A DNA stretch of 60,788 nucleotides from Flavipsychrobacter sp. (lineage in GTDB: Bacteria > Bacteroidota > Bacteroidia > Chitinophagales > Chitinophagaceae): the NCBI GenBank assembly GCA_016786615.1, contig JAEUVX010000013.1, forward strand, positions 1 through 60,788. The letters are read 5' to 3'. The translations under genes were made by a program, and so were the position numbers. Below are positions 1 to 60,788 of this stretch, in pieces. A model generated the notes under the pieces. The model saw only the letters and a list, made by a program, of their open reading frames with translations, did no database searches and was not told the DNA's origin. Position 1 is the stretch's first letter, and the number at the start of each line of letters is the position of its first letter.

Positions 1-92
1 TGTTCACCTCTTCCCTTTCCGAACAGAGAAGTTAAGCCCCTCATGGCCGATGGTACTGCACCACAATGCGGGAGAGTAGGTAGCTGCCATAT
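1..92 (+). rRNA. rrf: 5S ribosomal RNA, 3' part (truncated by window start)
   Basis: The first bases carry the conserved 5S core CCGAACAGAGAAGTTAAGC, then GCCGATGGTACTGC and the closing GGGAGAGTAGGTAGCTGCCA. The 5' end lies outside the window, so about 20 bases are missing. The 3' boundary is set where the terminal stem should end. The gene implies that an rrn operon (16S-23S-5S) lies just upstream and ends here. Confidence 0.93.
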
Positions 93-100
93 TTATTATA

Positions 101-136
101 AACGCCTCGTCTTATCGACGGGGCGTTTTCTTTTAT
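101..136 (+). terminator. Rho-independent terminator of the rRNA operon
   Basis: The arms AACGCCTCGTC and CGACGGGGCGTT pair (one G-U) around a TTAT loop and are followed by TTTTCTTTT. It sits about 10 bases after the 5S gene and would end rRNA transcription before the ATPase gene. Confidence 0.88.
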
Positions 137-190
137 ACCAAATCTGAGATATTCTTCTCAGCTCATTTTAGTATTCTATAGATAATGCTG

Positions 191-198
191 TTTATTTG
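191..198 (+). promoter_or_regulatory. Probable -7 promoter box of the P-type ATPase gene
   Basis: TTTATTTG matches 7 of 8 positions of the Bacteroidota -7 consensus TAnnTTTG. It ends only 4 bases before the ATG at 203, so the transcript would have almost no leader. This favours 203 over the in-frame ATG at 185, which lies upstream of the box. No convincing -33 TTG was seen. Confidence 0.4.
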
Positions 199-202
199 CA
201 GC

Positions 203-2779
203 ATGAAGGAATGGTATCAACTTGATTCTGATGAAGTATTACAATTGCTCAGTTCCGACATCTCTGGACTGAATACTTCGCAAGTTGACATAACAAGGAA
301 GAATGTAGGAGCAAATATCCTTACAACGCAAAAAAAGCGTACACGTTTTTCTATACTTCTGGACCAGTTTAAAGACTTTATGATTGTAGTTCTGATACTG
401 GCCGCAATCATATCTTTTCTTGTTGGCGAACAAACCGATGCGTTTATCATAATCGCTATTATTCTTGCAAATGCTGTAATGGGATTTGTACAGGAATATA
501 ATGCTGAAGAATCTATCAATCTGTTGAAAAAGATGGCTGCACATCAAGCTATCGTCAGGAGGAATGGTAGTATTCAAATAATTGATGCATCAGAATTAGT
601 GCCGGGCGATATCATATTACTTGAAGCAGGTAATATTGTACCTGCTGATGCCCGTTTATTGGAAGTGCACGGACTAAAAACAGAAGAAGCAGCCCTAACA
701 GGTGAAAGCGATGCAATTATTAAACTATCTGCTCCAATACCGGATGATAACCTATTGCCTGCAGACCAACTGAATATGTTGTTCAAAGGAACTATTGTTA
801 GTAATGGTAGTGGAGTAGCTATAGTTACTGCGATTGGTATGAAAACAGAGATGGGTAAAATTGCAGGCTTGCTAGAAAGTGAACCTACACAATCGCCTTT
901 ACAGCACAAGCTTTCAAAGTTTAGTAAACAGCTGGCAGTAATTGTCCTTGTTATATGCAGTATCGTTTTTCTGTATGGGCTTTACAGAGGGGAAACTGTT
1001 ATGAGTATTTTTTTGACATCATTATCCCTCGCAGTTGCAGCATTGCCGGAAGCGCTACCTGCTGTCATAACAATAGCATTAGCAAGAGGAGCAAGGCGTA
1101 TGATGAAAACAAATGCATTAGTACGCAAGTTATCAGCGGTAGAAACGCTGGGGTCGGTAACTTATATATGCAGTGATAAAACAGGAACACTCACGCAAAA
1201 TAAAATGACTGTTGATAAGTGGCAAAGCACCGATGAAAACTTGCTGCTATATGCAATGGTTATGAATAATGAAGTGAAAGTAAATGATGATGGTGAGCAT
1301 ATTGGCGATTCTACAGAAATTGCAATGGTTCGGTTTGCTGAAAGTAGAGGTGTGTCTAGAGATAGAGCACTTGAAGTAATGCCCGTCCTGTCGGTACTGC
1401 CATTTGATTCGGATAGGATGATGATGAGCACTGTACACAAAATTGATGGGAAACATATTGTTATAGTAAAAGGAGCCCCTGTAAAAATAGCTGAGTGCTT
1501 GTCGGAAGATAATACTGAAAAAGAAAAGTGGCTGAAGTTAAATAGAGAATGGGCTTCTAATGGTCAGCGTATTCTATTTTTTGCATACAAGTATCTGGAT
1601 ACATTACCTGAACAAATAGATGAGACTATAGAGAAGGAATTGAAAATATTAGGAGTTGTCGGGATGATAGATCCCCCCAGGAAAGAAGTAGCACAAGCTA
1701 TTGAAGAATGTAAAACGGCGGGTATAAAAATCGTAATGATAACAGGAGACCAACCTGCAACAGCAGGAGCAATCGCGAGTGCATTAAATATAGCAGATGA
1801 GAACACCGAGGTGGTGACCGGTGTAATGTTGAATACAATCACAGAGGAGCAATTGTCTGACTTAGTAGCTACTACAAGCGTGTATGCAAGGGTGAGCCCT
1901 GAACAGAAACTGAAAATTGTAAGAGCTTTACAGCAAAGAAATGAATTCGTAGCCATGACAGGAGATGGTGTGAATGATGCACCATCGCTAAAGCAAGCAA
2001 ATATTGGTGTGGCAATGGGTATAACCGGTACTGATGTTGCCAAGGATGCATCGCACATGATACTGCTCGATGATAATTTTGCTACGATAGTAAAAGCAGT
2101 AAAAGAGGGTAGGGCTATATATGAGAATATCAGGAAGTTTATATTGTATGTATTGTCTTGTAATCTTGGGGAGATTCTAACTATCTTTTTTGCACCCATG
2201 CTAGGTTTGGCAATTCCACTACTGCCTATACATATACTATGGATAAACCTGGTAACAGATGGGCTGCCCGGCCTTGCAATAGCATCTGAGAGAGCAGAGC
2301 ATAATATCATGAAGCAGCCCCCAAGAAGCCCGAAAGAAAATTTGTTTACAAGACACATTAGCCAGCAGATAATTATTACGGGTATTATTTTAGCAATAGC
2401 TTCGTTAGGAATACAATTGTGGGCTGACAATCAGGGTTATTCGTTAATTGTACAACAGACATTGGTGTTTACCGTATTGTGTTTTGCGCAACTGGGTAAT
2501 GCGTTATCCATACGTTCTGCATATCAACCGATATTTAAGACTTCGTTGTTGAAGAACCCTTTATTAATAACAGCAGTATTACTTACTGTAGGGTTGCATA
2601 TAGTGTTGTTGTATATCCCGATTGTAAGTGATGTATTTAAAACAGCGGCACTGAACTATAATATGGTTATAGCAGTCTTGTTTACGGCATTGATGAGCCT
2701 TGTTGCTATTGAAATAATTAAACTGTTGATATACAAACTTGTTTATAGTAAAACGCTGAAAGTAAATGTATTACAATAG
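203..2779 (+). CDS. P-type Ca2+-transporting ATPase (P2 family)
   Basis: This inner-membrane pump hydrolyses ATP to move a cation, probably Ca2+, out of the cytoplasm. It has the N-terminal cation-ATPase domain (EWYQL...), the actuator motif TGES (166-169), PEALP in the ion-binding helix M4 (282-286), the phosphorylation motif DKTGTLT with Asp325, and the hinge motif TGDGVND (586-592). A C-terminal block of membrane helices contains NLVTDGLPGLA. About 858 residues is normal for bacterial P2A/P2B-like pumps. PEAL resembles PEGL of SERCA-type pumps, but the substrate could also be Mn2+ or another divalent ion. The ATG at 203 gives the usual family N-terminus; an ATG at 185 would add six residues. 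Confidence 0.93.
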   Translation: MKEWYQLDSDEVLQLLSSDISGLNTSQVDITRKNVGANILTTQKKRTRFSILLDQFKDFMIVVLILAAIISFLVGEQTDAFIIIAIILANAVMGFVQEYNAEESINLLKKMAAHQAIVRRNGSIQIIDASELVPGDIILLEAGNIVPADARLLEVHGLKTEEAALTGESDAIIKLSAPIPDDNLLPADQLNMLFKGTIVSNGSGVAIVTAIGMKTEMGKIAGLLESEPTQSPLQHKLSKFSKQLAVIVLVICSIVFLYGLYRGETVMSIFLTSLSLAVAALPEALPAVITIALARGARRMMKTNALVRKLSAVETLGSVTYICSDKTGTLTQNKMTVDKWQSTDENLLLYAMVMNNEVKVNDDGEHIGDSTEIAMVRFAESRGVSRDRALEVMPVLSVLPFDSDRMMMSTVHKIDGKHIVIVKGAPVKIAECLSEDNTEKEKWLKLNREWASNGQRILFFAYKYLDTLPEQIDETIEKELKILGVVGMIDPPRKEVAQAIEECKTAGIKIVMITGDQPATAGAIASALNIADENTEVVTGVMLNTITEEQLSDLVATTSVYARVSPEQKLKIVRALQQRNEFVAMTGDGVNDAPSLKQANIGVAMGITGTDVAKDASHMILLDDNFATIVKAVKEGRAIYENIRKFILYVLSCNLGEILTIFFAPMLGLAIPLLPIHILWINLVTDGLPGLAIASERAEHNIMKQPPRSPKENLFTRHISQQIIITGIILAIASLGIQLWADNQGYSLIVQQTLVFTVLCFAQLGNALSIRSAYQPIFKTSLLKNPLLITAVLLTVGLHIVLLYIPIVSDVFKTAALNYNMVIAVLFTALMSLVAIEIIKLLIYKLVYSKTLKVNVLQ

Positions 2780-2808
2780 TAGCATCGTATGTAGTAAGTG
2801 TCTGTGGT

Positions 2809-3459
2809 TTAAAATTTATTCTTTTTCCTGAAGTCACCACGTTTCCATGCTTCAAAAAATTCAGCCCAGGACAATGGGTTGAAAACATTGCTGGGTTTTT
2901 GTTGTCCGTAATAGACAGCATTTTGTGATTGTATTTGCTGGTAGTTAGCCTGATTTTCACGGCCATCTTTCGGTAGTGTATATGCAAGTGCGCGTAGCAT
3001 CAATGCATTTGTATTGCGGCGGGCAATTTCATATTTATCATCGGGGATGTTCCAGTGTTTGAAAGCATAATCAAACTGTTCTTTGGATGGCAGCGGACGG
3101 ATGATGGTTTCCGGAAGATAGAAGGTGTCCTGAACCATTAGCTGTATCAACGAAAAATAATGCCCTTTGATGTCTTTAGGTATTACATATTCTTTTGTAC
3201 GAAAACCTATCTCAGAAAACTGCAATGTATCACCCTTGTAAACAACTATAGAAAACACCCCTTTGTCACTTGATTCTACACCACGGTTTTTGTTTTTTAC
3301 AATAACCAATACATTTGATATAGCTCGCAAACTATCGGCAGTCATAGTGACGCCATTAATCTGTATGATGTTTTCGTAAGGATCTTGTGCAGACACCTTT
3401 AGTGCTGAAATAAGACAACAAACAGATAATATTATAAGGCTTCTGAAATAAGCAGTCAT
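2809..3459 (-). CDS. Secreted protein with carboxypeptidase-regulatory-like domain, function unknown
   Basis: A signal peptide (about residues 1-25, ending VSAQ-DP) is followed by a segment resembling the CarboxypepD_reg-like beta-sandwich of Bacteroidota: INGVTMTADSLRAISNVLVIVKNKNRG, then GVFSIVVYKGDTLQFSEIGF (described by its motif pattern, residues about 30-85). The C-terminal half is polar and unrecognised, ending in a basic tail (RKKNKF). Such domains occur alone or at the front of outer-membrane receptors; here no barrel follows. The start is the ATG at 3459; a TTG three codons upstream overlaps the promoter box. It stands alone, divergent from mrp. Confidence 0.75.
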   Translation of the reverse strand: MTAYFRSLIILSVCCLISALKVSAQDPYENIIQINGVTMTADSLRAISNVLVIVKNKNRGVESSDKGVFSIVVYKGDTLQFSEIGFRTKEYVIPKDIKGHYFSLIQLMVQDTFYLPETIIRPLPSKEQFDYAFKHWNIPDDKYEIARRNTNALMLRALAYTLPKDGRENQANYQQIQSQNAVYYGQQKPSNVFNPLSWAEFFEAWKRGDFRKKNKF

Positions 3460-3465
3460 ACTAAC

Positions 3466-3473
3466 CAAAGTTA
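3466..3473 (-). promoter_or_regulatory. -7 promoter box of the gene at 2809-3459
   Basis: On the minus strand the sequence is TAACTTTG, a perfect TAnnTTTG match. It ends 6 bases before the ATG at 3459, so the transcript would be leaderless or nearly so. No clear -33 TTG was found. Confidence 0.55.
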
Positions 3474-3563
3474 CATTTCTTTAATTGCATAGATATATAT
3501 TAGTCCAATCTATATGCAATGGTGGTATCAGTATTATTTTTTACAAAGAAAGCCGCTTTGACG

Positions 3564-3571
3564 TATTTTTG
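3564..3571 (+). promoter_or_regulatory. -7 promoter box of mrp
   Basis: TATTTTTG is a perfect TAnnTTTG match, 34 bases upstream of the mrp ATG. The expected start of transcription is near 3577. The -33 element is not obvious. Confidence 0.5.
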
Positions 3572-3605
3572 CACACTCCACATCCACTATTAACAAAGGT
3601 TTAGT

Positions 3606-4706
3606 ATGATAACGAAAGAAGCGGTAATAAAGGCGTTGAGCAATGTACAGGAACCCGATCTGGGCAAGGACCTTGTGACGCTGAATATGGTACAGGATAT
3701 AGAAATTGATGGCAAAAATGTGACATTCACAGTCGTGCTAACAACACCTGCTTGTCCGCTGAAAGAGATGATTGAAAAAGCATGTGTCAATGCTATTCAT
3801 ATTCTTGTTGATAAAGAAGCAGTTGTGAAAGTAAACATGACTGCCAATGTAGGGTCAAACCGCAAAGACAATAAAGCAGTATTATCCGGTGTGAAGAATA
3901 TAATCATGGTTGCATCGGGCAAGGGTGGTGTAGGTAAATCTACTGTATCTGTAAACCTTGCACTGGGCTTAGCACAGGAAGGAGCTAAAGTAGGTCTGCT
4001 GGATGCAGATATATATGGCCCATCTATTCCGATAATGCTGGGTATGCGCGATGAGCGCCCGAAGATGATGGACGTGAATGGCAAAGGCATGATTGTTCCT
4101 ATAGAGCGTTTTGGTATCAAGGCAATGTCTATCGGTTTGCTGGTAGATGAGAAGCAGGCAGTGATATGGCGTGGTCCTATGGCCAGTTCTGCCTTAAAGC
4201 AGTTTATTACAGATGTTTATTGGGGTGATTTGGATTACTTAGTGATAGACCTTCCGCCGGGTACGGGTGATGTGCATCTTACATTGGTGCAAGCTGTACC
4301 TGTTACGGGGGCAGTAATAGTATCTACTCCGCAAGCTGTAGCTGCTGCAGATGCTAAGAAAGCTATCATGATGTTCAAGCAGCCAAATATCAATATACCG
4401 ATACTGGGCATCGTTGAGAACATGGCATACTTTACACCCGCTGAGCTGCCGGAGAATAAATACTATATATTCGGCAAAGGTGGTGCACAACAAATGGCTG
4501 AACAGTTTGAACTGCCATTCCTTGGTGAAGTACCATTGGTGCAAAGCATTCGTGAGGGTGGCGACAGGGGAATACCGGCAATACTTGATGATGAATCACT
4601 GACTCAAGAGATATTTACCAGCCTTACGCAAAAAATTGCGAGGAATATTTCAATCCGCAATGCTGACCTTGAACCAACCAAAGTAGTAGAGATTACACAT
4701 TATTAA
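3606..4706 (+). CDS. mrp: Mrp/NBP35-family Fe-S cluster carrier ATPase
   Basis: A cytosolic P-loop ATPase that carries or delivers [4Fe-4S] clusters to apo-proteins. The N-terminal MIP18/DUF59 domain (1-85, with TPACPLKEM and Cys50) is fused to the Mrp ATPase. The deviant Walker A GKGGVGKST is at 105-113, the switch DADIYGPS at 133-140, and DLPPGTGD at 215-222. Length (366) is typical. The usual CxxC after ENMxYF is replaced by TPAELPEN (277-284), so the bridging-cluster cysteines of the classical family are absent; I have the impression this is common in Bacteroidota. The stop overlaps the convergent gene by 4 bases. Confidence 0.93.
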   Translation: MITKEAVIKALSNVQEPDLGKDLVTLNMVQDIEIDGKNVTFTVVLTTPACPLKEMIEKACVNAIHILVDKEAVVKVNMTANVGSNRKDNKAVLSGVKNIIMVASGKGGVGKSTVSVNLALGLAQEGAKVGLLDADIYGPSIPIMLGMRDERPKMMDVNGKGMIVPIERFGIKAMSIGLLVDEKQAVIWRGPMASSALKQFITDVYWGDLDYLVIDLPPGTGDVHLTLVQAVPVTGAVIVSTPQAVAAADAKKAIMMFKQPNINIPILGIVENMAYFTPAELPENKYYIFGKGGAQQMAEQFELPFLGEVPLVQSIREGGDRGIPAILDDESLTQEIFTSLTQKIARNISIRNADLEPTKVVEITHY

Positions 4707-5035
4707 TCAGGAAAATTATACCGTACACCGTTAGCTTCGATGTACTCTCTGATGCGTTGAATAATAATATCGTTATTTTGTAAACGGGCTATGATAATGA
4801 CGTCGTAGCCCGTTCCTTTATACGCTGCTAATGCTTCTGTGGGGTTATTATTTGCGTTGTATGATTCAAGGAAAATTTCGCAATCTTCTCTGCTAAAAGG
4901 AGATATAGCAACGTGCTCTACTTCGCAACTGAGTGCTTCATCTGTATGTATTATCAGTTCCGTTCCTTCAAGGTCTTCAAAGTCTTCACGTATTTCCTCT
5001 GCCTGTTCCAGTGTTAATTCAGATAGATTGCTCAT
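4703..5035 (-). CDS. Hypothetical protein, 110 residues
   Basis: A small acidic, soluble protein with no signal peptide or membrane helix. The N-terminus is strongly acidic (EQAEEIREDFEDLEGTE); the middle has Cys-containing VEHVAISPFSREDCEIF. The C-terminal half (YDVIIIARLQNNDIIIQRIREYIE) alternates beta and helix as in a small alpha/beta fold. I do not recognise the family. It starts with ATG, lies 16 bases upstream of the symporter gene's stop on the same strand, and overlaps the mrp stop by 4 bases tail to tail. Confidence 0.72.
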   Translation of the reverse strand: MSNLSELTLEQAEEIREDFEDLEGTELIIHTDEALSCEVEHVAISPFSREDCEIFLESYNANNNPTEALAAYKGTGYDVIIIARLQNNDIIIQRIREYIEANGVRYNFPD

Positions 5036-5051
5036 GGTGCAAATCTAAGCA

Positions 5052-6731
5052 TTAAACGGTCTGTTTTTCTTTTGATGGGATAAGTAAACCGATGATAACA
5101 ACCAGCAGCGCACCTATTACATTTAACCATAAAAAGGATATGATATCTGCTATGTAGATAGCAACTACAATCAATTCGGTTATCAGCGCAGCGATAAAGA
5201 CTGAATTTCCTTTTACTCGTTTCACATAAAACGCAACAAGAAAGATACCTAAGATAGTGCCATAGAAAAGCGAACCGAGAATATTTACAGCCTCTATCAA
5301 AGATCCCATACGTGTAGCAAACATAGCTACAGCAATACAGAAAATTCCCCACGCAAGTGTGTGCCACCTGCCAAGGCTCAGTTGTTTTGCTTCGCTTATT
5401 GGTTCTTTATTATTTAGTAGTTGAATATCTATTAATGAAGAAGAAGCAAGCGAATTAATAGCTGCAGATATTGATCCCCACGATGCAAGGAATATTACCG
5501 CGAAAAGCAATCCTACCAATCCTTTCGGGAGATTGTGTTTTACGAAGTAGAGAAATATATAGTTGGTATCGCTGCTGTCTTTGCTATGTCCATAGCGTGT
5601 TATTCTGTTTTTTACAGTATCTCTGATAGATTGTATGGCGGCTTGTGTTTCTTTAAATTCCTGTAGTGTAGTTGTGCGGTTTAAATTTTGCTTTCTCTCT
5701 TCCGCAAGCTTTGTAGCTTGCAGTTCGTAGCTATTATGTAATAGCTTGTATTGTTGTTCAAGTGCTGTTACTTCTTGATGGCTGGCTGTTTTGTAAGATG
5801 TGTATGCACTATCATTAAAATAGAGTGGTGCAGGCTTATAGCTATACAATGCAAATAATAATGCGCCGATAAGCAATATCCCAAACTGCATAGGTATCTT
5901 AACAATACCGTTCATTAATAAACCCCTCCTGCTTTCAGATGTGTCTTTTGCGGTAATGTACCTGCCTACCTGGCTTTGGTCTGTGCCAAAGTAAGAGAGT
6001 GCTAAAAAGAAGCCACCGATAATACCGCTCCATATATTGTATTTATCCTTCCAGCTAAAGTCTGTTGTTATCACATTCAGCTTACCAGATTTGCCTGCTA
6101 CGTACAAGGCATCGCCCATGCTGATTCCTTGTGGCATGTCTGCGACAATCAGGTAGCCCGCAATTGCAATAGCTGAAAGTATGATTAGAAATTGTAACTT
6201 CTGTGTATGTGCTACAGCTTTGGCTCCACCACTATATGTATAAATAATCAGTAACCCGCCGGTAATGATGTTGGTTAAATAAATATTCCACCCCATGATA
6301 GATGACAAAATAATAGACGGGGCATAAATACTGATACCGGTTGATAAACCCCTTGATAGCAGAAACAATACTGATGTCAGCACTCTTGTCTTTCTGTCAA
6401 ACCTTGTTTCGAGATATTCATAAGCAGTATATACATTCAGCTTTTGAAAAATTGGGATGAATGTGATACTGATTACAACCATAGCAATAGGCAACCCAAA
6501 ATAGTATTGCACAAAGCGCATACCATCCGTATATGCCTGCCCCGGTGCTGACAGAAATGTAATAGCACTGGCCTGTGTTGCCATGATGCCCAAGAGGACT
6601 ACATACCAAGGCATATTCTTGTCTGCAAGCAGGTAGGTTTTGCTACCATGCTGTTCACGCCCCTTATATACACCATATGCAATGATGCCAGTCAGCGTTG
6701 CAAATAATATTACCCAGTCGAGTATGCTCAT
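5052..6731 (-). CDS. Sodium:solute symporter (SSS family)
   Basis: An inner-membrane Na+-coupled transporter with about 13 helices. Family features include TQASAITFLSAPGQAY (52-67), Y-F-GLPIA, and the conserved GTDQSQVGRY region (249-258). Residues about 316-378, between two helices, form a polar coiled-coil-like insertion (LEQQYKLLHNSYELQATKL), which is long for the family. The substrate cannot be told; the upstream deacetylase suggests an amino sugar, glycoside or similar product (inference). The ATG overlaps the stop of the 35-residue gene upstream as ATGA, so translation is probably coupled. It is the last gene of the deacetylase operon. Confidence 0.9.
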   Translation of the reverse strand: MSILDWVILFATLTGIIAYGVYKGREQHGSKTYLLADKNMPWYVVLLGIMATQASAITFLSAPGQAYTDGMRFVQYYFGLPIAMVVISITFIPIFQKLNVYTAYEYLETRFDRKTRVLTSVLFLLSRGLSTGISIYAPSIILSSIMGWNIYLTNIITGGLLIIYTYSGGAKAVAHTQKLQFLIILSAIAIAGYLIVADMPQGISMGDALYVAGKSGKLNVITTDFSWKDKYNIWSGIIGGFFLALSYFGTDQSQVGRYITAKDTSESRRGLLMNGIVKIPMQFGILLIGALLFALYSYKPAPLYFNDSAYTSYKTASHQEVTALEQQYKLLHNSYELQATKLAEERKQNLNRTTTLQEFKETQAAIQSIRDTVKNRITRYGHSKDSSDTNYIFLYFVKHNLPKGLVGLLFAVIFLASWGSISAAINSLASSSLIDIQLLNNKEPISEAKQLSLGRWHTLAWGIFCIAVAMFATRMGSLIEAVNILGSLFYGTILGIFLVAFYVKRVKGNSVFIAALITELIVVAIYIADIISFLWLNVIGALLVVIIGLLIPSKEKQTV

Positions 6732-6835
6732 TGCCAGTATCTGGTAAAGAGGTAATAGCCAACAATCTGTATCAGCAATATCAACAATACTATTGTGTAC
6801 CGCAAGTTCCAGTTATGTTGGTTGTTGTTTTTCAA
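6728..6835 (-). CDS. 35-residue single-pass membrane protein between deacetylase and symporter
   Basis: Reading from TTG at 6835 gives a basic, Asn-rich start (KNNNQHNWNLRYT), one hydrophobic helix (IVLLILLIQIVGYYLF, residues 15-30) and the end TRYWQ. The TTG lies 7 bases after the deacetylase stop, and the TGA overlaps the symporter ATG (ATGA). No ATG is available in frame after an upstream stop. The tight packing and clean transmembrane helix argue for a real gene; it could be an accessory subunit of the symporter, as small partners are known for some SSS-like carriers (inference). The start codon choice is the weak point. Confidence 0.6.
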   Translation of the reverse strand: MKNNNQHNWNLRYTIVLLILLIQIVGYYLFTRYWQ

Positions 6836-6842
6836 TACGATA

Positions 6843-9302
6843 TTATTTTCCTGTATTCAGCATGTTTATCAGTAAACGGATAGCTCCTTTGTTGCCGGCC
6901 GGTAACTGTCTGAAGAATGCTAATGAAGTATAAATATAGTGCCCTTTACCACGTTGTGTATACAGTGTGCAACCATCCAATGGTTTTTCCCCTGCATCGT
7001 TCATGCGGAATAATGGTTTGTATTTATCATCCCATTTGGCAGGAAAATATAGCCCACGTTCCTGTACCCAGCCTTCAAAGTCATCATTTGTTATTTTGTT
7101 CGGAGTGTTAAGTATTTTATGTTTCGGGTCTAGCAGTGCTATAGATGCATCTTCCTCTGTCACGCGTTGGCTGGATAGTGTTATTGGATATGGACCGATG
7201 TTTGTTGTCGCCATATCCTGCAATGTATTGTATTGCATTACCAGCGTCCCACCATTGTTTACGTATTGGTTCAGTACATGCATCCAGTAGTTCATACGCT
7301 TTTCGGTATTTATGACACGTACACCTGTCAGTACTGCATCATACTTTTTAAGTTTCTCAACAGTAATATCCTGTTCGCTAAGTATATCTACCTGCAGTCC
7401 TGTAAGCCTTAATACCTCCGCAACATTATCGCCTGCGCCATTTATATATGCAATGCGTTTTACTGTACTCTTCCAATTGCTGCGAAGCACTTTTGCATAT
7501 GCAGGTGTAAAGTATTGTAAGGTTGGAAGGTGTTCGTATTTAATAATGTTCTGTTTTCTGTCGCACAGCCCATTGCTTGTTTGCAGGTTTGCCAACAAGT
7601 AGAAATCATCTTTTGTATATGCCGCAACTTGTTTGCTGCTGAACGTTGCATGAATAGTAGTATCGATACCTTTTCGCAGATTCAATCCTTTTGCCTCGTA
7701 CACCATATCCTTACTGTAAACTACAAGGCTTGCATTCGCTATGTCTTTGTTCGGATGAATACGCACAGCTGCATTTACACTGCCATCATTATTTGCTACA
7801 ATTAATCCTGCTGTAAAATCTACAGACGCATCGGGTACAATGCGCAGTTGCTCTATCACATCGCCATGCGTAGGGTCTAGCTTTTTGAAAGATAGTGGAG
7901 CCTGCATTGTAAAATCTTTACCATCAATATTGATGCTGAGTGTGGCATACAAACCGTTTGGCGTAGTAGGATAGCCAATCAATGTGTCGTTAGGTACTTT
8001 GAAATGCCCATTGTCGTTCTTACCATCTATCAGCCAGTATGGTTCTGTATAAGCAGCATCTTCCGGTATCCTTATTTTTCTTTCAAAGCTATACAGGCTG
8101 TCTTTGCCCAAGCGCATATTTGCACTGCTATCTGTTTGCAGCCATTTTATGTTGTTCAGCTTCACCGGTACATCTGTACGTGCTATAATGCGCAGCGTAA
8201 ATGCCAGTACCTCTCCGCGTGTAGCCTCTGCTTGTTTGGTATATACTTCAGCCATCAGGCCACTGCAATGCAGTATCAAAGCATCCAGCTCCTTCAGTTT
8301 TTGTGTACGCCAGTAATTATTTTTTACTGTTTCAATCTCTTCGCGTACAGCCAGCAATTTCCTTAATGATTTTTCAGGATGATTAAAATCAAATCCTTTC
8401 AGTATCGCGTCGATATGTTCACCAATCTCTGGTCTGTTTACACGTCCCCATGTAATATCTATGCCATCAAACAAAGATGCACTCAAGCTATCGCCTGCCA
8501 CAAGTTTAAAGTATTCTGTCTGCACACCCGGTGTGCTTGGTGTGCCTGCGCCCTGGCTGCGGTGTATGCTGCGGCTGATGCCTGCCAGCTCGCCATAACC
8601 CATACCTATTGCAGGACTGTATTGCCCTACGGGTAGTTTAAACTGGTCTTCAGATGTTGTGTTCCTATCTCCAAAGCGGAAAGAGTTGAACAATACACGT
8701 TTTGGTTTCCATACCTTGTAATATTTCAACTGTTCAGGATACATGCTCTTATCACCACTTACTTTATAAGCTTCCTCTGCAAGTATTGCCGATGCAGCGT
8801 GCTGTCCATGTCCCGCATTCGCATTTGGCGGAAAGCGGCATATTACCACATCGGGTCTGAATTTGCGATATATCCACACCACATCTTTTGTAAGCAAGCC
8901 TTTGTCCCAATGCTTAAATGTTTCATCGTAGTTTTTAGAAAAACCAAAGTCTATTGCGCGGGTAAAGTATTGTCCTGCACCATCCATCTTGCGTGCTTCA
9001 AGCAGCTCGTGTGTGCGTATCAGTCCAAGCGCAGCGCCTTGCTCATTGCCAAGTATATTCTGCCCACCATCACCACGCGTCAGCGATAGGTATGCTGTAT
9101 TCAGGTGTTGGTCATTCACCAGCCAAGCCAGCAGACGTGTATTCTCATCATCTGGGTGTGCAGCAAGGTATAGTACATTGGCAAGGTTCTTTAGTTGCGC
9201 TATCTCGTGGTATATCTGTGCAGACGATGCAGGGCGTACTTGTTGTGCCTGTGAGTATAGAGTGGTTGCAGCAAGTGTGGTTAATGCAATCAGTTTTTTC
9301 AT
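6843..9302 (-). CDS. Secreted PIG-L/LmbE-family deacetylase, large form
   Basis: Residues 1-20 form a signal peptide (ends SQAQ). The PIG-L deacetylase domain (about 35-260) has the zinc motif HPDDE (49-53) and the distal ligand His168 in GHGQH (164-168), as in GlcNAc-PI and LmbE-like N-deacetylases. The rest, to residue 819, is beta-sandwich-like, followed by a C-terminal alpha/beta part (VKRIAYINGAGDNVAEVLR) of glutamine-amidotransferase-like type. It probably removes acetyl groups from a sugar derivative in the periplasm or at the surface. Operon: the DUF2911 gene lies upstream beyond a hairpin, and the small membrane protein and the symporter lie downstream. Confidence 0.9.
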   Translation of the reverse strand: MKKLIALTTLAATTLYSQAQQVRPASSAQIYHEIAQLKNLANVLYLAAHPDDENTRLLAWLVNDQHLNTAYLSLTRGDGGQNILGNEQGAALGLIRTHELLEARKMDGAGQYFTRAIDFGFSKNYDETFKHWDKGLLTKDVVWIYRKFRPDVVICRFPPNANAGHGQHAASAILAEEAYKVSGDKSMYPEQLKYYKVWKPKRVLFNSFRFGDRNTTSEDQFKLPVGQYSPAIGMGYGELAGISRSIHRSQGAGTPSTPGVQTEYFKLVAGDSLSASLFDGIDITWGRVNRPEIGEHIDAILKGFDFNHPEKSLRKLLAVREEIETVKNNYWRTQKLKELDALILHCSGLMAEVYTKQAEATRGEVLAFTLRIIARTDVPVKLNNIKWLQTDSSANMRLGKDSLYSFERKIRIPEDAAYTEPYWLIDGKNDNGHFKVPNDTLIGYPTTPNGLYATLSINIDGKDFTMQAPLSFKKLDPTHGDVIEQLRIVPDASVDFTAGLIVANNDGSVNAAVRIHPNKDIANASLVVYSKDMVYEAKGLNLRKGIDTTIHATFSSKQVAAYTKDDFYLLANLQTSNGLCDRKQNIIKYEHLPTLQYFTPAYAKVLRSNWKSTVKRIAYINGAGDNVAEVLRLTGLQVDILSEQDITVEKLKKYDAVLTGVRVINTEKRMNYWMHVLNQYVNNGGTLVMQYNTLQDMATTNIGPYPITLSSQRVTEEDASIALLDPKHKILNTPNKITNDDFEGWVQERGLYFPAKWDDKYKPLFRMNDAGEKPLDGCTLYTQRGKGHYIYTSLAFFRQLPAGNKGAIRLLINMLNTGK

Positions 9303-9319
9303 AATGGTATTTGAAAGAG

Positions 9320-9350
9320 AAACCCACAGTAAAACTTTACTGTGGGTTTT
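9320..9350 (-). terminator. Strong hairpin between the DUF2911 gene and the deacetylase gene
   Basis: AAACCCACAGTAAA and TTTACTGTGGGTTT are perfect inverted copies around a tiny centre (AC), so a 12-pair stem with a 6-base loop can form. It lies downstream of the DUF2911 stop and only 17 bases upstream of the deacetylase ATG, with no TAnnTTTG box between. It may end the first transcript fully or act as a partial terminator. Confidence 0.7.
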
Positions 9351-9392
9351 CTAAATTACTGAATAGTTGCCTGTAATAGTTTGTACAGGGTG

Positions 9393-10235
9393 TTAAGATT
9401 TTTTATAAGAGTTGATCAGCTTTGTCATGTTGTTTACATACTCAGCTTCAAAAGCTGAACCTTTAGCAACTTCCATTGCTTTGTTAGCAGCACTGATAGC
9501 ATCTTCTTTCTTGCCCATTTTCTGAGCAATGCGTGCTTTCAGGCTCCACATCCAGAAAGCTTTAGGATTAGCTTCCAATGCTTTATCAACATACACAGTT
9601 GCTCTATCGAGGTTCTGGTTTGTTTCAAAATAGTAGTTAGCTGCCTGGAAGTATGGGATATTCGGGTTGTTGATAGCTTTATCGATAGATGCGTTCAGGC
9701 GTTCTTCGTTGTTAGCTTTAACAGGTATTACGATTTTAGTTTTTTCCCAACTCAGTTCAATATTACAAGTGCTGTAAGTGATATTGCCGATGTTGATAGT
9801 AAACGTCTGAACGTTTTTATCCAATGCTTTTGGTGCAATTTTAAAACGTGCTACGTCATCTGCTTTGTCATAACCCGCATTGCCCCAGTTGCCTACACCT
9901 TTGTTCAGTATGATTTCCCATTCTGTTGCACCGGGTATAGTATATATTGCATACTCACCAGCTTTCACAGCTTGTCCGCCAATAGCTACATCTTCACCAA
10001 ATTTTACTTTGGTAGCAGAGTTGGCACCTGTGCGCCATACATTGCCGAAAGCAACTAATTCGCCGAATACTTTGCGTCCGCGCATAGACGGGCGGCTGTA
10101 AGATATTTCGATATTTGAAGTAGAGAACTCCTGTGTCAGTTTTGACGTCGGGCTCAATGCAGGCAATTTCAAATCTTGTGCATATACACCGGCAGACAGT
10201 AAAGCTGATAATAATAAAAATGAGAAACGTTTCAT
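9393..10235 (-). CDS. Secreted DUF2911 protein with TPR-like C-terminus
   Basis: Signal peptide 1-20 (VYAQ-DL). Residues 25-172 match the DUF2911 family: SRPSMRGRKVFGELV (47-61), VWRTGANSAT (66-75), and AGEYAIYTIPG (92-102). Residues 180-275 form helical, TPR-like repeats (NLDRATVYVDKALEANPKA). The function of DUF2911 is not known to me; it is widespread in Bacteroidota periplasm or outer-membrane fractions. It precedes the deacetylase-symporter genes on the same strand, separated by a hairpin. A possible promoter upstream reads TTTG-N17-TACTTTTA. Confidence 0.87.
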   Translation of the reverse strand: MKRFSFLLLSALLSAGVYAQDLKLPALSPTSKLTQEFSTSNIEISYSRPSMRGRKVFGELVAFGNVWRTGANSATKVKFGEDVAIGGQAVKAGEYAIYTIPGATEWEIILNKGVGNWGNAGYDKADDVARFKIAPKALDKNVQTFTINIGNITYSTCNIELSWEKTKIVIPVKANNEERLNASIDKAINNPNIPYFQAANYYFETNQNLDRATVYVDKALEANPKAFWMWSLKARIAQKMGKKEDAISAANKAMEVAKGSAFEAEYVNNMTKLINSYKKS

Positions 10236-10367
10236 ATGTATGATTTTTTACAGAGTGCTAAAAGTACGACTTTAATGTAGGTACAAAAAAGATATTCTCT
10301 ATAGGGCATTAAAGACAAACATATCTCTGTAAATAAGTACGTTACTTTGCCACTCAAAACATAGAAA

Positions 10368-10664
10368 ATGAGCCATACAGTCAATCTTGCCATACAGGTA
10401 TTGCCAACACATATGCCACAACCCGAAGCATACGCAGTAGTAGATGCAGCTATAGATTGCATAAAAGCATCGGGCATGGAATACCTAGTATGCCCTTTTG
10501 AAACGGTAATAGAAGGCCCGTACGAGCAAGTAATGCAGCTGGTAGATGATATACAAACGGCTTGTAATAAAGCAGGTGCACAATCATTATTAATTAATAT
10601 GAAACTACAACGCAGCTTTGTAAAAGATATAGCAATTGACGATAAGATAGGTAAGTACAAATAA
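10368..10664 (+). CDS. Thiamine-binding protein, YkoF/MTH1187 (UPF0045) family
   Basis: A 98-residue cytosolic ferredoxin-like protein. The pattern VNLAIQVLP...AYAVVDAAIDCIKASGMEYLV (residues about 4-44) followed by ETVIEGPYEQVMQLV (47-61) is that of the MTH1187/YkoF thiamine-binding family. Members bind thiamine or its precursors and are thought to buffer or sense them. A TTACTTTG box lies 18 bases upstream of the ATG. It is followed by pyrF, which has its own promoter box, so the two need not share a transcript. Confidence 0.85.
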   Translation: MSHTVNLAIQVLPTHMPQPEAYAVVDAAIDCIKASGMEYLVCPFETVIEGPYEQVMQLVDDIQTACNKAGAQSLLINMKLQRSFVKDIAIDDKIGKYK

Positions 10665-10670
10665 TGCCAT

Positions 10671-10678
10671 TAAATTTG
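10671..10678 (+). promoter_or_regulatory. -7 promoter box of pyrF
   Basis: TAAATTTG is a perfect TAnnTTTG match, 19 bases upstream of the pyrF ATG and just after the stop of the thiamine-binding gene. The expected 5' leader is about 13 bases. No strong -33 box was seen. Confidence 0.5.
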
Positions 10679-10697
10679 CAGCCCAATCTGTTTTAAT

Positions 10698-11498
10698 ATG
10701 AATCGTGCGCAGCTTGTCAGCGAGATAAAAAGAAAGAAATCTGTATTGTGTGTTGGTTTGGATACAGACCTGAAAAAAGTGCCTGTGCACCTGTTTGCAG
10801 ACGAAGATCCGGTATTTGCCTTCAATAAAGCTATTATCGATGCTACTAAAGACTATACAGTAGCTTATAAAATCAATACAGCATTCTACGAAGCACAAGG
10901 CTTGAAAGGTTGGATAAGCCTTGAAAAGACTTTGAAATACATACCTAAAGATATTTTCACCATTGCGGATGCAAAGCGTGGCGATATCGGCAATACTGCA
11001 GAGCAATACGCGCATACATTCTTTAAAACATATCCTTTCGATAGTGTAACCGTTGCCCCGTACATGGGCAAAGACAGCGTACAGCCTTTTATGCAGTTCG
11101 ATGGCCATTGGGCTATTGTGTTGGGGCTTACTTCTAATGCAGGTAGTGCAGACTTCCAACTGCAGCCAAGCGGCGATGAGCTGATGTACGAACGTGTACT
11201 GAAAACAGTAGCAAGCTGGGGCACACCCGAAAACCTGATGTTTGTAATAGGTGCTACCCGAAAAGAACAATTGCAACACGTACGCCAAATGTTACCCGAC
11301 CATTTCTTCCTGATACCGGGTGTTGGTGCACAGGGTGGCGATGTGCCTACTGTATGCGAAAACGCGCTGAACAAAGATGGTGGTATTCTTATCAATGTAT
11401 CTCGTGCCGTGATATTTGCCAGCAGTGGCGAAGACTTTGCGGTGAAAGCAGGTGAGGCTGCTAAAGATTATCAGCAACAAATGGCTGCTTATTTGTAA
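10698..11498 (+). CDS. pyrF: Orotidine 5'-phosphate decarboxylase (group 2)
   Basis: It converts orotidine monophosphate to UMP, the last step of de novo pyrimidine synthesis. Residues LCVGLDTDL (17-25) bind substrate, YKIN (57-60) lies on the next strand, and the catalytic Asp-Lys-Asp array is in DAKRGDIGNT (91-100: Asp91, Lys93, Asp96). VAPYMGKDS and the late PGVGAQGGD phosphate-binding loop are present. The length of 266 and the TA/NT after DIG fit the longer group-2 enzymes. The DUF2851 gene follows after 28 bases and may be cotranscribed. Confidence 0.96.
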   Translation: MNRAQLVSEIKRKKSVLCVGLDTDLKKVPVHLFADEDPVFAFNKAIIDATKDYTVAYKINTAFYEAQGLKGWISLEKTLKYIPKDIFTIADAKRGDIGNTAEQYAHTFFKTYPFDSVTVAPYMGKDSVQPFMQFDGHWAIVLGLTSNAGSADFQLQPSGDELMYERVLKTVASWGTPENLMFVIGATRKEQLQHVRQMLPDHFFLIPGVGAQGGDVPTVCENALNKDGGILINVSRAVIFASSGEDFAVKAGEAAKDYQQQMAAYL

Positions 11499-11526
11499 TT
11501 TGATGGTAGCATAATACACCATCACG

Positions 11527-12801
11527 ATGCAGGAAAAACTATTGCAGTTTATCTGGCAATACAGCCTTTATAATCCGTCACAACTACAAACCACAAATGG
11601 TGAACCAATAACTGTTGTTCACCCCGGCAGGTATAATACCAATGCAGGCCCCGATTTTCTGGAAGCCAAAGTAAGGGTAGGAGATACCCTGCTGGCGGGC
11701 CATGTAGAATTGCATGTAAATAACAGCGACTGGCTAAAGCATGGTCATCAGCACGACGAAGCTTACCGCAATGTGATACTGCATGTAGTTTACAATCATG
11801 ATAGTGATACTGGTCCAGCGCATACACCTGTTTTAGAACTGCGAAAATATATTATGCCAAATGTGGTGCAGCAATACAATGCACTCATGGCACAGGTACA
11901 GCCAATACCTTGTGCATCCCAATTGCAACAGGTAAAAGATATCACTAAAGAAAGTTGGCTGACGAGAATACTGGCAGAACGCTGGGAAGAAAAGCAAGTC
12001 TTGTGGCAAGAGCTATTAGATAAAAGTGCGGGCGATTGGCGCAATGTGCTCTATTGGCGTATGGCTGCCAACTTCGGCTTTAAACTGAATGCTGATGTGT
12101 TTCTTGAATTGGCACTGTCTATTCCACACAATGTATTTGCAAAAGGCGGCACGCTCTTGCAGATTGAAGCAGTCCTATTTGGGCAGGCGGGTATGCTGGA
12201 TGCAGATTTTGGAGATGAATACCCGAATTCGCTAAAGAAAGAATACCAATACCTGAAGCAGAAATACCAGTTAACACCATTGCCTGCACACCGTTGGAAA
12301 TACCTGCGGCTTCGCCCGGCCAATTTTCCGACTATCCGCATTGCACAGTTTGCAGCATTGGTGCATAAGTCTTTCCATCTGTTTTCTCAGATTGTAGAAA
12401 CGAATACGGTAAAAGAGATAATACCACTTCTGGATGTAACAGCAAGTGAATATTGGGATACACATTACAGATTTGATGAACCGTCAGATACACCTGCACC
12501 AAAACATCTCGGCAAGTCATCCATTCAGAATATCATCATCAATACCATAGCGCCTATTCGTTATCTGTATGCACAGGCGCATGGTACAGACAAGCAGCAA
12601 GAACTTGCATTACAATTGCTGGATGAACTGCCTGCAGAAAAGAACCACATCATAGAACAATACAACACCATTAGCTGGAAAGCAATAAACGCCGCACAAG
12701 GGCAGGCGTTTATTCAATTATATAATAACTATTGCGGCAAAAAGCGCTGCCTTGAATGTGCAGTAGGTTTAAGCTTGCTCAAATCAACCCCAGACAAATG
12801 A
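11527..12801 (+). CDS. DUF2851 family protein
   Basis: A 424-residue soluble protein without signal peptide. The N-terminal block GPDFLEAKV (41-49) ... GHVELHVNNSDW (58-69) ... HGHQHD ... VILHVVYNHD (83-92) is the hallmark of DUF2851. Asp43 and the E-x-H of VELHV have the spacing of a PD-(D/E)xK-like core, a hint only. The C-terminus has three close cysteines (NYCGKKRCLEC). The function of the family is not known to me. It ends 18 bases inside the convergent OsmC gene. Confidence 0.85.
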   Translation: MQEKLLQFIWQYSLYNPSQLQTTNGEPITVVHPGRYNTNAGPDFLEAKVRVGDTLLAGHVELHVNNSDWLKHGHQHDEAYRNVILHVVYNHDSDTGPAHTPVLELRKYIMPNVVQQYNALMAQVQPIPCASQLQQVKDITKESWLTRILAERWEEKQVLWQELLDKSAGDWRNVLYWRMAANFGFKLNADVFLELALSIPHNVFAKGGTLLQIEAVLFGQAGMLDADFGDEYPNSLKKEYQYLKQKYQLTPLPAHRWKYLRLRPANFPTIRIAQFAALVHKSFHLFSQIVETNTVKEIIPLLDVTASEYWDTHYRFDEPSDTPAPKHLGKSSIQNIIINTIAPIRYLYAQAHGTDKQQELALQLLDELPAEKNHIIEQYNTISWKAINAAQGQAFIQLYNNYCGKKRCLECAVGLSLLKSTPDK

Positions 12802-13191
12802 TATTGTTTCTTTCAGGTCGGGGTGCAGGCTTTTAGCTACCGGGCATGTAACAGCCGCACGCTCCAGTATCAGCCTTTCTTTTTCAGAATAAGTTTTGCC
12901 TGCGGGCATTATGATATTCACTTTTATCTCGCCAATACGCCTCGGGTCGCTTGCCATTATTTTCTCTACCTCACATTCCGTTCCGTCAATATTAATATCG
13001 TGTGTGTCGCCTGCAATGCCCATTGTAGTAACGATACATGCTGCCAGGGCAGTAGCTACAAGGTCGGTTGGCGAAAAACGCTCACCTTTACCCCGGTTAT
13101 CCGTTGGTGCATCTGTTTCTATTACCGAGCCCGAACGCAGATGGGTGGCTTCTGTTCTTAAATTACCTGTATATAGCACTTTAGACGTCAT
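12784..13191 (-). CDS. OsmC/Ohr family peroxiredoxin-like protein
   Basis: A 135-residue thiol peroxidase of the OsmC superfamily, expected to reduce organic hydroperoxides in the cytoplasm. The two family cysteines are Cys52 in ALAACIVTTM and Cys116 in AVTCPVAKSL; the first is the peroxidatic one by analogy. The N-terminal strand and the SPTDLVATALA helix start (40-50) are typical of the general OsmC branch rather than strict Ohr. The physiological substrate is unproved. The gene overlaps the DUF2851 stop by 18 bases, tail to tail. Confidence 0.9.
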   Translation of the reverse strand: MTSKVLYTGNLRTEATHLRSGSVIETDAPTDNRGKGERFSPTDLVATALAACIVTTMGIAGDTHDINIDGTECEVEKIMASDPRRIGEIKVNIIMPAGKTYSEKERLILERAAVTCPVAKSLHPDLKETISFVWG

Positions 13192-13241
13192 GTATCGTTT
13201 TTTGTGTTAAATTTACGATGTATCGTTCATAGAACACCAAT

Positions 13242-14075
13242 ATGAAAGGAATAATAACAGGCACATTATGCATATCAGCATTGCTGATATCTCAACAGTC
13301 TATGGCACAGGGTAGTGGTGCTAATAGCCTGAATATTAATAGTTTTACTCCACCAACCAAGTCGAAGCCGGTAGTAAAAAAGATAAAGCCATTACGCAAA
13401 GAGTTCAGTATTGGTTTAAGGCTTAATTCAGACGGATGGGGTGTTTTTGTGGATAAGGGTTGGGTGAAAAGCCAGGACAGGCAAAGCGATTTGTTCTATG
13501 ATACACGTGTTTTTCAAGTAGAGCTTGCAGAAAAGCACCATCCTAAAGAGATAAAACGGACTAATACATTAGGTTCTTTTGCTACAGAAAACCCAACACC
13601 TTTTGTATTTGGTAAGGTGAATAATTTCTATGCGTTAAAATTGGGGTATGGCAACCGTAAAATGATAGCCGGTAAGCCTGAATCCGGTACCGTATCCGTT
13701 CATTGGGTATATCTCGGAGGTTTGTCTTTGGGGCTGTTAAAGCCATATTATATCAACATTGTAGCTCCTGGAACATCTGCAAAAGAGACTATTAAATACT
13801 CAGAAGCTACTAAAAATGACTTTTTGTACCAGAATGGTATAGTAGGTGCAGCAGGCTTTTCTAAAGGTATAGGTGAAGTAAATATCGTTCCGGGTATCCA
13901 TGCTAAAACTGCACTGCACTTTGATTTTGCTGCCAGCAGGCATAGCAAACTGGCTATAGAAACAGGCATTAATATTGAATATTATACAGGTAAAGTGATG
14001 ATTATGGCCAATCAGGCAGATAAATCATTTTTTACTAATGTATATGCATCTATTCAATTTGGCAGACGCAAGTAG
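13242..14075 (+). CDS. Secreted hypothetical protein, probable outer-membrane barrel
   Basis: Signal peptide 1-22 (SMAQ-GS). A Pro/Lys-rich linker (SFTPPTKSKPVVKKIKPLRKE, about 34-54) precedes a region with alternating aromatic and polar strands, such as FSIGLRLNSDGWGVFVDKGW and NFYALKLGYG, ending in YASIQFGRRK. This looks like an outer-membrane beta-barrel of 8-10 strands. Families of this kind are common in Bacteroidota, but I do not recognise a named one. It is divergent from osmC and followed by lipA after 70 bases. Confidence 0.75.
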   Translation: MKGIITGTLCISALLISQQSMAQGSGANSLNINSFTPPTKSKPVVKKIKPLRKEFSIGLRLNSDGWGVFVDKGWVKSQDRQSDLFYDTRVFQVELAEKHHPKEIKRTNTLGSFATENPTPFVFGKVNNFYALKLGYGNRKMIAGKPESGTVSVHWVYLGGLSLGLLKPYYINIVAPGTSAKETIKYSEATKNDFLYQNGIVGAAGFSKGIGEVNIVPGIHAKTALHFDFAASRHSKLAIETGINIEYYTGKVMIMANQADKSFFTNVYASIQFGRRK

Positions 14076-14145
14076 GTGTTGTAATTTGCATCGTTTTTAG
14101 TCTCCTGCCTATAAAGGTGGGTTAATAAATGAGGTTCAGACCATT

Positions 14146-15078
14146 ATGAAGGAATTACCGGTTATCAGTACTGCTGCAAATAATACAGAAACAAGGGTGA
14201 AAAAGCCAAACTGGCTGAGGGTAAAGCTTCCTACAGGGGAGGGTTATCGCCATGTACGTGGCCTTGTTGATACACACAAGCTGCATACAATTTGCGAAAG
14301 CGGTAATTGCCCGAATATGGGCGAGTGTTGGGGGGAAGGTACTGCTACCTTTATGATATTAGGTAATATCTGTACACGCTCTTGTGGTTTTTGTGCGGTA
14401 GCTACAGGCCGTCCTGAACCTGTTGATTGGGATGAACCGCAGCGAGTAGCAGAGGCTATACACCTGATGAGTGTAAAACATGCAGTAATTACTTCTGTTG
14501 ACCGTGATGAGTTGAAGGATGGAGGCTCTATTATATGGGCAAATACGATTAAAGCAGTACGTGCTTTAAATCCTGATACTACACTGGAAACACTGATACC
14601 CGACTTTAAAGGCGATTGGGAAAACCTGCAACGCATTATAGATGTAGCTCCTGAAGTTGTTTCTCATAATATGGAAACAGTAGAGAGCATGACGCGCAAA
14701 GTGCGCATACAGGCCAAATACCATCGCAGCCTTGAAGTATTGCGCCGCCTGAAAGATGGTGGGATGCGTACTAAAAGTGGCCTGATGCTGGGCATTGGTG
14801 AGCAGCCTGAAGAAATATTGCAAACTATGCGCCACCTTGCTGATAATGGTTTGGATGTACTTACATTAGGGCAATACCTGCAACCAACACCTAAGCACCT
14901 TCCTGTTATTCGTTTTGTGCATCCCGATGAGTTTGCATACTATCGTGAAGAGGGTTACAAAATGGGCTTCGATTATGTAGAAAGCGGCCCGTTAGTACGC
15001 TCGTCTTATCACAGCGAACGCCATGTGATAAAAGGTGAGGGACGCAATAAATGGGAAGCGGAGAAGTCAGTCCTCTAA
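14146..15078 (+). CDS. lipA: Lipoyl synthase
   Basis: A radical SAM enzyme that inserts two sulfurs into protein-bound octanoyl chains to make the lipoyl cofactor of 2-oxoacid dehydrogenases. The auxiliary cluster motif C-x4-C-x5-C is Cys50, Cys55 and Cys61 ([12 protein letters not shown]); the radical SAM motif CxxxCxxC is Cys76, Cys80 and Cys83 (CTRSCGFC). The C-terminal RSSYH provides the conserved serine ligand. The length of 310 is usual. No lipB neighbour is present. The 3' end overlaps a convergent gene by 12 bases. Confidence 0.97.
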
Positions 15079-15705
15079 ACGCTCCCAGTCGTAGCCTTTG
15101 TACTTTATTTCAACGGTTCTGGTGCCTATGATTCTACTTTTAAAATACCTGTTCTCAAAATAGGAGGATAGCGATATTTTATCATTTCCATAATAAACTT
15201 GGTACTTACTGCACAGTTTCAAAAAGTCCTGAGCTTTAATCGTGAACAATGGTATAAGGTTTTCATGCTTTTTATCTTTTGAGTGACATAGTTGAAACCA
15301 TATGTAATTACGTTTCCCTTGGTTTGTTTGTTCATCAATACTCCAATCTTCTTCTATAATGATATCCTCAATGTTTAAGATTTGTCTTTTGTGTGTGGAG
15401 TCGAAAGTGAAATGAAGTAATTGAGATACAGCCGTATCATCCAGCTTTTTATACTTGCCTTTAGTGTCAGAGTATATTGGTAAGCTATCATAAATAAGGG
15501 CGTTATTTATGATGTCTGTAATTGTAAATTGAGAACCTTTTTCATTAATTACTACAAGTAAGTCGGTGTTTGATGTATCGCTGATATTTATTAATCGTTC
15601 AACGCGTTTTTTGAATGATACGTCCGGTTCAGAAAAGCTACTTTTTTGAGCGAAACTATCGTAACTAAGAAATGCTGAGATGAGGGTAATCAGGAGTATT
15701 CTCAT
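15067..15705 (-). CDS. Secreted hypothetical protein, 212 residues
   Basis: A signal peptide (1-19, ending SFAQ) precedes a polar region with many Asp, Lys and Ser residues. The C-terminal part has [15 protein letters not shown] and ends [14 protein letters not shown]. No domain is recognised. The gene lies 7 bases downstream of the DUF1801 gene on the same strand, so the two are probably cotranscribed. It overlaps the lipA stop by 12 bases. Confidence 0.7.
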
Positions 15706-15712
15706 GTAATGT

Positions 15713-16132
15713 TTATTTCTTGTACGTCTTCTTTGCGTCTTTATATGCTTCGGTTATTAGCTTTTTCAATACAGAAGTATCTACATCATCCAGTTTGTTG
15801 ATATAAATACAGGCTTTGCTTGTTTTGTATTTGCCAAGTTTGTTGAAAAGGCTTTCATACTTGTCAAAATTTTGTGTGATGTATAAAGTGAGGTTCTGTT
15901 TTCGTGGAGAAAAACCTATAAGACACATATCAGCCTCGTGTCCGCTATCATATTTGTAATGGTATTCGTCAAAGCCTATGATACTTGTTCCCCACATTTT
16001 TGGTTCATACCCGGTAGCTTCCTGCATCATTTGCGTAATGGCAATCGCATCATTGCGTTTACGTTCTTCGGGTATGGCATTCAAAAATGCCATTACATCG
16101 CCATCATGTTTTTTTGTTTTTATTTCTGCCAT
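15713..16132 (-). CDS. DUF1801 domain protein
   Basis: A 139-residue cytosolic protein of the DUF1801 (YdhG-like) group. Visible features are AEIKTKKHDGDVMAFLNAIP, then MWGTSIIGFDEYHYKY (about 46-61) and KQNLTLYITQNFDKYE, with the helix-rich end carrying KTSKACIYINKLDDVD. The fold is frataxin-like or YdhG-like by family knowledge; the function is unknown. It probably heads a two-gene unit with the secreted protein downstream. Confidence 0.88.
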   Translation of the reverse strand: MAEIKTKKHDGDVMAFLNAIPEERKRNDAIAITQMMQEATGYEPKMWGTSIIGFDEYHYKYDSGHEADMCLIGFSPRKQNLTLYITQNFDKYESLFNKLGKYKTSKACIYINKLDDVDTSVLKKLITEAYKDAKKTYKK

Positions 16133-16170
16133 AGCAAATGAGGAGATTATTCCTATGGCAAATTATGAAA

Positions 16171-16866
16171 TTAAAATAAACGGTAGCCCAATGCTATTCC
16201 TGAATATTGCATTTTTACTGTAGATGCTTTATTGTCGGGGTTTGCCCTGATGTCGTAGAGGCTGCTTTCATGAAATATCAGGAAGCTATATCGCTCTTTA
16301 TATAAAAAGCGCAATTGCAATTTCAGTGCAATGTCGAGTGCGTTTACATCGTAAGAGTTCATGGTTGGGCTGTATTTAGATGGTGTAAACCACCCTTTTA
16401 CAATATATGTTTTGCCCTTTTCATCAACCAGTTCGTTGTTTTTATAATTTTTATAATTAAACCGCATATTGCCGGCAAGAAAGAAATTATAATTTATACC
16501 ACCGTCTATCCATGCCTGCAATTTGTCATCACTGTATGCTTTTACCGATAGCATCAGGGGTATGGATATATAGTGCATTCTGAACATCGTCAGGTAATAC
16601 GATTTGTCTTTCCCGAATGTCTCCTTTTGTACTGTATTGTACCCGCGAAGTGTGTACTGCACGCCTGTTTGTAAAGCAATATTTTTTGTTACAGGTACAG
16701 CAACTGATAAGCCTGCATTCGGACGTAAAATCGGGAGATATTTTTCTGTGTTTTTTGCATCAGCATACGATAATCCGGCACCAATGGTTGCATCGAGGTT
16801 TATCTGGGCAAATAATACCAATGGTAAAAATGATAAGGATAATATGGTGATGATTCGAATGAACAT
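16171..16866 (-). CDS. PorT-like outer-membrane beta-barrel protein
   Basis: Signal peptide 1-20 (VLFAQ). The body alternates membrane strands typical of the Bacteroidota small-barrel family (outer-membrane beta-barrel domain 2): ATIGAGLSYADAK, RPNAGLSVAVPVTKNIALQTGVQY, HYISIPLMLSVKAY, and WIDGGINYNFFLAGN. It ends with a terminal strand YSGIALGYRLF with aromatic C-terminus. It probably sits in the outer membrane; no ligand can be inferred. It stands alone with a short gap from the DUF1801 gene on the same strand. Confidence 0.83.
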   Translation of the reverse strand: MFIRIITILSLSFLPLVLFAQINLDATIGAGLSYADAKNTEKYLPILRPNAGLSVAVPVTKNIALQTGVQYTLRGYNTVQKETFGKDKSYYLTMFRMHYISIPLMLSVKAYSDDKLQAWIDGGINYNFFLAGNMRFNYKNYKNNELVDEKGKTYIVKGWFTPSKYSPTMNSYDVNALDIALKLQLRFLYKERYSFLIFHESSLYDIRANPDNKASTVKMQYSGIALGYRLF

Positions 16867-16992
16867 ATTGCGTAGTACAAGTTATACATACTTACGCATG
16901 TGCCATAGTTAAAGTTTTATGAATGCATCTGTTTGATAGATATTTAACACATCTGTGACATTGAGATTAACTATCGGTAATAAAGCTGCTCC

Positions 16993-18735
16993 TTAGTTCG
17001 CAAAAACCATACGATTTGTTTGTATCGGCTTGCCGTCTATCACCAGTGTGTATCCATAGGTTCCGGTTGCATTATACCCATGTTCATAAATCACTTCATT
17101 AATACCTGGCTGCAAGTTTACAGGCAATCGTTTAATGATGCGTCCTTGTATGTCTGTGATGTTGATGTACGCTTCTTTATATTGAATATTACTATTTACT
17201 TTAACTGAAATCATTGTTTTCTCATCGAATGGATTAGGTACGTTTTGCAGCAATTCTATATTCCTGTGTGTATTTGTCTGGTTTTGTACCGATAGCTTGC
17301 CCATCTGTTCTGCGGAGAATAAACTTTCAATATTGTTATTGTCAACAGCGGCAACGCTTACTATATAATTTGCCTGAGGCATATTAGCAATAGTACATTT
17401 GTTTGTATTGAAGGTATAAACACTGTCCCAATCGTTTCCTGTAGTACGAATAGCTACTCTGTATTTACTATAGTTTGCCGGGTCTGTAATGCTGATGCTG
17501 AGGTCTGTAGCTTGTTGGCCGGCAATGGTGGTGAAGTTGAATGTTGGCGTTTTTACACCTTGTGCTGCCATAGCTGCTGCATTCCCGTTTATTACTGCAT
17601 TTCTTGCCAGATAATTCAGGTTTACAAACAGGCTGTCAATAATAGTATCCGCGTTTGTGTCCACCCCGAGGATATCATCCGATGTATGTTGCCTGTCATC
17701 ATATCCGGGTGCGGTTACGTTGGCATCGCCATGCTCGTTGGCAGATGTAAAACGCATTGCTGCAAAACCATTTCTTCTGAAAGGGATGTGGTCGCCACCG
17801 CGGCCGGTCCTGTCTTCGTCCGTCATAATGTGTATACCCATTGGTACCGCTGCTGCAGGCAGTAGCATTTCTTTATATTCCAGTTTTATATAACGTGCCA
17901 GCTGTTTGTGCATAGAATTAAAACCCCCGAATGAAAATAGCCTTACGTGTGTGCTGTCTATTTCATTAAACCCCGGGCAGCTTGGCGGAGAAGATGTTTT
18001 ACCGCACATTACACCGCCAATTACATCATTATTCAAAACAGCTTTTATTTTGATGCCTTTAGCTACGGCATAGTCGGCAATTGCTTCAGCGCCTACAAGC
18101 CCTTGCTCTTCACCTATTGTGGTTATAAAGACGATGGTGTTTTTGAAAGTGTATTTGCTCATTACCCTTGCCAGTTCCATTACAAGTGCTGTACCACTGC
18201 CATTATCTTCCATGCCTTCGGCAATACAGGCAGTATCGCATAGTACCGCACATCGGCTGTCCATGTGTCCTTCGATAATGATAATGGATTTATCGCTGGT
18301 GTCGCTCCCTGGTAAAACTGCCATTACATTGCGATGTTGGGTAATATTACATACGTTCAGGTCGAACTGCAGGTAGCTAACGACTAACCTGTTTTCATTT
18401 TGTGAACTGAATTGCTGAAACTTATCGAAAACCCATCTGCGTGCCGCTCCAATACCTTTTGAAGCGGATAAGGTATCTGAGCCCGTATTGCGGTTTTGAA
18501 ATATTCGTAATCCTTCAAGGTAGGATAATAATGAATCTGTAGATATACGGTTATTAATGTCAGTACTGATGATTGCAGGGTCGGAAATTATAGTGCTTGC
18601 AGAATATATTGCCGGGTTGTAGCTGCCAAGCATTATTTGCTCAGCGGCAGTATTGGTGTTGAGCATGCTTGTTTGAGCAAGTGCATTTACAGCAATTGTA
18701 ATGCATAAGACAATTGTGGAATACAGCTTTTTCAT
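16993..18735 (-). CDS. Secreted M28-family metallopeptidase with T9SS sorting domain
   Basis: Signal peptide 1-20 (VNALA-QT). The peptidase domain carries the zinc ligands of family M28: His157 and Asp159 in EGHMDS, the bridging Asp177 in MEDNGSG, Glu209/Glu210 in GEEQG, Asp237 in LNNDVIG and probably His316 in GGDHIPF. A fibronectin-like region follows (about 400-480). The last 80 residues are a T9SS type A sorting domain (NVPNPFDEKTMISV...GTYGYTLVIDGK...TNRMVFAN). It is probably surface-anchored or released and cuts peptides. The ATG at 18735 starts a proper signal peptide; an upstream TTG does not. Confidence 0.92.
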   Translation of the reverse strand: MKKLYSTIVLCITIAVNALAQTSMLNTNTAAEQIMLGSYNPAIYSASTIISDPAIISTDINNRISTDSLLSYLEGLRIFQNRNTGSDTLSASKGIGAARRWVFDKFQQFSSQNENRLVVSYLQFDLNVCNITQHRNVMAVLPGSDTSDKSIIIIEGHMDSRCAVLCDTACIAEGMEDNGSGTALVMELARVMSKYTFKNTIVFITTIGEEQGLVGAEAIADYAVAKGIKIKAVLNNDVIGGVMCGKTSSPPSCPGFNEIDSTHVRLFSFGGFNSMHKQLARYIKLEYKEMLLPAAAVPMGIHIMTDEDRTGRGGDHIPFRRNGFAAMRFTSANEHGDANVTAPGYDDRQHTSDDILGVDTNADTIIDSLFVNLNYLARNAVINGNAAAMAAQGVKTPTFNFTTIAGQQATDLSISITDPANYSKYRVAIRTTGNDWDSVYTFNTNKCTIANMPQANYIVSVAAVDNNNIESLFSAEQMGKLSVQNQTNTHRNIELLQNVPNPFDEKTMISVKVNSNIQYKEAYINITDIQGRIIKRLPVNLQPGINEVIYEHGYNATGTYGYTLVIDGKPIQTNRMVFAN

Positions 18736-18795
18736 AATCTGCAATTTGGGTATTTGTAAATTATGCAAAAAAATATAGATATGGTAATGTTTCTG

Positions 18796-20136
18796 CTAAG
18801 CCTGTGCCCTTGGTAAGGATATGTGGAATACAGTTTGCTCGTTTGGAACGCTTTCAAACCATATGCTGCCATTTTGCAGTTCAATATAGTCTTTGCATAA
18901 TACCAACCCTAGCCCAATGCCTTTTTCATTATTGGTGCCGTATGTAGAGCGTATTTTAAGAGAGAAGATTTCTTTTTGTTGCTCCAGGGGTATGCCTTTG
19001 CCGCTATCGCTGATAGATATGATGACTTCCTTGTCGGTTTGTATAGTGTCAACAGTTATTTTGCCAAATGTAGGGGTGAATTTTATCGCATTGTTCAACA
19101 AATTGCGGACTACTAATTGCACCATATCCTCATCACAAATGGCCGATGCGGTTTTGCTGATGTTATTCGTAAAACTTATGTCTTTCTGAGATGCTATAGC
19201 GTGCTGTGTATTTATTGTACCTGCAAGTATATTGAACAAGTTTTGTTCCCTGAGTTTTGCGTGTACACCCTCCATTTGTGTTTTAGACCAGGATAGGAGG
19301 TTAAACAACAGGTCTGAAGTGTTTTTTGTGAGTGTCAGTAATTCTTTTTCTGCTACTGCTTTTTCCTGCGCATCCAACAGGTCTGAAGACAAGAGCTCCA
19401 TATAACTTTGTATTGTGTTCAGCGGGCTACGCAAGTCATGTGATACAATGGAGAAGAGTTTGTTTTTTTCACTATTTACTTTCTCTAATTCTTTATTGTG
19501 AGCTTCAATGGCATGAGCCTTGTCAGTCGCAGATTTTTTCTCGTAGTCGTAGTTGGCCCTGATAAAATCTAATGCAAAGAATGAAAACAGGAGCATTGTA
19601 ACATAAGTAACTATAAAATCTGTAACACGTGCACCTTCTCCAAGATAAGAATAATGAGCAGATTCAGGATTAAAGAAACTAATTATTAATAAAGATGCCC
19701 CCGTTACAATGTGCAATGCCGTCCAAACCGGATAAGTCTTTCTTGAAAAGATTGCTATCAAAAAGGTGTATGTGAGAAAAAAAGCTAATAGTGTAGGGCC
19801 ATTAATACCTGAATTATAGAAATAATTTAAGATGAGAAAGGCGTAGGAACTTCCTGCAAATATAATACGGCTGATATTGAACCTTTGCTTGAATCGAGAT
19901 AAATAATACAGGTATGAAAGCTCAATGAGTAACCCTAATATTATTAATAAGACATAGAGTGGATAGTTGAGAAAATAGTTGAACAATAAGGAGGGTAACA
20001 ACGCAAAGAATGCCGTTGTACATATTACATTAAACATCCTGTTTTCGAGCGAAAACGCTGAATGATGTCCGGTAATTAATCTGAATATGTTCTTTATCCT
20101 CTTTTTCAATGGCTTATCCTGATATGAGCCGTTCAA
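18796..20136 (-). CDS. Membrane sensor histidine kinase
   Basis: The first 195 residues hold about six hydrophobic helices (36-190) with short loops and no periplasmic domain, so the signal is sensed in or at the membrane. A short coiled segment leads to the HisKA motif FSIVSHDLRSPLN with the phospho-acceptor His233. The ATPase core has NNAIKF (348-353), DSGKGIP (377-383) and GIGLGL (406-411). No receiver domain or regulator gene is adjacent, so it is an orphan kinase. TTG at 20136 is used as the start because a TACTTTGC box lies 10 bases upstream and the next ATG would cut into the N-terminal segment. Confidence 0.9.
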   Translation of the reverse strand: MNGSYQDKPLKKRIKNIFRLITGHHSAFSLENRMFNVICTTAFFALLPSLLFNYFLNYPLYVLLIILGLLIELSYLYYLSRFKQRFNISRIIFAGSSYAFLILNYFYNSGINGPTLLAFFLTYTFLIAIFSRKTYPVWTALHIVTGASLLIISFFNPESAHYSYLGEGARVTDFIVTYVTMLLFSFFALDFIRANYDYEKKSATDKAHAIEAHNKELEKVNSEKNKLFSIVSHDLRSPLNTIQSYMELLSSDLLDAQEKAVAEKELLTLTKNTSDLLFNLLSWSKTQMEGVHAKLREQNLFNILAGTINTQHAIASQKDISFTNNISKTASAICDEDMVQLVVRNLLNNAIKFTPTFGKITVDTIQTDKEVIISISDSGKGIPLEQQKEIFSLKIRSTYGTNNEKGIGLGLVLCKDYIELQNGSIWFESVPNEQTVFHISLPRAQA

Positions 20137-20191
20137 TCCGGATATGCAAAGTACAAAATATATTTCTGGTTTAACAGGTGTATCACTACTG

Positions 20192-20953
20192 TTATTTCTC
20201 TCCGAGAATACCTGATGGCCTGATGCGTCTGCGCTTTTTTAATTTAAAGCCTTCTACACCATATTTGTTGATATGAGCTATGGCTTCTTCTACTGAGTCA
20301 GTATAGAGAAATAAATCTGTGTCTGTTCCTGAAATGGTTTTGTTTTTTACCATACCCTGTATATGTGCATATAGGTCTTTATGGTATTCTTTGCCCATAA
20401 GTACTACAGGGAATTTTTGAAACTTACCTGTTTGTATCAATGTGATGGCTTCAAAAAATTCGTCCAGTGTACCATAACCACCGGGCATAACAACAAATCC
20501 GTATGAGTATTTACTCAATATTGTTTTGCGTACAAAGAAATAATCAAAATCTACCCAATGGTCGAGGTATGGATTGGGTTTCTGTTCATGTGGTAATACA
20601 ATATTACAGCCTATAGATATACCCCCCGCTTCCTGTGCCCCTCTGTTAGCAGCCTCCATAATACCTGGGCCACCACCTGTCATTACTGTAAACCCCAGAC
20701 CTACTAATTCCCGTCCTATGTCTCTTGCTTGCTGATAGTATGGATGATCTTCTTTGAAACGTGCTGAACCGAAAACTGTTACACACGGGCCGAGAAAGTG
20801 CAGTTTTCGAAAGCCGTGGATGAACTGGCGCATTACTTTCAATAAAAATGTAAATTCTTTCCATCTTGATTGCGGGCCTTCCAGAAAGACTGCTTCTTTT
20901 GCTGAGCCGATGGGGGTAAACTGTTTCCCGTTTATATTATTTGTATCACCCAT
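20192..20953 (-). CDS. LOG-family protein (TIGR00730-type nucleotide hydrolase)
   Basis: A Rossmann-like cytosolic enzyme of the lysine-decarboxylase-like LOG group, which cleaves nucleoside 5'-monophosphates such as AMP or cytokinin nucleotides to the free base. The two signature motifs are GGGPGIMEAANRG (93-105) and PGGYGTLDE (157-165). Despite older annotation it is not a lysine decarboxylase. The length of 253 and the N-terminal extension are usual for the longer bacterial form. The ATG at 20953 directly abuts a 16-pair inverted repeat. A TTG three codons upstream lies inside that repeat and is rejected. Confidence 0.92.
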   Translation of the reverse strand: MGDTNNINGKQFTPIGSAKEAVFLEGPQSRWKEFTFLLKVMRQFIHGFRKLHFLGPCVTVFGSARFKEDHPYYQQARDIGRELVGLGFTVMTGGGPGIMEAANRGAQEAGGISIGCNIVLPHEQKPNPYLDHWVDFDYFFVRKTILSKYSYGFVVMPGGYGTLDEFFEAITLIQTGKFQKFPVVLMGKEYHKDLYAHIQGMVKNKTISGTDTDLFLYTDSVEEAIAHINKYGVEGFKLKKRRRIRPSGILGEK

Positions 20954-20996
20954 AAATAACAAATCCTTGCAACTAAGTTACAAGGATTTGTTATTT
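20954..20996. repeat. Perfect 16-bp inverted repeat next to the LOG start codon
   Basis: AAATAACAAATCCTTG and its exact reverse complement flank an 11-base centre (CAACTAAGTTA). The arms give a stable hairpin on either strand. On the minus strand it lies between the lipoprotein gene stop (21030) and the LOG ATG (20953), so it may end the upstream transcript or control LOG translation. There is no run of T long enough for a textbook terminator. Confidence 0.85.
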
Positions 20997-21029
20997 AACA
21001 CCTGTGCCATTCTACCCAAGCAGCATATT

Positions 21030-21665
21030 TTACCATTGAACGGTCAAATAATCTGCATAACCTGTAGTCCCCGCCATCACTATATAACCCACTTTGCTGC
21101 CATACAGGTTTTGTGCTGCTATCTCAAATAGTTTTGTACCGTTTACATATCCTATCCAATAATCGCCATCTTGCTCAAATTCTATATTGTTCCAGCCATT
21201 TACAATCGCGCTGTTGTATTGCCAGTCTATCATCGTCTTGACTGGTGTATTGGCATTACCTTCTTTGTACAGGGCAAAATATCCCTGGTCATCTAAGAAA
21301 AGCGAGTAGCCGTAATCATTGTTCGATACACCGAATACAAGCCCCATCGCATAGTTTGATTGTATACGTGTCTGTATCAGGAAGTTTCGGTTAGCGTTCA
21401 ATCCTGTTGATACCGCTACCGTATTTGTACCATCATTCACCGGATTGTAAACATATTTTAATTGCCCGTTTACCACTTTCACATACGCATCATTTGACAG
21501 GTCGCTGAACGACCAGTTATGCGCATCATAATCAAAATTATCATCAAATATGTTCTGATAACCTACGGGTGTAGTGGGGGTAGTATTATAATATTCATTC
21601 TTCACGCATGATGAAAGAAATACCACGCCGGCTAAAATCAATCCTATGTATTGTAAGCGTTTCAT
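21030..21665 (-). CDS. Lipoprotein with concanavalin/LamG-like fold, function unknown
   Basis: A lipoprotein signal peptide ends at LSSC (Cys20), so the protein is lipid-anchored, probably in the outer membrane. The rest has the pattern of a jelly-roll of the 3-keto-disaccharide hydrolase or LamG type: FDDNFDYDAHNWSF near 45-58, VVNGQLKYVY, QTRIQSNYAMGLVFG, NNIEFEQDGDYWIGYVNGTKLFE, and GYADYLTVQW at the end. No catalytic motif stands out. The ATG at 21665 is the only start giving a lipobox at the right distance; a longer reading frame upstream lacks one. Confidence 0.8.
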   Translation of the reverse strand: MKRLQYIGLILAGVVFLSSCVKNEYYNTTPTTPVGYQNIFDDNFDYDAHNWSFSDLSNDAYVKVVNGQLKYVYNPVNDGTNTVAVSTGLNANRNFLIQTRIQSNYAMGLVFGVSNNDYGYSLFLDDQGYFALYKEGNANTPVKTMIDWQYNSAIVNGWNNIEFEQDGDYWIGYVNGTKLFEIAAQNLYGSKVGYIVMAGTTGYADYLTVQW

Positions 21666-21780
21666 ATTGTTCAGTTGCTTATCAGGTATAAGGCAACAAG
21701 TATGCCTGTTTGCGTGCCATTCTGATTGTCGCTCCGCCATTTAACAAGCTTATAACATACCTTCGCGTAAATAAGCAATC

Positions 21781-22290
21781 ATGCAAAACCCGCGTACAGC
21801 AATATATTGGAAGGAAAAATTACAGTTGATAAGCCATGTGGAAGGAGGTGCTTTTAAGGAAACATATCGTGCCGGTTTAACATTTTCTCAACAGGTACTC
21901 ACCCCGGAACACAAAGGCAATCGTAATGCTGCTACCGGTATATATTTCCTGCTAGAGTATGGAGAGTTTTCTGCATTTCACCGCATTGCTTCTGATGAGA
22001 TGTGGCATCATTATGATGGTACATCATTGTATATATACGAAATAACTGTTGATGGCGAATTACTGATTCATAAACTGGGCTTGAATATAGAAAGCGGAGA
22101 GCAGCCTCAGATAGTAATACCTGCCGGTAGTTGGTTTGCATCGCGGGTGGAGGTACATGGTGGGTATTGTCTTTGTGGTTGTACAGTATCGCCGGGTTTT
22201 GATTTTGCCGATTTTGAACTGGCAGAAAAAAGCGTGTTGCAGCAACAATACCCGCAACACGCTGAAATAATATCACAACTTACCCGTTAG
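21781..22290 (+). CDS. DUF985 cupin protein
   Basis: A 169-residue soluble cupin. The DUF985 features are HVEGGAFKETYR (19-30), ATGIYFLLEYGEFSAFHRIASDEMWHHYDG (about 51-80, with the His/Glu metal-site residues), IPAGSWFASRV, and VSPGFDFADFELA near the end. The family is linked to small-molecule metal chemistry, but no substrate is known to me. It reads toward the convergent KOW-like gene and overlaps its stop by 4 bases. A weak TACCTTCG box lies 15 bases before the ATG. Confidence 0.9.
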   Translation: MQNPRTAIYWKEKLQLISHVEGGAFKETYRAGLTFSQQVLTPEHKGNRNAATGIYFLLEYGEFSAFHRIASDEMWHHYDGTSLYIYEITVDGELLIHKLGLNIESGEQPQIVIPAGSWFASRVEVHGGYCLCGCTVSPGFDFADFELAEKSVLQQQYPQHAEIISQLTR

Positions 22291-22832
22291 TCTTTACTGC
22301 TGCCTTTAAATTGGTGGTGTGTTTCCTTAAACAATACATTAAATGTTGTAAGCGATCCGTATATGGCAGTCACATACTGTTGCAGGTCTACTTTTTCTTC
22401 ATCTGTAAGTGTTTTATGAGCGTTGATTTTCTGTTCAATCAAACGTAGCCTGTCGCGCACCATTACTATTTTATGGAAGAAGGTTTCTATTGGTACTTCT
22501 TTTTCCTGCAAACCTGTTTCTCCGGGTTTAAGTATCATTATACCATTGTTCCACTTATTTCCCATTGGTACAAGTTGCATTTCGTGCAGGCGGCGTTCCA
22601 GTATATTATCCAATGCCTGTTCTATATCTGCAAGTGTTAAACCACTTGTAGCGGTGTCACTACCACCTTCTGTTGCCTGCAATACTTTCAGTTCATAGTC
22701 TTTATTAATACTCTTGGTGCCATTCTGAGATTTAAACCAGATAGTATAAGTTTCACTTGCAACATCAACTATTACACCTTTGCCAAAATGAGGGTGCTCT
22801 ACTCTTGAGCCGATTCCTAAATTCGTTTCCAT
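22287..22832 (-). CDS. Hypothetical protein with KOW/Tudor-like N-terminus
   Basis: The N-terminal 50 residues (GIGSRVEHPHFGKGVIVDV...YTIWFKSQNGTKSI) match the small SH3/Tudor-like barrel seen at the C-terminus of UvrD/PcrA helicases and in DUF3553-like proteins, which often contact nucleic acid or RNA polymerase. The remainder is helical, with predicted coiled stretches (RDRLRLIEQKINAHKTLTDEEKVDLQQYV). No catalytic motif is visible. The divergent neighbour is the exosortase unit. I cannot name the family. Confidence 0.75.
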   Translation of the reverse strand: METNLGIGSRVEHPHFGKGVIVDVASETYTIWFKSQNGTKSINKDYELKVLQATEGGSDTATSGLTLADIEQALDNILERRLHEMQLVPMGNKWNNGIMILKPGETGLQEKEVPIETFFHKIVMVRDRLRLIEQKINAHKTLTDEEKVDLQQYVTAIYGSLTTFNVLFKETHHQFKGSSKD

Positions 22833-22986
22833 ACGCTAATATACTAATTACAGTGCTATCACTGATTTTCAATTCGTTGTTTCGTTACCGGTTAACGGCT
22901 CGTTAATCAATTGCAAATTTGTAGTTCACGAACTTCCTTTTCTGTGTTATCAGCTCACTAACAAGAGGTTAAAAACCATGATTTGC

Positions 22987-23018
22987 TTGCATAAAGGATG
23001 GGCTGTATTGCATATTTG
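22987..23018 (+). promoter_or_regulatory. Promoter of the PID-CTERM/exosortase pair
   Basis: A TTG at 22987-22989 and CATATTTG at 23011-23018 (7 of 8 matches to TAnnTTTG) are 21 bases apart, the spacing expected between -33 and -7 elements of Bacteroidota. Transcription would start near 23024, giving a leader of about 40 bases before the ATG at 23066. Confidence 0.5.
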
Positions 23019-23065
23019 CAGCACTATAATACAAACCAATCGTTTACCACTTAAAAAACTAAAAA

Positions 23066-23263
23066 ATGAAAAAACACATTATGCTGACAGCAGTTTTCGT
23101 TACGATGACTGTAGCAGCAATCGCACAGACTGCAAGTAATTGTGTGCCTGTAGATGGCGGCCTGAGTTTATTGGTTGCAGCAGGTATTGCAGGTTACAGC
23201 GCAAAGAAAGTTGCTGAAAAGAAAAAACAATCTAAGGATAATACTCAAATCAAAGAGAAATAG
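23066..23263 (+). CDS. 65-residue PID-CTERM protein, predicted exosortase substrate
   Basis: The protein has a signal peptide (1-20, ending AAIA-QT), only about seven residues (QTASNCV), then PVDGG (28-32), a short hydrophobic helix (LSLLVAAGIAGYSA, 33-46) and a Lys-rich tail. The C-terminal tripartite layout (motif, helix, basic tail) is that of exosortase sorting signals; PVDGG resembles the P-I-D-G-G signature of the Bacteroidota PID-CTERM group as I recall it. There is nearly no passenger, so the mature product after both cuts would be a very short peptide containing Cys26. It lies immediately upstream of the exosortase gene, whose ATG is 6 bases past its stop. Confidence 0.82.
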   Translation: MKKHIMLTAVFVTMTVAAIAQTASNCVPVDGGLSLLVAAGIAGYSAKKVAEKKKQSKDNTQIKEK

Positions 23264-23269
23264 TTGAGT

Positions 23270-23797
23270 ATGGTTGCACAAACAACCAGGTTATACCGGG
23301 AGCTACCTCAAAGTGTCAGGCACTTCCTTGTTAAGACAGCTCTGTTACTTTCAGGTTGGCTCGCGGTATATCACCTGCTTTTAAAACCGTTTCGTTTCCC
23401 CGATAAGTATCTTACAAATATCGTAATCGATGGTACAGTGTACTTACTTCAATTACTTGGTTTTGATACCGTAAGCAAAGGGCAATGGGTATATATCAAT
23501 AATGAGTTTTCTGTAGGCATTGCTGACCAGTGCAACGGGCTTGAATTGATGGTGTTGTTCATCGGCTTTTTATTAGCGATTGGGGGTACTGTCAAATCGA
23601 AGCTGTTGTATATGCTTAATGGTGTTATACTGATTTTTGTCCTCAACGTTGTGCGTTGCACAGCCCTTGCATATATGACTCATATTAATGCGCCGCTAAT
23701 TGATTTTGCGCACCATTACGCGTTCAAATTGGTTATATACGCGGTGATATTTATGATGTGGTATCTGTATAGTCAAAAAGAAAAAAAGTATAGCTAA
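23270..23797 (+). CDS. Exosortase/archaeosortase family protein (XrtX-like)
   Basis: A small polytopic membrane transpeptidase that recognises a C-terminal sorting signal and transfers the protein to an unknown acceptor. With the start at 23270 the triad is Cys88 in ADQCNGLEL, Arg129 in NVVRCTAL and His148 or His149 in FAHHYAF, in the expected order and spacing. About six helices are visible in 175 residues, the compact length of the Bacteroidota branch; it lacks the long EpsI-like fusion of PEP-CTERM exosortases. The name XrtX is a family guess. A TTG at 23264 directly follows the upstream stop; the ATG two codons later is preferred. It overlaps the convergent permease gene by 4 bases. Confidence 0.88.
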   Translation: MVAQTTRLYRELPQSVRHFLVKTALLLSGWLAVYHLLLKPFRFPDKYLTNIVIDGTVYLLQLLGFDTVSKGQWVYINNEFSVGIADQCNGLELMVLFIGFLLAIGGTVKSKLLYMLNGVILIFVLNVVRCTALAYMTHINAPLIDFAHHYAFKLVIYAVIFMMWYLYSQKEKKYS

Positions 23798-24999
23798 CCG
23801 TTGCTGCGAAGAGCAGTGAAAATAGACCTTGTTACAAAAATCAATAGTGTTCCTGCGCTTAATATCAGTGCAGTCCATACCGGCAATCCAGGGGAATCGG
23901 GTAGTGATATATTCATTGATATCAGGCGCGTTGAGGCTATGTCCTGTATGGTGGTAGCAACAATTGCCGACATGCCTAATGCAATGATGATCAGCGGTAC
24001 AAAGCGCCTGAGCATAAACATGGCAAGATAGCGGGGGCTGTATCCCATTAACAGCAGAAGCGATAGAGATTGCTTTGCTTTAGCAATGGTCAATTCTATA
24101 AAGAGGATGAATACCAACGTACCTATACCCATCAGTAGTATAGCCAGCAGTCCTGTGCCGGATGCTACCGTTTCTACAACACTGCGCATACGGTTCCATC
24201 TCAGTTGTTCGCTATTGGTGGTATAGTCGTTTTTACTCAGAAACTCCGCAAAACGTTTGTCGCTCGGGTCATTTACCTTTAGTATTAGGCGCGATGGTGC
24301 AATGGGTATTGTAGGGGCAAATGTTTTATTGCCGTATTCTATAAATGATTGCGGTACAAGTACAGAGCTGATACGGTCACTGAAACCGATTACACGTCCT
24401 GTATAGTGTTCTGTATAACCTCCCTTCCCGATAGTAAGGTCGAAGGCTAAAGCTTGTATGGTTGCCTGTGATAATTGCGGCATGTTCTGGCTTAAAGCAA
24501 AGCCGTAATTATACATGTTCAGAAAGTCGGAAGATAGTATAATGGGTACTTGAGTGTTGCCGGGCTCCCAACTCCATCCGAAAGGGCGTTTGTCCATAAA
24601 CCTGTCTGGTACGGCTTCCAGAAACATATCTGTAGCAAACCCGTTGGCTATGCTCAGTGATGCATAAACAGGAAACCTGTTCGATATCAGCATACCTACA
24701 TCCTCCACCTGCGGTGCGGCAGCAACAGCCTCAATTTGCCTTGGTGTAAACAACGAGGCATTTTTTTTGCCCATCATTTCATTGGTTACATTTTTACCTA
24801 TGGTGAGGAATGTACTGCCGAGGCTATCGTTATTGACGCTGCCGTTTAATATCAGGCTGAAGTTCCACCATATCATAACCGCTACCAGCAGTAGTGTGGT
24901 GCCGGCAAATAGCGCAAGCAGTGATATCCACAACCGGTTGTTGCTGCGGTGGCGTAGCAGTAGCTTGCTTACCAGTTTCGATTGTTTCAGTGGTTTCAC
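23794..24999 (-). CDS. ABC transporter permease, FtsX-like
   Basis: A 401-residue inner-membrane protein with one helix near residues 22-45, a long extracytoplasmic domain of about 220 residues (PQVEDVGMLISNRFPVYASL...VNDPSDKRFAEFL), then three C-terminal helices (near 285-310, 330-355 and 370-395). This is the FtsX/MacB/LolC topology used in lipoprotein extraction and mechanotransmission rather than import. It starts at GTG, which overlaps the ATPase stop as GTGA. No adaptor or outer-membrane channel gene is nearby, so the substrate cannot be assigned. Confidence 0.85.
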   Translation of the reverse strand: MKPLKQSKLVSKLLLRHRSNNRLWISLLALFAGTTLLLVAVMIWWNFSLILNGSVNNDSLGSTFLTIGKNVTNEMMGKKNASLFTPRQIEAVAAAPQVEDVGMLISNRFPVYASLSIANGFATDMFLEAVPDRFMDKRPFGWSWEPGNTQVPIILSSDFLNMYNYGFALSQNMPQLSQATIQALAFDLTIGKGGYTEHYTGRVIGFSDRISSVLVPQSFIEYGNKTFAPTIPIAPSRLILKVNDPSDKRFAEFLSKNDYTTNSEQLRWNRMRSVVETVASGTGLLAILLMGIGTLVFILFIELTIAKAKQSLSLLLLMGYSPRYLAMFMLRRFVPLIIIALGMSAIVATTIQDIASTRLISMNISLPDSPGLPVWTALILSAGTLLIFVTRSIFTALRSNG

Positions 25000-25640
25000 A
25001 GCAGCAGTTTTCGGGTGTAGGTGAAGTAATTATTGTCATCAAGGTCGGCAAGTAATATGCCTGCTTTATTCATTTCCGCTACTTCGTTGATCAGTGCTAT
25101 GGCTCGTTGCCTGTTGGCATGGTCCAGATGGCTGAAGGGTTCATCCATAATCAGCCATTCAAAAGGTTGTAACAGTGCGCGTACTATTGCAACACGTTGT
25201 TGCTCGCCATAAGATAATTTGCTTGCAGTGCTATCCATTTTGTGTTTGATGCCAAGCCTGTCCATCCATTTTTCAGCGTCGTATTCACTCACCGTATTCG
25301 TAAGCCTGCGTTTTACCTCCAGGTTTTCCCATGTTGTGAGTTCGGGGAAAAGCCGCATGTCTTGAAATATTACACTTACAGCAGAAGCCCTGAGTTGCGA
25401 TAATTGTTCCGTGTTTATTTCGTGCATTTTAAATGCACTCCAGTGTATCTTCCCTTCATAGTCGTTGCGAAGCCCGTAAAGGAAATGTATAAGTGTGGTT
25501 TTTCCGGTACCGGAAGGCGCTTGTATAAATATCCTTTCACCACTGTTGAAAGTCAGTTTCTGATTCCATACCCGCGAGTTGTACTCGCTTATCCTATCCT
25601 TCATGGGTATGGGTACTATATGTTCTATGCTCAGGCGCAT
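24996..25640 (-). CDS. ABC transporter ATP-binding protein paired with FtsX-like permease
   Basis: This 214-residue nucleotide-binding subunit has Walker A PSGTGKTT (42-49), Q-loop Gln93 in FQDMRLFPELT, the ABC signature LSYGEQQR (142-149) and Walker B WLIMDEP (162-168), followed by the D-loop SHLD. The H-loop position, normally VTHD, reads LADLD, so the switch histidine seems replaced, and the C-terminus is short (NYFTYTRKLLL). It energises the permease encoded next to it (overlap GTGA). The type matches LolD/MacB-like ATPases. Transcription is convergent with the exosortase unit and divergent from the acyl-CoA synthetase gene. Confidence 0.9.
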   Translation of the reverse strand: MRLSIEHIVPIPMKDRISEYNSRVWNQKLTFNSGERIFIQAPSGTGKTTLIHFLYGLRNDYEGKIHWSAFKMHEINTEQLSQLRASAVSVIFQDMRLFPELTTWENLEVKRRLTNTVSEYDAEKWMDRLGIKHKMDSTASKLSYGEQQRVAIVRALLQPFEWLIMDEPFSHLDHANRQRAIALINEVAEMNKAGILLADLDDNNYFTYTRKLLL

Positions 25641-25734
25641 TACTTGAAAATCAGACGCTAATTTCTAAATCCTAAGCAAATTCTAAAAAATACAGACAAA
25701 TACCTAATCCCTGAAAAAATGATTAAATTTAGGT

Positions 25735-27510
25735 ATGATAACACGCCTATTTGATTTTGTCGCAAAACGGGTGTCGGAAGAACCCGAAGCAGTAATGCTT
25801 GCCGGTAAAGAAAACGGTGCGTATCGCACGTATAGTTGCCGCGAATGTTGGGATATAGCTGCTAAACTATGCGGCGGATTGTTGTCATTAGGCATAAAGA
25901 ACGATGTGCTGGAACCTGAGCAGCAGGAGAAAGTAGCACTTATATCACCCAACCGCCCCGAATGGCTGATTACAGACCTTGCAGTGCAGCAAACAGGTGC
26001 AGTTTTAACGCCATTATACCCAACCATCAGTGCTCATGACCTTGTATATGTACTGAACGAGGCAGAAGTTCGCATCCTGTTTATAGCTAATGCAGATATG
26101 TATGAACGCTTTAAGGATGCGTTTAAGCAAGTTCCTACACTACAACATGTGTTTTCGTATGATGAAATACCCGGCGTAAAAAACTGGAAAGAACTGGTAA
26201 ATAAAAACCTGCAGCCTGATAATAGCATTATAAACAGGATAACGGGCGATACACTCGCTACCATTATCTATACATCGGGTACAACCGGCAACCCTAAAGG
26301 GGTAATGCTGAAACATGATAATATTGTGAGTAATGTGCTGGACTGTGAATGTGAGTTTTGGTTCGCGATTAAAGGTGACAGGGCATTGAGCTTTTTGCCA
26401 CTCAATCATATTTTCGAGAAGATGGTAAGTTATATATACCTGAACGCCGGTGTATCTATCTATTATGCCGAGAGTATGGATACTATTGGTGAGAACCTGA
26501 AAGAAGTGAAGCCGATTGTATTCACCACAGTGCCACGCCTGTTGGAGAAAGTATATGAAAAAATACTTGCCAAAGGTCTTGACCTCAAAGGCATCAAACG
26601 TGCATTATTCTTCTGGGCGTTGAATCTTGGTTTTAAATATGATAATGTAAACCAGGGTAGTGCATGGTACCGTTTGCAATTGTGGCTTGCCAATAAACTG
26701 ATATTTAAAAAATGGCGCGAAGCGCTTGGTGGTAATGTAAAAGCCATCGTTACTGGTGCCGCCGCTTGTCAGCAACGCCTGATACGAGTGTTTACATCGG
26801 CAAATGTTACTATAATGGAAGGCTACGGGCTTACGGAAACATCGCCTGTGATATCGGTAAATAAGTTTAAAAGCGAAGACCGCAGAGTAGGCTCTGTGGG
26901 GCCTGTAATACAAAATGTGCAGGTGCGTTTTGCTGAAGACGGTGAGATATTATGCAAAGGGCGCAATGTAATGATAGGTTATTACAAGAACCCTCAGCTG
27001 ACGGCTGAAACATTTGATGCCGAAGGTTGGTTTAAAACAGGTGATATCGGTGAATTGGTGGATGGACGTTTCCTGAAAATAACAGACCGTAAAAAAGAAA
27101 TATTTAAAACTGCAGGTGGTAAATATGTTGCGCCGCAGGTGGTGGAAAATAAAATGAAGGAAAGCACATTTGTTGAGCAGATAATGGTGATAGGCAGCGG
27201 GCGCAAATTTGTAAGCGCACTGATAGTGCCTGCATTTGTGCATGTGCGAAAATACCTGAAAGACCATGATATGCAGGCACCTGATAGCAACGAGGCTTTG
27301 ATAAAACTGCCTGAAGTAACAGACCTAATTCAAAAACAGTTAGATAAATTCAACCCGCTATTCAGCCATCCTGAACAGATAAAGAAATTTGCACTGCTCC
27401 CCAACGAGTGGACAATTGATGGCGGTGAAATGACGCCAACCATTAAACTAAAGCGCAAAGTCATAGAGCAGAAATACGCGAATGTGATAGAGGGTATTTA
27501 TGGAGAGTAA
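25735..27510 (+). CDS. Long-chain acyl-CoA synthetase (AMP-binding family)
   Basis: It activates fatty acids to acyl-CoA through an acyl-AMP intermediate in the cytoplasm or at the membrane. Motifs in order are YTSGTTGNPKG (179-189, phosphate loop), a central GYGLTETSP motif, GWFKTGDIGE and ITDRKKEIFKTAGGKYVAPQ, with the catalytic lysine region near the C-terminus. The length of 591 and the LNHIFEK linker region fit the bacterial FadD-like/AMP-dependent synthetase group of Bacteroidota. It overlaps the following unknown gene by 11 bases. The desaturase at 45661 could act on its products, though it is not adjacent. Confidence 0.94.
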   Translation: MITRLFDFVAKRVSEEPEAVMLAGKENGAYRTYSCRECWDIAAKLCGGLLSLGIKNDVLEPEQQEKVALISPNRPEWLITDLAVQQTGAVLTPLYPTISAHDLVYVLNEAEVRILFIANADMYERFKDAFKQVPTLQHVFSYDEIPGVKNWKELVNKNLQPDNSIINRITGDTLATIIYTSGTTGNPKGVMLKHDNIVSNVLDCECEFWFAIKGDRALSFLPLNHIFEKMVSYIYLNAGVSIYYAESMDTIGENLKEVKPIVFTTVPRLLEKVYEKILAKGLDLKGIKRALFFWALNLGFKYDNVNQGSAWYRLQLWLANKLIFKKWREALGGNVKAIVTGAAACQQRLIRVFTSANVTIMEGYGLTETSPVISVNKFKSEDRRVGSVGPVIQNVQVRFAEDGEILCKGRNVMIGYYKNPQLTAETFDAEGWFKTGDIGELVDGRFLKITDRKKEIFKTAGGKYVAPQVVENKMKESTFVEQIMVIGSGRKFVSALIVPAFVHVRKYLKDHDMQAPDSNEALIKLPEVTDLIQKQLDKFNPLFSHPEQIKKFALLPNEWTIDGGEMTPTIKLKRKVIEQKYANVIEGIYGE

Positions 27511-28183
27511 GTTTGTTGCGATTCATTCTTATAGACACATGGGTAATGATATTAAGAGTATTGCAGCTTCATTTCCTAATGAATATGAATTAGGGATATT
27601 AGATGTGAAGTTACAACTGAGTGAGTTTTCTGTATTTGAAAAAGGCATTTATCCGGAAAACATGGATGCCAAATGGATTGTCTTTATTCTTGATGAGGTA
27701 ATATATTTTGTAAGAAGTTGGACGAAGTATGTAACGTATAAGATTTTTTATGAAATACAGGATGATGGTGTATTGTTAAAGTATTGCTATGTAAGTAGAA
27801 ATAGAGCCCAGTATAATAGCATCGGAATTGATAATGACGTGAAAGTATTGAAACGCTTATTAAGAGCAATGTTCAATAGAGAAAGTATTTATGAATATCC
27901 TGAAATGCAGTTGCCTGAAATTAAGCGTACAATGGAAAGTATCCCATTAATTGAACTGTATATTAAATCAATAGGTCATTCTACAATTAAAATAATAAAA
28001 GCCGTACATGACTTTAGCGATATATCAGGTGTATATGATGAGCTTAAGAAAATTGTTGATTCCTTAGATGATCAGTCAGAGCTTATTTCACTATATCTTC
28101 AGCATAGAGATACTCGAAAAGCAATGACATTCTATTATGATTTGAGCGGAGAGTTATTATTGGCAAGTGTCTATCATAATTGA
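27500..28183 (+). CDS. Hypothetical protein, 227 residues
   Basis: A soluble protein with no signal peptide, AT-richer than its upstream neighbour. It alternates beta strands (SKFVAIHSYRHMG, YVTYKIFYEIQDDGVLLKYCYVSR) and helices (DVKVLKRLLRAMFN, YDELKKIVDSLD). No catalytic motif or known domain is recognised. Its ATG lies within the last codons of the acyl-CoA synthetase gene, so it is probably translated from the same message. It ends 18 bases before the convergent selD stop. Confidence 0.72.
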   Translation: MESKFVAIHSYRHMGNDIKSIAASFPNEYELGILDVKLQLSEFSVFEKGIYPENMDAKWIVFILDEVIYFVRSWTKYVTYKIFYEIQDDGVLLKYCYVSRNRAQYNSIGIDNDVKVLKRLLRAMFNRESIYEYPEMQLPEIKRTMESIPLIELYIKSIGHSTIKIIKAVHDFSDISGVYDELKKIVDSLDDQSELISLYLQHRDTRKAMTFYYDLSGELLLASVYHN

Positions 28184-28201
28184 TTAGATATCAGTCCACT
28201 A

Positions 28202-29269
28202 TCACCCATTCATCACCCTCACAGTCTTTTCTCCTTTAGCAGTCATCTTACCAACAGGTTCTATAAAGCCGTCTAATCCGTTTGCACTAAATAAAGCCAT
28301 TATCTCATCCACACTTTCTGGTGCTACACTTATCAACAATCCGCCATTGGTTTGCGGGTCGGGTAGTATGCTGAATGCCTGCATTACATCTACACCTGCC
28401 TCAAAACCTACCTGTGCGCTATAGCTGTTCCAGTTGCGGTAAGTAGCATCGGGTACTATGCGTTGTGCAAGGTATTCTTTTGCACCATCCAATATTTGCA
28501 GTTTGTTATAATACACCTCTGCGCCAAGCCCGCTGCCATCAGCCATTTCTATTAGGTGCCCCAGCAGCCCGAAGCCTGTTACATCCGTCATAGCATGTAA
28601 ACCTTTTATCTTGCCAAGTGCTTCGCCAATGGTATTCAGCTTCGCCATCTGCTTTGTCATTACGGTTTGCAGTTCAGGCGTCAGTACTCCACGCTTTTGT
28701 GCGGTAGATAATATACCTACCCCCAATGGCTTTGTAAGAAATAATACATCCCCCTCTTTGGCGGTATTGTTTTGTTTCAGGTTTTCTATCGGCACTATGC
28801 CCGTCACTGCCAACCCGAAGATTGGCTCTGTGCTATCTATGCTGTGCCCGCCTGCAAGTGGTATGCCTGCTGCATCGCAAGTAGCCCTGCCACCTGCAAT
28901 CAGTTGCTGTGCAAGTTCTGCGGGTAGTTTCTCTACCGGCCATCCAAGTATAGCTATGGCTACTAATGGCTTGCCACCCATAGCATACACATCGCTGATG
29001 GCGTTGGCTGCGGCTATTCTTCCAAAATCAAAAGCATCATCCACTATCGGCATAAAAAAGTCAGTAGTGGAAATCAACGCAGTGCCATTGCCCAGGTCAT
29101 ATACAGCAGCATCATCTTTACTGGCATTGCCTACTAACAGTTTCGCGTCGTTTACTGTTGTTGTCTGTCCCTTCAATATCTGCTCCAGCACAGCAGGGGC
29201 TATTTTGCAGCCACATCCCGCACCGTGAGAATATTGTGTCAGTTTTATATCGTTGGTAGTATTATCCAT
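28202..29269 (-). CDS. selD: Selenide, water dikinase
   Basis: It makes selenophosphate from selenide and ATP. The catalytic motif HGAGCGCK (15-22) matches the E. coli enzyme exactly, with Cys19 at the place of Cys17 and Lys22 at the place of Lys20; there is no selenocysteine. Glycine-rich and aspartate-rich ATP/metal segments follow (TTDFFMPIVDD, near 67-77; VTGFGLLGHL). The length of 355 is normal. It is the second gene of an operon with mnmH, overlapping its stop by 8 bases, so selenophosphate is presumably made for the tRNA 2-selenouridine route. Confidence 0.96.
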   Translation of the reverse strand: MDNTTNDIKLTQYSHGAGCGCKIAPAVLEQILKGQTTTVNDAKLLVGNASKDDAAVYDLGNGTALISTTDFFMPIVDDAFDFGRIAAANAISDVYAMGGKPLVAIAILGWPVEKLPAELAQQLIAGGRATCDAAGIPLAGGHSIDSTEPIFGLAVTGIVPIENLKQNNTAKEGDVLFLTKPLGVGILSTAQKRGVLTPELQTVMTKQMAKLNTIGEALGKIKGLHAMTDVTGFGLLGHLIEMADGSGLGAEVYYNKLQILDGAKEYLAQRIVPDATYRNWNSYSAQVGFEAGVDVMQAFSILPDPQTNGGLLISVAPESVDEIMALFSANGLDGFIEPVGKMTAKGEKTVRVMNG

Positions 29270-30290
29270 GTTGTCTTATTGTATTAGTAAGCAGTATGGC
29301 ATTGTTTGCAGCATCAACACTGTTGCATGATATTTTGTGTATAGTGTCCGGTGCTCTTTCCAGCAGCCCTTTGTTATACTGCTTGTCGTAGTACTTCAAT
29401 AGTATTTCAAAACAGTCTTTAATATTGTCTTCCAGCAGGTGGTTAACGGCTGTCTTTGTTTCCAGTGGTCCCAGTCTTTTTTGTATGCGGATGATGGCGT
29501 TCACCAGCTTCTCTTTGTCTTTCCTGCCATAGTCTGCCACAATGTATTGCAGCCTTTCTTCAAATGGTACTTCCAGAAAATATACTTGCGATGCCCGCAT
29601 TTGTTTCCACAATTCGTGCGGGATATTTACATGCCCTATGCGTTGGCTTTCATCTTCCAGCCATATTATTTCCCATTCATGTTGCACCAGTTGCAGTGCC
29701 AGTTTGTTTTCAAACATTTCCTGCGATGGGGCAGCGACTCCCTCCATTGCCCCAAATGCCGAGCCTCTGTGGCTTGCAATAGCTTCAAGGTCTATGATGC
29801 TGCCATTCATTTTGTGCAACACTTCTGTTTTCCCCGAGCCTGTGTAACCACCTATAACACGAAACGTATGTTGTTTTGTAAATTGTGTCAGCACTTTTGT
29901 ACGGAATGCTTTATAACCGCCCACAAGTGTATATACTTTAAAGCCATACAAATCCAGCAGCCATGCAACTCCTGCACTGCGCATGCCACCTCGCCAGCAA
30001 TGTACCAGCACTGTTTTATCGGTTTTCTCTTGCAGCCACGCTTCCACCTGTTCTACCATAGTGCGCATTTTAGTGCCATAGTAGTCCAGTCCTATCTTTA
30101 TAGCATCTTCTCTGCTTTGTTGTTTGTAGGTAGTGCCCACAACTTTTCTTTCCTCATCGCTGAATAATGGCAGGTTCAATGCACCGGGTATGTGCGCATG
30201 GTTGTATTCGCCCGGGCTGCGTACGTCTATTACAGTGTGTTCTTTTGCCAGTTGCAGAAAATCGTCTATTGCCAGCTTCTGTATTGCCAT
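29262..30290 (-). CDS. mnmH: tRNA 2-selenouridine synthase
   Basis: It exchanges the sulfur of 2-thiouridine at the wobble position of certain tRNAs for selenium, through a geranylated intermediate. The N-terminal rhodanese domain has VDVRSPGEY-like DVRSPGEY (22-29) and the catalytic Cys98 in HCWRGGMRS. A P-loop GGYTGSGKT (147-155) starts the second domain. The length of 342 is typical. A perfect TAACTTTG box ends 5 bases before the ATG. It leads the two-gene selenium operon with selD. No selA, selB or selC was seen in the window. Confidence 0.96.
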   Translation of the reverse strand: MAIQKLAIDDFLQLAKEHTVIDVRSPGEYNHAHIPGALNLPLFSDEERKVVGTTYKQQSREDAIKIGLDYYGTKMRTMVEQVEAWLQEKTDKTVLVHCWRGGMRSAGVAWLLDLYGFKVYTLVGGYKAFRTKVLTQFTKQHTFRVIGGYTGSGKTEVLHKMNGSIIDLEAIASHRGSAFGAMEGVAAPSQEMFENKLALQLVQHEWEIIWLEDESQRIGHVNIPHELWKQMRASQVYFLEVPFEERLQYIVADYGRKDKEKLVNAIIRIQKRLGPLETKTAVNHLLEDNIKDCFEILLKYYDKQYNKGLLERAPDTIHKISCNSVDAANNAILLTNTIRQHG

Positions 30291-30295
30291 TGCGT

Positions 30296-30303
30296 CAAAG
30301 TTA
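30296..30303 (-). promoter_or_regulatory. -7 promoter box of mnmH-selD
   Basis: TAACTTTG on the minus strand is a perfect TAnnTTTG match and ends 5 bases before the mnmH ATG, predicting a leaderless or nearly leaderless message. No -33 TTG is clear. Confidence 0.55.
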
Positions 30304-30390
30304 TAAAACTTACGATGGTAAATTCACCCATATATCACCCTATTACCAATCTAAGATTGTAATACCTTCAGGCAGATAAAATTTTTCACT

Positions 30391-30543
30391 ATGACTGATA
30401 ACAATAATGCTCAGGTAGAGAATGTAACGAAGAAAAAGCCTTGGGTAACGGTTGTGTTATTGCTGGCCTCAGTTTACCTTGTTATTGAAATTGCCAAATC
30501 GGGTTACTCTTTTGGCCAATGGCTGCATAGGGTATTCAATTAA
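30391..30543 (+). CDS. 50-residue single-pass membrane protein
   Basis: An ATG-started frame with a polar, charged N-terminus (TDNNNAQVENVTKKKP), one hydrophobic stretch (VTVVLLLASVYLVIEIA, residues 19-35) and an amphipathic end (SFGQWLHRVFN) stopping at TAA. The Lys triplet just before the helix follows the positive-inside pattern, with the N-terminus inside. It lies between divergent mnmH and the convergent unknown gene at 30575, with nothing else in the gap. No family is recognised. Confidence 0.6.
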   Translation: MTDNNNAQVENVTKKKPWVTVVLLLASVYLVIEIAKSGYSFGQWLHRVFN

Positions 30544-30574
30544 TAGTTGAAAGTGTTATTAATGGATAGTAATG

Positions 30575-32131
30575 CTAACCTGCAGAACGCGAAATCGTCA
30601 GTTCATTTTCTACCTTACGTTTCACCCAGTCTTTATATTGTACGCGGTTCAGCTTACTGTCTATCCACACAGGTACATTAAACATGCTGAACACTATTTG
30701 TTGCACAGTATCGTTGGCTGTTATGGCAAGGCTTGTCTGCAATTCCTTAAAGTTTTCCTGCAGGGTGCGGAAGCTTTTAGTAGGATAAGTTTTATGTAAT
30801 GTATGCAGAATAGCTTTTTCGAAAGGCAATGGTTTTTCGTGACGGTAGAAATAAGAATAGGTGTTTTTGTATTGAATGTCGAACAGGTAATCGTCTTTAT
30901 GCTCAAAGCATATCAGCAGTAAAAATAAGTGTGCGAAAGAGTAATGTTCAGGGCGTGTATCATCATTAAATAGCAGCGTAGCGTTCTTTACATAGTGGAA
31001 AGCGTTTTCATAATCCTGTAGTACAAAACAACTGATGCCCAATGATAAACGCAGCGTACGTTGCAAGTCGGTATTGATGTATTGCTCCCAACCGGATATG
31101 TGATCCTTCATTACTTTTACCAACACGCTTACTTTGTCGTAGTCGGCCAGTTTATTATAAACCCTGTTAAGTGCCAGATGGCGGATTGTTTCAAAATAAG
31201 CCCTGTGAGCAGCACCTTTTATTAGTTTATTGCCGCTATGTTGCATTACGTCTATTACATGCTGGTAGTCTTTGGCAAGTATAGCGGTATAGTAAAAAAT
31301 ATATAATACTTCCATGTAGTTTTCGCAGTCATGGGCAATAAAGTGTTCGTTGCTCTGCCATGCATGTATATTGGCATAGGCATAACTGTAGGATGCGGGG
31401 TCATTATTCAGGTATCCAAGAGTCGCTTTCGTCATTCTGTAATAATGCAGATGCCAGAAGGATGCAGACTGAGGTTCTTTTTGTAACAGCGGGTTTTGTA
31501 AAAGTGTATTGATAATCTTTTTGTCTTCCTTGTCTTGCCTGAAGTGTGTTTTCCTCCTAAGCAGCAATGCATGGAAACTTAGTTCCTGTAGTTGTAGTAT
31601 GCGGAGATGCTCATCAGCAGATATACTATCTTTTTCATACTCTTGCATCAGTGCTTTTTGCGACGCTTTGGGATTGCTGTACAACTGCAGCCTGCGATAC
31701 TCTTCTTTCAGCATTTGTATCAGGGGGTGCAATTCATATTTATCAGCCTCTTTGATGGCATGTTCCCATATCTTCAACGCCGCTTTATACAAACCTTTAT
31801 CTCTGAATATCTTTACCAGCGATAACTGCTGAAAAATGCGTGCGTTGGTATTTTCATGATTGTTTATGTATAGCAATGCATCGCACAATTGCTCGTAAAG
31901 GTAGTTTTTGGTGTATGATATGTTTTTAATACTCAGCGTGGGCGAAAGCTGCTTTAATAGCTTGGCTTCATCATACGATGTTTGTTTGCTGATTACATCA
32001 AATACCTTTAAGTACAGTGGCTCATTGCCTTGCAATGTATAGGCTTTCACATAGTCTCGACGGAAGAATAATTTTTCCTGAGCCGACAGACTGTGTATAA
32101 GCGTCCATATGTTGTTTGATGGTGCAGCCAC
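30575..32131 (-). CDS. Hypothetical helical-repeat protein, 518 residues
   Basis: An all-helical soluble protein. Recurrent aromatic/Leu-rich helices (YLKVFDVISKQTSYDEAKLLKQL; LVKIFRDKGLYKAALKIWEHAIKEAD; FVLQDYENAFHYVKNAT) suggest degenerate TPR-like repeats over most of the length. No signal peptide, catalytic motif or DNA-binding motif is seen. The start is GTG at 32131, the first start codon before the conserved-looking N-terminus; no ATG lies nearby. I have an impression of similar uncharacterised proteins in Chitinophagaceae, but no name. Confidence 0.75.
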   Translation of the reverse strand: MAAPSNNIWTLIHSLSAQEKLFFRRDYVKAYTLQGNEPLYLKVFDVISKQTSYDEAKLLKQLSPTLSIKNISYTKNYLYEQLCDALLYINNHENTNARIFQQLSLVKIFRDKGLYKAALKIWEHAIKEADKYELHPLIQMLKEEYRRLQLYSNPKASQKALMQEYEKDSISADEHLRILQLQELSFHALLLRRKTHFRQDKEDKKIINTLLQNPLLQKEPQSASFWHLHYYRMTKATLGYLNNDPASYSYAYANIHAWQSNEHFIAHDCENYMEVLYIFYYTAILAKDYQHVIDVMQHSGNKLIKGAAHRAYFETIRHLALNRVYNKLADYDKVSVLVKVMKDHISGWEQYINTDLQRTLRLSLGISCFVLQDYENAFHYVKNATLLFNDDTRPEHYSFAHLFLLLICFEHKDDYLFDIQYKNTYSYFYRHEKPLPFEKAILHTLHKTYPTKSFRTLQENFKELQTSLAITANDTVQQIVFSMFNVPVWIDSKLNRVQYKDWVKRKVENELTISRSAG

Positions 32132-32358
32132 TATTTTTCTATCCTTGTTTGGGGTTGTAAGCCCAAAAGTGAAAACTTGTGTTTCTATATGTTAATCCGC
32201 TACCGGTAAGGTTTTAGCCTTTGATAATGTTTGCTTTCAGCGGCTAATACGCCCAAAAGTTACAGATTATTTCAACCAGCTGCAAGTATGTGCAAGGTAG
32301 TTTTACACCGTGAATCGATACACACAATAATTCTAAAACATTTTTAAAAGGTATTAAC

Positions 32359-32859
32359 ATGAAAAAAGCATTCATTATGCTGTGTTTAGGAGTCGCTTCG
32401 CATACATTGTATGCACAGTCGATGTCCAGGCAGGTAGTGGCCTCAGCAGGGCATCATGCTACCAACAGCTCCGGCTCATTGAGTAGTACCGTTGGCGAAA
32501 TCGTAATCAACACAGCAACATCCGGTACGTTTCTGCTGACACAGGGCTTTCAGCAGCCAGATGCCAATCCTACAGGCATTAATAAAACAAATGGTATAGA
32601 GGTGAGTTATAGCTTATACCCCAATCCTGCGAGTGATGTAATCACATTGTCGTTAAAGGCTTCGGCGGGGATATCAGTTAACTTTTACATCTACGATGCT
32701 GCAGGCAGGTTGATACAACAACTTGAGAAAGCAGTAATGAACGAGAGTAGCTATACGCACAGCTTCAATATCGCATCCTGCAGTGCAGGTAATTACTACC
32801 TGAAGATTGTAAATCAATCAGCATCTGAAGTGAAAACAATTCCATTTACTAAACATTAA
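32359..32859 (+). CDS. Small secreted protein with T9SS type A sorting domain
   Basis: Signal peptide 1-19 (TLYAQ-SM). Residues 20-75 resemble the short repeat-like module common in Chitinophagaceae surface proteins (RQVVASAGHHATNSSGSLSSTVGE...LTQGFQQPD). The last 80 residues are a T9SS sorting domain: SLYPNPASD (about 83-91), VNFYIYDAAGRLI, and SAGNYYLKI. The mature passenger is therefore only about 60 residues. It is followed after 41 bases by a second secreted protein gene on the same strand and may share its transcript. Confidence 0.88.
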   Translation: MKKAFIMLCLGVASHTLYAQSMSRQVVASAGHHATNSSGSLSSTVGEIVINTATSGTFLLTQGFQQPDANPTGINKTNGIEVSYSLYPNPASDVITLSLKASAGISVNFYIYDAAGRLIQQLEKAVMNESSYTHSFNIASCSAGNYYLKIVNQSASEVKTIPFTKH

Positions 32860-32900
32860 TTCATTCAACAATATTTACTCCAATAATAAAAATTATAGTT

Positions 32901-33857
32901 ATGAAAAACATTGTCAAATCAACCATATTGATAGCGATATACTCTCTGTTTTCTATCGCAGCTTTTGCACAAACACCGGCAAGCTTTAATTATCAGGCAG
33001 TACTGAGAAATGCTTCAGGTGCATTACTTGCAAATCAGAATGTAGGTGTACGTATGAGCCTTATTAACGGTACAGCATCCGGCACTACAGTTTTGTATGC
33101 TGAAACACGTACTGTAATGACAACAGCACAAGGCTTGCTGAATATTCAGGTTGGTGATGGGGCTGCATCATCTACAACCGGTGATATTACTACTATCAAT
33201 TGGCTGGATAGCAATAAGTTTATGAAAGTGGAAATAGACCCTGCAGGCGGCAGCAGCTATACCGATTTCGGTACTACACAATTACTGAGTGTTCCATACG
33301 CAAGCCACTCAAAACAAACATCTGCTATCATGACCTATGGTGCGGGTACCAGCAATGCCGATAAAATGGTTATTCAGCATTCTCCTGCTTACCCATCATG
33401 GGGTTTACAATATAGCGACCCTGCGGATAATTTTAATTTCATTGCTTCCGGTGCAACAGTTATGCAGGTAGCATTGGGTAGCCAAAAGGTGAATGTTGGC
33501 GCAGTAAGCAATACAAGCGGTGTGATGAATGTTGCCAGCACTGCTGCCAGTACACCGGCATTGAACGTAGATGGTGCTATAAAAGCAAGTGGTACAAATA
33601 AGTTTGCCTTTATACATACCAAAACAGCCTTGAACGCATCAGGTTCAAATGGTACTGTTATCGATAATCCATTGATAAACGGAGACCCGAATGCCATATT
33701 GATTGTTACACATAACCTTGGTGCCAGTGGTATTCAATATCATAATACACCGATTGGTGTGTATTATGATGGTGCTGCAAGCAAATGGTTAATCTTTACC
33801 GAAAATGTAAGTGCTATACCTAATGGCATGGCATACAATGTGATTGCTATTAAATAA
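32901..33857 (+). CDS. Secreted tail-fibre-like hypothetical protein
   Basis: Signal peptide 1-24 (AAFAQ-TP) followed by the motif SFNYQAVLRNASGALLANQNVGVRMSLI pattern (28-55), then AQGLLNIQVGDG and LLSVPYASHSKQ. This N-terminal module is very common in Bacteroidota secreted proteins, sometimes ending in tail-fibre-type or endosialidase-chaperone regions. The rest is a series of short beta repeats with Ala/Gly/Ser/Thr-rich sequence and no obvious enzyme site. It ends at a strong terminator. The function is not known. Confidence 0.82.
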   Translation: MKNIVKSTILIAIYSLFSIAAFAQTPASFNYQAVLRNASGALLANQNVGVRMSLINGTASGTTVLYAETRTVMTTAQGLLNIQVGDGAASSTTGDITTINWLDSNKFMKVEIDPAGGSSYTDFGTTQLLSVPYASHSKQTSAIMTYGAGTSNADKMVIQHSPAYPSWGLQYSDPADNFNFIASGATVMQVALGSQKVNVGAVSNTSGVMNVASTAASTPALNVDGAIKASGTNKFAFIHTKTALNASGSNGTVIDNPLINGDPNAILIVTHNLGASGIQYHNTPIGVYYDGAASKWLIFTENVSAIPNGMAYNVIAIK

Positions 33858-33884
33858 TATGTTTACCCCTATTCTTTGAAATAA

Positions 33885-33917
33885 CAAAGGCATACAGAAA
33901 TGTATGCCTTTGCTTTT
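33885..33917. terminator. Bidirectional terminator with GAAA loop
   Basis: CAAAGGCATACA and TGTATGCCTTTG are perfect 12-base arms around GAAA, followed by CTTTT on the plus strand. It lies between the convergent genes ending at 33857 and 33933 and probably ends both transcripts. Confidence 0.85.
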
Positions 33918-33932
33918 GTAGTCATGATATTT

Positions 33933-34385
33933 TTAGCTGTTCATTGCACCTATAAAGCCACCCATAATAGCGAATATGAATATTAATGCATAAAGGGCAA
34001 TTACAATTATCATCAGTACGCCCATATACACAAACATATTTTTCTTATAGTTGATAGCTTTATTAAACAATTCAGTATCAGCATTTGCAAGTGCGGGTTT
34101 TATCAATACAGAATATTTGTATAATGCATATGTAGGATAAAAATACAAGGCAGCCATCAGCAAGTATAATAATGTAAGGCCGATACTGCCCATGGCGCCC
34201 ATTGCAGAGCCTCCCATAGCCGTTGCCATAATAGAACCCATAAAGAGGCCTAATAGCACCATGAGACCGAGTATTACAAAGCCTACTATAGCAAGAAATT
34301 TTGTCCACCTTGTCATTTCCAGATAAATGGCTTTACCTGTTTCATCTATTGTTATTTGGTTGTTTGTGTCGATATAATTTTCCAT
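33933..34385 (-). CDS. Small integral membrane protein (DUF5362-like)
   Basis: About 150 residues with four hydrophobic helices. The N-terminal tail carries AIYLEMTRWTKFLAIVGFV (first helix near 30-52), followed by a Gly/Met/Ala-rich loop (FMGSIMATAMGGSAMGAMGS), two helices, and a C-terminal helix ending GFIGAMNS. The layout reminds me of the DUF5362 group of Bacteroidota. The function is unknown. The ATG at 34385 is used; a TTG six codons earlier is less likely. Confidence 0.72.
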   Translation of the reverse strand: MENYIDTNNQITIDETGKAIYLEMTRWTKFLAIVGFVILGLMVLLGLFMGSIMATAMGGSAMGAMGSIGLTLLYLLMAALYFYPTYALYKYSVLIKPALANADTELFNKAINYKKNMFVYMGVLMIIVIALYALIFIFAIMGGFIGAMNS

Positions 34386-34422
34386 AGTTTTTATTTCCTG
34401 CAAATATTAAATAAATACTCAA

Positions 34423-34453
34423 AAAAATAAAGGTGCAGTTATAGCACCTTTAT
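34423..34453 (-). terminator. Rho-independent terminator after proS
   Basis: On the minus strand AAAGGTGC and GCACCTTT pair around a short AT-rich loop and are followed by ATTTTTTT. It lies 24 bases past the proS stop. Confidence 0.8.
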
Positions 34454-34476
34454 AATGTCCGTATATAAATATTGTA

Positions 34477-35955
34477 TTAGTAAGCCCTTGCAAATAATAC
34501 GCGTTGTGCAGATGGGTTGCCTGTCAATACGCATGTGCCTGCTTCCTGTTCGTTATTCAATGGTATGCATCGTATAGTCGCTTTTGTCAGCTCTTTTATC
34601 TTGTCTTCTGTTTCGGCTGTACCATCCCAATGTGCAGCAACAAAACCACCTTTATCATCCAGTGTTTTTACGAAATCATCCCAGTTGTCAACTTTTGTGA
34701 TGCTTTCGTTTCGGAACTTCAGCGCCTTGTTATACATGTTGCTTTGTATTTCATCCAGCAGATTGGTTACATGTGCAATCAATCCATCCAGCGAAACAGA
34801 TTCTTTTGTTTTTTCATCCCTGCGCGCTACTTCTGCAACATTGTTTTCCAGGTCGCGTGCACCCAATGCTATACGTACCGGCACACCGCGTAATTCATGT
34901 TCTGCAAATTTCCATCCCGGGCGGGTAGTGTCGTCATTGTCAAATTTCACCCTGATGCCTTGTGAACGTAGTTCTTTTACCAACGCGTTTGCTTTGTCAT
35001 CTATGCGTTGCCTTGCTTCAGCATCTTTGTTGTAGATAGGTACTATCACTACTTGCAGCGGTGCAATGCGTGGAGGCATTACAAGCCCTTCATCATCGCT
35101 GTGTGCCATTATCAATGCACCTATCAGTCGGGTAGATACACCCCATGATGTAGCCCAAACGTATTCGATGTTATTATTCTTATCAGCAAATTTTACATCA
35201 AAGGCTTTCGCAAAGTTTTGCCCCAGGAAGTGAGAAGTGCCTGCCTGCAATGCTTTACCGTCTTGCATCAATGCCTCAATACAATAAGTATCTTCAGCAC
35301 CTGCAAAACGTTCACTGGCAGTTTTTACGCCTTTTATTACAGGCATAGCCATGTATTCTTCTGCAAACTTTGCATATACATCCAGCATCTGTACAGTTTC
35401 GGCAACAGCTTCTTCTTTAGTAGCATGCGCGGTGTGCCCTTCCTGCCACAGAAACTCTGCTGTACGCAAAAACAGGCGTGTACGCATTTCCCAACGCACT
35501 ACGTTTGCCCATTGGTTTACCAGTATCGGCAGGTCGCGGTAAGATTGTATCCAGCCTTTGTATGTACTCCAGATGATGGTTTCAGACGTAGGGCGTACTA
35601 TCAGTTCTTCTTCAAGTTTGGCTTCAGGGTCAACAATTACGCCACCACCATTCGGGTCGTTCTTCAGGCGGTAGTGTGTTACCACTGCACACTCTTTTGC
35701 AAAGCCTTCAACGTGCGATGCTTCTTTGCTCAGGTAGCTTTTGGGTATGAATAAAGGGAAGTATGCGTTCTGGTGTCCTGTTTCTTTAAACATGCGGTCC
35801 AGTACGTCGCGCATATTTTCCCACAGTGCAAATCCATAAGGTTTTATTACCATGCACCCGCGCACGTCTGAGTGTTCAGCCAATCCGCCCTTCAGCACAA
35901 GGTCATTATACCACTGCGAGTAATCCTGTTTACGAGATGTTAAATTATCTGCCAT
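34477..35955 (-). CDS. proS: Prolyl-tRNA synthetase (archaeal/eukaryotic-type)
   Basis: It charges tRNA-Pro with proline. At 492 residues it has no editing (INS) domain, placing it in the archaeal/eukaryotic-like class of ProS found in Bacteroidota. Class II motifs are visible: [17 protein letters not shown] (32-48), the motif 2 region [24 protein letters not shown], and motif 3-like [18 protein letters not shown]. The anticodon-binding domain follows ([16 protein letters not shown]), with a C-terminal zinc-ribbon-like region that has only one evident Cys, so zinc binding is doubtful. It stands alone and ends at a good terminator. Confidence 0.96.
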
Positions 35956-36031
35956 ATATGTTTTGGCACACTTTTCGTTGCCTTTTTAGTGCCGCAAATG
36001 TACTAATTTCACTAAGCAAAATCATATTAAG

Positions 36032-37264
36032 ATGAAACGCTTTCTTTTAACAGGGCTTGTATTGATGAGTATGGCAGGTGCTACGGTGTATGCACAGCAG
36101 TACGATGATGATATATACACTACTAGCAGGGATGCACGACGCAAAGCCAAAGCAGAGAAAAAAGCAGAGGAAGAGTACCGCAAACAGCAGGAAGAAGAAG
36201 CTGCTGCACGCAAATCTGTAGAAGAAGAAAACGGGACATACAACGATAGCCGTTACGGCAATTCATCGAATGATTCATATATAGATTACGACGATGACTC
36301 TTATTATTCCAATCGTTTCCAACGTTTCGGTTATGGTTCATTCTACAACCCGTATTGGGGTTACGACCCTTGGTACAATCCATATTGGGGTTGGGGCCCG
36401 GGTTGGGGATGGGGTTATCAGCCGGGTTGGTCTGTAGGTGTTGGCTGGGGCGGCCCATACTGGTCGTCTTACTGGGGATGGAATAACTGGTATGGTTACT
36501 CCGGCTTCAACTGCTGGGGTGGCGGCTGGGGCTATGGTGGCTGGGGCTACGGTGGCTGGGGTGGTGGTTACTACAACGGATACTGGGATGGTTATTACTC
36601 CGGCTTATACAACGGTGGTGGTTTCCGCAATACTACTTACGGGCCACGTACATCATTCAATAGAAATTACAGCAATGTAAGAGCTAACAGCGGCTTGAGG
36701 CAAGCTGTAAACGCACCTAATAGTCAGCAACGCATGACCAGAGGGGCAGGCAATACCATACGTAGTGCTGAACCGGTAAGAAGTACACCGGCAACTACAC
36801 CAAGAGGAAGCAGGTTGCCTGAAAACAATGGGGCAAATACGACACCGCGTGGTATAGAAACAGAGCGCCCTGCCGGCAGAAGCAACAGGTATAATAGTGG
36901 CAATACTGCTAACCCTGCAGAAGCAAGGCCTGTAGAAAATAACAGGGGCAGGTTTGAGGAGCCACGTTATAATGAAAGGCAACCTCAGCCTCAACAAATA
37001 GAGCAGCGCAATGCAGAGCCTCGTCAATACGAGCAGAATAATTCTCAGCCTCGTCAATACGAACAACGGAACGTGCAGCCACAACAACGCTATGAACAGC
37101 CAAGGCAGCAGCAATATTCTCAGCCAAGCTACAATGCACCATCCCGCAGCTACGAAAACCGTGGTGGAGGAAATTCTGGTGGTGGCGGTGGTAGCCGGGG
37201 TGGTAGCTCAGGCGGTGGTGGTAGCCGCAGCGGTGGTTTTGGTGGCGGCGGCGGACGCAGATAA
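36032..37264 (+). CDS. Secreted low-complexity Trp/Tyr/Gly-, Gln- and Gly/Ser-rich protein
   Basis: A signal peptide (1-21, ATVYAQ) is followed by five clear zones. Residues 30-65 are a charged Lys/Glu/Arg helix; 75-100 are Asp/Ser/Tyr-rich; about 100-200 are dense in Gly, Trp and Tyr with GWGYGGWGYGGWGGGYYNG-type repeats. Residues about 290-370 are Pro/Gln/Arg-rich with PRQYEQ repeats, and the last 45 are Gly/Ser/Arg (GGGGSRGG...GGGGRR). It has no fold of known type. It may be an adhesive or matrix protein, or a scaffold that phase-separates (inference). It ends before a strong terminator. Confidence 0.85.
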   Translation: MKRFLLTGLVLMSMAGATVYAQQYDDDIYTTSRDARRKAKAEKKAEEEYRKQQEEEAAARKSVEEENGTYNDSRYGNSSNDSYIDYDDDSYYSNRFQRFGYGSFYNPYWGYDPWYNPYWGWGPGWGWGYQPGWSVGVGWGGPYWSSYWGWNNWYGYSGFNCWGGGWGYGGWGYGGWGGGYYNGYWDGYYSGLYNGGGFRNTTYGPRTSFNRNYSNVRANSGLRQAVNAPNSQQRMTRGAGNTIRSAEPVRSTPATTPRGSRLPENNGANTTPRGIETERPAGRSNRYNSGNTANPAEARPVENNRGRFEEPRYNERQPQPQQIEQRNAEPRQYEQNNSQPRQYEQRNVQPQQRYEQPRQQQYSQPSYNAPSRSYENRGGGNSGGGGGSRGGSSGGGGSRSGGFGGGGGRR

Positions 37265-37275
37265 TAAGATTTTAT

Positions 37276-37303
37276 AAGGTGGCAAAATGCCACCTTTGTT
37301 TTT
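37276..37303 (+). terminator. Rho-independent terminator of the low-complexity protein gene
   Basis: AAGGTGGCA and TGCCACCTT are perfect 9-base arms around AAA, followed by TGTTTTT. It lies 12 bases after the stop codon. Confidence 0.85.
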
Positions 37304-37451
37304 CTGATTCGTTAAAACGTTCTTAATTATAACAATATCCTGTACTTTGCTTTTAACATTGGTATAGCATTTGTTTGCAGATATTTGTTATACATTAATT
37401 AAACATTCACAATTATAAATTGTCTTTTATTCAAATAAGAAATCTGCTTTT

Positions 37452-38984
37452 ATGAATATCCGCAGTTATTTAGCCGCCAGTACATTACTCCTTACATACA
37501 CAGCATGCAATAGCGTTTATGCACAAGATGAAACAGACGCTTTGCGATTCTCTTACCTGCAGCCACAAGGTACTGCACGCTCTATGGGTATAGGTGGTGC
37601 TTTAGGTGCCTTAGGGGGCGATTTTACATCACTCAGTGTCAATCCCGCAGGTCTGGGTGTGTACAGGCGTTCTGAATTTACTTTTACACCATCGCTGAAG
37701 CTGAACAGTGCAACGGGTACTTATCAGGGGCAAGCAATGGATGATAATATCACACGCTTTAATATTAATAATCTGGGCGTAGTATTTACAAGTTCGCAAA
37801 AAGGACAGCGTTACGAGCGCAGCAAATGGAAATCTACTTCATTCGGGTTTGGTATCAACCGCCTTGCAGACTTCAGCAGCAATGCCAGTTATGGCGGGTT
37901 TAATAATACCAGCAGTGGTTCGGAGGTGTTTTCAATAGATGCCAATCAATATCCGCAGGATGTAAACAACAGTAATGCAGCAGGAACACCTGCATACCTC
38001 GGTTACCAAAGCTATTTGTTAGATACATTTAACGGTTCATACATTCCTGTAGTAGATTATCAGGCAGGAACCAACCAGTTGCGTACCATTACGCAGAAAG
38101 GTGGCATATCTGAACTGGCTGTATCATTAGGTGGCAATTATGAAGAGAAACTGATGATGGGTGCAACAATTGGCATACCGGTAGTACGTTATATCCGCGA
38201 GATAAACTACGAGGAAAAAGATGCTACCAACAATCCCAACAACTTCTTCGAGAGCTTCAAATATTCAGAGTCGCTTACTACACGTGGTAGTGGTGTCAAT
38301 CTGAAACTTGGTTTTATCTATAAGCCGGTTGAGGCATTGCGCATCGGTGCATCTATACATACACCTACATACATGAGCCTGAAGGATGAACTGAACAAGA
38401 ACATCGTTACCAATACTGAAAACTTTAAAAATGTCTTAGGTGTAGGTGGCAGCCCTGTGACACGTGTAGATGCTCCGCTGAATGTGTATGAATACAGCCT
38501 GGTAACACCTTGGCGAACCGTATTGAGCGCAGCAGGTATCTTTGGCAAATATGGCTTCCTGAGTGTGGACTATGAATATGTAAACTATGCTTCATCTCGC
38601 TTCATCTTCGATGCACAGGACCGTTCATTACAGTCAAGCATCAACCAGACAATTAAGAATACATACAAAGGGGCATCAAACCTGAGGGTAGGGCTTGAAG
38701 GCAGGATAGATATGATATCTGTGCGCGTAGGCTTTGGCTACTACGGCAGTCCTTATAAAACTTATGCCGTTAATGCCGACAGGCTGGAATTTTCCGCAGG
38801 GCTTGGTTTTCGTACCGATAGCTGGTTTATTGATTTAGGCTTTATAAACAGCAGCAGCCAGATGCAGGAACAACCATATTCATTGGACCCTACAGCACCG
38901 GGTTATGCAAACGTAATAGTGCCTACGGCTACTATCAAAAACAACTTTAATAATGCGGCACTCACATTTGGTGTCAAGTTTTAA
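37452..38984 (+). CDS. FadL/OmpP1-like outer-membrane transport protein
   Basis: A 510-residue beta-barrel with signal peptide (1-24, SVYAQ-DE; Cys19 lies inside the signal). The family start GTARSMGIGGALGALGGDFTSLSVNPAGLG (near 37-66) marks the OmpP1/FadL/TodX group found in Bacteroidota, which takes up fatty acids and other hydrophobic compounds through the outer membrane. Long alternating strands follow, ending ALTFGVKF with a C-terminal Phe. It has a TACTTTGC box far upstream (near 37343). It is followed by a terminator and a PagL-like gene. Confidence 0.9.
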   Translation: MNIRSYLAASTLLLTYTACNSVYAQDETDALRFSYLQPQGTARSMGIGGALGALGGDFTSLSVNPAGLGVYRRSEFTFTPSLKLNSATGTYQGQAMDDNITRFNINNLGVVFTSSQKGQRYERSKWKSTSFGFGINRLADFSSNASYGGFNNTSSGSEVFSIDANQYPQDVNNSNAAGTPAYLGYQSYLLDTFNGSYIPVVDYQAGTNQLRTITQKGGISELAVSLGGNYEEKLMMGATIGIPVVRYIREINYEEKDATNNPNNFFESFKYSESLTTRGSGVNLKLGFIYKPVEALRIGASIHTPTYMSLKDELNKNIVTNTENFKNVLGVGGSPVTRVDAPLNVYEYSLVTPWRTVLSAAGIFGKYGFLSVDYEYVNYASSRFIFDAQDRSLQSSINQTIKNTYKGASNLRVGLEGRIDMISVRVGFGYYGSPYKTYAVNADRLEFSAGLGFRTDSWFIDLGFINSSSQMQEQPYSLDPTAPGYANVIVPTATIKNNFNNAALTFGVKF

Positions 38985-39008
38985 TACTTACTGAATTTTA
39001 TTGTACAG

Positions 39009-39034
39009 GGCCGCAATATTATTGCGGCTCTTTT
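39009..39034 (+). terminator. Rho-independent terminator of the FadL-like gene
   Basis: GCCGCAAT and ATTGCGGC are perfect 8-base arms around ATT, followed by TCTTTTGTTA. It lies 25 bases past the FadL-like stop. Confidence 0.8.
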
Positions 39035-39084
39035 GTTATTGACTATAGCCCTTAATGCGTATTTTTATATACTGCGTTTTGCCT

Positions 39085-39627
39085 ATGCGTTTTTCAGCAG
39101 CTCTGATACTGTTATTGTTGTTGCCTGTACACATGATGTATGCAAAAGGCAGGCACAAGGGCAAGTGGTATGGCTATGCCGAAACAGGGGTGATGAAAGA
39201 AGTGGATTATTTTGAGTCTTATCAACTGGCATTACACGCAGGTGCAGAATATAGTGCTAATCCGTTACGGTCTTTTGGCTGCGAATTGTATCTCTGGCAA
39301 TTTATTGAGAAAGATATCAATTCTACCGGTGTCGGGCTGAGGCCTGTTATCAGGCATTATATGTGGCGTGCTGCAATGTACAATATTTTTCTTGAGGTAA
39401 AAGGTGGTGTGATACTGATGACACCCGCTTTTCCGTATGGTGGTACGCAGTTTAACTTTACCCTTACCGGAGGCTTGGGCGGAGACATATACCTTACAGA
39501 ACGTGCAAAGCTGCTGATTACTGCTAAATACAATCACCTTTCTAACTGGAATATTACCGGCGAATTCAATAACCCATCGTGGGATGGCATAGGGCTAACC
39601 TGCGGACTGATGTGGCGGATACGTTAA
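39085..39627 (+). CDS. PagL-like lipid A 3-O-deacylase (acyloxyacyl hydrolase family)
   Basis: An outer-membrane barrel of about 180 residues with signal peptide MRFSAALILLLLLPVHMMYA. The motif KYNHLSNWNITGEF (148-161) carries His151, Ser153 and Asn154, the pattern of the PagL active site (H-x-S-N) near the C-terminus, with Glu160 or Asp167 as the acid. Mature strands include GLRPVIRHYMWRAAMYNIFLEV. PagL removes the 3-O acyl chain of lipid A. An ATG at 39055 would add ten residues ahead of the signal sequence; 39085 gives a cleaner signal peptide. Confidence 0.8.
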   Translation: MRFSAALILLLLLPVHMMYAKGRHKGKWYGYAETGVMKEVDYFESYQLALHAGAEYSANPLRSFGCELYLWQFIEKDINSTGVGLRPVIRHYMWRAAMYNIFLEVKGGVILMTPAFPYGGTQFNFTLTGGLGGDIYLTERAKLLITAKYNHLSNWNITGEFNNPSWDGIGLTCGLMWRIR

Positions 39628-39647
39628 TCAGATAGCTGTTACTCCCA

Positions 39648-40298
39648 TCAGTTCCATATCTGTTGCTGCTGTTGCTTGAAGATTGCCTTGTCTGAAGTGC
39701 TGATGACAACTATGGTGAACAAGCCGAGAACTATCAGCAGTGCGGCTTCCATATAAGATGTAAGCATCGTGGCGTTGACAATAGACTTGCTGCTGCGCCT
39801 GATGTTATTTCCTTCTCCTGCCTGTATGCTGCTAAGTGCATTCAGCGATGCTATGGTGTTATTAAAATCCTTATCGGGGGTAGATTGTATACTGATGGGT
39901 ACAAGCTGTGTATATGGCGTAGTGTGCGTGTTGTAGCGTGCAAGGTTTTGTTTGAAAGCCTGCCATTCCTGTTGCTCCGGCAGGGTCAGGAAAGTCTTTT
40001 CGTAGCTGTGTATAATGCTTGCTATTGCTGCATCGTGCATTTGTTGCATCGTTGTATATTCCCGGATGCTATATTGGTTTTTATGCTCTGCGAGCAGGCG
40101 CTTTTCGTACAGGTGATTGCTGATATTGTATATATAGGTTGCGGGCATCAGCCTGTCTTTGTAGATAGATGATAAACTGTGCTCCATACGTGCAAAATCA
40201 TTTCTGTAAGAGATATGCCCCAGTAGTATGATTACCAGTATGGCACATAAGCCCGCCGCAGCTTTTGCTTTGTTGGCAACACCGTAAGCCCATTTCAT
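39648..40298 (-). CDS. Membrane protein with MCP-type four-helix bundle sensor domain
   Basis: Two transmembrane helices (near 15-33 and 186-206) flank a periplasmic helical domain of about 150 residues like the four-helix-bundle ligand-binding domain of chemoreceptors (RMEHSLSSIYKDRLMPATYIYNISNHLYEKRLL). There is no HAMP domain, no methyl-accepting domain and no kinase; the cytosolic tail is only a few residues (FKQQQQQIWN). It is an orphan sensor module. The ATG at 40298 is preferred to the TTG two codons upstream. A TAACTTTA box lies 25 bases upstream. Confidence 0.82.
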   Translation of the reverse strand: MKWAYGVANKAKAAAGLCAILVIILLGHISYRNDFARMEHSLSSIYKDRLMPATYIYNISNHLYEKRLLAEHKNQYSIREYTTMQQMHDAAIASIIHSYEKTFLTLPEQQEWQAFKQNLARYNTHTTPYTQLVPISIQSTPDKDFNNTIASLNALSSIQAGEGNNIRRSSKSIVNATMLTSYMEAALLIVLGLFTIVVISTSDKAIFKQQQQQIWN

Positions 40299-40604
40299 AA
40301 ACAACCGTTTTTCGGGTACATCTTAAAGTTACGCATTATTATGTTGGGTACTCCGTTGATGGTAACAATTAAATGCCTGTCGATTGAAATAAAAAAGCTG
40401 CGACAAGAGGGGTGCCGCAGCACAGTCATACCAATAGGGGCAAATATATTAATATGGTTATCAGTTATCTATATCAGATATAGTTGTGAAAATCCGGTGG
40501 CATCACATACCACTGTCCTGATAAGGGGGGGTATCACTGCGCGGCAAAAATAGATGGTTGTACTACACTCAGGAATACCCATAGGTGGGTATTTTTTCTT
40601 CTTG
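40299..40604. other. Intergenic region between sensor-like protein and LuxR-type regulator genes
   Basis: About 300 bases with no credible coding frame. It holds the promoter side of the sensor-like gene (TAACTTTA, minus strand, 40324-40331) and a terminator for the regulator gene at 40391-40421. The remaining sequence (40425-40600) has no recognised repeat or RNA. Confidence 0.6.
40391..40421 (-). terminator. Rho-independent terminator downstream of the LuxR-type regulator gene
   Basis: On the minus strand GCTGCG...CGCAGC pair, with a CA/TG inner extension across one mismatch, and TTTTTT follows. It is about 185 bases past the stop of the regulator gene. Confidence 0.65.
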
Positions 40605-41306
40605 CTATATCATATTAAATGCTTGTGCGAATTGTATTAATTCATAGTTATTATCAACATTTATTTTCTTCTTAATGTTTCGCCTGTGTGTTTTCACCGT
40701 GTCTTCAGACAAGAATAGTGTTTCTGCAATTTCTGCCGATGTTTTATCCTTTGCAGTCAGGGTAAGTATTTCTTTTTCGCGTTTGGTAAGCGATGCATAC
40801 AGGTGGTTGTTCTGATGCAGAAAACTATTTTCCTGCAGCAGGCGTTCCAGCTTGGCCGAGAAGTTGTGCTCCGGTGCTACCGGTATGGTAGTAACTACAG
40901 AAAGCATAGGTTTTCCTTCATCATCGCGCATGAATATTTTAATGGCGCTGAGCCAAAGTTCCCAATCTTCTTTATACAACGGGCGCACACGTTGAAAGAA
41001 AGACACTACCTCATCATCATTATTATTCTCCAGCATCTGCAATATTGCAGGTACATATTCCCGTGTTTCATCAGGGTGGAAGAAATGCTTGTGGTAATCG
41101 GCACCCATTGCCTGCAATGCAGCAATATCGGTATTCAGTAAGCGCAGGCCCCAGTTGCTCATATATACAGGTACGCCTGTTTTTATGTTGTTTATTATAG
41201 TTACTGCTGGCAGCAATTCAAAAACAGGGGCATACTCATGTATGCGCTGCTCAATCTTTTGGGTCAAGTGCATTATAAAATCAATGGGGTAGTTGAACGA
41301 AACCAT
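40605..41306 (-). CDS. LuxR/GerE-type transcriptional regulator with PAS-like N-terminus
   Basis: A cytosolic regulator of about 233 residues. The C-terminal 55 residues (LTKREKEILTLTAKDKTSAEIAETLF...) form a LuxR-type helix-turn-helix of the NarL/GerE family; TVKTHRRNIKKK is the recognition helix. The N-terminal 150 residues look like a PAS-type sensing fold (MSNWGLRLLNTDI...MLSVVTTIPV). No phospho-acceptor receiver is present. Neighbours do not suggest a regulon. The ATG at 41306 is used; ATG 41273 is a shorter possibility and an upstream TTG is unlikely. Confidence 0.87.
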   Translation of the reverse strand: MVSFNYPIDFIMHLTQKIEQRIHEYAPVFELLPAVTIINNIKTGVPVYMSNWGLRLLNTDIAALQAMGADYHKHFFHPDETREYVPAILQMLENNNDDEVVSFFQRVRPLYKEDWELWLSAIKIFMRDDEGKPMLSVVTTIPVAPEHNFSAKLERLLQENSFLHQNNHLYASLTKREKEILTLTAKDKTSAEIAETLFLSEDTVKTHRRNIKKKINVDNNYELIQFAQAFNMI

Positions 41307-41428
41307 TAAAGTAGTCCAATACTGTTGCAATAACAAATGAGGGGAGATAAGGATTATCAATGGGTTAATTAATAATTATCTATACATTAAATGATTGTTT
41401 GCTATACATAGCGGGCATAACACCATAG

Positions 41429-41436
41429 TAACTTTG
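41429..41436 (+). promoter_or_regulatory. -7 promoter box of the lipoprotein gene at 41486
   Basis: TAACTTTG is a perfect TAnnTTTG match, with an expected leader of about 43 bases. A TTTG at 41398-41401 is 27 bases upstream, too far for a good -33 element. Confidence 0.5.
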
Positions 41437-41485
41437 CGTTAATACAAGAGGCGCAATTGCCTCTGTATAACTAAATACAAGGGTT

Positions 41486-41929
41486 ATGAAAGCGTTATAC
41501 ATATTGCTGTTGTCAACAGTGTTGCTGGCATGCAATAAAAAGCAAACCGTTTCGCCCGGCCATAGTGTACACATGTGGGCAGAGGGCAGTGAAGAAGAAA
41601 TACCCGTAGAATACATTGATGCAGTATGGGATTATAAAACCGGTGCGTTGCATATATATGCCGAAGGCATCAATCACGAATTGCTGAAGCTGCACCTGAG
41701 CAACATGTGTTATACAGGCACTTTTACCAATATTGGTATGGATAATGTGTACTATGCTGATGATATCGAATTCTATTCAGCGGCATTGCAGACAGGTAGC
41801 ATCAGTATAGATGCAGTTACACAACAATACGCCTCGGGCAGTATGAAGGCTACATTGCTGAATGGCAACGGCCGAACAGACAGTAAAACGGTATCGTGCA
41901 GGTTTGTTATCTATAGTACGGAAGAGTAG
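41486..41929 (+). CDS. Hypothetical lipoprotein, 147 residues
   Basis: A lipobox VLLAC (Cys16) follows a short hydrophobic signal, so the protein is lipid-anchored outside the inner membrane. The body (DAVWDYKTGALHIYAEGINHELLKLHL...SISIDAVTQQYASGSMKATLL) looks like a small beta-sandwich. A short Gly/Asn/Thr-rich segment precedes the end (CRFVIYSTEE). No family is recognised. It is transcribed alone from its own promoter box, with no partner gene beside it. Confidence 0.78.
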   Translation: MKALYILLLSTVLLACNKKQTVSPGHSVHMWAEGSEEEIPVEYIDAVWDYKTGALHIYAEGINHELLKLHLSNMCYTGTFTNIGMDNVYYADDIEFYSAALQTGSISIDAVTQQYASGSMKATLLNGNGRTDSKTVSCRFVIYSTEE

Positions 41930-42036
41930 CTCATTCCAAATATTCCATTCCAATTGGAATATGTAATTACTGAAAAATGCATTTTTTCAGTACGGTACAA
42001 TTCTTTTCATGTATTACCCCTAATAAAAACTTAACA

Positions 42037-42065
42037 TTGAAATTGTTACCTATGTTTTAAGTTTG
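42037..42065 (+). promoter_or_regulatory. Promoter of the histone H1-like gene
   Basis: TTG at 42037-42039 and a perfect TAAGTTTG at 42058-42065 are 18 bases apart, close to the Bacteroidota spacing. The leader would be about 36 bases. This is the best two-element promoter in the window. Confidence 0.6.
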
Positions 42066-42107
42066 TATTATCAAATCGTTATTGTTTACCAAAATACTTA
42101 ATAAAAT

Positions 42108-42383
42108 ATGGCAGATACCGGCAAGGTAAAAGCAGCATCATCTAAGAAAGATATACAAGCTGCTATAGCAAAGAAAATTGAAGCAGCATTGGCAGATATG
42201 AAAACAGCCATCGGCGATAAGAAGTTTGTAAAGAGTGCTAAGAAAGCAGCTAAAATATTTGCAGCCGCAATGCCTAAAAAGACCAAGGCTAAAAAAGCAC
42301 CTACTGCTAAAAAGAAAACACCTGCAAAGCGCAAAGCAGCAGTGAAGAAAACCATTGTGAAGAAAGCGGTAGCTGCCAAATAA
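42108..42383 (+). CDS. Histone H1-like Lys/Ala-rich nucleoid protein
   Basis: A 91-residue, strongly basic protein. The first 55 residues form an amphipathic helix (KKDIQAAIAKKIEAALADMKTAIGDKKF...), and the rest is a PKKTKAKKAPTAKKK-type tail of Lys, Ala, Pro and Thr. This matches the bacterial histone H1-like (Hc1-like) proteins, which bind DNA with low sequence preference. It is a single-gene unit with a strong promoter and a terminator at its end, which suggests high expression. Confidence 0.88.
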   Translation: MADTGKVKAASSKKDIQAAIAKKIEAALADMKTAIGDKKFVKSAKKAAKIFAAAMPKKTKAKKAPTAKKKTPAKRKAAVKKTIVKKAVAAK

Positions 42384-42419
42384 CTTAGAATGGTTATTAT
42401 ACAAATAGACAATAAATAT

Positions 42420-42446
42420 AACGCCTCTTTTCAGGGGCGTTTTTTA
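42420..42446 (+). terminator. Rho-independent terminator of the histone-like gene
   Basis: AACGCCTC and GGGGCGTT pair (one G-U) around TTTTCA, followed by TTTTT. The arms share bases with the rRNA terminator at the window start. Confidence 0.85.
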
Positions 42447-42504
42447 TTTGTGTATAGTATATGAATGAGCAGGAAATGAAACACCTATGTATTATTTTGC
42501 AGGT

Positions 42505-42846
42505 ATGGATGCCAATGCGCAAAGATACCTGCTGTTAATCAAACTGCTCCATACCATTATATGGCTGGTGCTGGGTACTACGGTGCTTTATGTATTGTAC
42601 AGTGGTATTACGGGGTGTATAACCATCTATAGCTGGTGGGCAGTAGCGGCAATAATAATAGAGGGGCTGGTGCTGATACTCTTTAAAGGTAGCTGCCCGC
42701 TGACGGTAATGGCAAGGCAATACTCAACATCCACCAAGCACAATTTTGATATCTTTCTGCCCGAGTGGCTGGCACAGTACAACAAACTGATATTTACCAC
42801 ACTATTTGTTATAGGCGTAGTATTGATGGTGGTACGGGTGATATAG
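42505..42846 (+). CDS. Small integral membrane protein, DUF2784-like
   Basis: About 113 residues with three or four helices (LIKLLHTIIWLVLGTTVLYVLY; SWWAVAAIIIEGLVLILF; FTTLFVIGVVLMVVRVI). A GSCPLT motif and FDIFLPEWLAQYNKLIF in the loop before the last helix resemble the DUF2784 family of unknown function. The ATG at 42505 is chosen because a TTATTTTG box ends 5 bases upstream; an ATG at 42487 lies before that box and would need another promoter. It stands alone. Confidence 0.75.
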   Translation: MDANAQRYLLLIKLLHTIIWLVLGTTVLYVLYSGITGCITIYSWWAVAAIIIEGLVLILFKGSCPLTVMARQYSTSTKHNFDIFLPEWLAQYNKLIFTTLFVIGVVLMVVRVI

Positions 42847-42902
42847 TATTAAGAACAAAACATGCAAAAAACGACTAGTAAATATTCCATGGAATGGAAT
42901 TG

Positions 42903-43073
42903 CTATGCCCTGGCAGCGATGGGTTGTGACAGGTATGCTTCCGACAAGTGAGTAGTATATAGTACCAGCCTGCTTTTCAGTTTTTCGTTAATGGACTGAT
43001 TAGGTACTGTTTTGTTGTTTTGCAGTTCTGCCAGTTGTTGCTGTATCAATGCAGCTACTTCCTCTTTATACAT
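42903..43073 (-). CDS. Small hypothetical protein, 56 residues
   Basis: A short ATG-initiated frame (YKEEVAALIQQQLAELQNNK...SINEKLKSRLVLYTTHLSEAYLSQ) of helical, charged composition with no signal peptide. It is the only good reading frame in a 330-base gap between two well-supported genes, and its codon use looks ordinary for the window. No family is recognised. Being short, it may be a false call. Confidence 0.5.
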   Translation of the reverse strand: MYKEEVAALIQQQLAELQNNKTVPNQSINEKLKSRLVLYTTHLSEAYLSQPIAARA

Positions 43074-43178
43074 GGCAATGTATTACCATTGTGTTTTCAT
43101 ATCCTCTGTATTTTCACAGGCAAAGTTCGCCCTGCAATATGTTGCCTGTATGACGGGTGTATGAACTTTGTGTTACGG

Positions 43179-43676
43179 CTAATAGACCGTAGTACCCGGG
43201 CCGAGGTTGTAGTATTCTTCATCGTTGGGCTGCCATAGCTCTATGCGGTTGCCTTCGGGGTCCATCATGTGTACAAAGCTGCCTGTAGCATCTGTTTGCA
43301 CACTGTCTATCGTGTTAATGCCTTTTGCTTTCAGTTCTTTCAGCAGGGCATTCATATTACTCACCCTGTAGTTTATCATAAACTCCTTCTCAAAGTATTT
43401 GGTTGTTTCTTTAAACGGAGCCCATAGAGTAACCCCCTTTTTGGTGCTATCGCCCGCCTGCCGCCACTCGAAGTTGGTGCCGTACTGATTGCTGCGGAAA
43501 CCGAGGTTGCTGTCGTACCATGCTTTCAGTGCCTTCGGATCTTTGCATTTGAAGAATACCCCGCCGATACCCGTTACCCCGTTCAGCGAAGTGTGCTCGG
43601 CTTTTTTATGGCCAACGGCATAGCCAACAATAAATGATACCGCAACAGCACAACAAAGCAGAATGGCTTTTTTCAT
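43179..43676 (-). CDS. VOC (glyoxalase-like) family protein with N-terminal membrane anchor
   Basis: The first 23 residues form a signal peptide or anchor (KKAILLCCAVAVSFIVGYAVG). The rest is a VOC fold of betaalphabetabetabeta units: GVFFKCKDPKALKAWYDSNLGF (39-60) and the terminal DPEGNRIELWQP. The Glu in RIELW is a normal metal ligand, but the usual His at the start of the first strand appears to be Gly (GIGGVFFKC), so metal binding may be lost. It probably lies in the periplasm. No partner gene is evident. Confidence 0.85.
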   Translation of the reverse strand: MKKAILLCCAVAVSFIVGYAVGHKKAEHTSLNGVTGIGGVFFKCKDPKALKAWYDSNLGFRSNQYGTNFEWRQAGDSTKKGVTLWAPFKETTKYFEKEFMINYRVSNMNALLKELKAKGINTIDSVQTDATGSFVHMMDPEGNRIELWQPNDEEYYNLGPGTTVY

Positions 43677-43799
43677 ATCTAAAATGATTTAATAAAAATG
43701 TAATATTGTTTGATGTAGTACAAAAAAACACATCAATTGATATGTATTCGGCAAAGATTTATATACTTTTACCCCAAAATATATAATACCTATAACGTT

Positions 43800-44822
43800 A
43801 TGAGAAAATTACTCTTTGCCCTAATGATGGCAGCAACGCCCGCTATGGCACAAATCAATCTTAGTTCGGGGCTGAATGCCTACTACAAATTTTCGGGAAA
43901 CTTCAGAGATAGCAGCGGCAAAGGGCATCATGGTACTGCCCAAAATGGCGTAAACTTTACCAAAGACAGGTGGGGAAACGCTAACAGTGCTGCAAATTTC
44001 GATGGTGTGGATGACTGGGTATCTATTGCATCAACCGGCAATATTACGGCTAAGTCGAAACTTACCATGTGTTTTCATTATAAAAGCACCAGCACCAACG
44101 GGCAGGTGCTGCTATCTAAAAGCGAATTTTACAACAATGCACCGAACAGGCAATTTCAGGTGGGTATCAATTACAAAACGTGGGGTGGCGATGGTGTTAT
44201 GCTTTCTACAGACCACGACCTGAGCTGTTCGAATGTTACCTTCAGCCATTATTCTTTTTCGAAAGCGGTATTAGATACCAACTGGCACTGTGTTATTGTC
44301 AGTTTCGATTCCAGCTACAAAAAGATATATGTAGATGGTATATTACTTGCCAGAGATACTGTAAAATTAACGGCTAATAATTTTTCGCTGGATAGTTGCA
44401 GCGGCGATTTGCTGAAGCTTGGCGTGTGGTGGGATTATGACCCGCAGTGGTTCAAAGGACAGATGGATGAGATACGTATTTATAAACGTATCCTGAACCC
44501 TGAGGAGCTGGATTCTGTATGTAAGCAAATAAAGACAGTTCCTGTGGATACAAACACAAGCATTGAAAATATAACGGCTCAGAACACGTATGATATATAC
44601 CCCAATCCTGCAAAAGACGTCTTGTATCTTGAATCTGAAACAGGGCAGGATGTATATATAACTATAACAGATGTGGCAGGAAGTGTAATGCAGCGACACA
44701 AAGCAAGCGGCACTAAAATATCGCTGCCTGTTAGCGAGTTGCATACCGGTGTATATATTTTAACCATCAGCAACGATGAAGGCATTCCGCTATCTGTAAA
44801 ACGGTTTTACAAAAGTGAATAG
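43800..44822 (+). CDS. Secreted LamG-domain protein with T9SS sorting domain
   Basis: A 340-residue protein. Signal peptide 1-18 (TPAMAQ). Residues about 20-235 form a LamG/concanavalin-like jelly-roll: GLNAYYKFSGNFRDSSGKGHHGTAQNGVNFT, WVSIASTGNIT, and GQMDEIRIYKRILNPEEL near 218-235. The last 75 residues are a T9SS type A domain (YPNPAKDVLYLES...HTGVYILTI...SVKRFYKSE). LamG domains often bind sugars or act as spacers; no enzyme part is present. The ATG at 43800 gives the signal peptide; a longer frame begins upstream but lacks one. Confidence 0.9.
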   Translation: MRKLLFALMMAATPAMAQINLSSGLNAYYKFSGNFRDSSGKGHHGTAQNGVNFTKDRWGNANSAANFDGVDDWVSIASTGNITAKSKLTMCFHYKSTSTNGQVLLSKSEFYNNAPNRQFQVGINYKTWGGDGVMLSTDHDLSCSNVTFSHYSFSKAVLDTNWHCVIVSFDSSYKKIYVDGILLARDTVKLTANNFSLDSCSGDLLKLGVWWDYDPQWFKGQMDEIRIYKRILNPEELDSVCKQIKTVPVDTNTSIENITAQNTYDIYPNPAKDVLYLESETGQDVYITITDVAGSVMQRHKASGTKISLPVSELHTGVYILTISNDEGIPLSVKRFYKSE

Positions 44823-44851
44823 CCACTGATATAGATTTTTTGAAACCTGCT

Positions 44852-44892
44852 CAAAGTGTTCCTGTCAATAGATTGGAACACTTTGTGTTTTT
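44852..44892 (+). terminator. Rho-independent terminator after the LamG protein gene
   Basis: CAAAGTGTTCC and GGAACACTTTG are perfect 11-base arms around TGTCAATAGATT, followed by TGTTTTT. The right arm and tail recur almost unchanged at 46750-46776. Confidence 0.82.
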
Positions 44893-44918
44893 GGAACAGC
44901 GTAGCCAAATAAAAGCTG

Positions 44919-45398
44919 TCATTTTTTTACAACAAAAGAGTACATGCCTCCACCCGAAGAAACAGGCTTTTGGGTTTGTCCGTCAACGATAGCGGATATT
45001 GCGGAAAAACTACATTCAGGGGCAGGGCGCGGTTTACCCCCACCTGCACATGCGGTATATATAAAGGAGCTGTCTTGTGGTTGAACAATATGAGATATGC
45101 GATGATGTGTAGCCGTTTTGAGTATGTAGATGCCATAATCAAAGTCGGCGGCAAGGGCTATTGTGTTTGATGACAGCGCGTATGTCCGTACCGATTCGAC
45201 ATGCAGGAAGCTATCGCCTTTTGTATAGCTTGTTGTGATAATACTATCCAGTTCGGGTGATGTATATCCTTGAAAAATAAGCCCTGTTTTTTCCTTTGTG
45301 CAATGAACGGTTTGGGGACAGTAATCGGAGGAATGGTTTTTATTATTACATGCAGATAGCAGGAGCGTAACGGCAAGGATTATAACACAAGGTTTCAT
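44919..45398 (-). CDS. Hypothetical lipoprotein, 159 residues
   Basis: Lipobox LLLSAC with Cys17. The mature protein has four further cysteines (YCPQTVHC, TACAGG, PECSF), pointing to disulfides outside the cytoplasm, and a Gly/Pro-rich loop (CAGGGKPRPAPEC). No known domain is recognised. It is on the opposite strand from its neighbours and separated by a terminator from the LamG gene. Codon use is ordinary. Confidence 0.74.
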   Translation of the reverse strand: MKPCVIILAVTLLLSACNNKNHSSDYCPQTVHCTKEKTGLIFQGYTSPELDSIITTSYTKGDSFLHVESVRTYALSSNTIALAADFDYGIYILKTATHHRISHIVQPQDSSFIYTACAGGGKPRPAPECSFSAISAIVDGQTQKPVSSGGGMYSFVVKK

Positions 45399-45660
45399 TA
45401 CAGGTATGCTTTAGCGTATCGGGTGCATTTATTGTGCCAAAACGCAAAGCCCGGCCAATGCCATCATTCCTCACTTCGCTATGCGTTCAGCATCGCAAAG
45501 AGAAATGTAAATATTACATGCCTATTGTCATGATACTGCCATCCGGTACCTGCTAATGCGGTAATGCCGATTAATATGCGTATATTACAGGGTACGAAAA
45601 GATGTTTAAGCTATTGTTAGTTATTCATTCGATCTGCAATTAGCTAATAAAACATCAAGC

Positions 45661-46413
45661 ATGGCCATTCTTTTGATGCTTACTATACACTGGTATAGTT
45701 CGCTTTTCTTTCAATCTGTTTTCCACCACCGTTACGCTGCACATGGAGTATACTCTATGTCTCCGTTTTGGGAAAAAATGTTCTTCATAGGCTCGTTTCT
45801 TACACAAGGTACGTCTTACATCAGTGCATCTGCCTACGGCATTATGCACCGTCTGCACCATGCACATACCGATACCGAGCACGATCCCCATTCGCCTTCC
45901 AATTCATCCAATATCTTCACGCTGATGTGGCAAACGCGTAATAACTACAGAGATATCTACACCAAGAAAGCAGATGTGCCCGAGAAGTATATGCAAAATC
46001 TGCCTGTTTGGGAAAAGTTTGACCGTATAGCACACGGCTGGCTGGCAAAAACGATATGGGCTATGCTGTATATACTATTGTATGTGCAACTGGCTACACA
46101 CTGGTGGATGTACCTGCTGCTGCCCGTTACACTGACGATGGGTGCCTTGCAGGGTGTGGCAGTAAACTGGTGGGCACACAAGTTTGGCTACGAAAACTAT
46201 AAGATGAAGAATACATCTAAAAACATACTGCCACTCGATTTCCTGTTTTGGGGAGAGGCATATCATAACAATCACCATAAACATCCGAGCAAACCCGATA
46301 ATGCCCACCGTTGGTACGAGTGGGATATGGGCTACAAAGCACTGGTGCTGTTGGAAAAACTGCGTATTGTGAAGATAAAACGCGCTGTGGTAAAACCTAT
46401 CGCTTTACCGTAA
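45661..46413 (+). CDS. Acyl-CoA/fatty acid desaturase (membrane di-iron)
   Basis: An inner-membrane desaturase of 250 residues. The three histidine boxes are HRYAAH (23-28), HRLHHAH (63-69) and HNNHH (202-206), plus HKFGY with His173 in NWWAHKFGY. These bind the di-iron centre that introduces a cis double bond into acyl chains. Hydrophobic helices separate the boxes as usual for the stearoyl-CoA/acyl-lipid group. No ferredoxin partner is adjacent. It may adjust membrane fluidity. The stop overlaps the convergent small gene by 17 bases. Confidence 0.93.
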   Translation: MAILLMLTIHWYSSLFFQSVFHHRYAAHGVYSMSPFWEKMFFIGSFLTQGTSYISASAYGIMHRLHHAHTDTEHDPHSPSNSSNIFTLMWQTRNNYRDIYTKKADVPEKYMQNLPVWEKFDRIAHGWLAKTIWAMLYILLYVQLATHWWMYLLLPVTLTMGALQGVAVNWWAHKFGYENYKMKNTSKNILPLDFLFWGEAYHNNHHKHPSKPDNAHRWYEWDMGYKALVLLEKLRIVKIKRAVVKPIALP

Positions 46414-46624
46414 AGCCAAGCAGGGTAAGCTTTATATACTCTGCACCCGGCTTGTCGAAGCTGATGAGGCGCATGTCTTTCAGTTCTGTAAGCATGGGGA
46501 TGATGTATTGTTTCATCAGCTTTAGCTCTGCGGCCATGTTATCTACATTTACCATAGGCCTGGGATTGGGAGTACGGCTGCTTATTTCCTTAATTTTCCT
46601 GTACACTTCATTCGTCGTAATCAT
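46397..46624 (-). CDS. Small winged-helix-like hypothetical protein, 75 residues
   Basis: A compact, soluble protein (TTNEVYRKIKEISSRTPNPRPMVNVDNMAAELKL...KDMRLISFDKPGAEYIKLTLLGFTVK). The helix-helix-strand-strand layout with a final wing-like LISFDKP...IKLTLLG looks like a small winged helix, so DNA binding is possible but not shown. The ATG at 46624 is preferred to a TTG three codons before. It overlaps the desaturase stop by 17 bases. Confidence 0.65.
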   Translation of the reverse strand: MITTNEVYRKIKEISSRTPNPRPMVNVDNMAAELKLMKQYIIPMLTELKDMRLISFDKPGAEYIKLTLLGFTVKR

Positions 46625-46981
46625 TAGTGGCAATTTGATTGAAGGTACTGAATATCCCTGTTAATATCAGGTTTATTATTTTTTTGATAAAATTTAATAT
46701 GATTTTATAGATTAATGTTTTGTGTTCCATCTGTTCCGTTCCGAACAGTGGAACAGTTTGTGTTTTTGGAACAGTGAAACACATTTCTACAAACAAAAGA
46801 TAAATAGCAATTTTCCGGTTGCATGGATAGGTGTTGATAATCATTGTGTTATCAAGCGGGGCTTTAGCCTGGCTTAAGTGTGGCTAAAGCAAGGAGAGGA
46901 TAGAAGAGAATAGAACATAAAATAACAGTACAGCAACAGTATGGGATGGTGTGGGTTGTTTGGTGTTGTTGGTATGTTGTA
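46625..46981. other. Long intergenic region with repeated TGTTCC/GGAACA half-sites and a hairpin
   Basis: About 350 bases with no convincing gene. It contains TGTTCC or GGAACA half-sites at 46723, 46732, 46750 and 46768, including the imperfect palindrome CTGTTCcgttccGAACAG (46731-46748), and a 27-base near-repeat of the terminator region at 44875. A separate hairpin, GCTTTAGCC...GGCTAAAGC, lies at 46861-46890. A 78-codon frame at 46608-46844 was rejected. Confidence 0.6.
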
Positions 46982-47419
46982 TTAAGATAGTATATACTCA
47001 AACCCTATTTCTCCATTGGGGAGCAATCCTGTATGTTGCCAGCCAGCCTGCTCATAAAACTTAGCAGCACGTGTGCCGGGTTCAGTACTAAGCCACAAGT
47101 TGTCTATATGTAGTTGTTTGCATCGGGCAATAACAAGCCTGTGCAACTCCCTGCCAATACCTATACGCTCGTATCCGGGGGCAATGAATAAAGCCCAGAT
47201 ATTTTTATCGGGTATGTCTGCAATGGCAAAGCCTGCTATTACAGTATCTGCTTCGGCTACAAAAGCTGCACCATGCGCCAGCATCCGTTCGTAATCTTGT
47301 TGGGTGATAAGTGCAGGGTTAGAGAGTTTGTTTTCTTTAACAGCACAACGCACTGTATGCATACCATCAATATCTGCAATAGCAGCCTCTCTGTAAACAA
47401 TATTGTCTGTTGTTGCCAA
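46982..47419 (-). CDS. GNAT-family N-acetyltransferase
   Basis: A cytosolic acetyltransferase of about 145 residues. The GNAT features are the N-terminal strand IVYREAAIADIDG, the central VIAGFAIADIPDKNIWALFIAPGYERIGIGRELHRLV (motif A with the acetyl-CoA loop ERIGIGRE near 91-98), and AAKFYEQAGWQ (motif B) near 123. The substrate cannot be inferred. The start at TTG 47419 (MATTDNIVYREA) gives the full first strand; the first ATG would remove it. Confidence 0.9.
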   Translation of the reverse strand: MATTDNIVYREAAIADIDGMHTVRCAVKENKLSNPALITQQDYERMLAHGAAFVAEADTVIAGFAIADIPDKNIWALFIAPGYERIGIGRELHRLVIARCKQLHIDNLWLSTEPGTRAAKFYEQAGWQHTGLLPNGEIGFEYILS

Positions 47420-47505
47420 AAACTGAATTTACGGTAAGGTAAATAATTATTAAATGTGGCTTTGCAAATCAGGAGATTTGTTGCCTGTAGCGACGTAGCC
47501 ATAGA

Positions 47506-49761
47506 CTACGGCGAGTGGGGCAATAATCTTTGGTTAACAATTAAGTATGATAGTTCTGTTATTTTCGATAGTATTAGGATGTTTTTATGTGTATTCATAT
47601 TGTATGCATTAATAATCTGGTCAATTAATGTTTGTAGGTAGGAATTGATTTCTTCGTTTTGTGGTCGATTTTGAGATGTACTTTTTTTCACAATAATAAT
47701 TATCGAATCTAATGCTCGTATGAGTAAGTGTTCATAGTATTCACTTGTCATTTTTAAAAGTAGTACTTCGATAATGCTGTAATAGTCATTTATTTGGTGT
47801 GGGTATAACTTTTCTGATTCAACAAGTAGCAGTATAGATTTTTCAAAGAAAACATATCCTGCTAAAGCGGTACGTTTTTCATTCTGTATTAGTGTTCTTA
47901 TATTATAGCTTTCAATAGGTAAATATGCTTTTTCATAGCCTGAAAGAGAATTAATATACGCAACATATAAATCATAACAAGAGTAGTATATCATTGAGTT
48001 TAACATATACTTTTGTCCTTCTCCAATATTTGCGGTGTCAATTATTGAAGATATGTTCATTAGCATTCGTATTCCTAAATTTCGTAAAGAAGGTGTTTGG
48101 TAATTAAGTAAACGTTCTGCCAGTGGGATAAATGATGACCTAGTTACAGAATTAATTACATCCCACTTTCTTTCAATTTGAAATGAATGGTCAGAATAGT
48201 TGTTGAACAGCGAAATCTCTAGTTCAATTGGAGTGTTATATTGTAGGAGATTATTTACAAAGCTATAGTAACTCCAAAAGCATTTTTGTATAGACTCATC
48301 CTGCTTGTTATCAATACATATGTTTGTCATGAATACTAAGTGGTCTGTTAATTGCTCGATGACTTCATAGTTGCAGTTTGAACGAAGTAAGGTGTATGAT
48401 ATCTCGTTAGTTTGATTTATGATGTTCTCAATTATGTGATCTCTATTGTTTTTGAAACTCGCTTTTAATATAGTTTGTGCAATATCAATGTACGTTTCAT
48501 TAATGTATGCTTTGTTGATTGTTATGTGATATTTGCTAATGGTTTCGTGATTTCCGTATATGAGTTGAATTGTTTTGTTCGCTAATGCGTATAGAATTAG
48601 GTTTGGGTTTTTGAAATTTCCCTGATTGATACTATGATTAATGATGTCTTTTATTATGAATAGTTCATTGTTAATGTAGAAGTCATTAATTTGATTTAGA
48701 GTTGCATTTTCAGGGATACCTTTATGTTGATTATATATTGTATCATAATCTATTTTATTAATTAAGGGTTCTAAATATGTTATTGAGCTGGACTGGCTCA
48801 TTATTATTTTTGAAGAGGGATATATTGTGACTAGCAGGTAGATAAATAGAATTATTGATGAGTTGAAAAAAATATCAGTAATGTCGCTGTGATATGGTGA
48901 GAGTATTTTATTGCCAGGCAGTATTGAGGATAATAGGCTAATTACTATTGTTATTCCAGAAATAAATAGTAGTTCAATTACAATAGTATTTTTAAAGAAT
49001 ATGGAATTAGCATATGTGCCGAAGTTTTTCTTTATATTCTCGTAAGCAGCATTTAGAAATAATACAGAAAATCCTAACAAAGTCGCAGTTGTACTAAACA
49101 CACCAATTGATATTGCTTTTGTATCTGAATATGCAATTTTAATTATTGATATGTTTGCTATTGAAGAGATTAATGTGCCCAGAAGTATTATTGCAAGAAA
49201 TAGTAATCTTTGATTTGTAATCAATCCCTGTTTAGCTCTTAGGTAATATGCATTTGCGTTATTGTAGGCATTATATATACTATAGCATAACAGTTCTGTT
49301 TTAGACTTAGATATATTTTGAATTTCACATAACAAGTATTCTTTTTTATTTAATAGGTCTATAGTGCTAAAGATGTTGTCTCGATAGCATACTGTAATGA
49401 TATACTTATAGTATAGTAGGAAGTTGGTAATACTACTCTTAGCCCAGTTGGGAATATCATGGAGCTTAAACCGTAGGTTTGTTATATAGGGGTATTCATT
49501 GTTTGAAATGTTGGAGCATGTTATATTATTAGCCTGTAGATTCCAATCCAAATAATTATTTATACTGTAGAGGTATTTAAGTCTTTTACCAAACTTGTAT
49601 GAATGCATTAGCTCTTTGCTAAATTCGTCTACAGTGTTTATTTTATTGTTGAGAGTTTCTTCACACAAAGCAATAATTTCAACAATAGTAGATGAATTGA
49701 ATTTATCGTTATTTATTACAGAGTCATACAATCTCTGTATTTCATTTTCATATTGGATCAT
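47506..49761 (-). CDS. AT-rich membrane protein of unknown function, 751 residues
   Basis: Four closely spaced hydrophobic helices (about residues 184-208, 215-238, 255-279 and 290-309) lie between a helical N-terminal domain of 180 residues and a C-terminal helical region of 440 residues, both soluble and rich in Asn, Ile, Lys and Tyr. No signal peptide, catalytic motif or known domain was recognised. Codon use is strongly A/T-biased (ATA, AAT, TTA) and differs from both neighbours, suggesting horizontal acquisition. It is a single gene between GNAT and purB; I cannot assign a function. Confidence 0.8.
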   Translation of the reverse strand: MIQYENEIQRLYDSVINNDKFNSSTIVEIIALCEETLNNKINTVDEFSKELMHSYKFGKRLKYLYSINNYLDWNLQANNITCSNISNNEYPYITNLRFKLHDIPNWAKSSITNFLLYYKYIITVCYRDNIFSTIDLLNKKEYLLCEIQNISKSKTELLCYSIYNAYNNANAYYLRAKQGLITNQRLLFLAIILLGTLISSIANISIIKIAYSDTKAISIGVFSTTATLLGFSVLFLNAAYENIKKNFGTYANSIFFKNTIVIELLFISGITIVISLLSSILPGNKILSPYHSDITDIFFNSSIILFIYLLVTIYPSSKIIMSQSSSITYLEPLINKIDYDTIYNQHKGIPENATLNQINDFYINNELFIIKDIINHSINQGNFKNPNLILYALANKTIQLIYGNHETISKYHITINKAYINETYIDIAQTILKASFKNNRDHIIENIINQTNEISYTLLRSNCNYEVIEQLTDHLVFMTNICIDNKQDESIQKCFWSYYSFVNNLLQYNTPIELEISLFNNYSDHSFQIERKWDVINSVTRSSFIPLAERLLNYQTPSLRNLGIRMLMNISSIIDTANIGEGQKYMLNSMIYYSCYDLYVAYINSLSGYEKAYLPIESYNIRTLIQNEKRTALAGYVFFEKSILLLVESEKLYPHQINDYYSIIEVLLLKMTSEYYEHLLIRALDSIIIIVKKSTSQNRPQNEEINSYLQTLIDQIINAYNMNTHKNILILSKITELSYLIVNQRLLPHSP

Positions 49762-49937
49762 GATGTAGAAATAGAATAATTGTTTGAAAATATAATTTTC
49801 TTGTTGATCTATGTATGTGGAAAGTTGTACATGGTGCTCTTTTTCGCTTTTTATTTGTTATCTGTATTCACATAGTCGGAAAGTCAGCCTTTGTTGTCCA
49901 AATCTTGATCGGATTCGAACCATACAGTTCCATACAC

Positions 49938-49945
49938 TATCTTTG
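49938..49945 (+). promoter_or_regulatory. -7 promoter box of purB
   Basis: TATCTTTG is a perfect TAnnTTTG match, 20 bases before the purB ATG. TTCG at 49914-49917, 20 bases upstream, is a weak -33 candidate. Confidence 0.5.
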
Positions 49946-49965
49946 CACCCTATTCTTAATATTTC

Positions 49966-51306
49966 ATGGAGTTAACAGCATTAACGGCAATCAGTCCCAT
50001 AGACGGCCGCTACCGTAGCCAACTGGCATCGCTGGCGCCTTATTTCAGCGAGTTCGGCCTTATTCGTTATCGTGTACGTGTAGAGGTAGAGTATTTCCTC
50101 TTCCTTGCCGAGAAAAAGATTTTCAAGCTGCCTGCAAGCGTTAAGCCTGCCAAGCTGCGTGCCATATACGAGAATTTTACAGAAGACGATGCGCAGCAGA
50201 TAAAGCTGACAGAGCGCACTACCAATCATGATGTAAAAGCGGTAGAATATTTCCTGAAAGACAAACTGAAAGCACTGGGTGCGGGCGATACGGTAGAGTG
50301 GGTACACTTTGGCCTCACATCTCAAGACGTTAACAACACGTCTATACCACTGCTGTGGAAGGAAGCGCTGGAAGAGCAATACCTGCCTGCGTTGCAGAAT
50401 ACTATCCTTACCCTCAAAAAAATGGCGAAGGACTGGAAGGGCATCCCCATGCTGGCACGCACACACGGTCAGCCTGCATCGCCTACCACACTGGGTAAGG
50501 AGTGGATGGTGTATGTAGAGCGTCTGGAAGGTCAGGTAATGCAACTGAGCCACGTACCGTTTGCTGCCAAGTTTGGCGGTGCTACCGGCAATTTCAACGC
50601 ACACAAAGTAACCTTCCCTAAAATGGATTGGGTACGCTTTGGTAACGATTTTGTGAATAAGAAGCTGGGTCTTGAGCGTATGCAATACACTACGCAGATA
50701 GAGCACTACGATAATATTGCTGCTCAGTTCGATGCACTGAAACGCATCAACACCATCCTGATAGATTTTGCCCGCGATGTGTGGAGCTATATCAGCATGG
50801 AATACTTTAAGCAAAAAACAAAAGAAGGTGAGGTAGGTTCATCAGCAATGCCACACAAGGTGAACCCGATAGATTTTGAAAATGCAGAGGGCAACCTCGG
50901 TATTGCCAATGCAATCTACGAACACCTGAGTGCTAAGCTGCCTATCAGCCGTCTGCAGCGCGACCTTACAGACAGTACCGTACTGCGCAATGTAGGTGTA
51001 CCAATGGCGCACAGCTTCCTTGCACTGCGTTCGCTGGATAAAGGCTTGGGTAAGCTGTTGCTGAACAAAGATAAAATGGCTGCCGACCTGGATAATAACT
51101 GGGCGGTATGTGCAGAGGCTATCCAGACTATCCTGCGCAGAGAAAACTATCCGCAACCATACGAGGCACTGAAAGCGCTGACACGTGGCAAGGATGGCAT
51201 CAACCAAAAATCGCTGCACAAGTTTATAGACGGCCTCAAGATTAGCGCCGCACTGAAGAAAGAACTGAAAGCTATTACACCACACAATTATGTGGGGATA
51301 TATTAA
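49966..51306 (+). CDS. purB: Adenylosuccinate lyase
   Basis: It works twice in purine synthesis: SAICAR to AICAR plus fumarate, and adenylosuccinate to AMP plus fumarate. The superfamily signature GSSAMPHKVNP starts at residue 291 and has Ser292/Ser293 for catalysis and the Lys; TSQDVNNT in the N-terminal domain and HGQPASPTTLGKEW in the middle carry the second catalytic His (near residue 168). The length of 446 and the sequence are those of the longer E. coli-type PurB. It has its own promoter box; the methyltransferase gene follows after a palindromic repeat. Confidence 0.97.
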   Translation: MELTALTAISPIDGRYRSQLASLAPYFSEFGLIRYRVRVEVEYFLFLAEKKIFKLPASVKPAKLRAIYENFTEDDAQQIKLTERTTNHDVKAVEYFLKDKLKALGAGDTVEWVHFGLTSQDVNNTSIPLLWKEALEEQYLPALQNTILTLKKMAKDWKGIPMLARTHGQPASPTTLGKEWMVYVERLEGQVMQLSHVPFAAKFGGATGNFNAHKVTFPKMDWVRFGNDFVNKKLGLERMQYTTQIEHYDNIAAQFDALKRINTILIDFARDVWSYISMEYFKQKTKEGEVGSSAMPHKVNPIDFENAEGNLGIANAIYEHLSAKLPISRLQRDLTDSTVLRNVGVPMAHSFLALRSLDKGLGKLLLNKDKMAADLDNNWAVCAEAIQTILRRENYPQPYEALKALTRGKDGINQKSLHKFIDGLKISAALKKELKAITPHNYVGIY

Positions 51307-51314
51307 TCGTTTTT

Positions 51315-51368
51315 AACCGCAAAGACGCGAAGTCGCTAATGGCTTTGCGTCTTTGTGCCTTAGCGGTT
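51315..51368. repeat. Palindromic intergenic element between purB and the rRNA methyltransferase gene
   Basis: Two nested pairs of arms form a long hairpin: AACCGC (51315-51320) with GCGGTT (51363-51368), and AAAGACGC (51321-51328) with GCGTCTTT (51347-51354); the right side carries an 8-base bulge. The sequence core CTTTGCGTCTTTG is a motif I have often seen dispersed in intergenic regions of Bacteroidota and other bacteria. It spans most of the gap between the two genes. Confidence 0.8.
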
Positions 51369-51376
51369 ATACTATT

Positions 51377-52744
51377 TTGAATCAACTACCTGAAATATTA
51401 CTACAGGACTTGCAACAAGTAAAGGGTTTCGATAAAGAAGCCCTTATTGCTGCGCATCAGTTGCCTGCGGTTACATCTGTCCGTCTCAATCCTAATAAAG
51501 CATCTGCTGCATTTGCAGACAATGAGCAAGTGCCCTGGTGTGCCAACGGCAGGTATCTGGCAGAGCGTCCTGTGTTTACGGTAGATCCTCTGTATCATGC
51601 AGGGGCATATTATGTGCAGGAGGCATCTTCTATGTTTCTGCATCATATACTTAGCAGTCATGTACTGGCAAGCAGTGGTTTGCGTGTCTTAGATTTATGT
51701 GCAGCACCCGGTGGCAAAAGTACATTGATAGCTTCTTTTCTTGGTGAGGACGATTTGCTGGTAAGTAATGAAGTTATCCGTACCCGTGCAACGATACTGG
51801 AAGAGAATATGACTCGTTGGGGTTATATGAATACTTGGGTAGTGAGTAACGACCCTAAAGACATTGGCAGGCTGGAATCTTATTTTGATGTGATAGTGGT
51901 AGATGCACCATGTAGTGGTTCAGGTTTGTTTCGCAAAGATGCACGCGCGCTTGATGAATGGAGCGAGGGTAATGTATTGTTGTGCAGTCAGCGCCAGCAG
52001 CGCATACTGGCAGATGTGTGGCCATCGCTCAAAGAAGATGGTATCGTTATCTATGCGACATGTAGCTACAGCCCGCAGGAAGATGAAGAGATACTGGATT
52101 GGCTCAGCGAAAACTTTGAAGTAAAAGGATTGCCCGTAGCATTGGAAGCAGAGTGGGGCGTTGTAGAAACCGTTTCATCAAAAGGAATGCATGGTTACAG
52201 GTTCAGTCCTGATAAGGTAAAAGGCGAAGGCTTTTTTATAGCAGCATTGCAAAAGAAAGAAACCACCCGCGAGCCAAAGCCACTGCGCTACAAAACACTG
52301 CAAGACAAAAAAGCACAGGAGCAAACAAAGCACCTGCTGGATACCGAGTATCTCTGCCTGCAGTTGGATAAAGACAATTATGTTGCCATCCATCCCAGCC
52401 ACGAGGCCGATTATCATACATTGAAACAATTTGTATACCTCCGCAAAACAGGTGTGCAACTGGGTACACCAACACCTAAGGAGTGGCTGCCAAGTCATGA
52501 CGTAGCACTAAGCATACACCGCGCTGCCACACTGCCAAAACTGGAACTGAATAAAGAGCAAGCGTTAAAGTTTCTTAAAAAAGAAGACTTCGCTCTGCCG
52601 GAGGGTACGCATAAAGGATGGATTTTGCTAACGTATAACGGATTGGGTATAGGCTGGATAAAGGCATTGGGCAATCGTTTTAATAATTATCTGCCAAAGC
52701 ACTGGCGCATACGTATGGAAATCTCGGATATGGATTGGGCATAA
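51377..52744 (+). CDS. NOL1/NOP2/Sun-family rRNA methyltransferase (RsmF-like)
   Basis: An m5C methyltransferase for RNA that uses S-adenosylmethionine. The SAM-binding motif LDLCAAPGGKS is at 105-115, the release-cysteine motif DAPCSGSG at 176-183 with Cys179, and the nucleophile Cys229 in ATCSYSPQEDE (227-237). The C-terminal 170 residues resemble the extra domains of RsmF (PUA-like region). The start is taken as TTG at 51377, since the frame upstream lies in the palindromic repeat. The TTG lies in a TATTTTGAAT context, so it could be part of a promoter-like box; translation start is uncertain. Confidence 0.9.
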   Translation: MNQLPEILLQDLQQVKGFDKEALIAAHQLPAVTSVRLNPNKASAAFADNEQVPWCANGRYLAERPVFTVDPLYHAGAYYVQEASSMFLHHILSSHVLASSGLRVLDLCAAPGGKSTLIASFLGEDDLLVSNEVIRTRATILEENMTRWGYMNTWVVSNDPKDIGRLESYFDVIVVDAPCSGSGLFRKDARALDEWSEGNVLLCSQRQQRILADVWPSLKEDGIVIYATCSYSPQEDEEILDWLSENFEVKGLPVALEAEWGVVETVSSKGMHGYRFSPDKVKGEGFFIAALQKKETTREPKPLRYKTLQDKKAQEQTKHLLDTEYLCLQLDKDNYVAIHPSHEADYHTLKQFVYLRKTGVQLGTPTPKEWLPSHDVALSIHRAATLPKLELNKEQALKFLKKEDFALPEGTHKGWILLTYNGLGIGWIKALGNRFNNYLPKHWRIRMEISDMDWA

Positions 52745-52778
52745 AAATTGTATCTTGATAGGCGATAAAAGCAATTCT

Positions 52779-53756
52779 ATGCTTCGTTTATTGATTATCG
52801 CATTACTCCTTACATTTTCTTATTCAGGTTTTGCTGCGGCAGATAGTTTGTTCATCATATCCAAGAACGATAAATGGATGATGGCACACATTGTAAAACG
52901 CGGAGAAACTATTTTCAGCATTGCCCGCCAGTATCATGTGCCTCCTGCTATGCTTGCAGACCAGAACGGACTTAATTATCAAAGCGGTCTTGCCACAGGT
53001 GCCATGATGTATGTGCCGATAGAAACATTCAACAAAGCTACCGCAACAACACCTGCCGATGGCTGGAAGCCTGTTTACTACAAAGTACGCGAAACGGATA
53101 ATCTGTATCGCATCAGCAAAAATATTAACGAAGCGCAGCGCAGCATTCAGGAGTGGAACAATATGCCCGATAATACGGTAGAGAAAGGACAGGTGCTGAT
53201 TGTGGCAAGGATACTCTATAGTGTAGAAGGTATTTATGCTGCAACTACGCAGCCAGAGGTGCAGCCTGATAAAAAACTGCAACCTGCAAAACCCGACTCT
53301 GTAAAAGGGCAGAAATACACAGTACAGTTTAAAGAAAAAAAGGAAACACAGAGCGATGGCAAAGTATTGACTGTGCTGTATAGAGATACTGTATGGAGCG
53401 ATACACTGGGTATGTATGGCAGGCTGTATATGCAGCAGACAGGCAACGAAAAAACAGTGTTGGAAGAAAAAGGCAGTGCTGTGTTTTATGAAACACCCGG
53501 TAAGGTAAAAAGCAGGTATGGCACCGATGCTAAAAACACGCTGATATATGCATTTCATAATCTTGCCAAGCGGGGTACTATCATCAGGGTATATAATCCC
53601 GGTACCGATAAATACGTGTTTGTAAAAGTGATGGGCCCATTGCCTGAAACCAAGCAATACCACAACAGCCTGATAGGCATCGGCGAAGATGCTAAAGAGA
53701 TATTGGGTGTGCTGGAGGATAAAGCATGGGTAGAATTGAAATATTTCTCAAAGTAG
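52779..53756 (+). CDS. LysM-domain protein with RlpA-like C-terminus
   Basis: A signal peptide (1-20, ending GFAA-AD) is followed by two LysM repeats that bind peptidoglycan: HIVKRGETIFSIARQYHVPP (about 36-55) and YKVRETDNLYRISKNINEAQ (about 104-123). After a Pro/Lys-rich linker comes a double-psi barrel like that of RlpA (FYETPGKVKSRYGTDAKNTLIYAFHNLAKRGTIIRVYN), ending EILGVLEDKAWVELKYFSK. RlpA-like domains act on or bind denuded glycan strands. The ATG at 52779 gives a proper signal peptide. It lies 34 bases after the methyltransferase gene. Confidence 0.9.
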   Translation: MLRLLIIALLLTFSYSGFAAADSLFIISKNDKWMMAHIVKRGETIFSIARQYHVPPAMLADQNGLNYQSGLATGAMMYVPIETFNKATATTPADGWKPVYYKVRETDNLYRISKNINEAQRSIQEWNNMPDNTVEKGQVLIVARILYSVEGIYAATTQPEVQPDKKLQPAKPDSVKGQKYTVQFKEKKETQSDGKVLTVLYRDTVWSDTLGMYGRLYMQQTGNEKTVLEEKGSAVFYETPGKVKSRYGTDAKNTLIYAFHNLAKRGTIIRVYNPGTDKYVFVKVMGPLPETKQYHNSLIGIGEDAKEILGVLEDKAWVELKYFSK

Positions 53757-53820
53757 TTATTCACATCTTCGGGAAATAAAATAGCGCAAAAACGCCTGCT
53801 ATTTTGTAGGTTGCTGCCTT

Positions 53821-54849
53821 ATGAAGGTGCTGATTATCCGTTTTTCCTCTATCGGCGATATTGTATTGACTACACCGGTAGTGCGTTGCCTGAAGCAACA
53901 ACTGCCTGATGCCGAAGTGCATTACCTGACTAAGGCATCATTCCGCAGTATAGTAGCCCACAATCCATACATCGATAAGCTGCATTATCTGGAAGATGAT
54001 TTGAACATCGTCATCAGCAGGCTGAAGAAAGAACATTTCGACTATGTAATAGACCTGCATCACAACCTTCGTACCCTGCGTGTAAAGCGGGCATTGAAGG
54101 TGCAAAGCTATTCTTTTCCCAAACTGAATGTACAGAAGTGGCTGCTCACCAACCTGAAGCTGGATGTGATGCCTGACAAAAGCATCGTAGAGCGTTATAT
54201 GCAAACTGTCAAGCCTTTGGGCGTACGTAATGACGGCAGGGGGCTTGATTATTTTATTCCTGAATCGGCTAATCTGAAGAATACAGATATACCAATGAGC
54301 CATTGGGCAGGATATGTAGGCTGTGTAATAGGTGGCAGTATGAATACCAAAAAGCTGCCTGTGGGAAAGTGGAAAGAGTTTGCTGCTAACACACAATACC
54401 CCATCATACTGCTTGGCGGGCCCGAGGATAGGGAAGATGGCAACAGGATAGCGGAACATGACAGGATTAAGATTTACAACGCATGTGGCAAATTCAACCT
54501 CAATGAGTCTGCATGGCTTGTGAAAAATGCAAGGGTAGTAGTAAGTAACGATACAGGGCTGATGCATGTAGCGGCAGCGTATAAAAAGCCTGTAATATCG
54601 CTGTGGGGTAATACAAGCCCCGAAATGGGTATGTTTCCGTATTATGGCAGCAATAACCTGAAGTCGAGTTACGAGCCATTATCAGTAATTATGGAAAATA
54701 AGTTGCTGAAATGCCATCCATGCAGTAAAATAGGCTACAACAAGTGTCCTAAGGGACATTTTAATTGCATGAATAATTTAAATATGAATGAATTGGCAGA
54801 AAAAGTTAATTTTTTTTGGAAAAACTCCCAACCATTGAAATCTAACTAA
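53821..54849 (+). CDS. Glycosyltransferase family 9 (heptosyltransferase-like)
   Basis: A cytosolic GT-B enzyme of 342 residues. The GT9 hallmarks are KVLIIRFSSIGDIVLTTPVVRCLK at the N-terminus, HNPYIDKLHYLE (about 43-54), and the C-terminal sugar-nucleotide site VVSNDTGLMHVAAAYKKPVISLWGNTSPE (about 240-268). These enzymes add heptose or related sugars to the lipopolysaccharide core. No other LPS genes are adjacent, so the exact sugar is open. It follows the LysM gene by 64 bases and is probably in the same unit. Confidence 0.93.
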   Translation: MKVLIIRFSSIGDIVLTTPVVRCLKQQLPDAEVHYLTKASFRSIVAHNPYIDKLHYLEDDLNIVISRLKKEHFDYVIDLHHNLRTLRVKRALKVQSYSFPKLNVQKWLLTNLKLDVMPDKSIVERYMQTVKPLGVRNDGRGLDYFIPESANLKNTDIPMSHWAGYVGCVIGGSMNTKKLPVGKWKEFAANTQYPIILLGGPEDREDGNRIAEHDRIKIYNACGKFNLNESAWLVKNARVVVSNDTGLMHVAAAYKKPVISLWGNTSPEMGMFPYYGSNNLKSSYEPLSVIMENKLLKCHPCSKIGYNKCPKGHFNCMNNLNMNELAEKVNFFWKNSQPLKSN

Positions 54850-55018
54850 TGTCTTTTTTGATAATACGGTCTATTGAAAGTCAGTATTTTAACGGTTGAT
54901 TAATAATTATAATTTATAATAATTTTTAGCTGTTGATATTTGGATAAAAAGCAATATAGTCGTACATTGACACAATTATTTAGTAATAATAACTAAACGT
55001 TAAAAACTAAGCCGCAAT

Positions 55019-57991
55019 ATGAGAAAATTACACTCTTTTCTCCTGGTTAGTTTCGCAATTCTCAGTTTTGCGATTATGCCTAATAAGCAGGCAAAAGCAT
55101 CGCACGCTGCCGGGGGCGAAATTATCTACGAATGGATAAGTGATTCCACTTATCGTATCTTCTTTAAATTCTACCGTGACTGTTCTGGTATAGCTGAAGC
55201 AGGAACTGAAACACTTTGTATCACTGATACATGTAACAGTTTCCAGCAAAGTATTACTATGCAGAAGTGGACCGGTGCACTACCGGGTGGTGGTGTTAAC
55301 GGTACGCCTGTATCAGCCGGTTGTTCTGCATTCCCTAACAGGTGTCAGAGTAGTTCTTCAACCCTGCCGGGTTACCAGGAGTGGTGGTATTCCACACTCG
55401 TTACCTTGCCAAACCGATGCCGGTTTTGGCGATTCTCTGTCGGTATCAGTGCCCGAAATGGTAGTGGTAATATAGGGGGAGGTAACCTGTATATAGAAAC
55501 AACATTTAACAATGACCAGTTTCAGGGCAACTCGTCCCCGTACTTCTCTATTAAACCGATACCGTATGTTTGCGTCAATCAGCCGTTCACATATAATAAT
55601 GGTGCGATTGACCCGAATGGTGACTCCTTGTCAACTGACGTAATCAACCCGATGAGTGCCAGTCCTTGCGGCCCTGGTACCAATATCGGCTTAAATACAG
55701 GTTTTACACCGCCATTAAGTATTCCGGGCAATCCGTTCCATACCAATGCATCTTTCACTACTGTACCTTCTACAGGTCAGATGTCATTCACTGCAGCTCA
55801 AACAGGCCCTCAGACACTTACTACACGTGTACGTGAGTATAGAAACGGCCAGTTGATCGGTTATATCATGCGCGACATTCAGGTACAGGTATTGAATTGT
55901 ACTACTGTAGCGCCTACCTTCGCTTTTGGTACTAATATTGGCGGCGGTGGTATAGGTGTTGGTGGCAGGATAGAAGGTTGTATTGGTCAGACACTAACTT
56001 TTGATTTTTCTGCGAAATCTAACGATACCAATGCGGTATTGTTATCAGAAGATAACCACGTATTTTCTATACCGGCGGCAACTGTTAACCATTATGGTCA
56101 GAAAAATGACTCTATATGGGGTACATTCTCTTGGACGCCTTCTGCATCAGATGGTAACAGGTTATTTACTTTGTTGGTAACAGTTAAAGACTCTACTTGT
56201 CTTCCTCCAGGTATCATGTTGTACTATACTGATGATATTCCTATATGGATATGGGGTGCTACAAGGGCTGTTAATGATACAAGCGTTTGTCCTAAAGAAA
56301 CAGCGTATCTGACAGCAACAGGTGGTGGTAACTACTTATGGTCTGTATTGCCTGGTGGCTCACCTATTGGCAGCCTTAGCTGTACAAGCTGTACTAGCCC
56401 GATAGCTACGCCAGATCTAGTAACATCATACGTTGTGACATCTCAGTTAAACTCTTTCTGTCCTAATAATAAAGATACTGTAGTAGTAGGTGTATTACCT
56501 GGTATTGAATTCACTAAACTGTCGGATACACTTACTTGTCCTAACAACCCGGTTAAACTGGATTTGAAACCAAAACCTGGACCTGGTATTGTGTATTCTG
56601 CTAAGTGGACTCCTGCTACTTATCTGAACAATGATACATTACTTGCTCCTACTTGTACGCCAACAGCCGGTGGTGGTACCACTTATACAGTGTTGATTAC
56701 ATCTAACAGCAACGCATGTAAGGCAAGGGACACAGTATTTGTAGATGTTCTTACAGGCTTCCAGATTCAAAACCCTGATACGAACGTCTGCGATGGTGCA
56801 ACAGTTAAAGCACGCGTAATAGGTGATACACGTTATACATATTCATGGTCTTCTGATGGATTGCCTGGTGTGTTCGATAATCCTAACAGTATGGAGCCGA
56901 CTATTACACCGCAGCCATTAGGCCTTGCTACGTACACATTGAAAGCTAGCTATCCAAGCTGTCCGTTAGATAGTGCAGGTGAATTCAAAATAACAGTTGA
57001 ACCTAATCCGATTGTAACGATATTAGACTCAGCAGCTATGTGTCAGAACGATACGCTTACTTTGGCAGCGTTCGTACAGCCGGCTAACTTCCCATTCGAT
57101 TTACAATGGACTCCAGGTGCATCTTTGGATAACGCTAAGAAGCTGAACCCGGTATTCAAGGCACAGCAGAGTGTATTCCTAGTATTGACTGCAACCAGTC
57201 CTTTAGCTAAGTGTACTTCTGCAGATACTGCTAAAATGATAGTATTCCCTGCTCAGTTCGTTAATCCTACCGGCGATACAGCAGTATGCCCTGGTACACC
57301 GGTTCAGTTGAAAATGAATGGTAAGGCTATTAAAGGTTTCCGTTGGTCTCCTGAAATTCGTATCAGCAGCACAACTGCAGAAAATCCGATAGTAACACCG
57401 CTCACATCTCAGGTTTATACAGTATATGCTGTAGATACTAATGCTTGTTATGACACAGCATCTGTAAAAGTGGTGATAGTACCCGGTGCAAAACTGTTCA
57501 TGCCTGATACTGTAAAACTATATCCTGGCGAATCATACCAAATGGATCCATCAGGTAACTGTTCATACTTCTCTTGGTTCCCGCCGATAGGCCTGTCCCG
57601 CGCAGACATCTCTAACCCAGTGGTGAAACCGGATGTAAATACACGTTATGTAGTTACAGGTATTACAGAATCAGGTTGTAGTACATCAGATTCAGTAACG
57701 GTGATAGTAGCAGCAGAAAGCGTAGTTGAATTGCCAAATGCATTCAGCCCGGGTTCTGCACCAAATGCAACATTCAAAATATTGCGCCGTGGTGATGCTA
57801 CTCTGAAAAACTTCAGCATCTACAACCGTTGGGGTATGAAAGTGTTCGAAACTGCTGATATAGACAAAGGCTGGGATGGTTCGTATAACGGTGAACCTCA
57901 ACCAATGGGAGTTTACATCTACACCATCGACGCTGTTAGCTCTAATGGACGCAGATTTACAAAACAAGGCAACGTAACTTTGGTTCGATAA
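55019..57991 (+). CDS. Large secreted gliding-motility-type protein with T9SS type B sorting domain
   Basis: A 990-residue surface protein with signal peptide (1-27, KQAKA-SH). The N-terminal domain (30-300) has cysteine-rich, strand-like sequence (EIIYEWISDSTYRIFFKFYRDC; PYVCVNQPFTYNNGAIDPNGDSL), followed by about six Ig-like repeats, each with C-P or C-x motifs (DTLTCPNNPVKLDL, DTAVCPGTPVQLKM) as in PKD/Ig folds. The C-terminus (ELPNAFSPGSAPN...NRWGMKVFETADI...GVYIYTIDA) is the gliding-motility-associated type B sorting domain (TIGR04131-like). It is a probable adhesin or motility-related surface filament. A paralogue follows. Confidence 0.9.
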   Translation: MRKLHSFLLVSFAILSFAIMPNKQAKASHAAGGEIIYEWISDSTYRIFFKFYRDCSGIAEAGTETLCITDTCNSFQQSITMQKWTGALPGGGVNGTPVSAGCSAFPNRCQSSSSTLPGYQEWWYSTLVTLPNRCRFWRFSVGISARNGSGNIGGGNLYIETTFNNDQFQGNSSPYFSIKPIPYVCVNQPFTYNNGAIDPNGDSLSTDVINPMSASPCGPGTNIGLNTGFTPPLSIPGNPFHTNASFTTVPSTGQMSFTAAQTGPQTLTTRVREYRNGQLIGYIMRDIQVQVLNCTTVAPTFAFGTNIGGGGIGVGGRIEGCIGQTLTFDFSAKSNDTNAVLLSEDNHVFSIPAATVNHYGQKNDSIWGTFSWTPSASDGNRLFTLLVTVKDSTCLPPGIMLYYTDDIPIWIWGATRAVNDTSVCPKETAYLTATGGGNYLWSVLPGGSPIGSLSCTSCTSPIATPDLVTSYVVTSQLNSFCPNNKDTVVVGVLPGIEFTKLSDTLTCPNNPVKLDLKPKPGPGIVYSAKWTPATYLNNDTLLAPTCTPTAGGGTTYTVLITSNSNACKARDTVFVDVLTGFQIQNPDTNVCDGATVKARVIGDTRYTYSWSSDGLPGVFDNPNSMEPTITPQPLGLATYTLKASYPSCPLDSAGEFKITVEPNPIVTILDSAAMCQNDTLTLAAFVQPANFPFDLQWTPGASLDNAKKLNPVFKAQQSVFLVLTATSPLAKCTSADTAKMIVFPAQFVNPTGDTAVCPGTPVQLKMNGKAIKGFRWSPEIRISSTTAENPIVTPLTSQVYTVYAVDTNACYDTASVKVVIVPGAKLFMPDTVKLYPGESYQMDPSGNCSYFSWFPPIGLSRADISNPVVKPDVNTRYVVTGITESGCSTSDSVTVIVAAESVVELPNAFSPGSAPNATFKILRRGDATLKNFSIYNRWGMKVFETADIDKGWDGSYNGEPQPMGVYIYTIDAVSSNGRRFTKQGNVTLVR

Positions 57992-58010
57992 GCCTTCTGA
58001 AATATTAATT

Positions 58011-58048
58011 CTGAAAACCGGCATTTTTTTGCCGGTTTTCAGGTTTTT
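58011..58048 (+). terminator. Rho-independent terminator after the first giant protein gene
   Basis: CTGAAAACCGGCA and TGCCGGTTTTCAG are perfect 13-base arms around six T residues, followed by GTTTTTAT. Confidence 0.9.
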
Positions 58049-58177
58049 ATACCAACCAGTTCGTTTTAATATTCGTCTATATAAATATGTTAAAAACATT
58101 GTACGCTAATCTTTGTTATTAACCCGTGTTTTTAATATTTTTATATCGTTTAAAAAGCAGCATAATCATTATTAGTT

Positions 58178-60788
58178 ATGAGTAATTTTTTCTCATTATT
58201 ACGAAAGGTATCTATCACAATTGTAGTCCTGCTATCGTTGGTGTATAGTAAAACCGCCCAAGCCTGTCACTATGGTGCCGCTGATATCTATGTTACCTAT
58301 ATTGGCGCAGGTCAGGATGGGTGTACGGGTACAACCGATTATTCCTATGAGGTAACACTAACAATCTATCTTGCTTGTCAGGATTGTACGCTCGACTATG
58401 GTGGAACTGATAATGTTTCCGTTAGTTCTGTGAATTACGGTGGATTATTTCAATCACTGACTGTTACAGATATTAATGGTTCGACAGCACCGCCGGATAC
58501 AGTTCACTCGCTGTGTCCTAATGCGGCTGACTCAAATAGCTGTCGTAATCTTGCTAATAAATTGAAATATCCTGCATTCCGCAGGCGTATATTCCGCAAC
58601 ACTATTACTCTGCCGAATGCTCAAACCGATTGGGTATTCCGTTGGAGCAATGGTGGCAGAAACCTGAGTAATGTTACAGGTTGCGGTAATTTGTATGTTG
58701 AAGCGTTTCTTAACAACGTAACTAAATACAACAACAGTACTCCCAGATTTACAACAATACCACTTCCTTATTTGTGTGTAAACCAGCCGGGTATATTCCT
58801 GAATGGCCCAGTTGATGTAAACGGAGACTCTATTCAGGTATATCAGCAATTCCCTTACACAGCACAGAATAGTCCTTGTGGATATGCTGCTCCTTACAGC
58901 GTTACAGACCCTGTAGGTTCTGCAGCTTCTAACCCGTACGTATTGAATCCAACAACGGGTGCTGCTACATTTACACCTACAAATACAGGTTTTTATGTAT
59001 TGGCATTCAGGGCAGAAGACTTTGAAAGGGGGACAGGTGTAAAACTAAGTCACGTATTCAGAGATGTACAGATATCTGTATTACCATGTTCCGATCCTCC
59101 GCCTGCTATCGACTCTCTTACTCCGAAAATCACAGTTGATGACGGTGCTATTGTATCAGTAATAGGTGGTGGTAAAGCCATTGTTACTTGCCCGAACAAT
59201 AAATTAAAATTCAGCCTTACATCTGCTACTTCAGCACCGGGGCACTTTATATACATGTATGCCAATACGGGTATCATACCGGGTTCTACCTTCAATGTTG
59301 TTGGTGCCGGTTCTGGTAGCGTAACAGGTACTTTTGATTGGACACCCGGCCCTGCTGATATTGGTGAACACTCATTAATTGTTACTTCTGCGGATTCAAG
59401 CTGTACAGTGAATCAGCCAATCGTATTGAAAAATTATACCGTTATTTATATTAAAGTAATTGGTGGATTGGATGCAGGCCCTGATTTATCAACTTGTAAT
59501 ATCAATCCTCCGGGACGCCAGCTTTTTGTAAAAGGTTTTGGTAACCTTGATATAGATGTTAAGTGGACAGACATTAGCGGAGGTCCTGCTAAATTCCTGA
59601 ATAATGACACGCTGATTAATCCTATATCAATGGCTAATGAGCGCACACAATATGTAGTGTCTTCTCCTGATTTGAAAGCGCAATGTAAATCTCGTGATAC
59701 AATGTTGGTTTATATTGATACAAGTAATACAATCGACATATTCCCGCATACAGACAATTTTGTATTATGTCGTCCTGATTATTTACAATTGGATGTTAAC
59801 GTAAAAGGTAGCGGTCCTATCAGTAATATTAATTGCGGTGTTCAGATCCCTAATGCAGAGCCTCAGGATTCTGTTATGATATACGGTACACCTGCTTATG
59901 GTTCAGGGTTTGCATTCGATACTGCAGGTACTACAACTCCGGTATTAGGTAACCAGAACCAAAGTGCTAAATACCAATACCTGATACGTAAAGAAGAACT
60001 TCTGGAGTACGGTTTGCGTGCGGCAACTCTTAAGTCTCTTTCTTTTGAAACAGTTAGAAATCAAGTGCCAACTTTTGAATATGGTGAGTTCTCTATATAC
60101 GTAAAGTGTACTGATAAAACAGAATTGAAAAAGAATGCAGGTTTTGAAACAGGGTTAACATTAGTGTACAAAGCTCCAGGCTCTACACAGTTCCCTGACG
60201 GATGGCACAAGTTTGATTTTGATACATACTATAGTTGGGATACTACAAAAAACCTGATTGTACAAATTTGTTTCAGTAATAATCCTACACCGATTGTGCC
60301 ATGTGGCCCTTCATCAGGTCTGCCTCCGATTATCAAATTCATGCCTACAACTTATATAGGCGGTTTGGTATTATTGCCTGCTAATGCGCCACCTACAGTA
60401 CCTGATGTGTGTAATGTAACGACTGATCCTAATATCAAAGAATATGTTACACGCCCTGTATTCAGGTTTAATTATACACAGGCTCCCGGTTTACCATTCG
60501 AATACAAATGGTTCCCTGGCCAGTACTTGTCAGATTCTACTGTGAAGCAACCACTTTCTTATGTATCTAAGAGTGCAAGGTATAGTGTGCAGACATTTGG
60601 TAAAAACGGTTGCATACTGCGCGATACATTAGATATATATGTGCCGGTACATGACTTCTCTGTATGGCCTAAGGATACATCCATATGCTTTGGTGAAGTA
60701 GCTCCGCTGGAAGTTCGTAAAGGTACTTACCACGAATGGTTTGAGTTTGAAAACGGTAAATTCAAATCAGCTCACGAATCTCTGAGCT
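58178..60788 (+). CDS. Second giant secreted protein, paralogue of the gene at 55019 (3' end outside window)
   Basis: Starts at ATG 58178 and stays open to the window edge for 870 codons, so the C-terminus is missing. Signal peptide about 1-30 (KTAQA-CH). It shares the layout and motifs of its neighbour: a cysteine-rich N-terminal domain with PYLCVNQPGIFLNGPVDVNGDSI where the neighbour has PYVCVNQPFTYNNGAIDPNGDSL, then Ig-like repeats (FPHTDNFVLCRPDYLQL, DTSICFGEVAPLEV). A type B sorting domain is expected beyond the window. The two genes are separated by a terminator and look like an old tandem duplication. Confidence 0.88.
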   Translation, partial: MSNFFSLLRKVSITIVVLLSLVYSKTAQACHYGAADIYVTYIGAGQDGCTGTTDYSYEVTLTIYLACQDCTLDYGGTDNVSVSSVNYGGLFQSLTVTDINGSTAPPDTVHSLCPNAADSNSCRNLANKLKYPAFRRRIFRNTITLPNAQTDWVFRWSNGGRNLSNVTGCGNLYVEAFLNNVTKYNNSTPRFTTIPLPYLCVNQPGIFLNGPVDVNGDSIQVYQQFPYTAQNSPCGYAAPYSVTDPVGSAASNPYVLNPTTGAATFTPTNTGFYVLAFRAEDFERGTGVKLSHVFRDVQISVLPCSDPPPAIDSLTPKITVDDGAIVSVIGGGKAIVTCPNNKLKFSLTSATSAPGHFIYMYANTGIIPGSTFNVVGAGSGSVTGTFDWTPGPADIGEHSLIVTSADSSCTVNQPIVLKNYTVIYIKVIGGLDAGPDLSTCNINPPGRQLFVKGFGNLDIDVKWTDISGGPAKFLNNDTLINPISMANERTQYVVSSPDLKAQCKSRDTMLVYIDTSNTIDIFPHTDNFVLCRPDYLQLDVNVKGSGPISNINCGVQIPNAEPQDSVMIYGTPAYGSGFAFDTAGTTTPVLGNQNQSAKYQYLIRKEELLEYGLRAATLKSLSFETVRNQVPTFEYGEFSIYVKCTDKTELKKNAGFETGLTLVYKAPGSTQFPDGWHKFDFDTYYSWDTTKNLIVQICFSNNPTPIVPCGPSSGLPPIIKFMPTTYIGGLVLLPANAPPTVPDVCNVTTDPNIKEYVTRPVFRFNYTQAPGLPFEYKWFPGQYLSDSTVKQPLSYVSKSARYSVQTFGKNGCILRDTLDIYVPVHDFSVWPKDTSICFGEVAPLEVRKGTYHEWFEFENGKFKSAHESLS

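Follow-up and report, generated by a model that had tools for sequence, protein, structure and literature searches.

The window, by which we mean the whole stretch of 60,788 nt that was analysed, carries a gene for a 65-aa protein followed after 6 nt by a gene for a 175-aa protein (Table 1), an arrangement that confirms the initial annotation. The small protein is built from a putative signal peptide (MKKHIMLTAVFVTMTVAAIA), the residues QTASNCV, the motif PVDGG, a short hydrophobic helix (LSLLVAAGIAGYSA) and a tail beginning with KK, and its gene stops at 23263. By eye, Gln21 stands directly after the predicted signal peptide, at the Bacteroidetes Q-rule position, and Cys26 is retained in the loci of both close relatives described below (L134 and L135). 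The second frame runs from the ATG at 23270 to 23797; the ORF caller preferred an alternative TTG start at 23264, which would give 177 aa. The promoter box previously taken to support a single transcript fared unevenly: its elements and their spacing are identical by eye in L134 and L135, with a different spacer sequence, but its statistical support in the window alone is weak, the pattern TTG-N21-CATATTTG matching once against 0.25 expected and at least once in 23 of 100 shuffles. On the 3' side lie two convergent minus-strand genes (window 23794-25640, with an overlap of 4 nt at the end of the exosortase gene), one a 401-aa permease-like frame with no NCBIfam match and the other an ABC ATPase of the FtsE/LolD type (119.7 bits, under the cut-off of 264.85), and both neighbours, by eye, are also present in L134 and L135.

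Table 1. Positions of the gene pair and its parts in the window.
Feature	Position	Strand	Basis
Promoter-like box, TTG-N21-CATATTTG	22987..23018	+	Pattern search of the window
PID-CTERM-like mini-protein gene, 65 aa	23066..23263	+	NF046080, conservation, dN/dS
Mini-protein, predicted signal peptide, residues 1-20	23066..23125	+	Sequence, by eye
Mini-protein, QTASNCV, seven residues from signal peptide to motif	23126..23146	+	Sequence
Mini-protein, PVDGG sorting motif, residues 28-32	23147..23161	+	Sequence
Mini-protein, short hydrophobic helix, residues 33-46	23162..23203	+	By eye; alignment
Mini-protein, charged Lys-rich tail	23204..23260	+	Sequence
XrtX-like exosortase gene, 175 aa	23270..23797	+	NF046081, TIGR04178, PF09721; AlphaFold2
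Exosortase Cys88 codon, predicted nucleophile	23531..23533	+	Alignment
Exosortase Arg129 codon	23654..23656	+	Alignment
Exosortase His148 codon	23711..23713	+	Alignment

The 175-aa protein scored above the cut-offs of both TIGR04178 (57.3 bits, cut-off 23) and PF09721 (45.1 bits, cut-off 25.7), which bears out its earlier identification as an exosortase and, by sequence profile, places it in the exosortase/archaeosortase superfamily, with cleavage and conjugation of a CTERM substrate as its predicted activity. The proposed catalytic residues Cys88, Arg129 and His148 are invariant in 26/26 aligned sequences (the window protein among them), and the lack of conservation that would have refuted the initial annotation was not seen. 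The AlphaFold2 model is mostly helical, with a mean pLDDT of 91.5; a search for solved-structure relatives of XrtX returned none by profile at E 0.1 and none by Foldseek at E 0.001, and hence there is no template for the geometry of the active site. XrtX (NF046081) was the top of 16 matching families, at 145.2 bits under a curated cut-off of 170, followed by XrtF (TIGR04128) with 74.1 bits (cut-off 90). The assignment of the small protein to the PID-CTERM type held for its nearest family and its layout, with motif, hydrophobic helix and basic end at the C-terminus by sequence and alignment, but its score against NF046080 was 24.3 bits (E 2e-5), under the cut-off of 26, and the match stopped at profile position 16 of 25. 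A PID-CTERM protein in the same genome, which the XrtX family calls for, is present in the form of five others above the PID_CTERM cut-off. Because both curated cut-offs were missed, we file the two proteins as XrtX-like and PID-CTERM-like rather than as members.

The pair is conserved in its nearest named relatives, the Chitinophagaceae bacteria LGM1 and IBVUCB1 (exosortase identity 77 and 72%), both of which carry a mini-gene at the equivalent place, with CVPVDGG and a gap of 7 nt to the exosortase; separation of the small frame from the exosortase, which would have spoken against the pair, is absent. For the mini-gene, dN/dS was 0.08-0.10 between the window and LGM1 or IBVUCB1 (dN 0.12-0.13, dS 1.2-1.6) and 0.07-0.10 across all three pairs. 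By this sequence comparison, both genes of the pair are under purifying selection, and the low dN/dS together with the retention of the pair in two close relatives shows that the mini-gene is not a chance frame. Among the 25 named loci, a PID-type mini-frame near the exosortase was found by a motif rule in 15, and a frame of 118-185 aa lay directly 3' of the exosortase in 20; the window, LGM1 and IBVUCB1 are without the latter gene. The gene order in Algibacter and Hyunsoonleella is large cargo, mini-gene, XrtX.

The host genome (G000; 2.96 Mb in 15 contigs) does not support the pair as a self-contained two-gene system, a description that proved too narrow. A search with the XrtX model, on which the count rests, identified at least three exosortase genes, namely that of the window, a second at C11:137563 that lies 22 nt behind a mini-gene of its own, and an XrtY-like gene next to PorZ. 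There are six PID-CTERM mini-genes, hence five besides the window's, with five of the six above the cut-off; two further matches of 13 and 11 bits were kept out. Two of the six have an XrtX-like gene directly 3', after 6 nt in one case and 22 nt in the other, and four follow T9SS-CTD proteins after 41, 32, 32 and 180 nt, the cargo C-termini scoring 57.1 (last 110 aa), 44.2, 49.0 and 35.9 bits against TIGR04183 (cut-off 23). The window mini-gene itself has no T9SS cargo alongside. That each XrtX-like gene of G000 has its own mini-gene directly upstream would suit a decoy that keeps the exosortase occupied, or a sensor of how heavily it is loaded; however, no regulator gene was recognised in the operon, and mini-genes elsewhere in G000 are built alike although no exosortase adjoins them, leaving this role only a slight chance. 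As a separate observation, the XrtY-like gene (131 bits, cut-off 160; G000:C7:180442-180945, L015:4425-4892) adjoins PorZ (L015:2034-4334), the protein through which anionic LPS reaches the PorU sortase. We rejected this as a general arrangement, PorZ being found in 2/82 loci, many of them short; the two loci with PorZ near an exosortase are that of G000 and L142, where a weak match lies about 4.7 kb off.

The tiny size that had made the substrate appear unusual is nearly always the rule for PID-CTERM proteins among the matches listed, as the open frame is no longer than 200 codons for 138/139 of those outside the host's order, and five more such proteins occur in G000. Within the same 139 mini-proteins, likewise among the matches listed, PIDGG, PVDGG or PLDGG occurred in 128 (PIDGG alone in 101), a net positive charge after the helix in 134, and Gln at the Q-rule position, as scored by script, in 111; for the mini-peptides that carry a Q site the median length is 17 residues, and many are low-complexity sequences. 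The apparent PID-CTERM signal on a large protein of G302 (965 aa called, 995-codon frame) was discarded, since this protein is an MSEP-CTERM protein of the XrtN type (743 bits). The 965-aa MSEP-CTERM protein at L239:4115-7012 exceeds the PID_CTERM cut-off (28.9 bits vs 26), from which it follows that the short PID_CTERM model can cross-match XrtN-type signals. Matches in G126 (952 aa) and at G040:C1:3143489 also looked false by eye; both were retained in the counts of the linkage tests below, and G126 was removed from the length-limited counts.

Our genome surveys established that PID-CTERM proteins co-occur with XrtX-type exosortases. Within the order, 35/148 genomes had a PID-CTERM match (E 0.01) and 56/148 an XrtX-model match (E 1e-10), with both in 33 of the 35 PID-CTERM genomes; one of the two genomes lacking the XrtX-model match is a likely false PID match. 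In the phylum sample, PID-CTERM (E 0.001) was found in 65/392 genomes and the XrtX model (E 1e-10) matched in 120/392 overall vs 65/65 of the PID-CTERM genomes (Fisher 4e-41), a figure that is not strictly one of XrtX because at this threshold the model also picks up XrtY- and XrtF-type exosortases. Conversely, PID-CTERM was present in 44/46 genomes whose XrtX exceeds its cut-off.

A Cys rule for all mini-proteins was rejected, Cys being commoner in the exosortase-linked ones only: it was present in 10/17 of these from the named loci and the window, and, in the survey sets, in 3/17 exosortase-linked vs 2/90 cargo-linked mini-proteins (Fisher 0.03); in L215, which supplies one of these two cargo-linked mini-proteins, the Cys falls inside the signal peptide. 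In Flavobacteriaceae, exosortase-linked mini-proteins have Cys-rich stretches such as CGKCGRTSHFGKC (L140:5681-6004, L154:5667-5996, L142:5598-6014), which are reminiscent of small metal- or disulfide-binding knots. The enrichment of Cys, the roughly 10-residue product with a conserved Cys that both cuts would leave in the window protein, and the FtsE/LolD-type ABC ATPase gene (sub-cut-off) two genes off on the opposite strand, with neighbours alike in L134 and L135, could together be read as a small Cys-containing peptide that is freed and acts as a cell-to-cell signal. Yet the transporter is convergent, outside the operon and without any tie to the peptide. Inspection by eye revealed no receptor gene adjoining the pair, and the Q-site mini-peptides have the median length and frequent low complexity given above, so that a signalling function is very unlikely.

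The linkage of mini-genes to T9SS type A cargo is established by the counts of their upstream neighbours. Outside the order, a CTD protein stood directly upstream, on the same strand and within 300 nt, of 60/82 mini-genes vs 13/786 other genes (Fisher 1e-60), as judged with a CTD profile made from order sequences alone; among short control genes (at most 140 aa) there, the figure was 1/89. The 82 mini-genes come from 84 regions chosen among the matches listed (at most two per genome), of which 80 were retrieved with 87 matches, less four without ATG and one without an upstream gene. The linkage was seen in 39/51 genomes, 14/22 genera and 8/11 families; because one family, f40, supplies 54 of the 82 mini-genes (46 linked, with 14/28 linked elsewhere), the P value overstates independence. 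Within the order, 31/57 mini-genes vs 13/517 other genes were linked (Fisher 2e-25), a test that is circular in part, given that the CTD profile includes these same cargo C-termini (31 in all, after L087, L103, L104 and L111 had been taken out by hand). From 62 listed order matches, 61 were examined, one contig-end match being omitted, and the set of 57 omits the window, one match without ATG and two contig-end matches. Of the upstream C-termini, TIGR04183 matched 62/68 outside the order (E up to 0.001; proteins of at least 200 aa, same strand, within 400 nt) and 25/35 in the order (E up to 0.01). A sorting tail was present in all nine cargo proteins scanned with Pfam; it was the sole match in five, and the other four also had FG-GAP, RCC1, Ig-like or laminin-G type domains.

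Cargo and mini-genes might be neighbours merely by way of a common surface or biofilm regulon, the peptide then coating the surface or exopolysaccharide with no contact with cargo. Consistent with this explanation, 27/58 mini-genes in the order and 15/83 outside have no CTD gene on either side, and some XrtX loci lie among nucleotide-sugar genes, surroundings that can be likened to the exopolysaccharide regions in which exosortases are classically situated. However, order and strand are mostly fixed, with the mini-gene downstream at median gaps of 39 and 78 nt, and five loci carry two cargo-mini units on one stretch, which exceeds what shared regulation needs; we consider a regulon alone an unlikely explanation. 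Counted on either side within 500 nt, a CTD neighbour was found for 68/83 mini-genes outside the order, and neither a CTD gene nor an exosortase adjoined 22/58 mini-genes in the order and 12/83 outside. Some mini-proteins have a context other than cargo: in genus g43, nine cargo-free mini-genes lie 3' of a conserved gene of 127-134 aa (L075, L079, L080, L082, L089, L094, L098, L108 and L109).

A second explanation of the linkage would have the mini-protein stay in the inner membrane as a small bitopic protein that helps or chaperones the export of its neighbour, its CTERM-like end being a mere membrane anchor. A signal peptide, short helix and basic tail would also fit a membrane microprotein, and type B cargo is known to have a partner encoded downstream, the SprF shuttle (PMC12618676). 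Nevertheless, the conserved motif (PIDGG in 101/139 among the matches listed) and the presence of an XrtX-type exosortase in 65/65 PID-CTERM genomes point to processing, and we regard a pure helper as quite unlikely.

PorV is the outer-membrane shuttle of the T9SS, and two mini-genes lie 3' of its gene: in G454 at 252 nt (NF033710, 293 bits, cut-off 250) and in G498 at 421 nt from a homologue with 61% identity. PorU (NF033707) and C25 peptidase gave no match in 12/65 PID-CTERM genomes (G223, G249, G259, G262, G307, G338, G385, G407, G460, G480, G481 and G507); a C25 peptidase match was present in six control genomes, and SprA was present in 18/18 genomes tested, including all 12 without PorU. 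Genomes with SprA and without PorU must process or retain T9SS cargo in some other way. Cargo-mini pairs occur in several of them (e.g. G407, G223 and G481), which indicates that the cargo-mini partnership is independent of PorU. For the same reason, ligation of cargo by PorU to the free N-terminus of the mini-peptide was rejected as a general mechanism (12/65 genomes without PorU); it is also opposed by the pyroglutamate N-terminus expected for most mini-peptides under the Q-rule, the cleavage of signal peptides before Gln described in PMC5837995 and PMC10653852.

In family f40, 5/14 xrtX loci were contiguous (overlap or at most 3 nt) with wbpE-, wbpD- and wbpB-like genes and two further loci had wbp-like genes within 3 kb, whereas none were found near xrtX in the 8 XrtX loci of other families; the survey covered the 22/25 loci in which a called XrtX gene was visible. 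The wbp profiles had been built from L244 and L251-L254, which comprise three of the contiguous loci and the two within-3-kb loci, so that matches there arise by construction and L260 and L261 are the independent ones; L259-L264 span just 3.3-5.7 kb, with L263 ending 233 nt past xrtX, and distant wbp genes would escape there. Compared with solved structures by phmmer, the proteins of L251 and L254 matched WbpE (3nyu, 3e-71), yet 7b0d better, an acetyltransferase (3mqg, 9e-73) and a dehydrogenase (3q2i, 7e-49). In the contiguous loci (L251:1937-8250 of G326, L244, L254, L260 and L261), the wbpB-, wbpD- and wbpE-like genes adjoin or overlap xrtX and a small frame follows, after which L244 and L251 carry a glycerate-kinase-like gene; the wbpD-like frame of L244 is short (109 aa). 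In G000, a wbpD-like gene (59% identity) and a UDP-GlcNAc 6-dehydrogenase-like gene stand next to each other, on a contig other than those of its XrtX genes.

Taken together, of the roles that the initial annotation had offered, the genomic evidence speaks most for that of an anchor or accessory linked with T9SS cargo, with peptide signal and decoy less favoured. We tentatively read the pair as an XrtX-like exosortase with a dedicated mini-substrate, whose anchored mini-peptides aid in holding or maturing T9SS cargo, and give this reading a nearly even chance. In this scheme, the mini-protein would cross the inner membrane by means of its signal peptide and be cut before Gln21, as the Q-rule suggests, while its short C-terminal helix would hold it in the membrane. 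Cys88 of the exosortase would then cut near PVD/GG, and the new C-terminus of the roughly 10-residue peptide QTASNCVPVD would pass to an acceptor in the envelope, much as archaeosortase A attaches substrate C-termini to lipid (PMC7157517). The acceptor may be a Wbp-type amino-uronic-acid glycolipid, and the anchored mini-peptides could serve as accessory or docking pieces for T9SS cargo at the cell surface, a physical partnership that we infer from the gene linkage. A bolder version, possible but doubtful, is that PID-CTERM mini-proteins in general are dedicated anchor or docking subunits, and that the peptide joined to a Wbp-type sugar glycolipid captures or matures its partner cargo at the outer membrane, also in lineages without PorU; if true, this would constitute an exosortase arm of type IX secretion. 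The mini-genes make up a defined set of candidates for the substrates of Bacteroidota exosortases. Paired as they are with T9SS cargo, they connect two surface-sorting systems that have mostly been studied separately, making it testable to what XrtX products are attached and how T9SS cargo is retained where PorU is missing.

In the open-licence literature searched, PID-CTERM and exosortase X were not found named, titles with 'XrtX' concerned oncology and numerical methods rather than this exosortase, and the accessible portions of articles on exosortases and type IX secretion held no description of the small protein size throughout this family or of its T9SS linkage. Among known systems, the pair most resembles XrtX/PID-CTERM, which are its best-scoring families and likewise place a mini-protein beside an exosortase in Bacteroidota, although the window proteins fall under both curated cut-offs (145.2 of 170 and 24.3 of 26 bits). 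With PEP-CTERM/EpsH and archaeosortase A it shares a tripartite C-terminal signal and a Cys-dependent membrane enzyme. The substrates of PEP-CTERM and ArtA systems are usually full-size proteins, whereas that of the window would leave almost nothing after both cuts. XrtF of Flavobacterium johnsoniae (Fjoh_1449) is a further Bacteroidota exosortase tied to surface colonisation along with T9SS genes: according to PMC10936215, a screen for surface colonisation yielded nine validated genes, xrtF, porZ, porV, porU and sprA among them, and the substrates of XrtF are left for future work. XrtF differs in belonging to a separate exosortase family, TIGR04128, to which the window protein scores 74 bits (cut-off 90). 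T9SS type B cargo offers a parallel in that a large cargo gene has a dedicated accessory gene directly downstream, which decides cargo secretion (PMC12618676); here, however, the cargo carries type A sorting domains, and its partner is an exosortase-type mini-protein, mostly of 60-130 aa, in place of an outer-membrane barrel. Finally, the PorU/A-LPS anchoring of Porphyromonas gingivalis also conjugates surface proteins at their C-termini with a Wbp-pathway sugar: according to PMC7468200, the sugar that receives the cargo is made by the Wbp/Vim pathway, and the authors of that work speculated on an exosortase link through VimA-like proteins. In contrast to that system, the conjugating enzyme here would be XrtX at the inner membrane, and 12/65 PID-CTERM genomes are without PorU.
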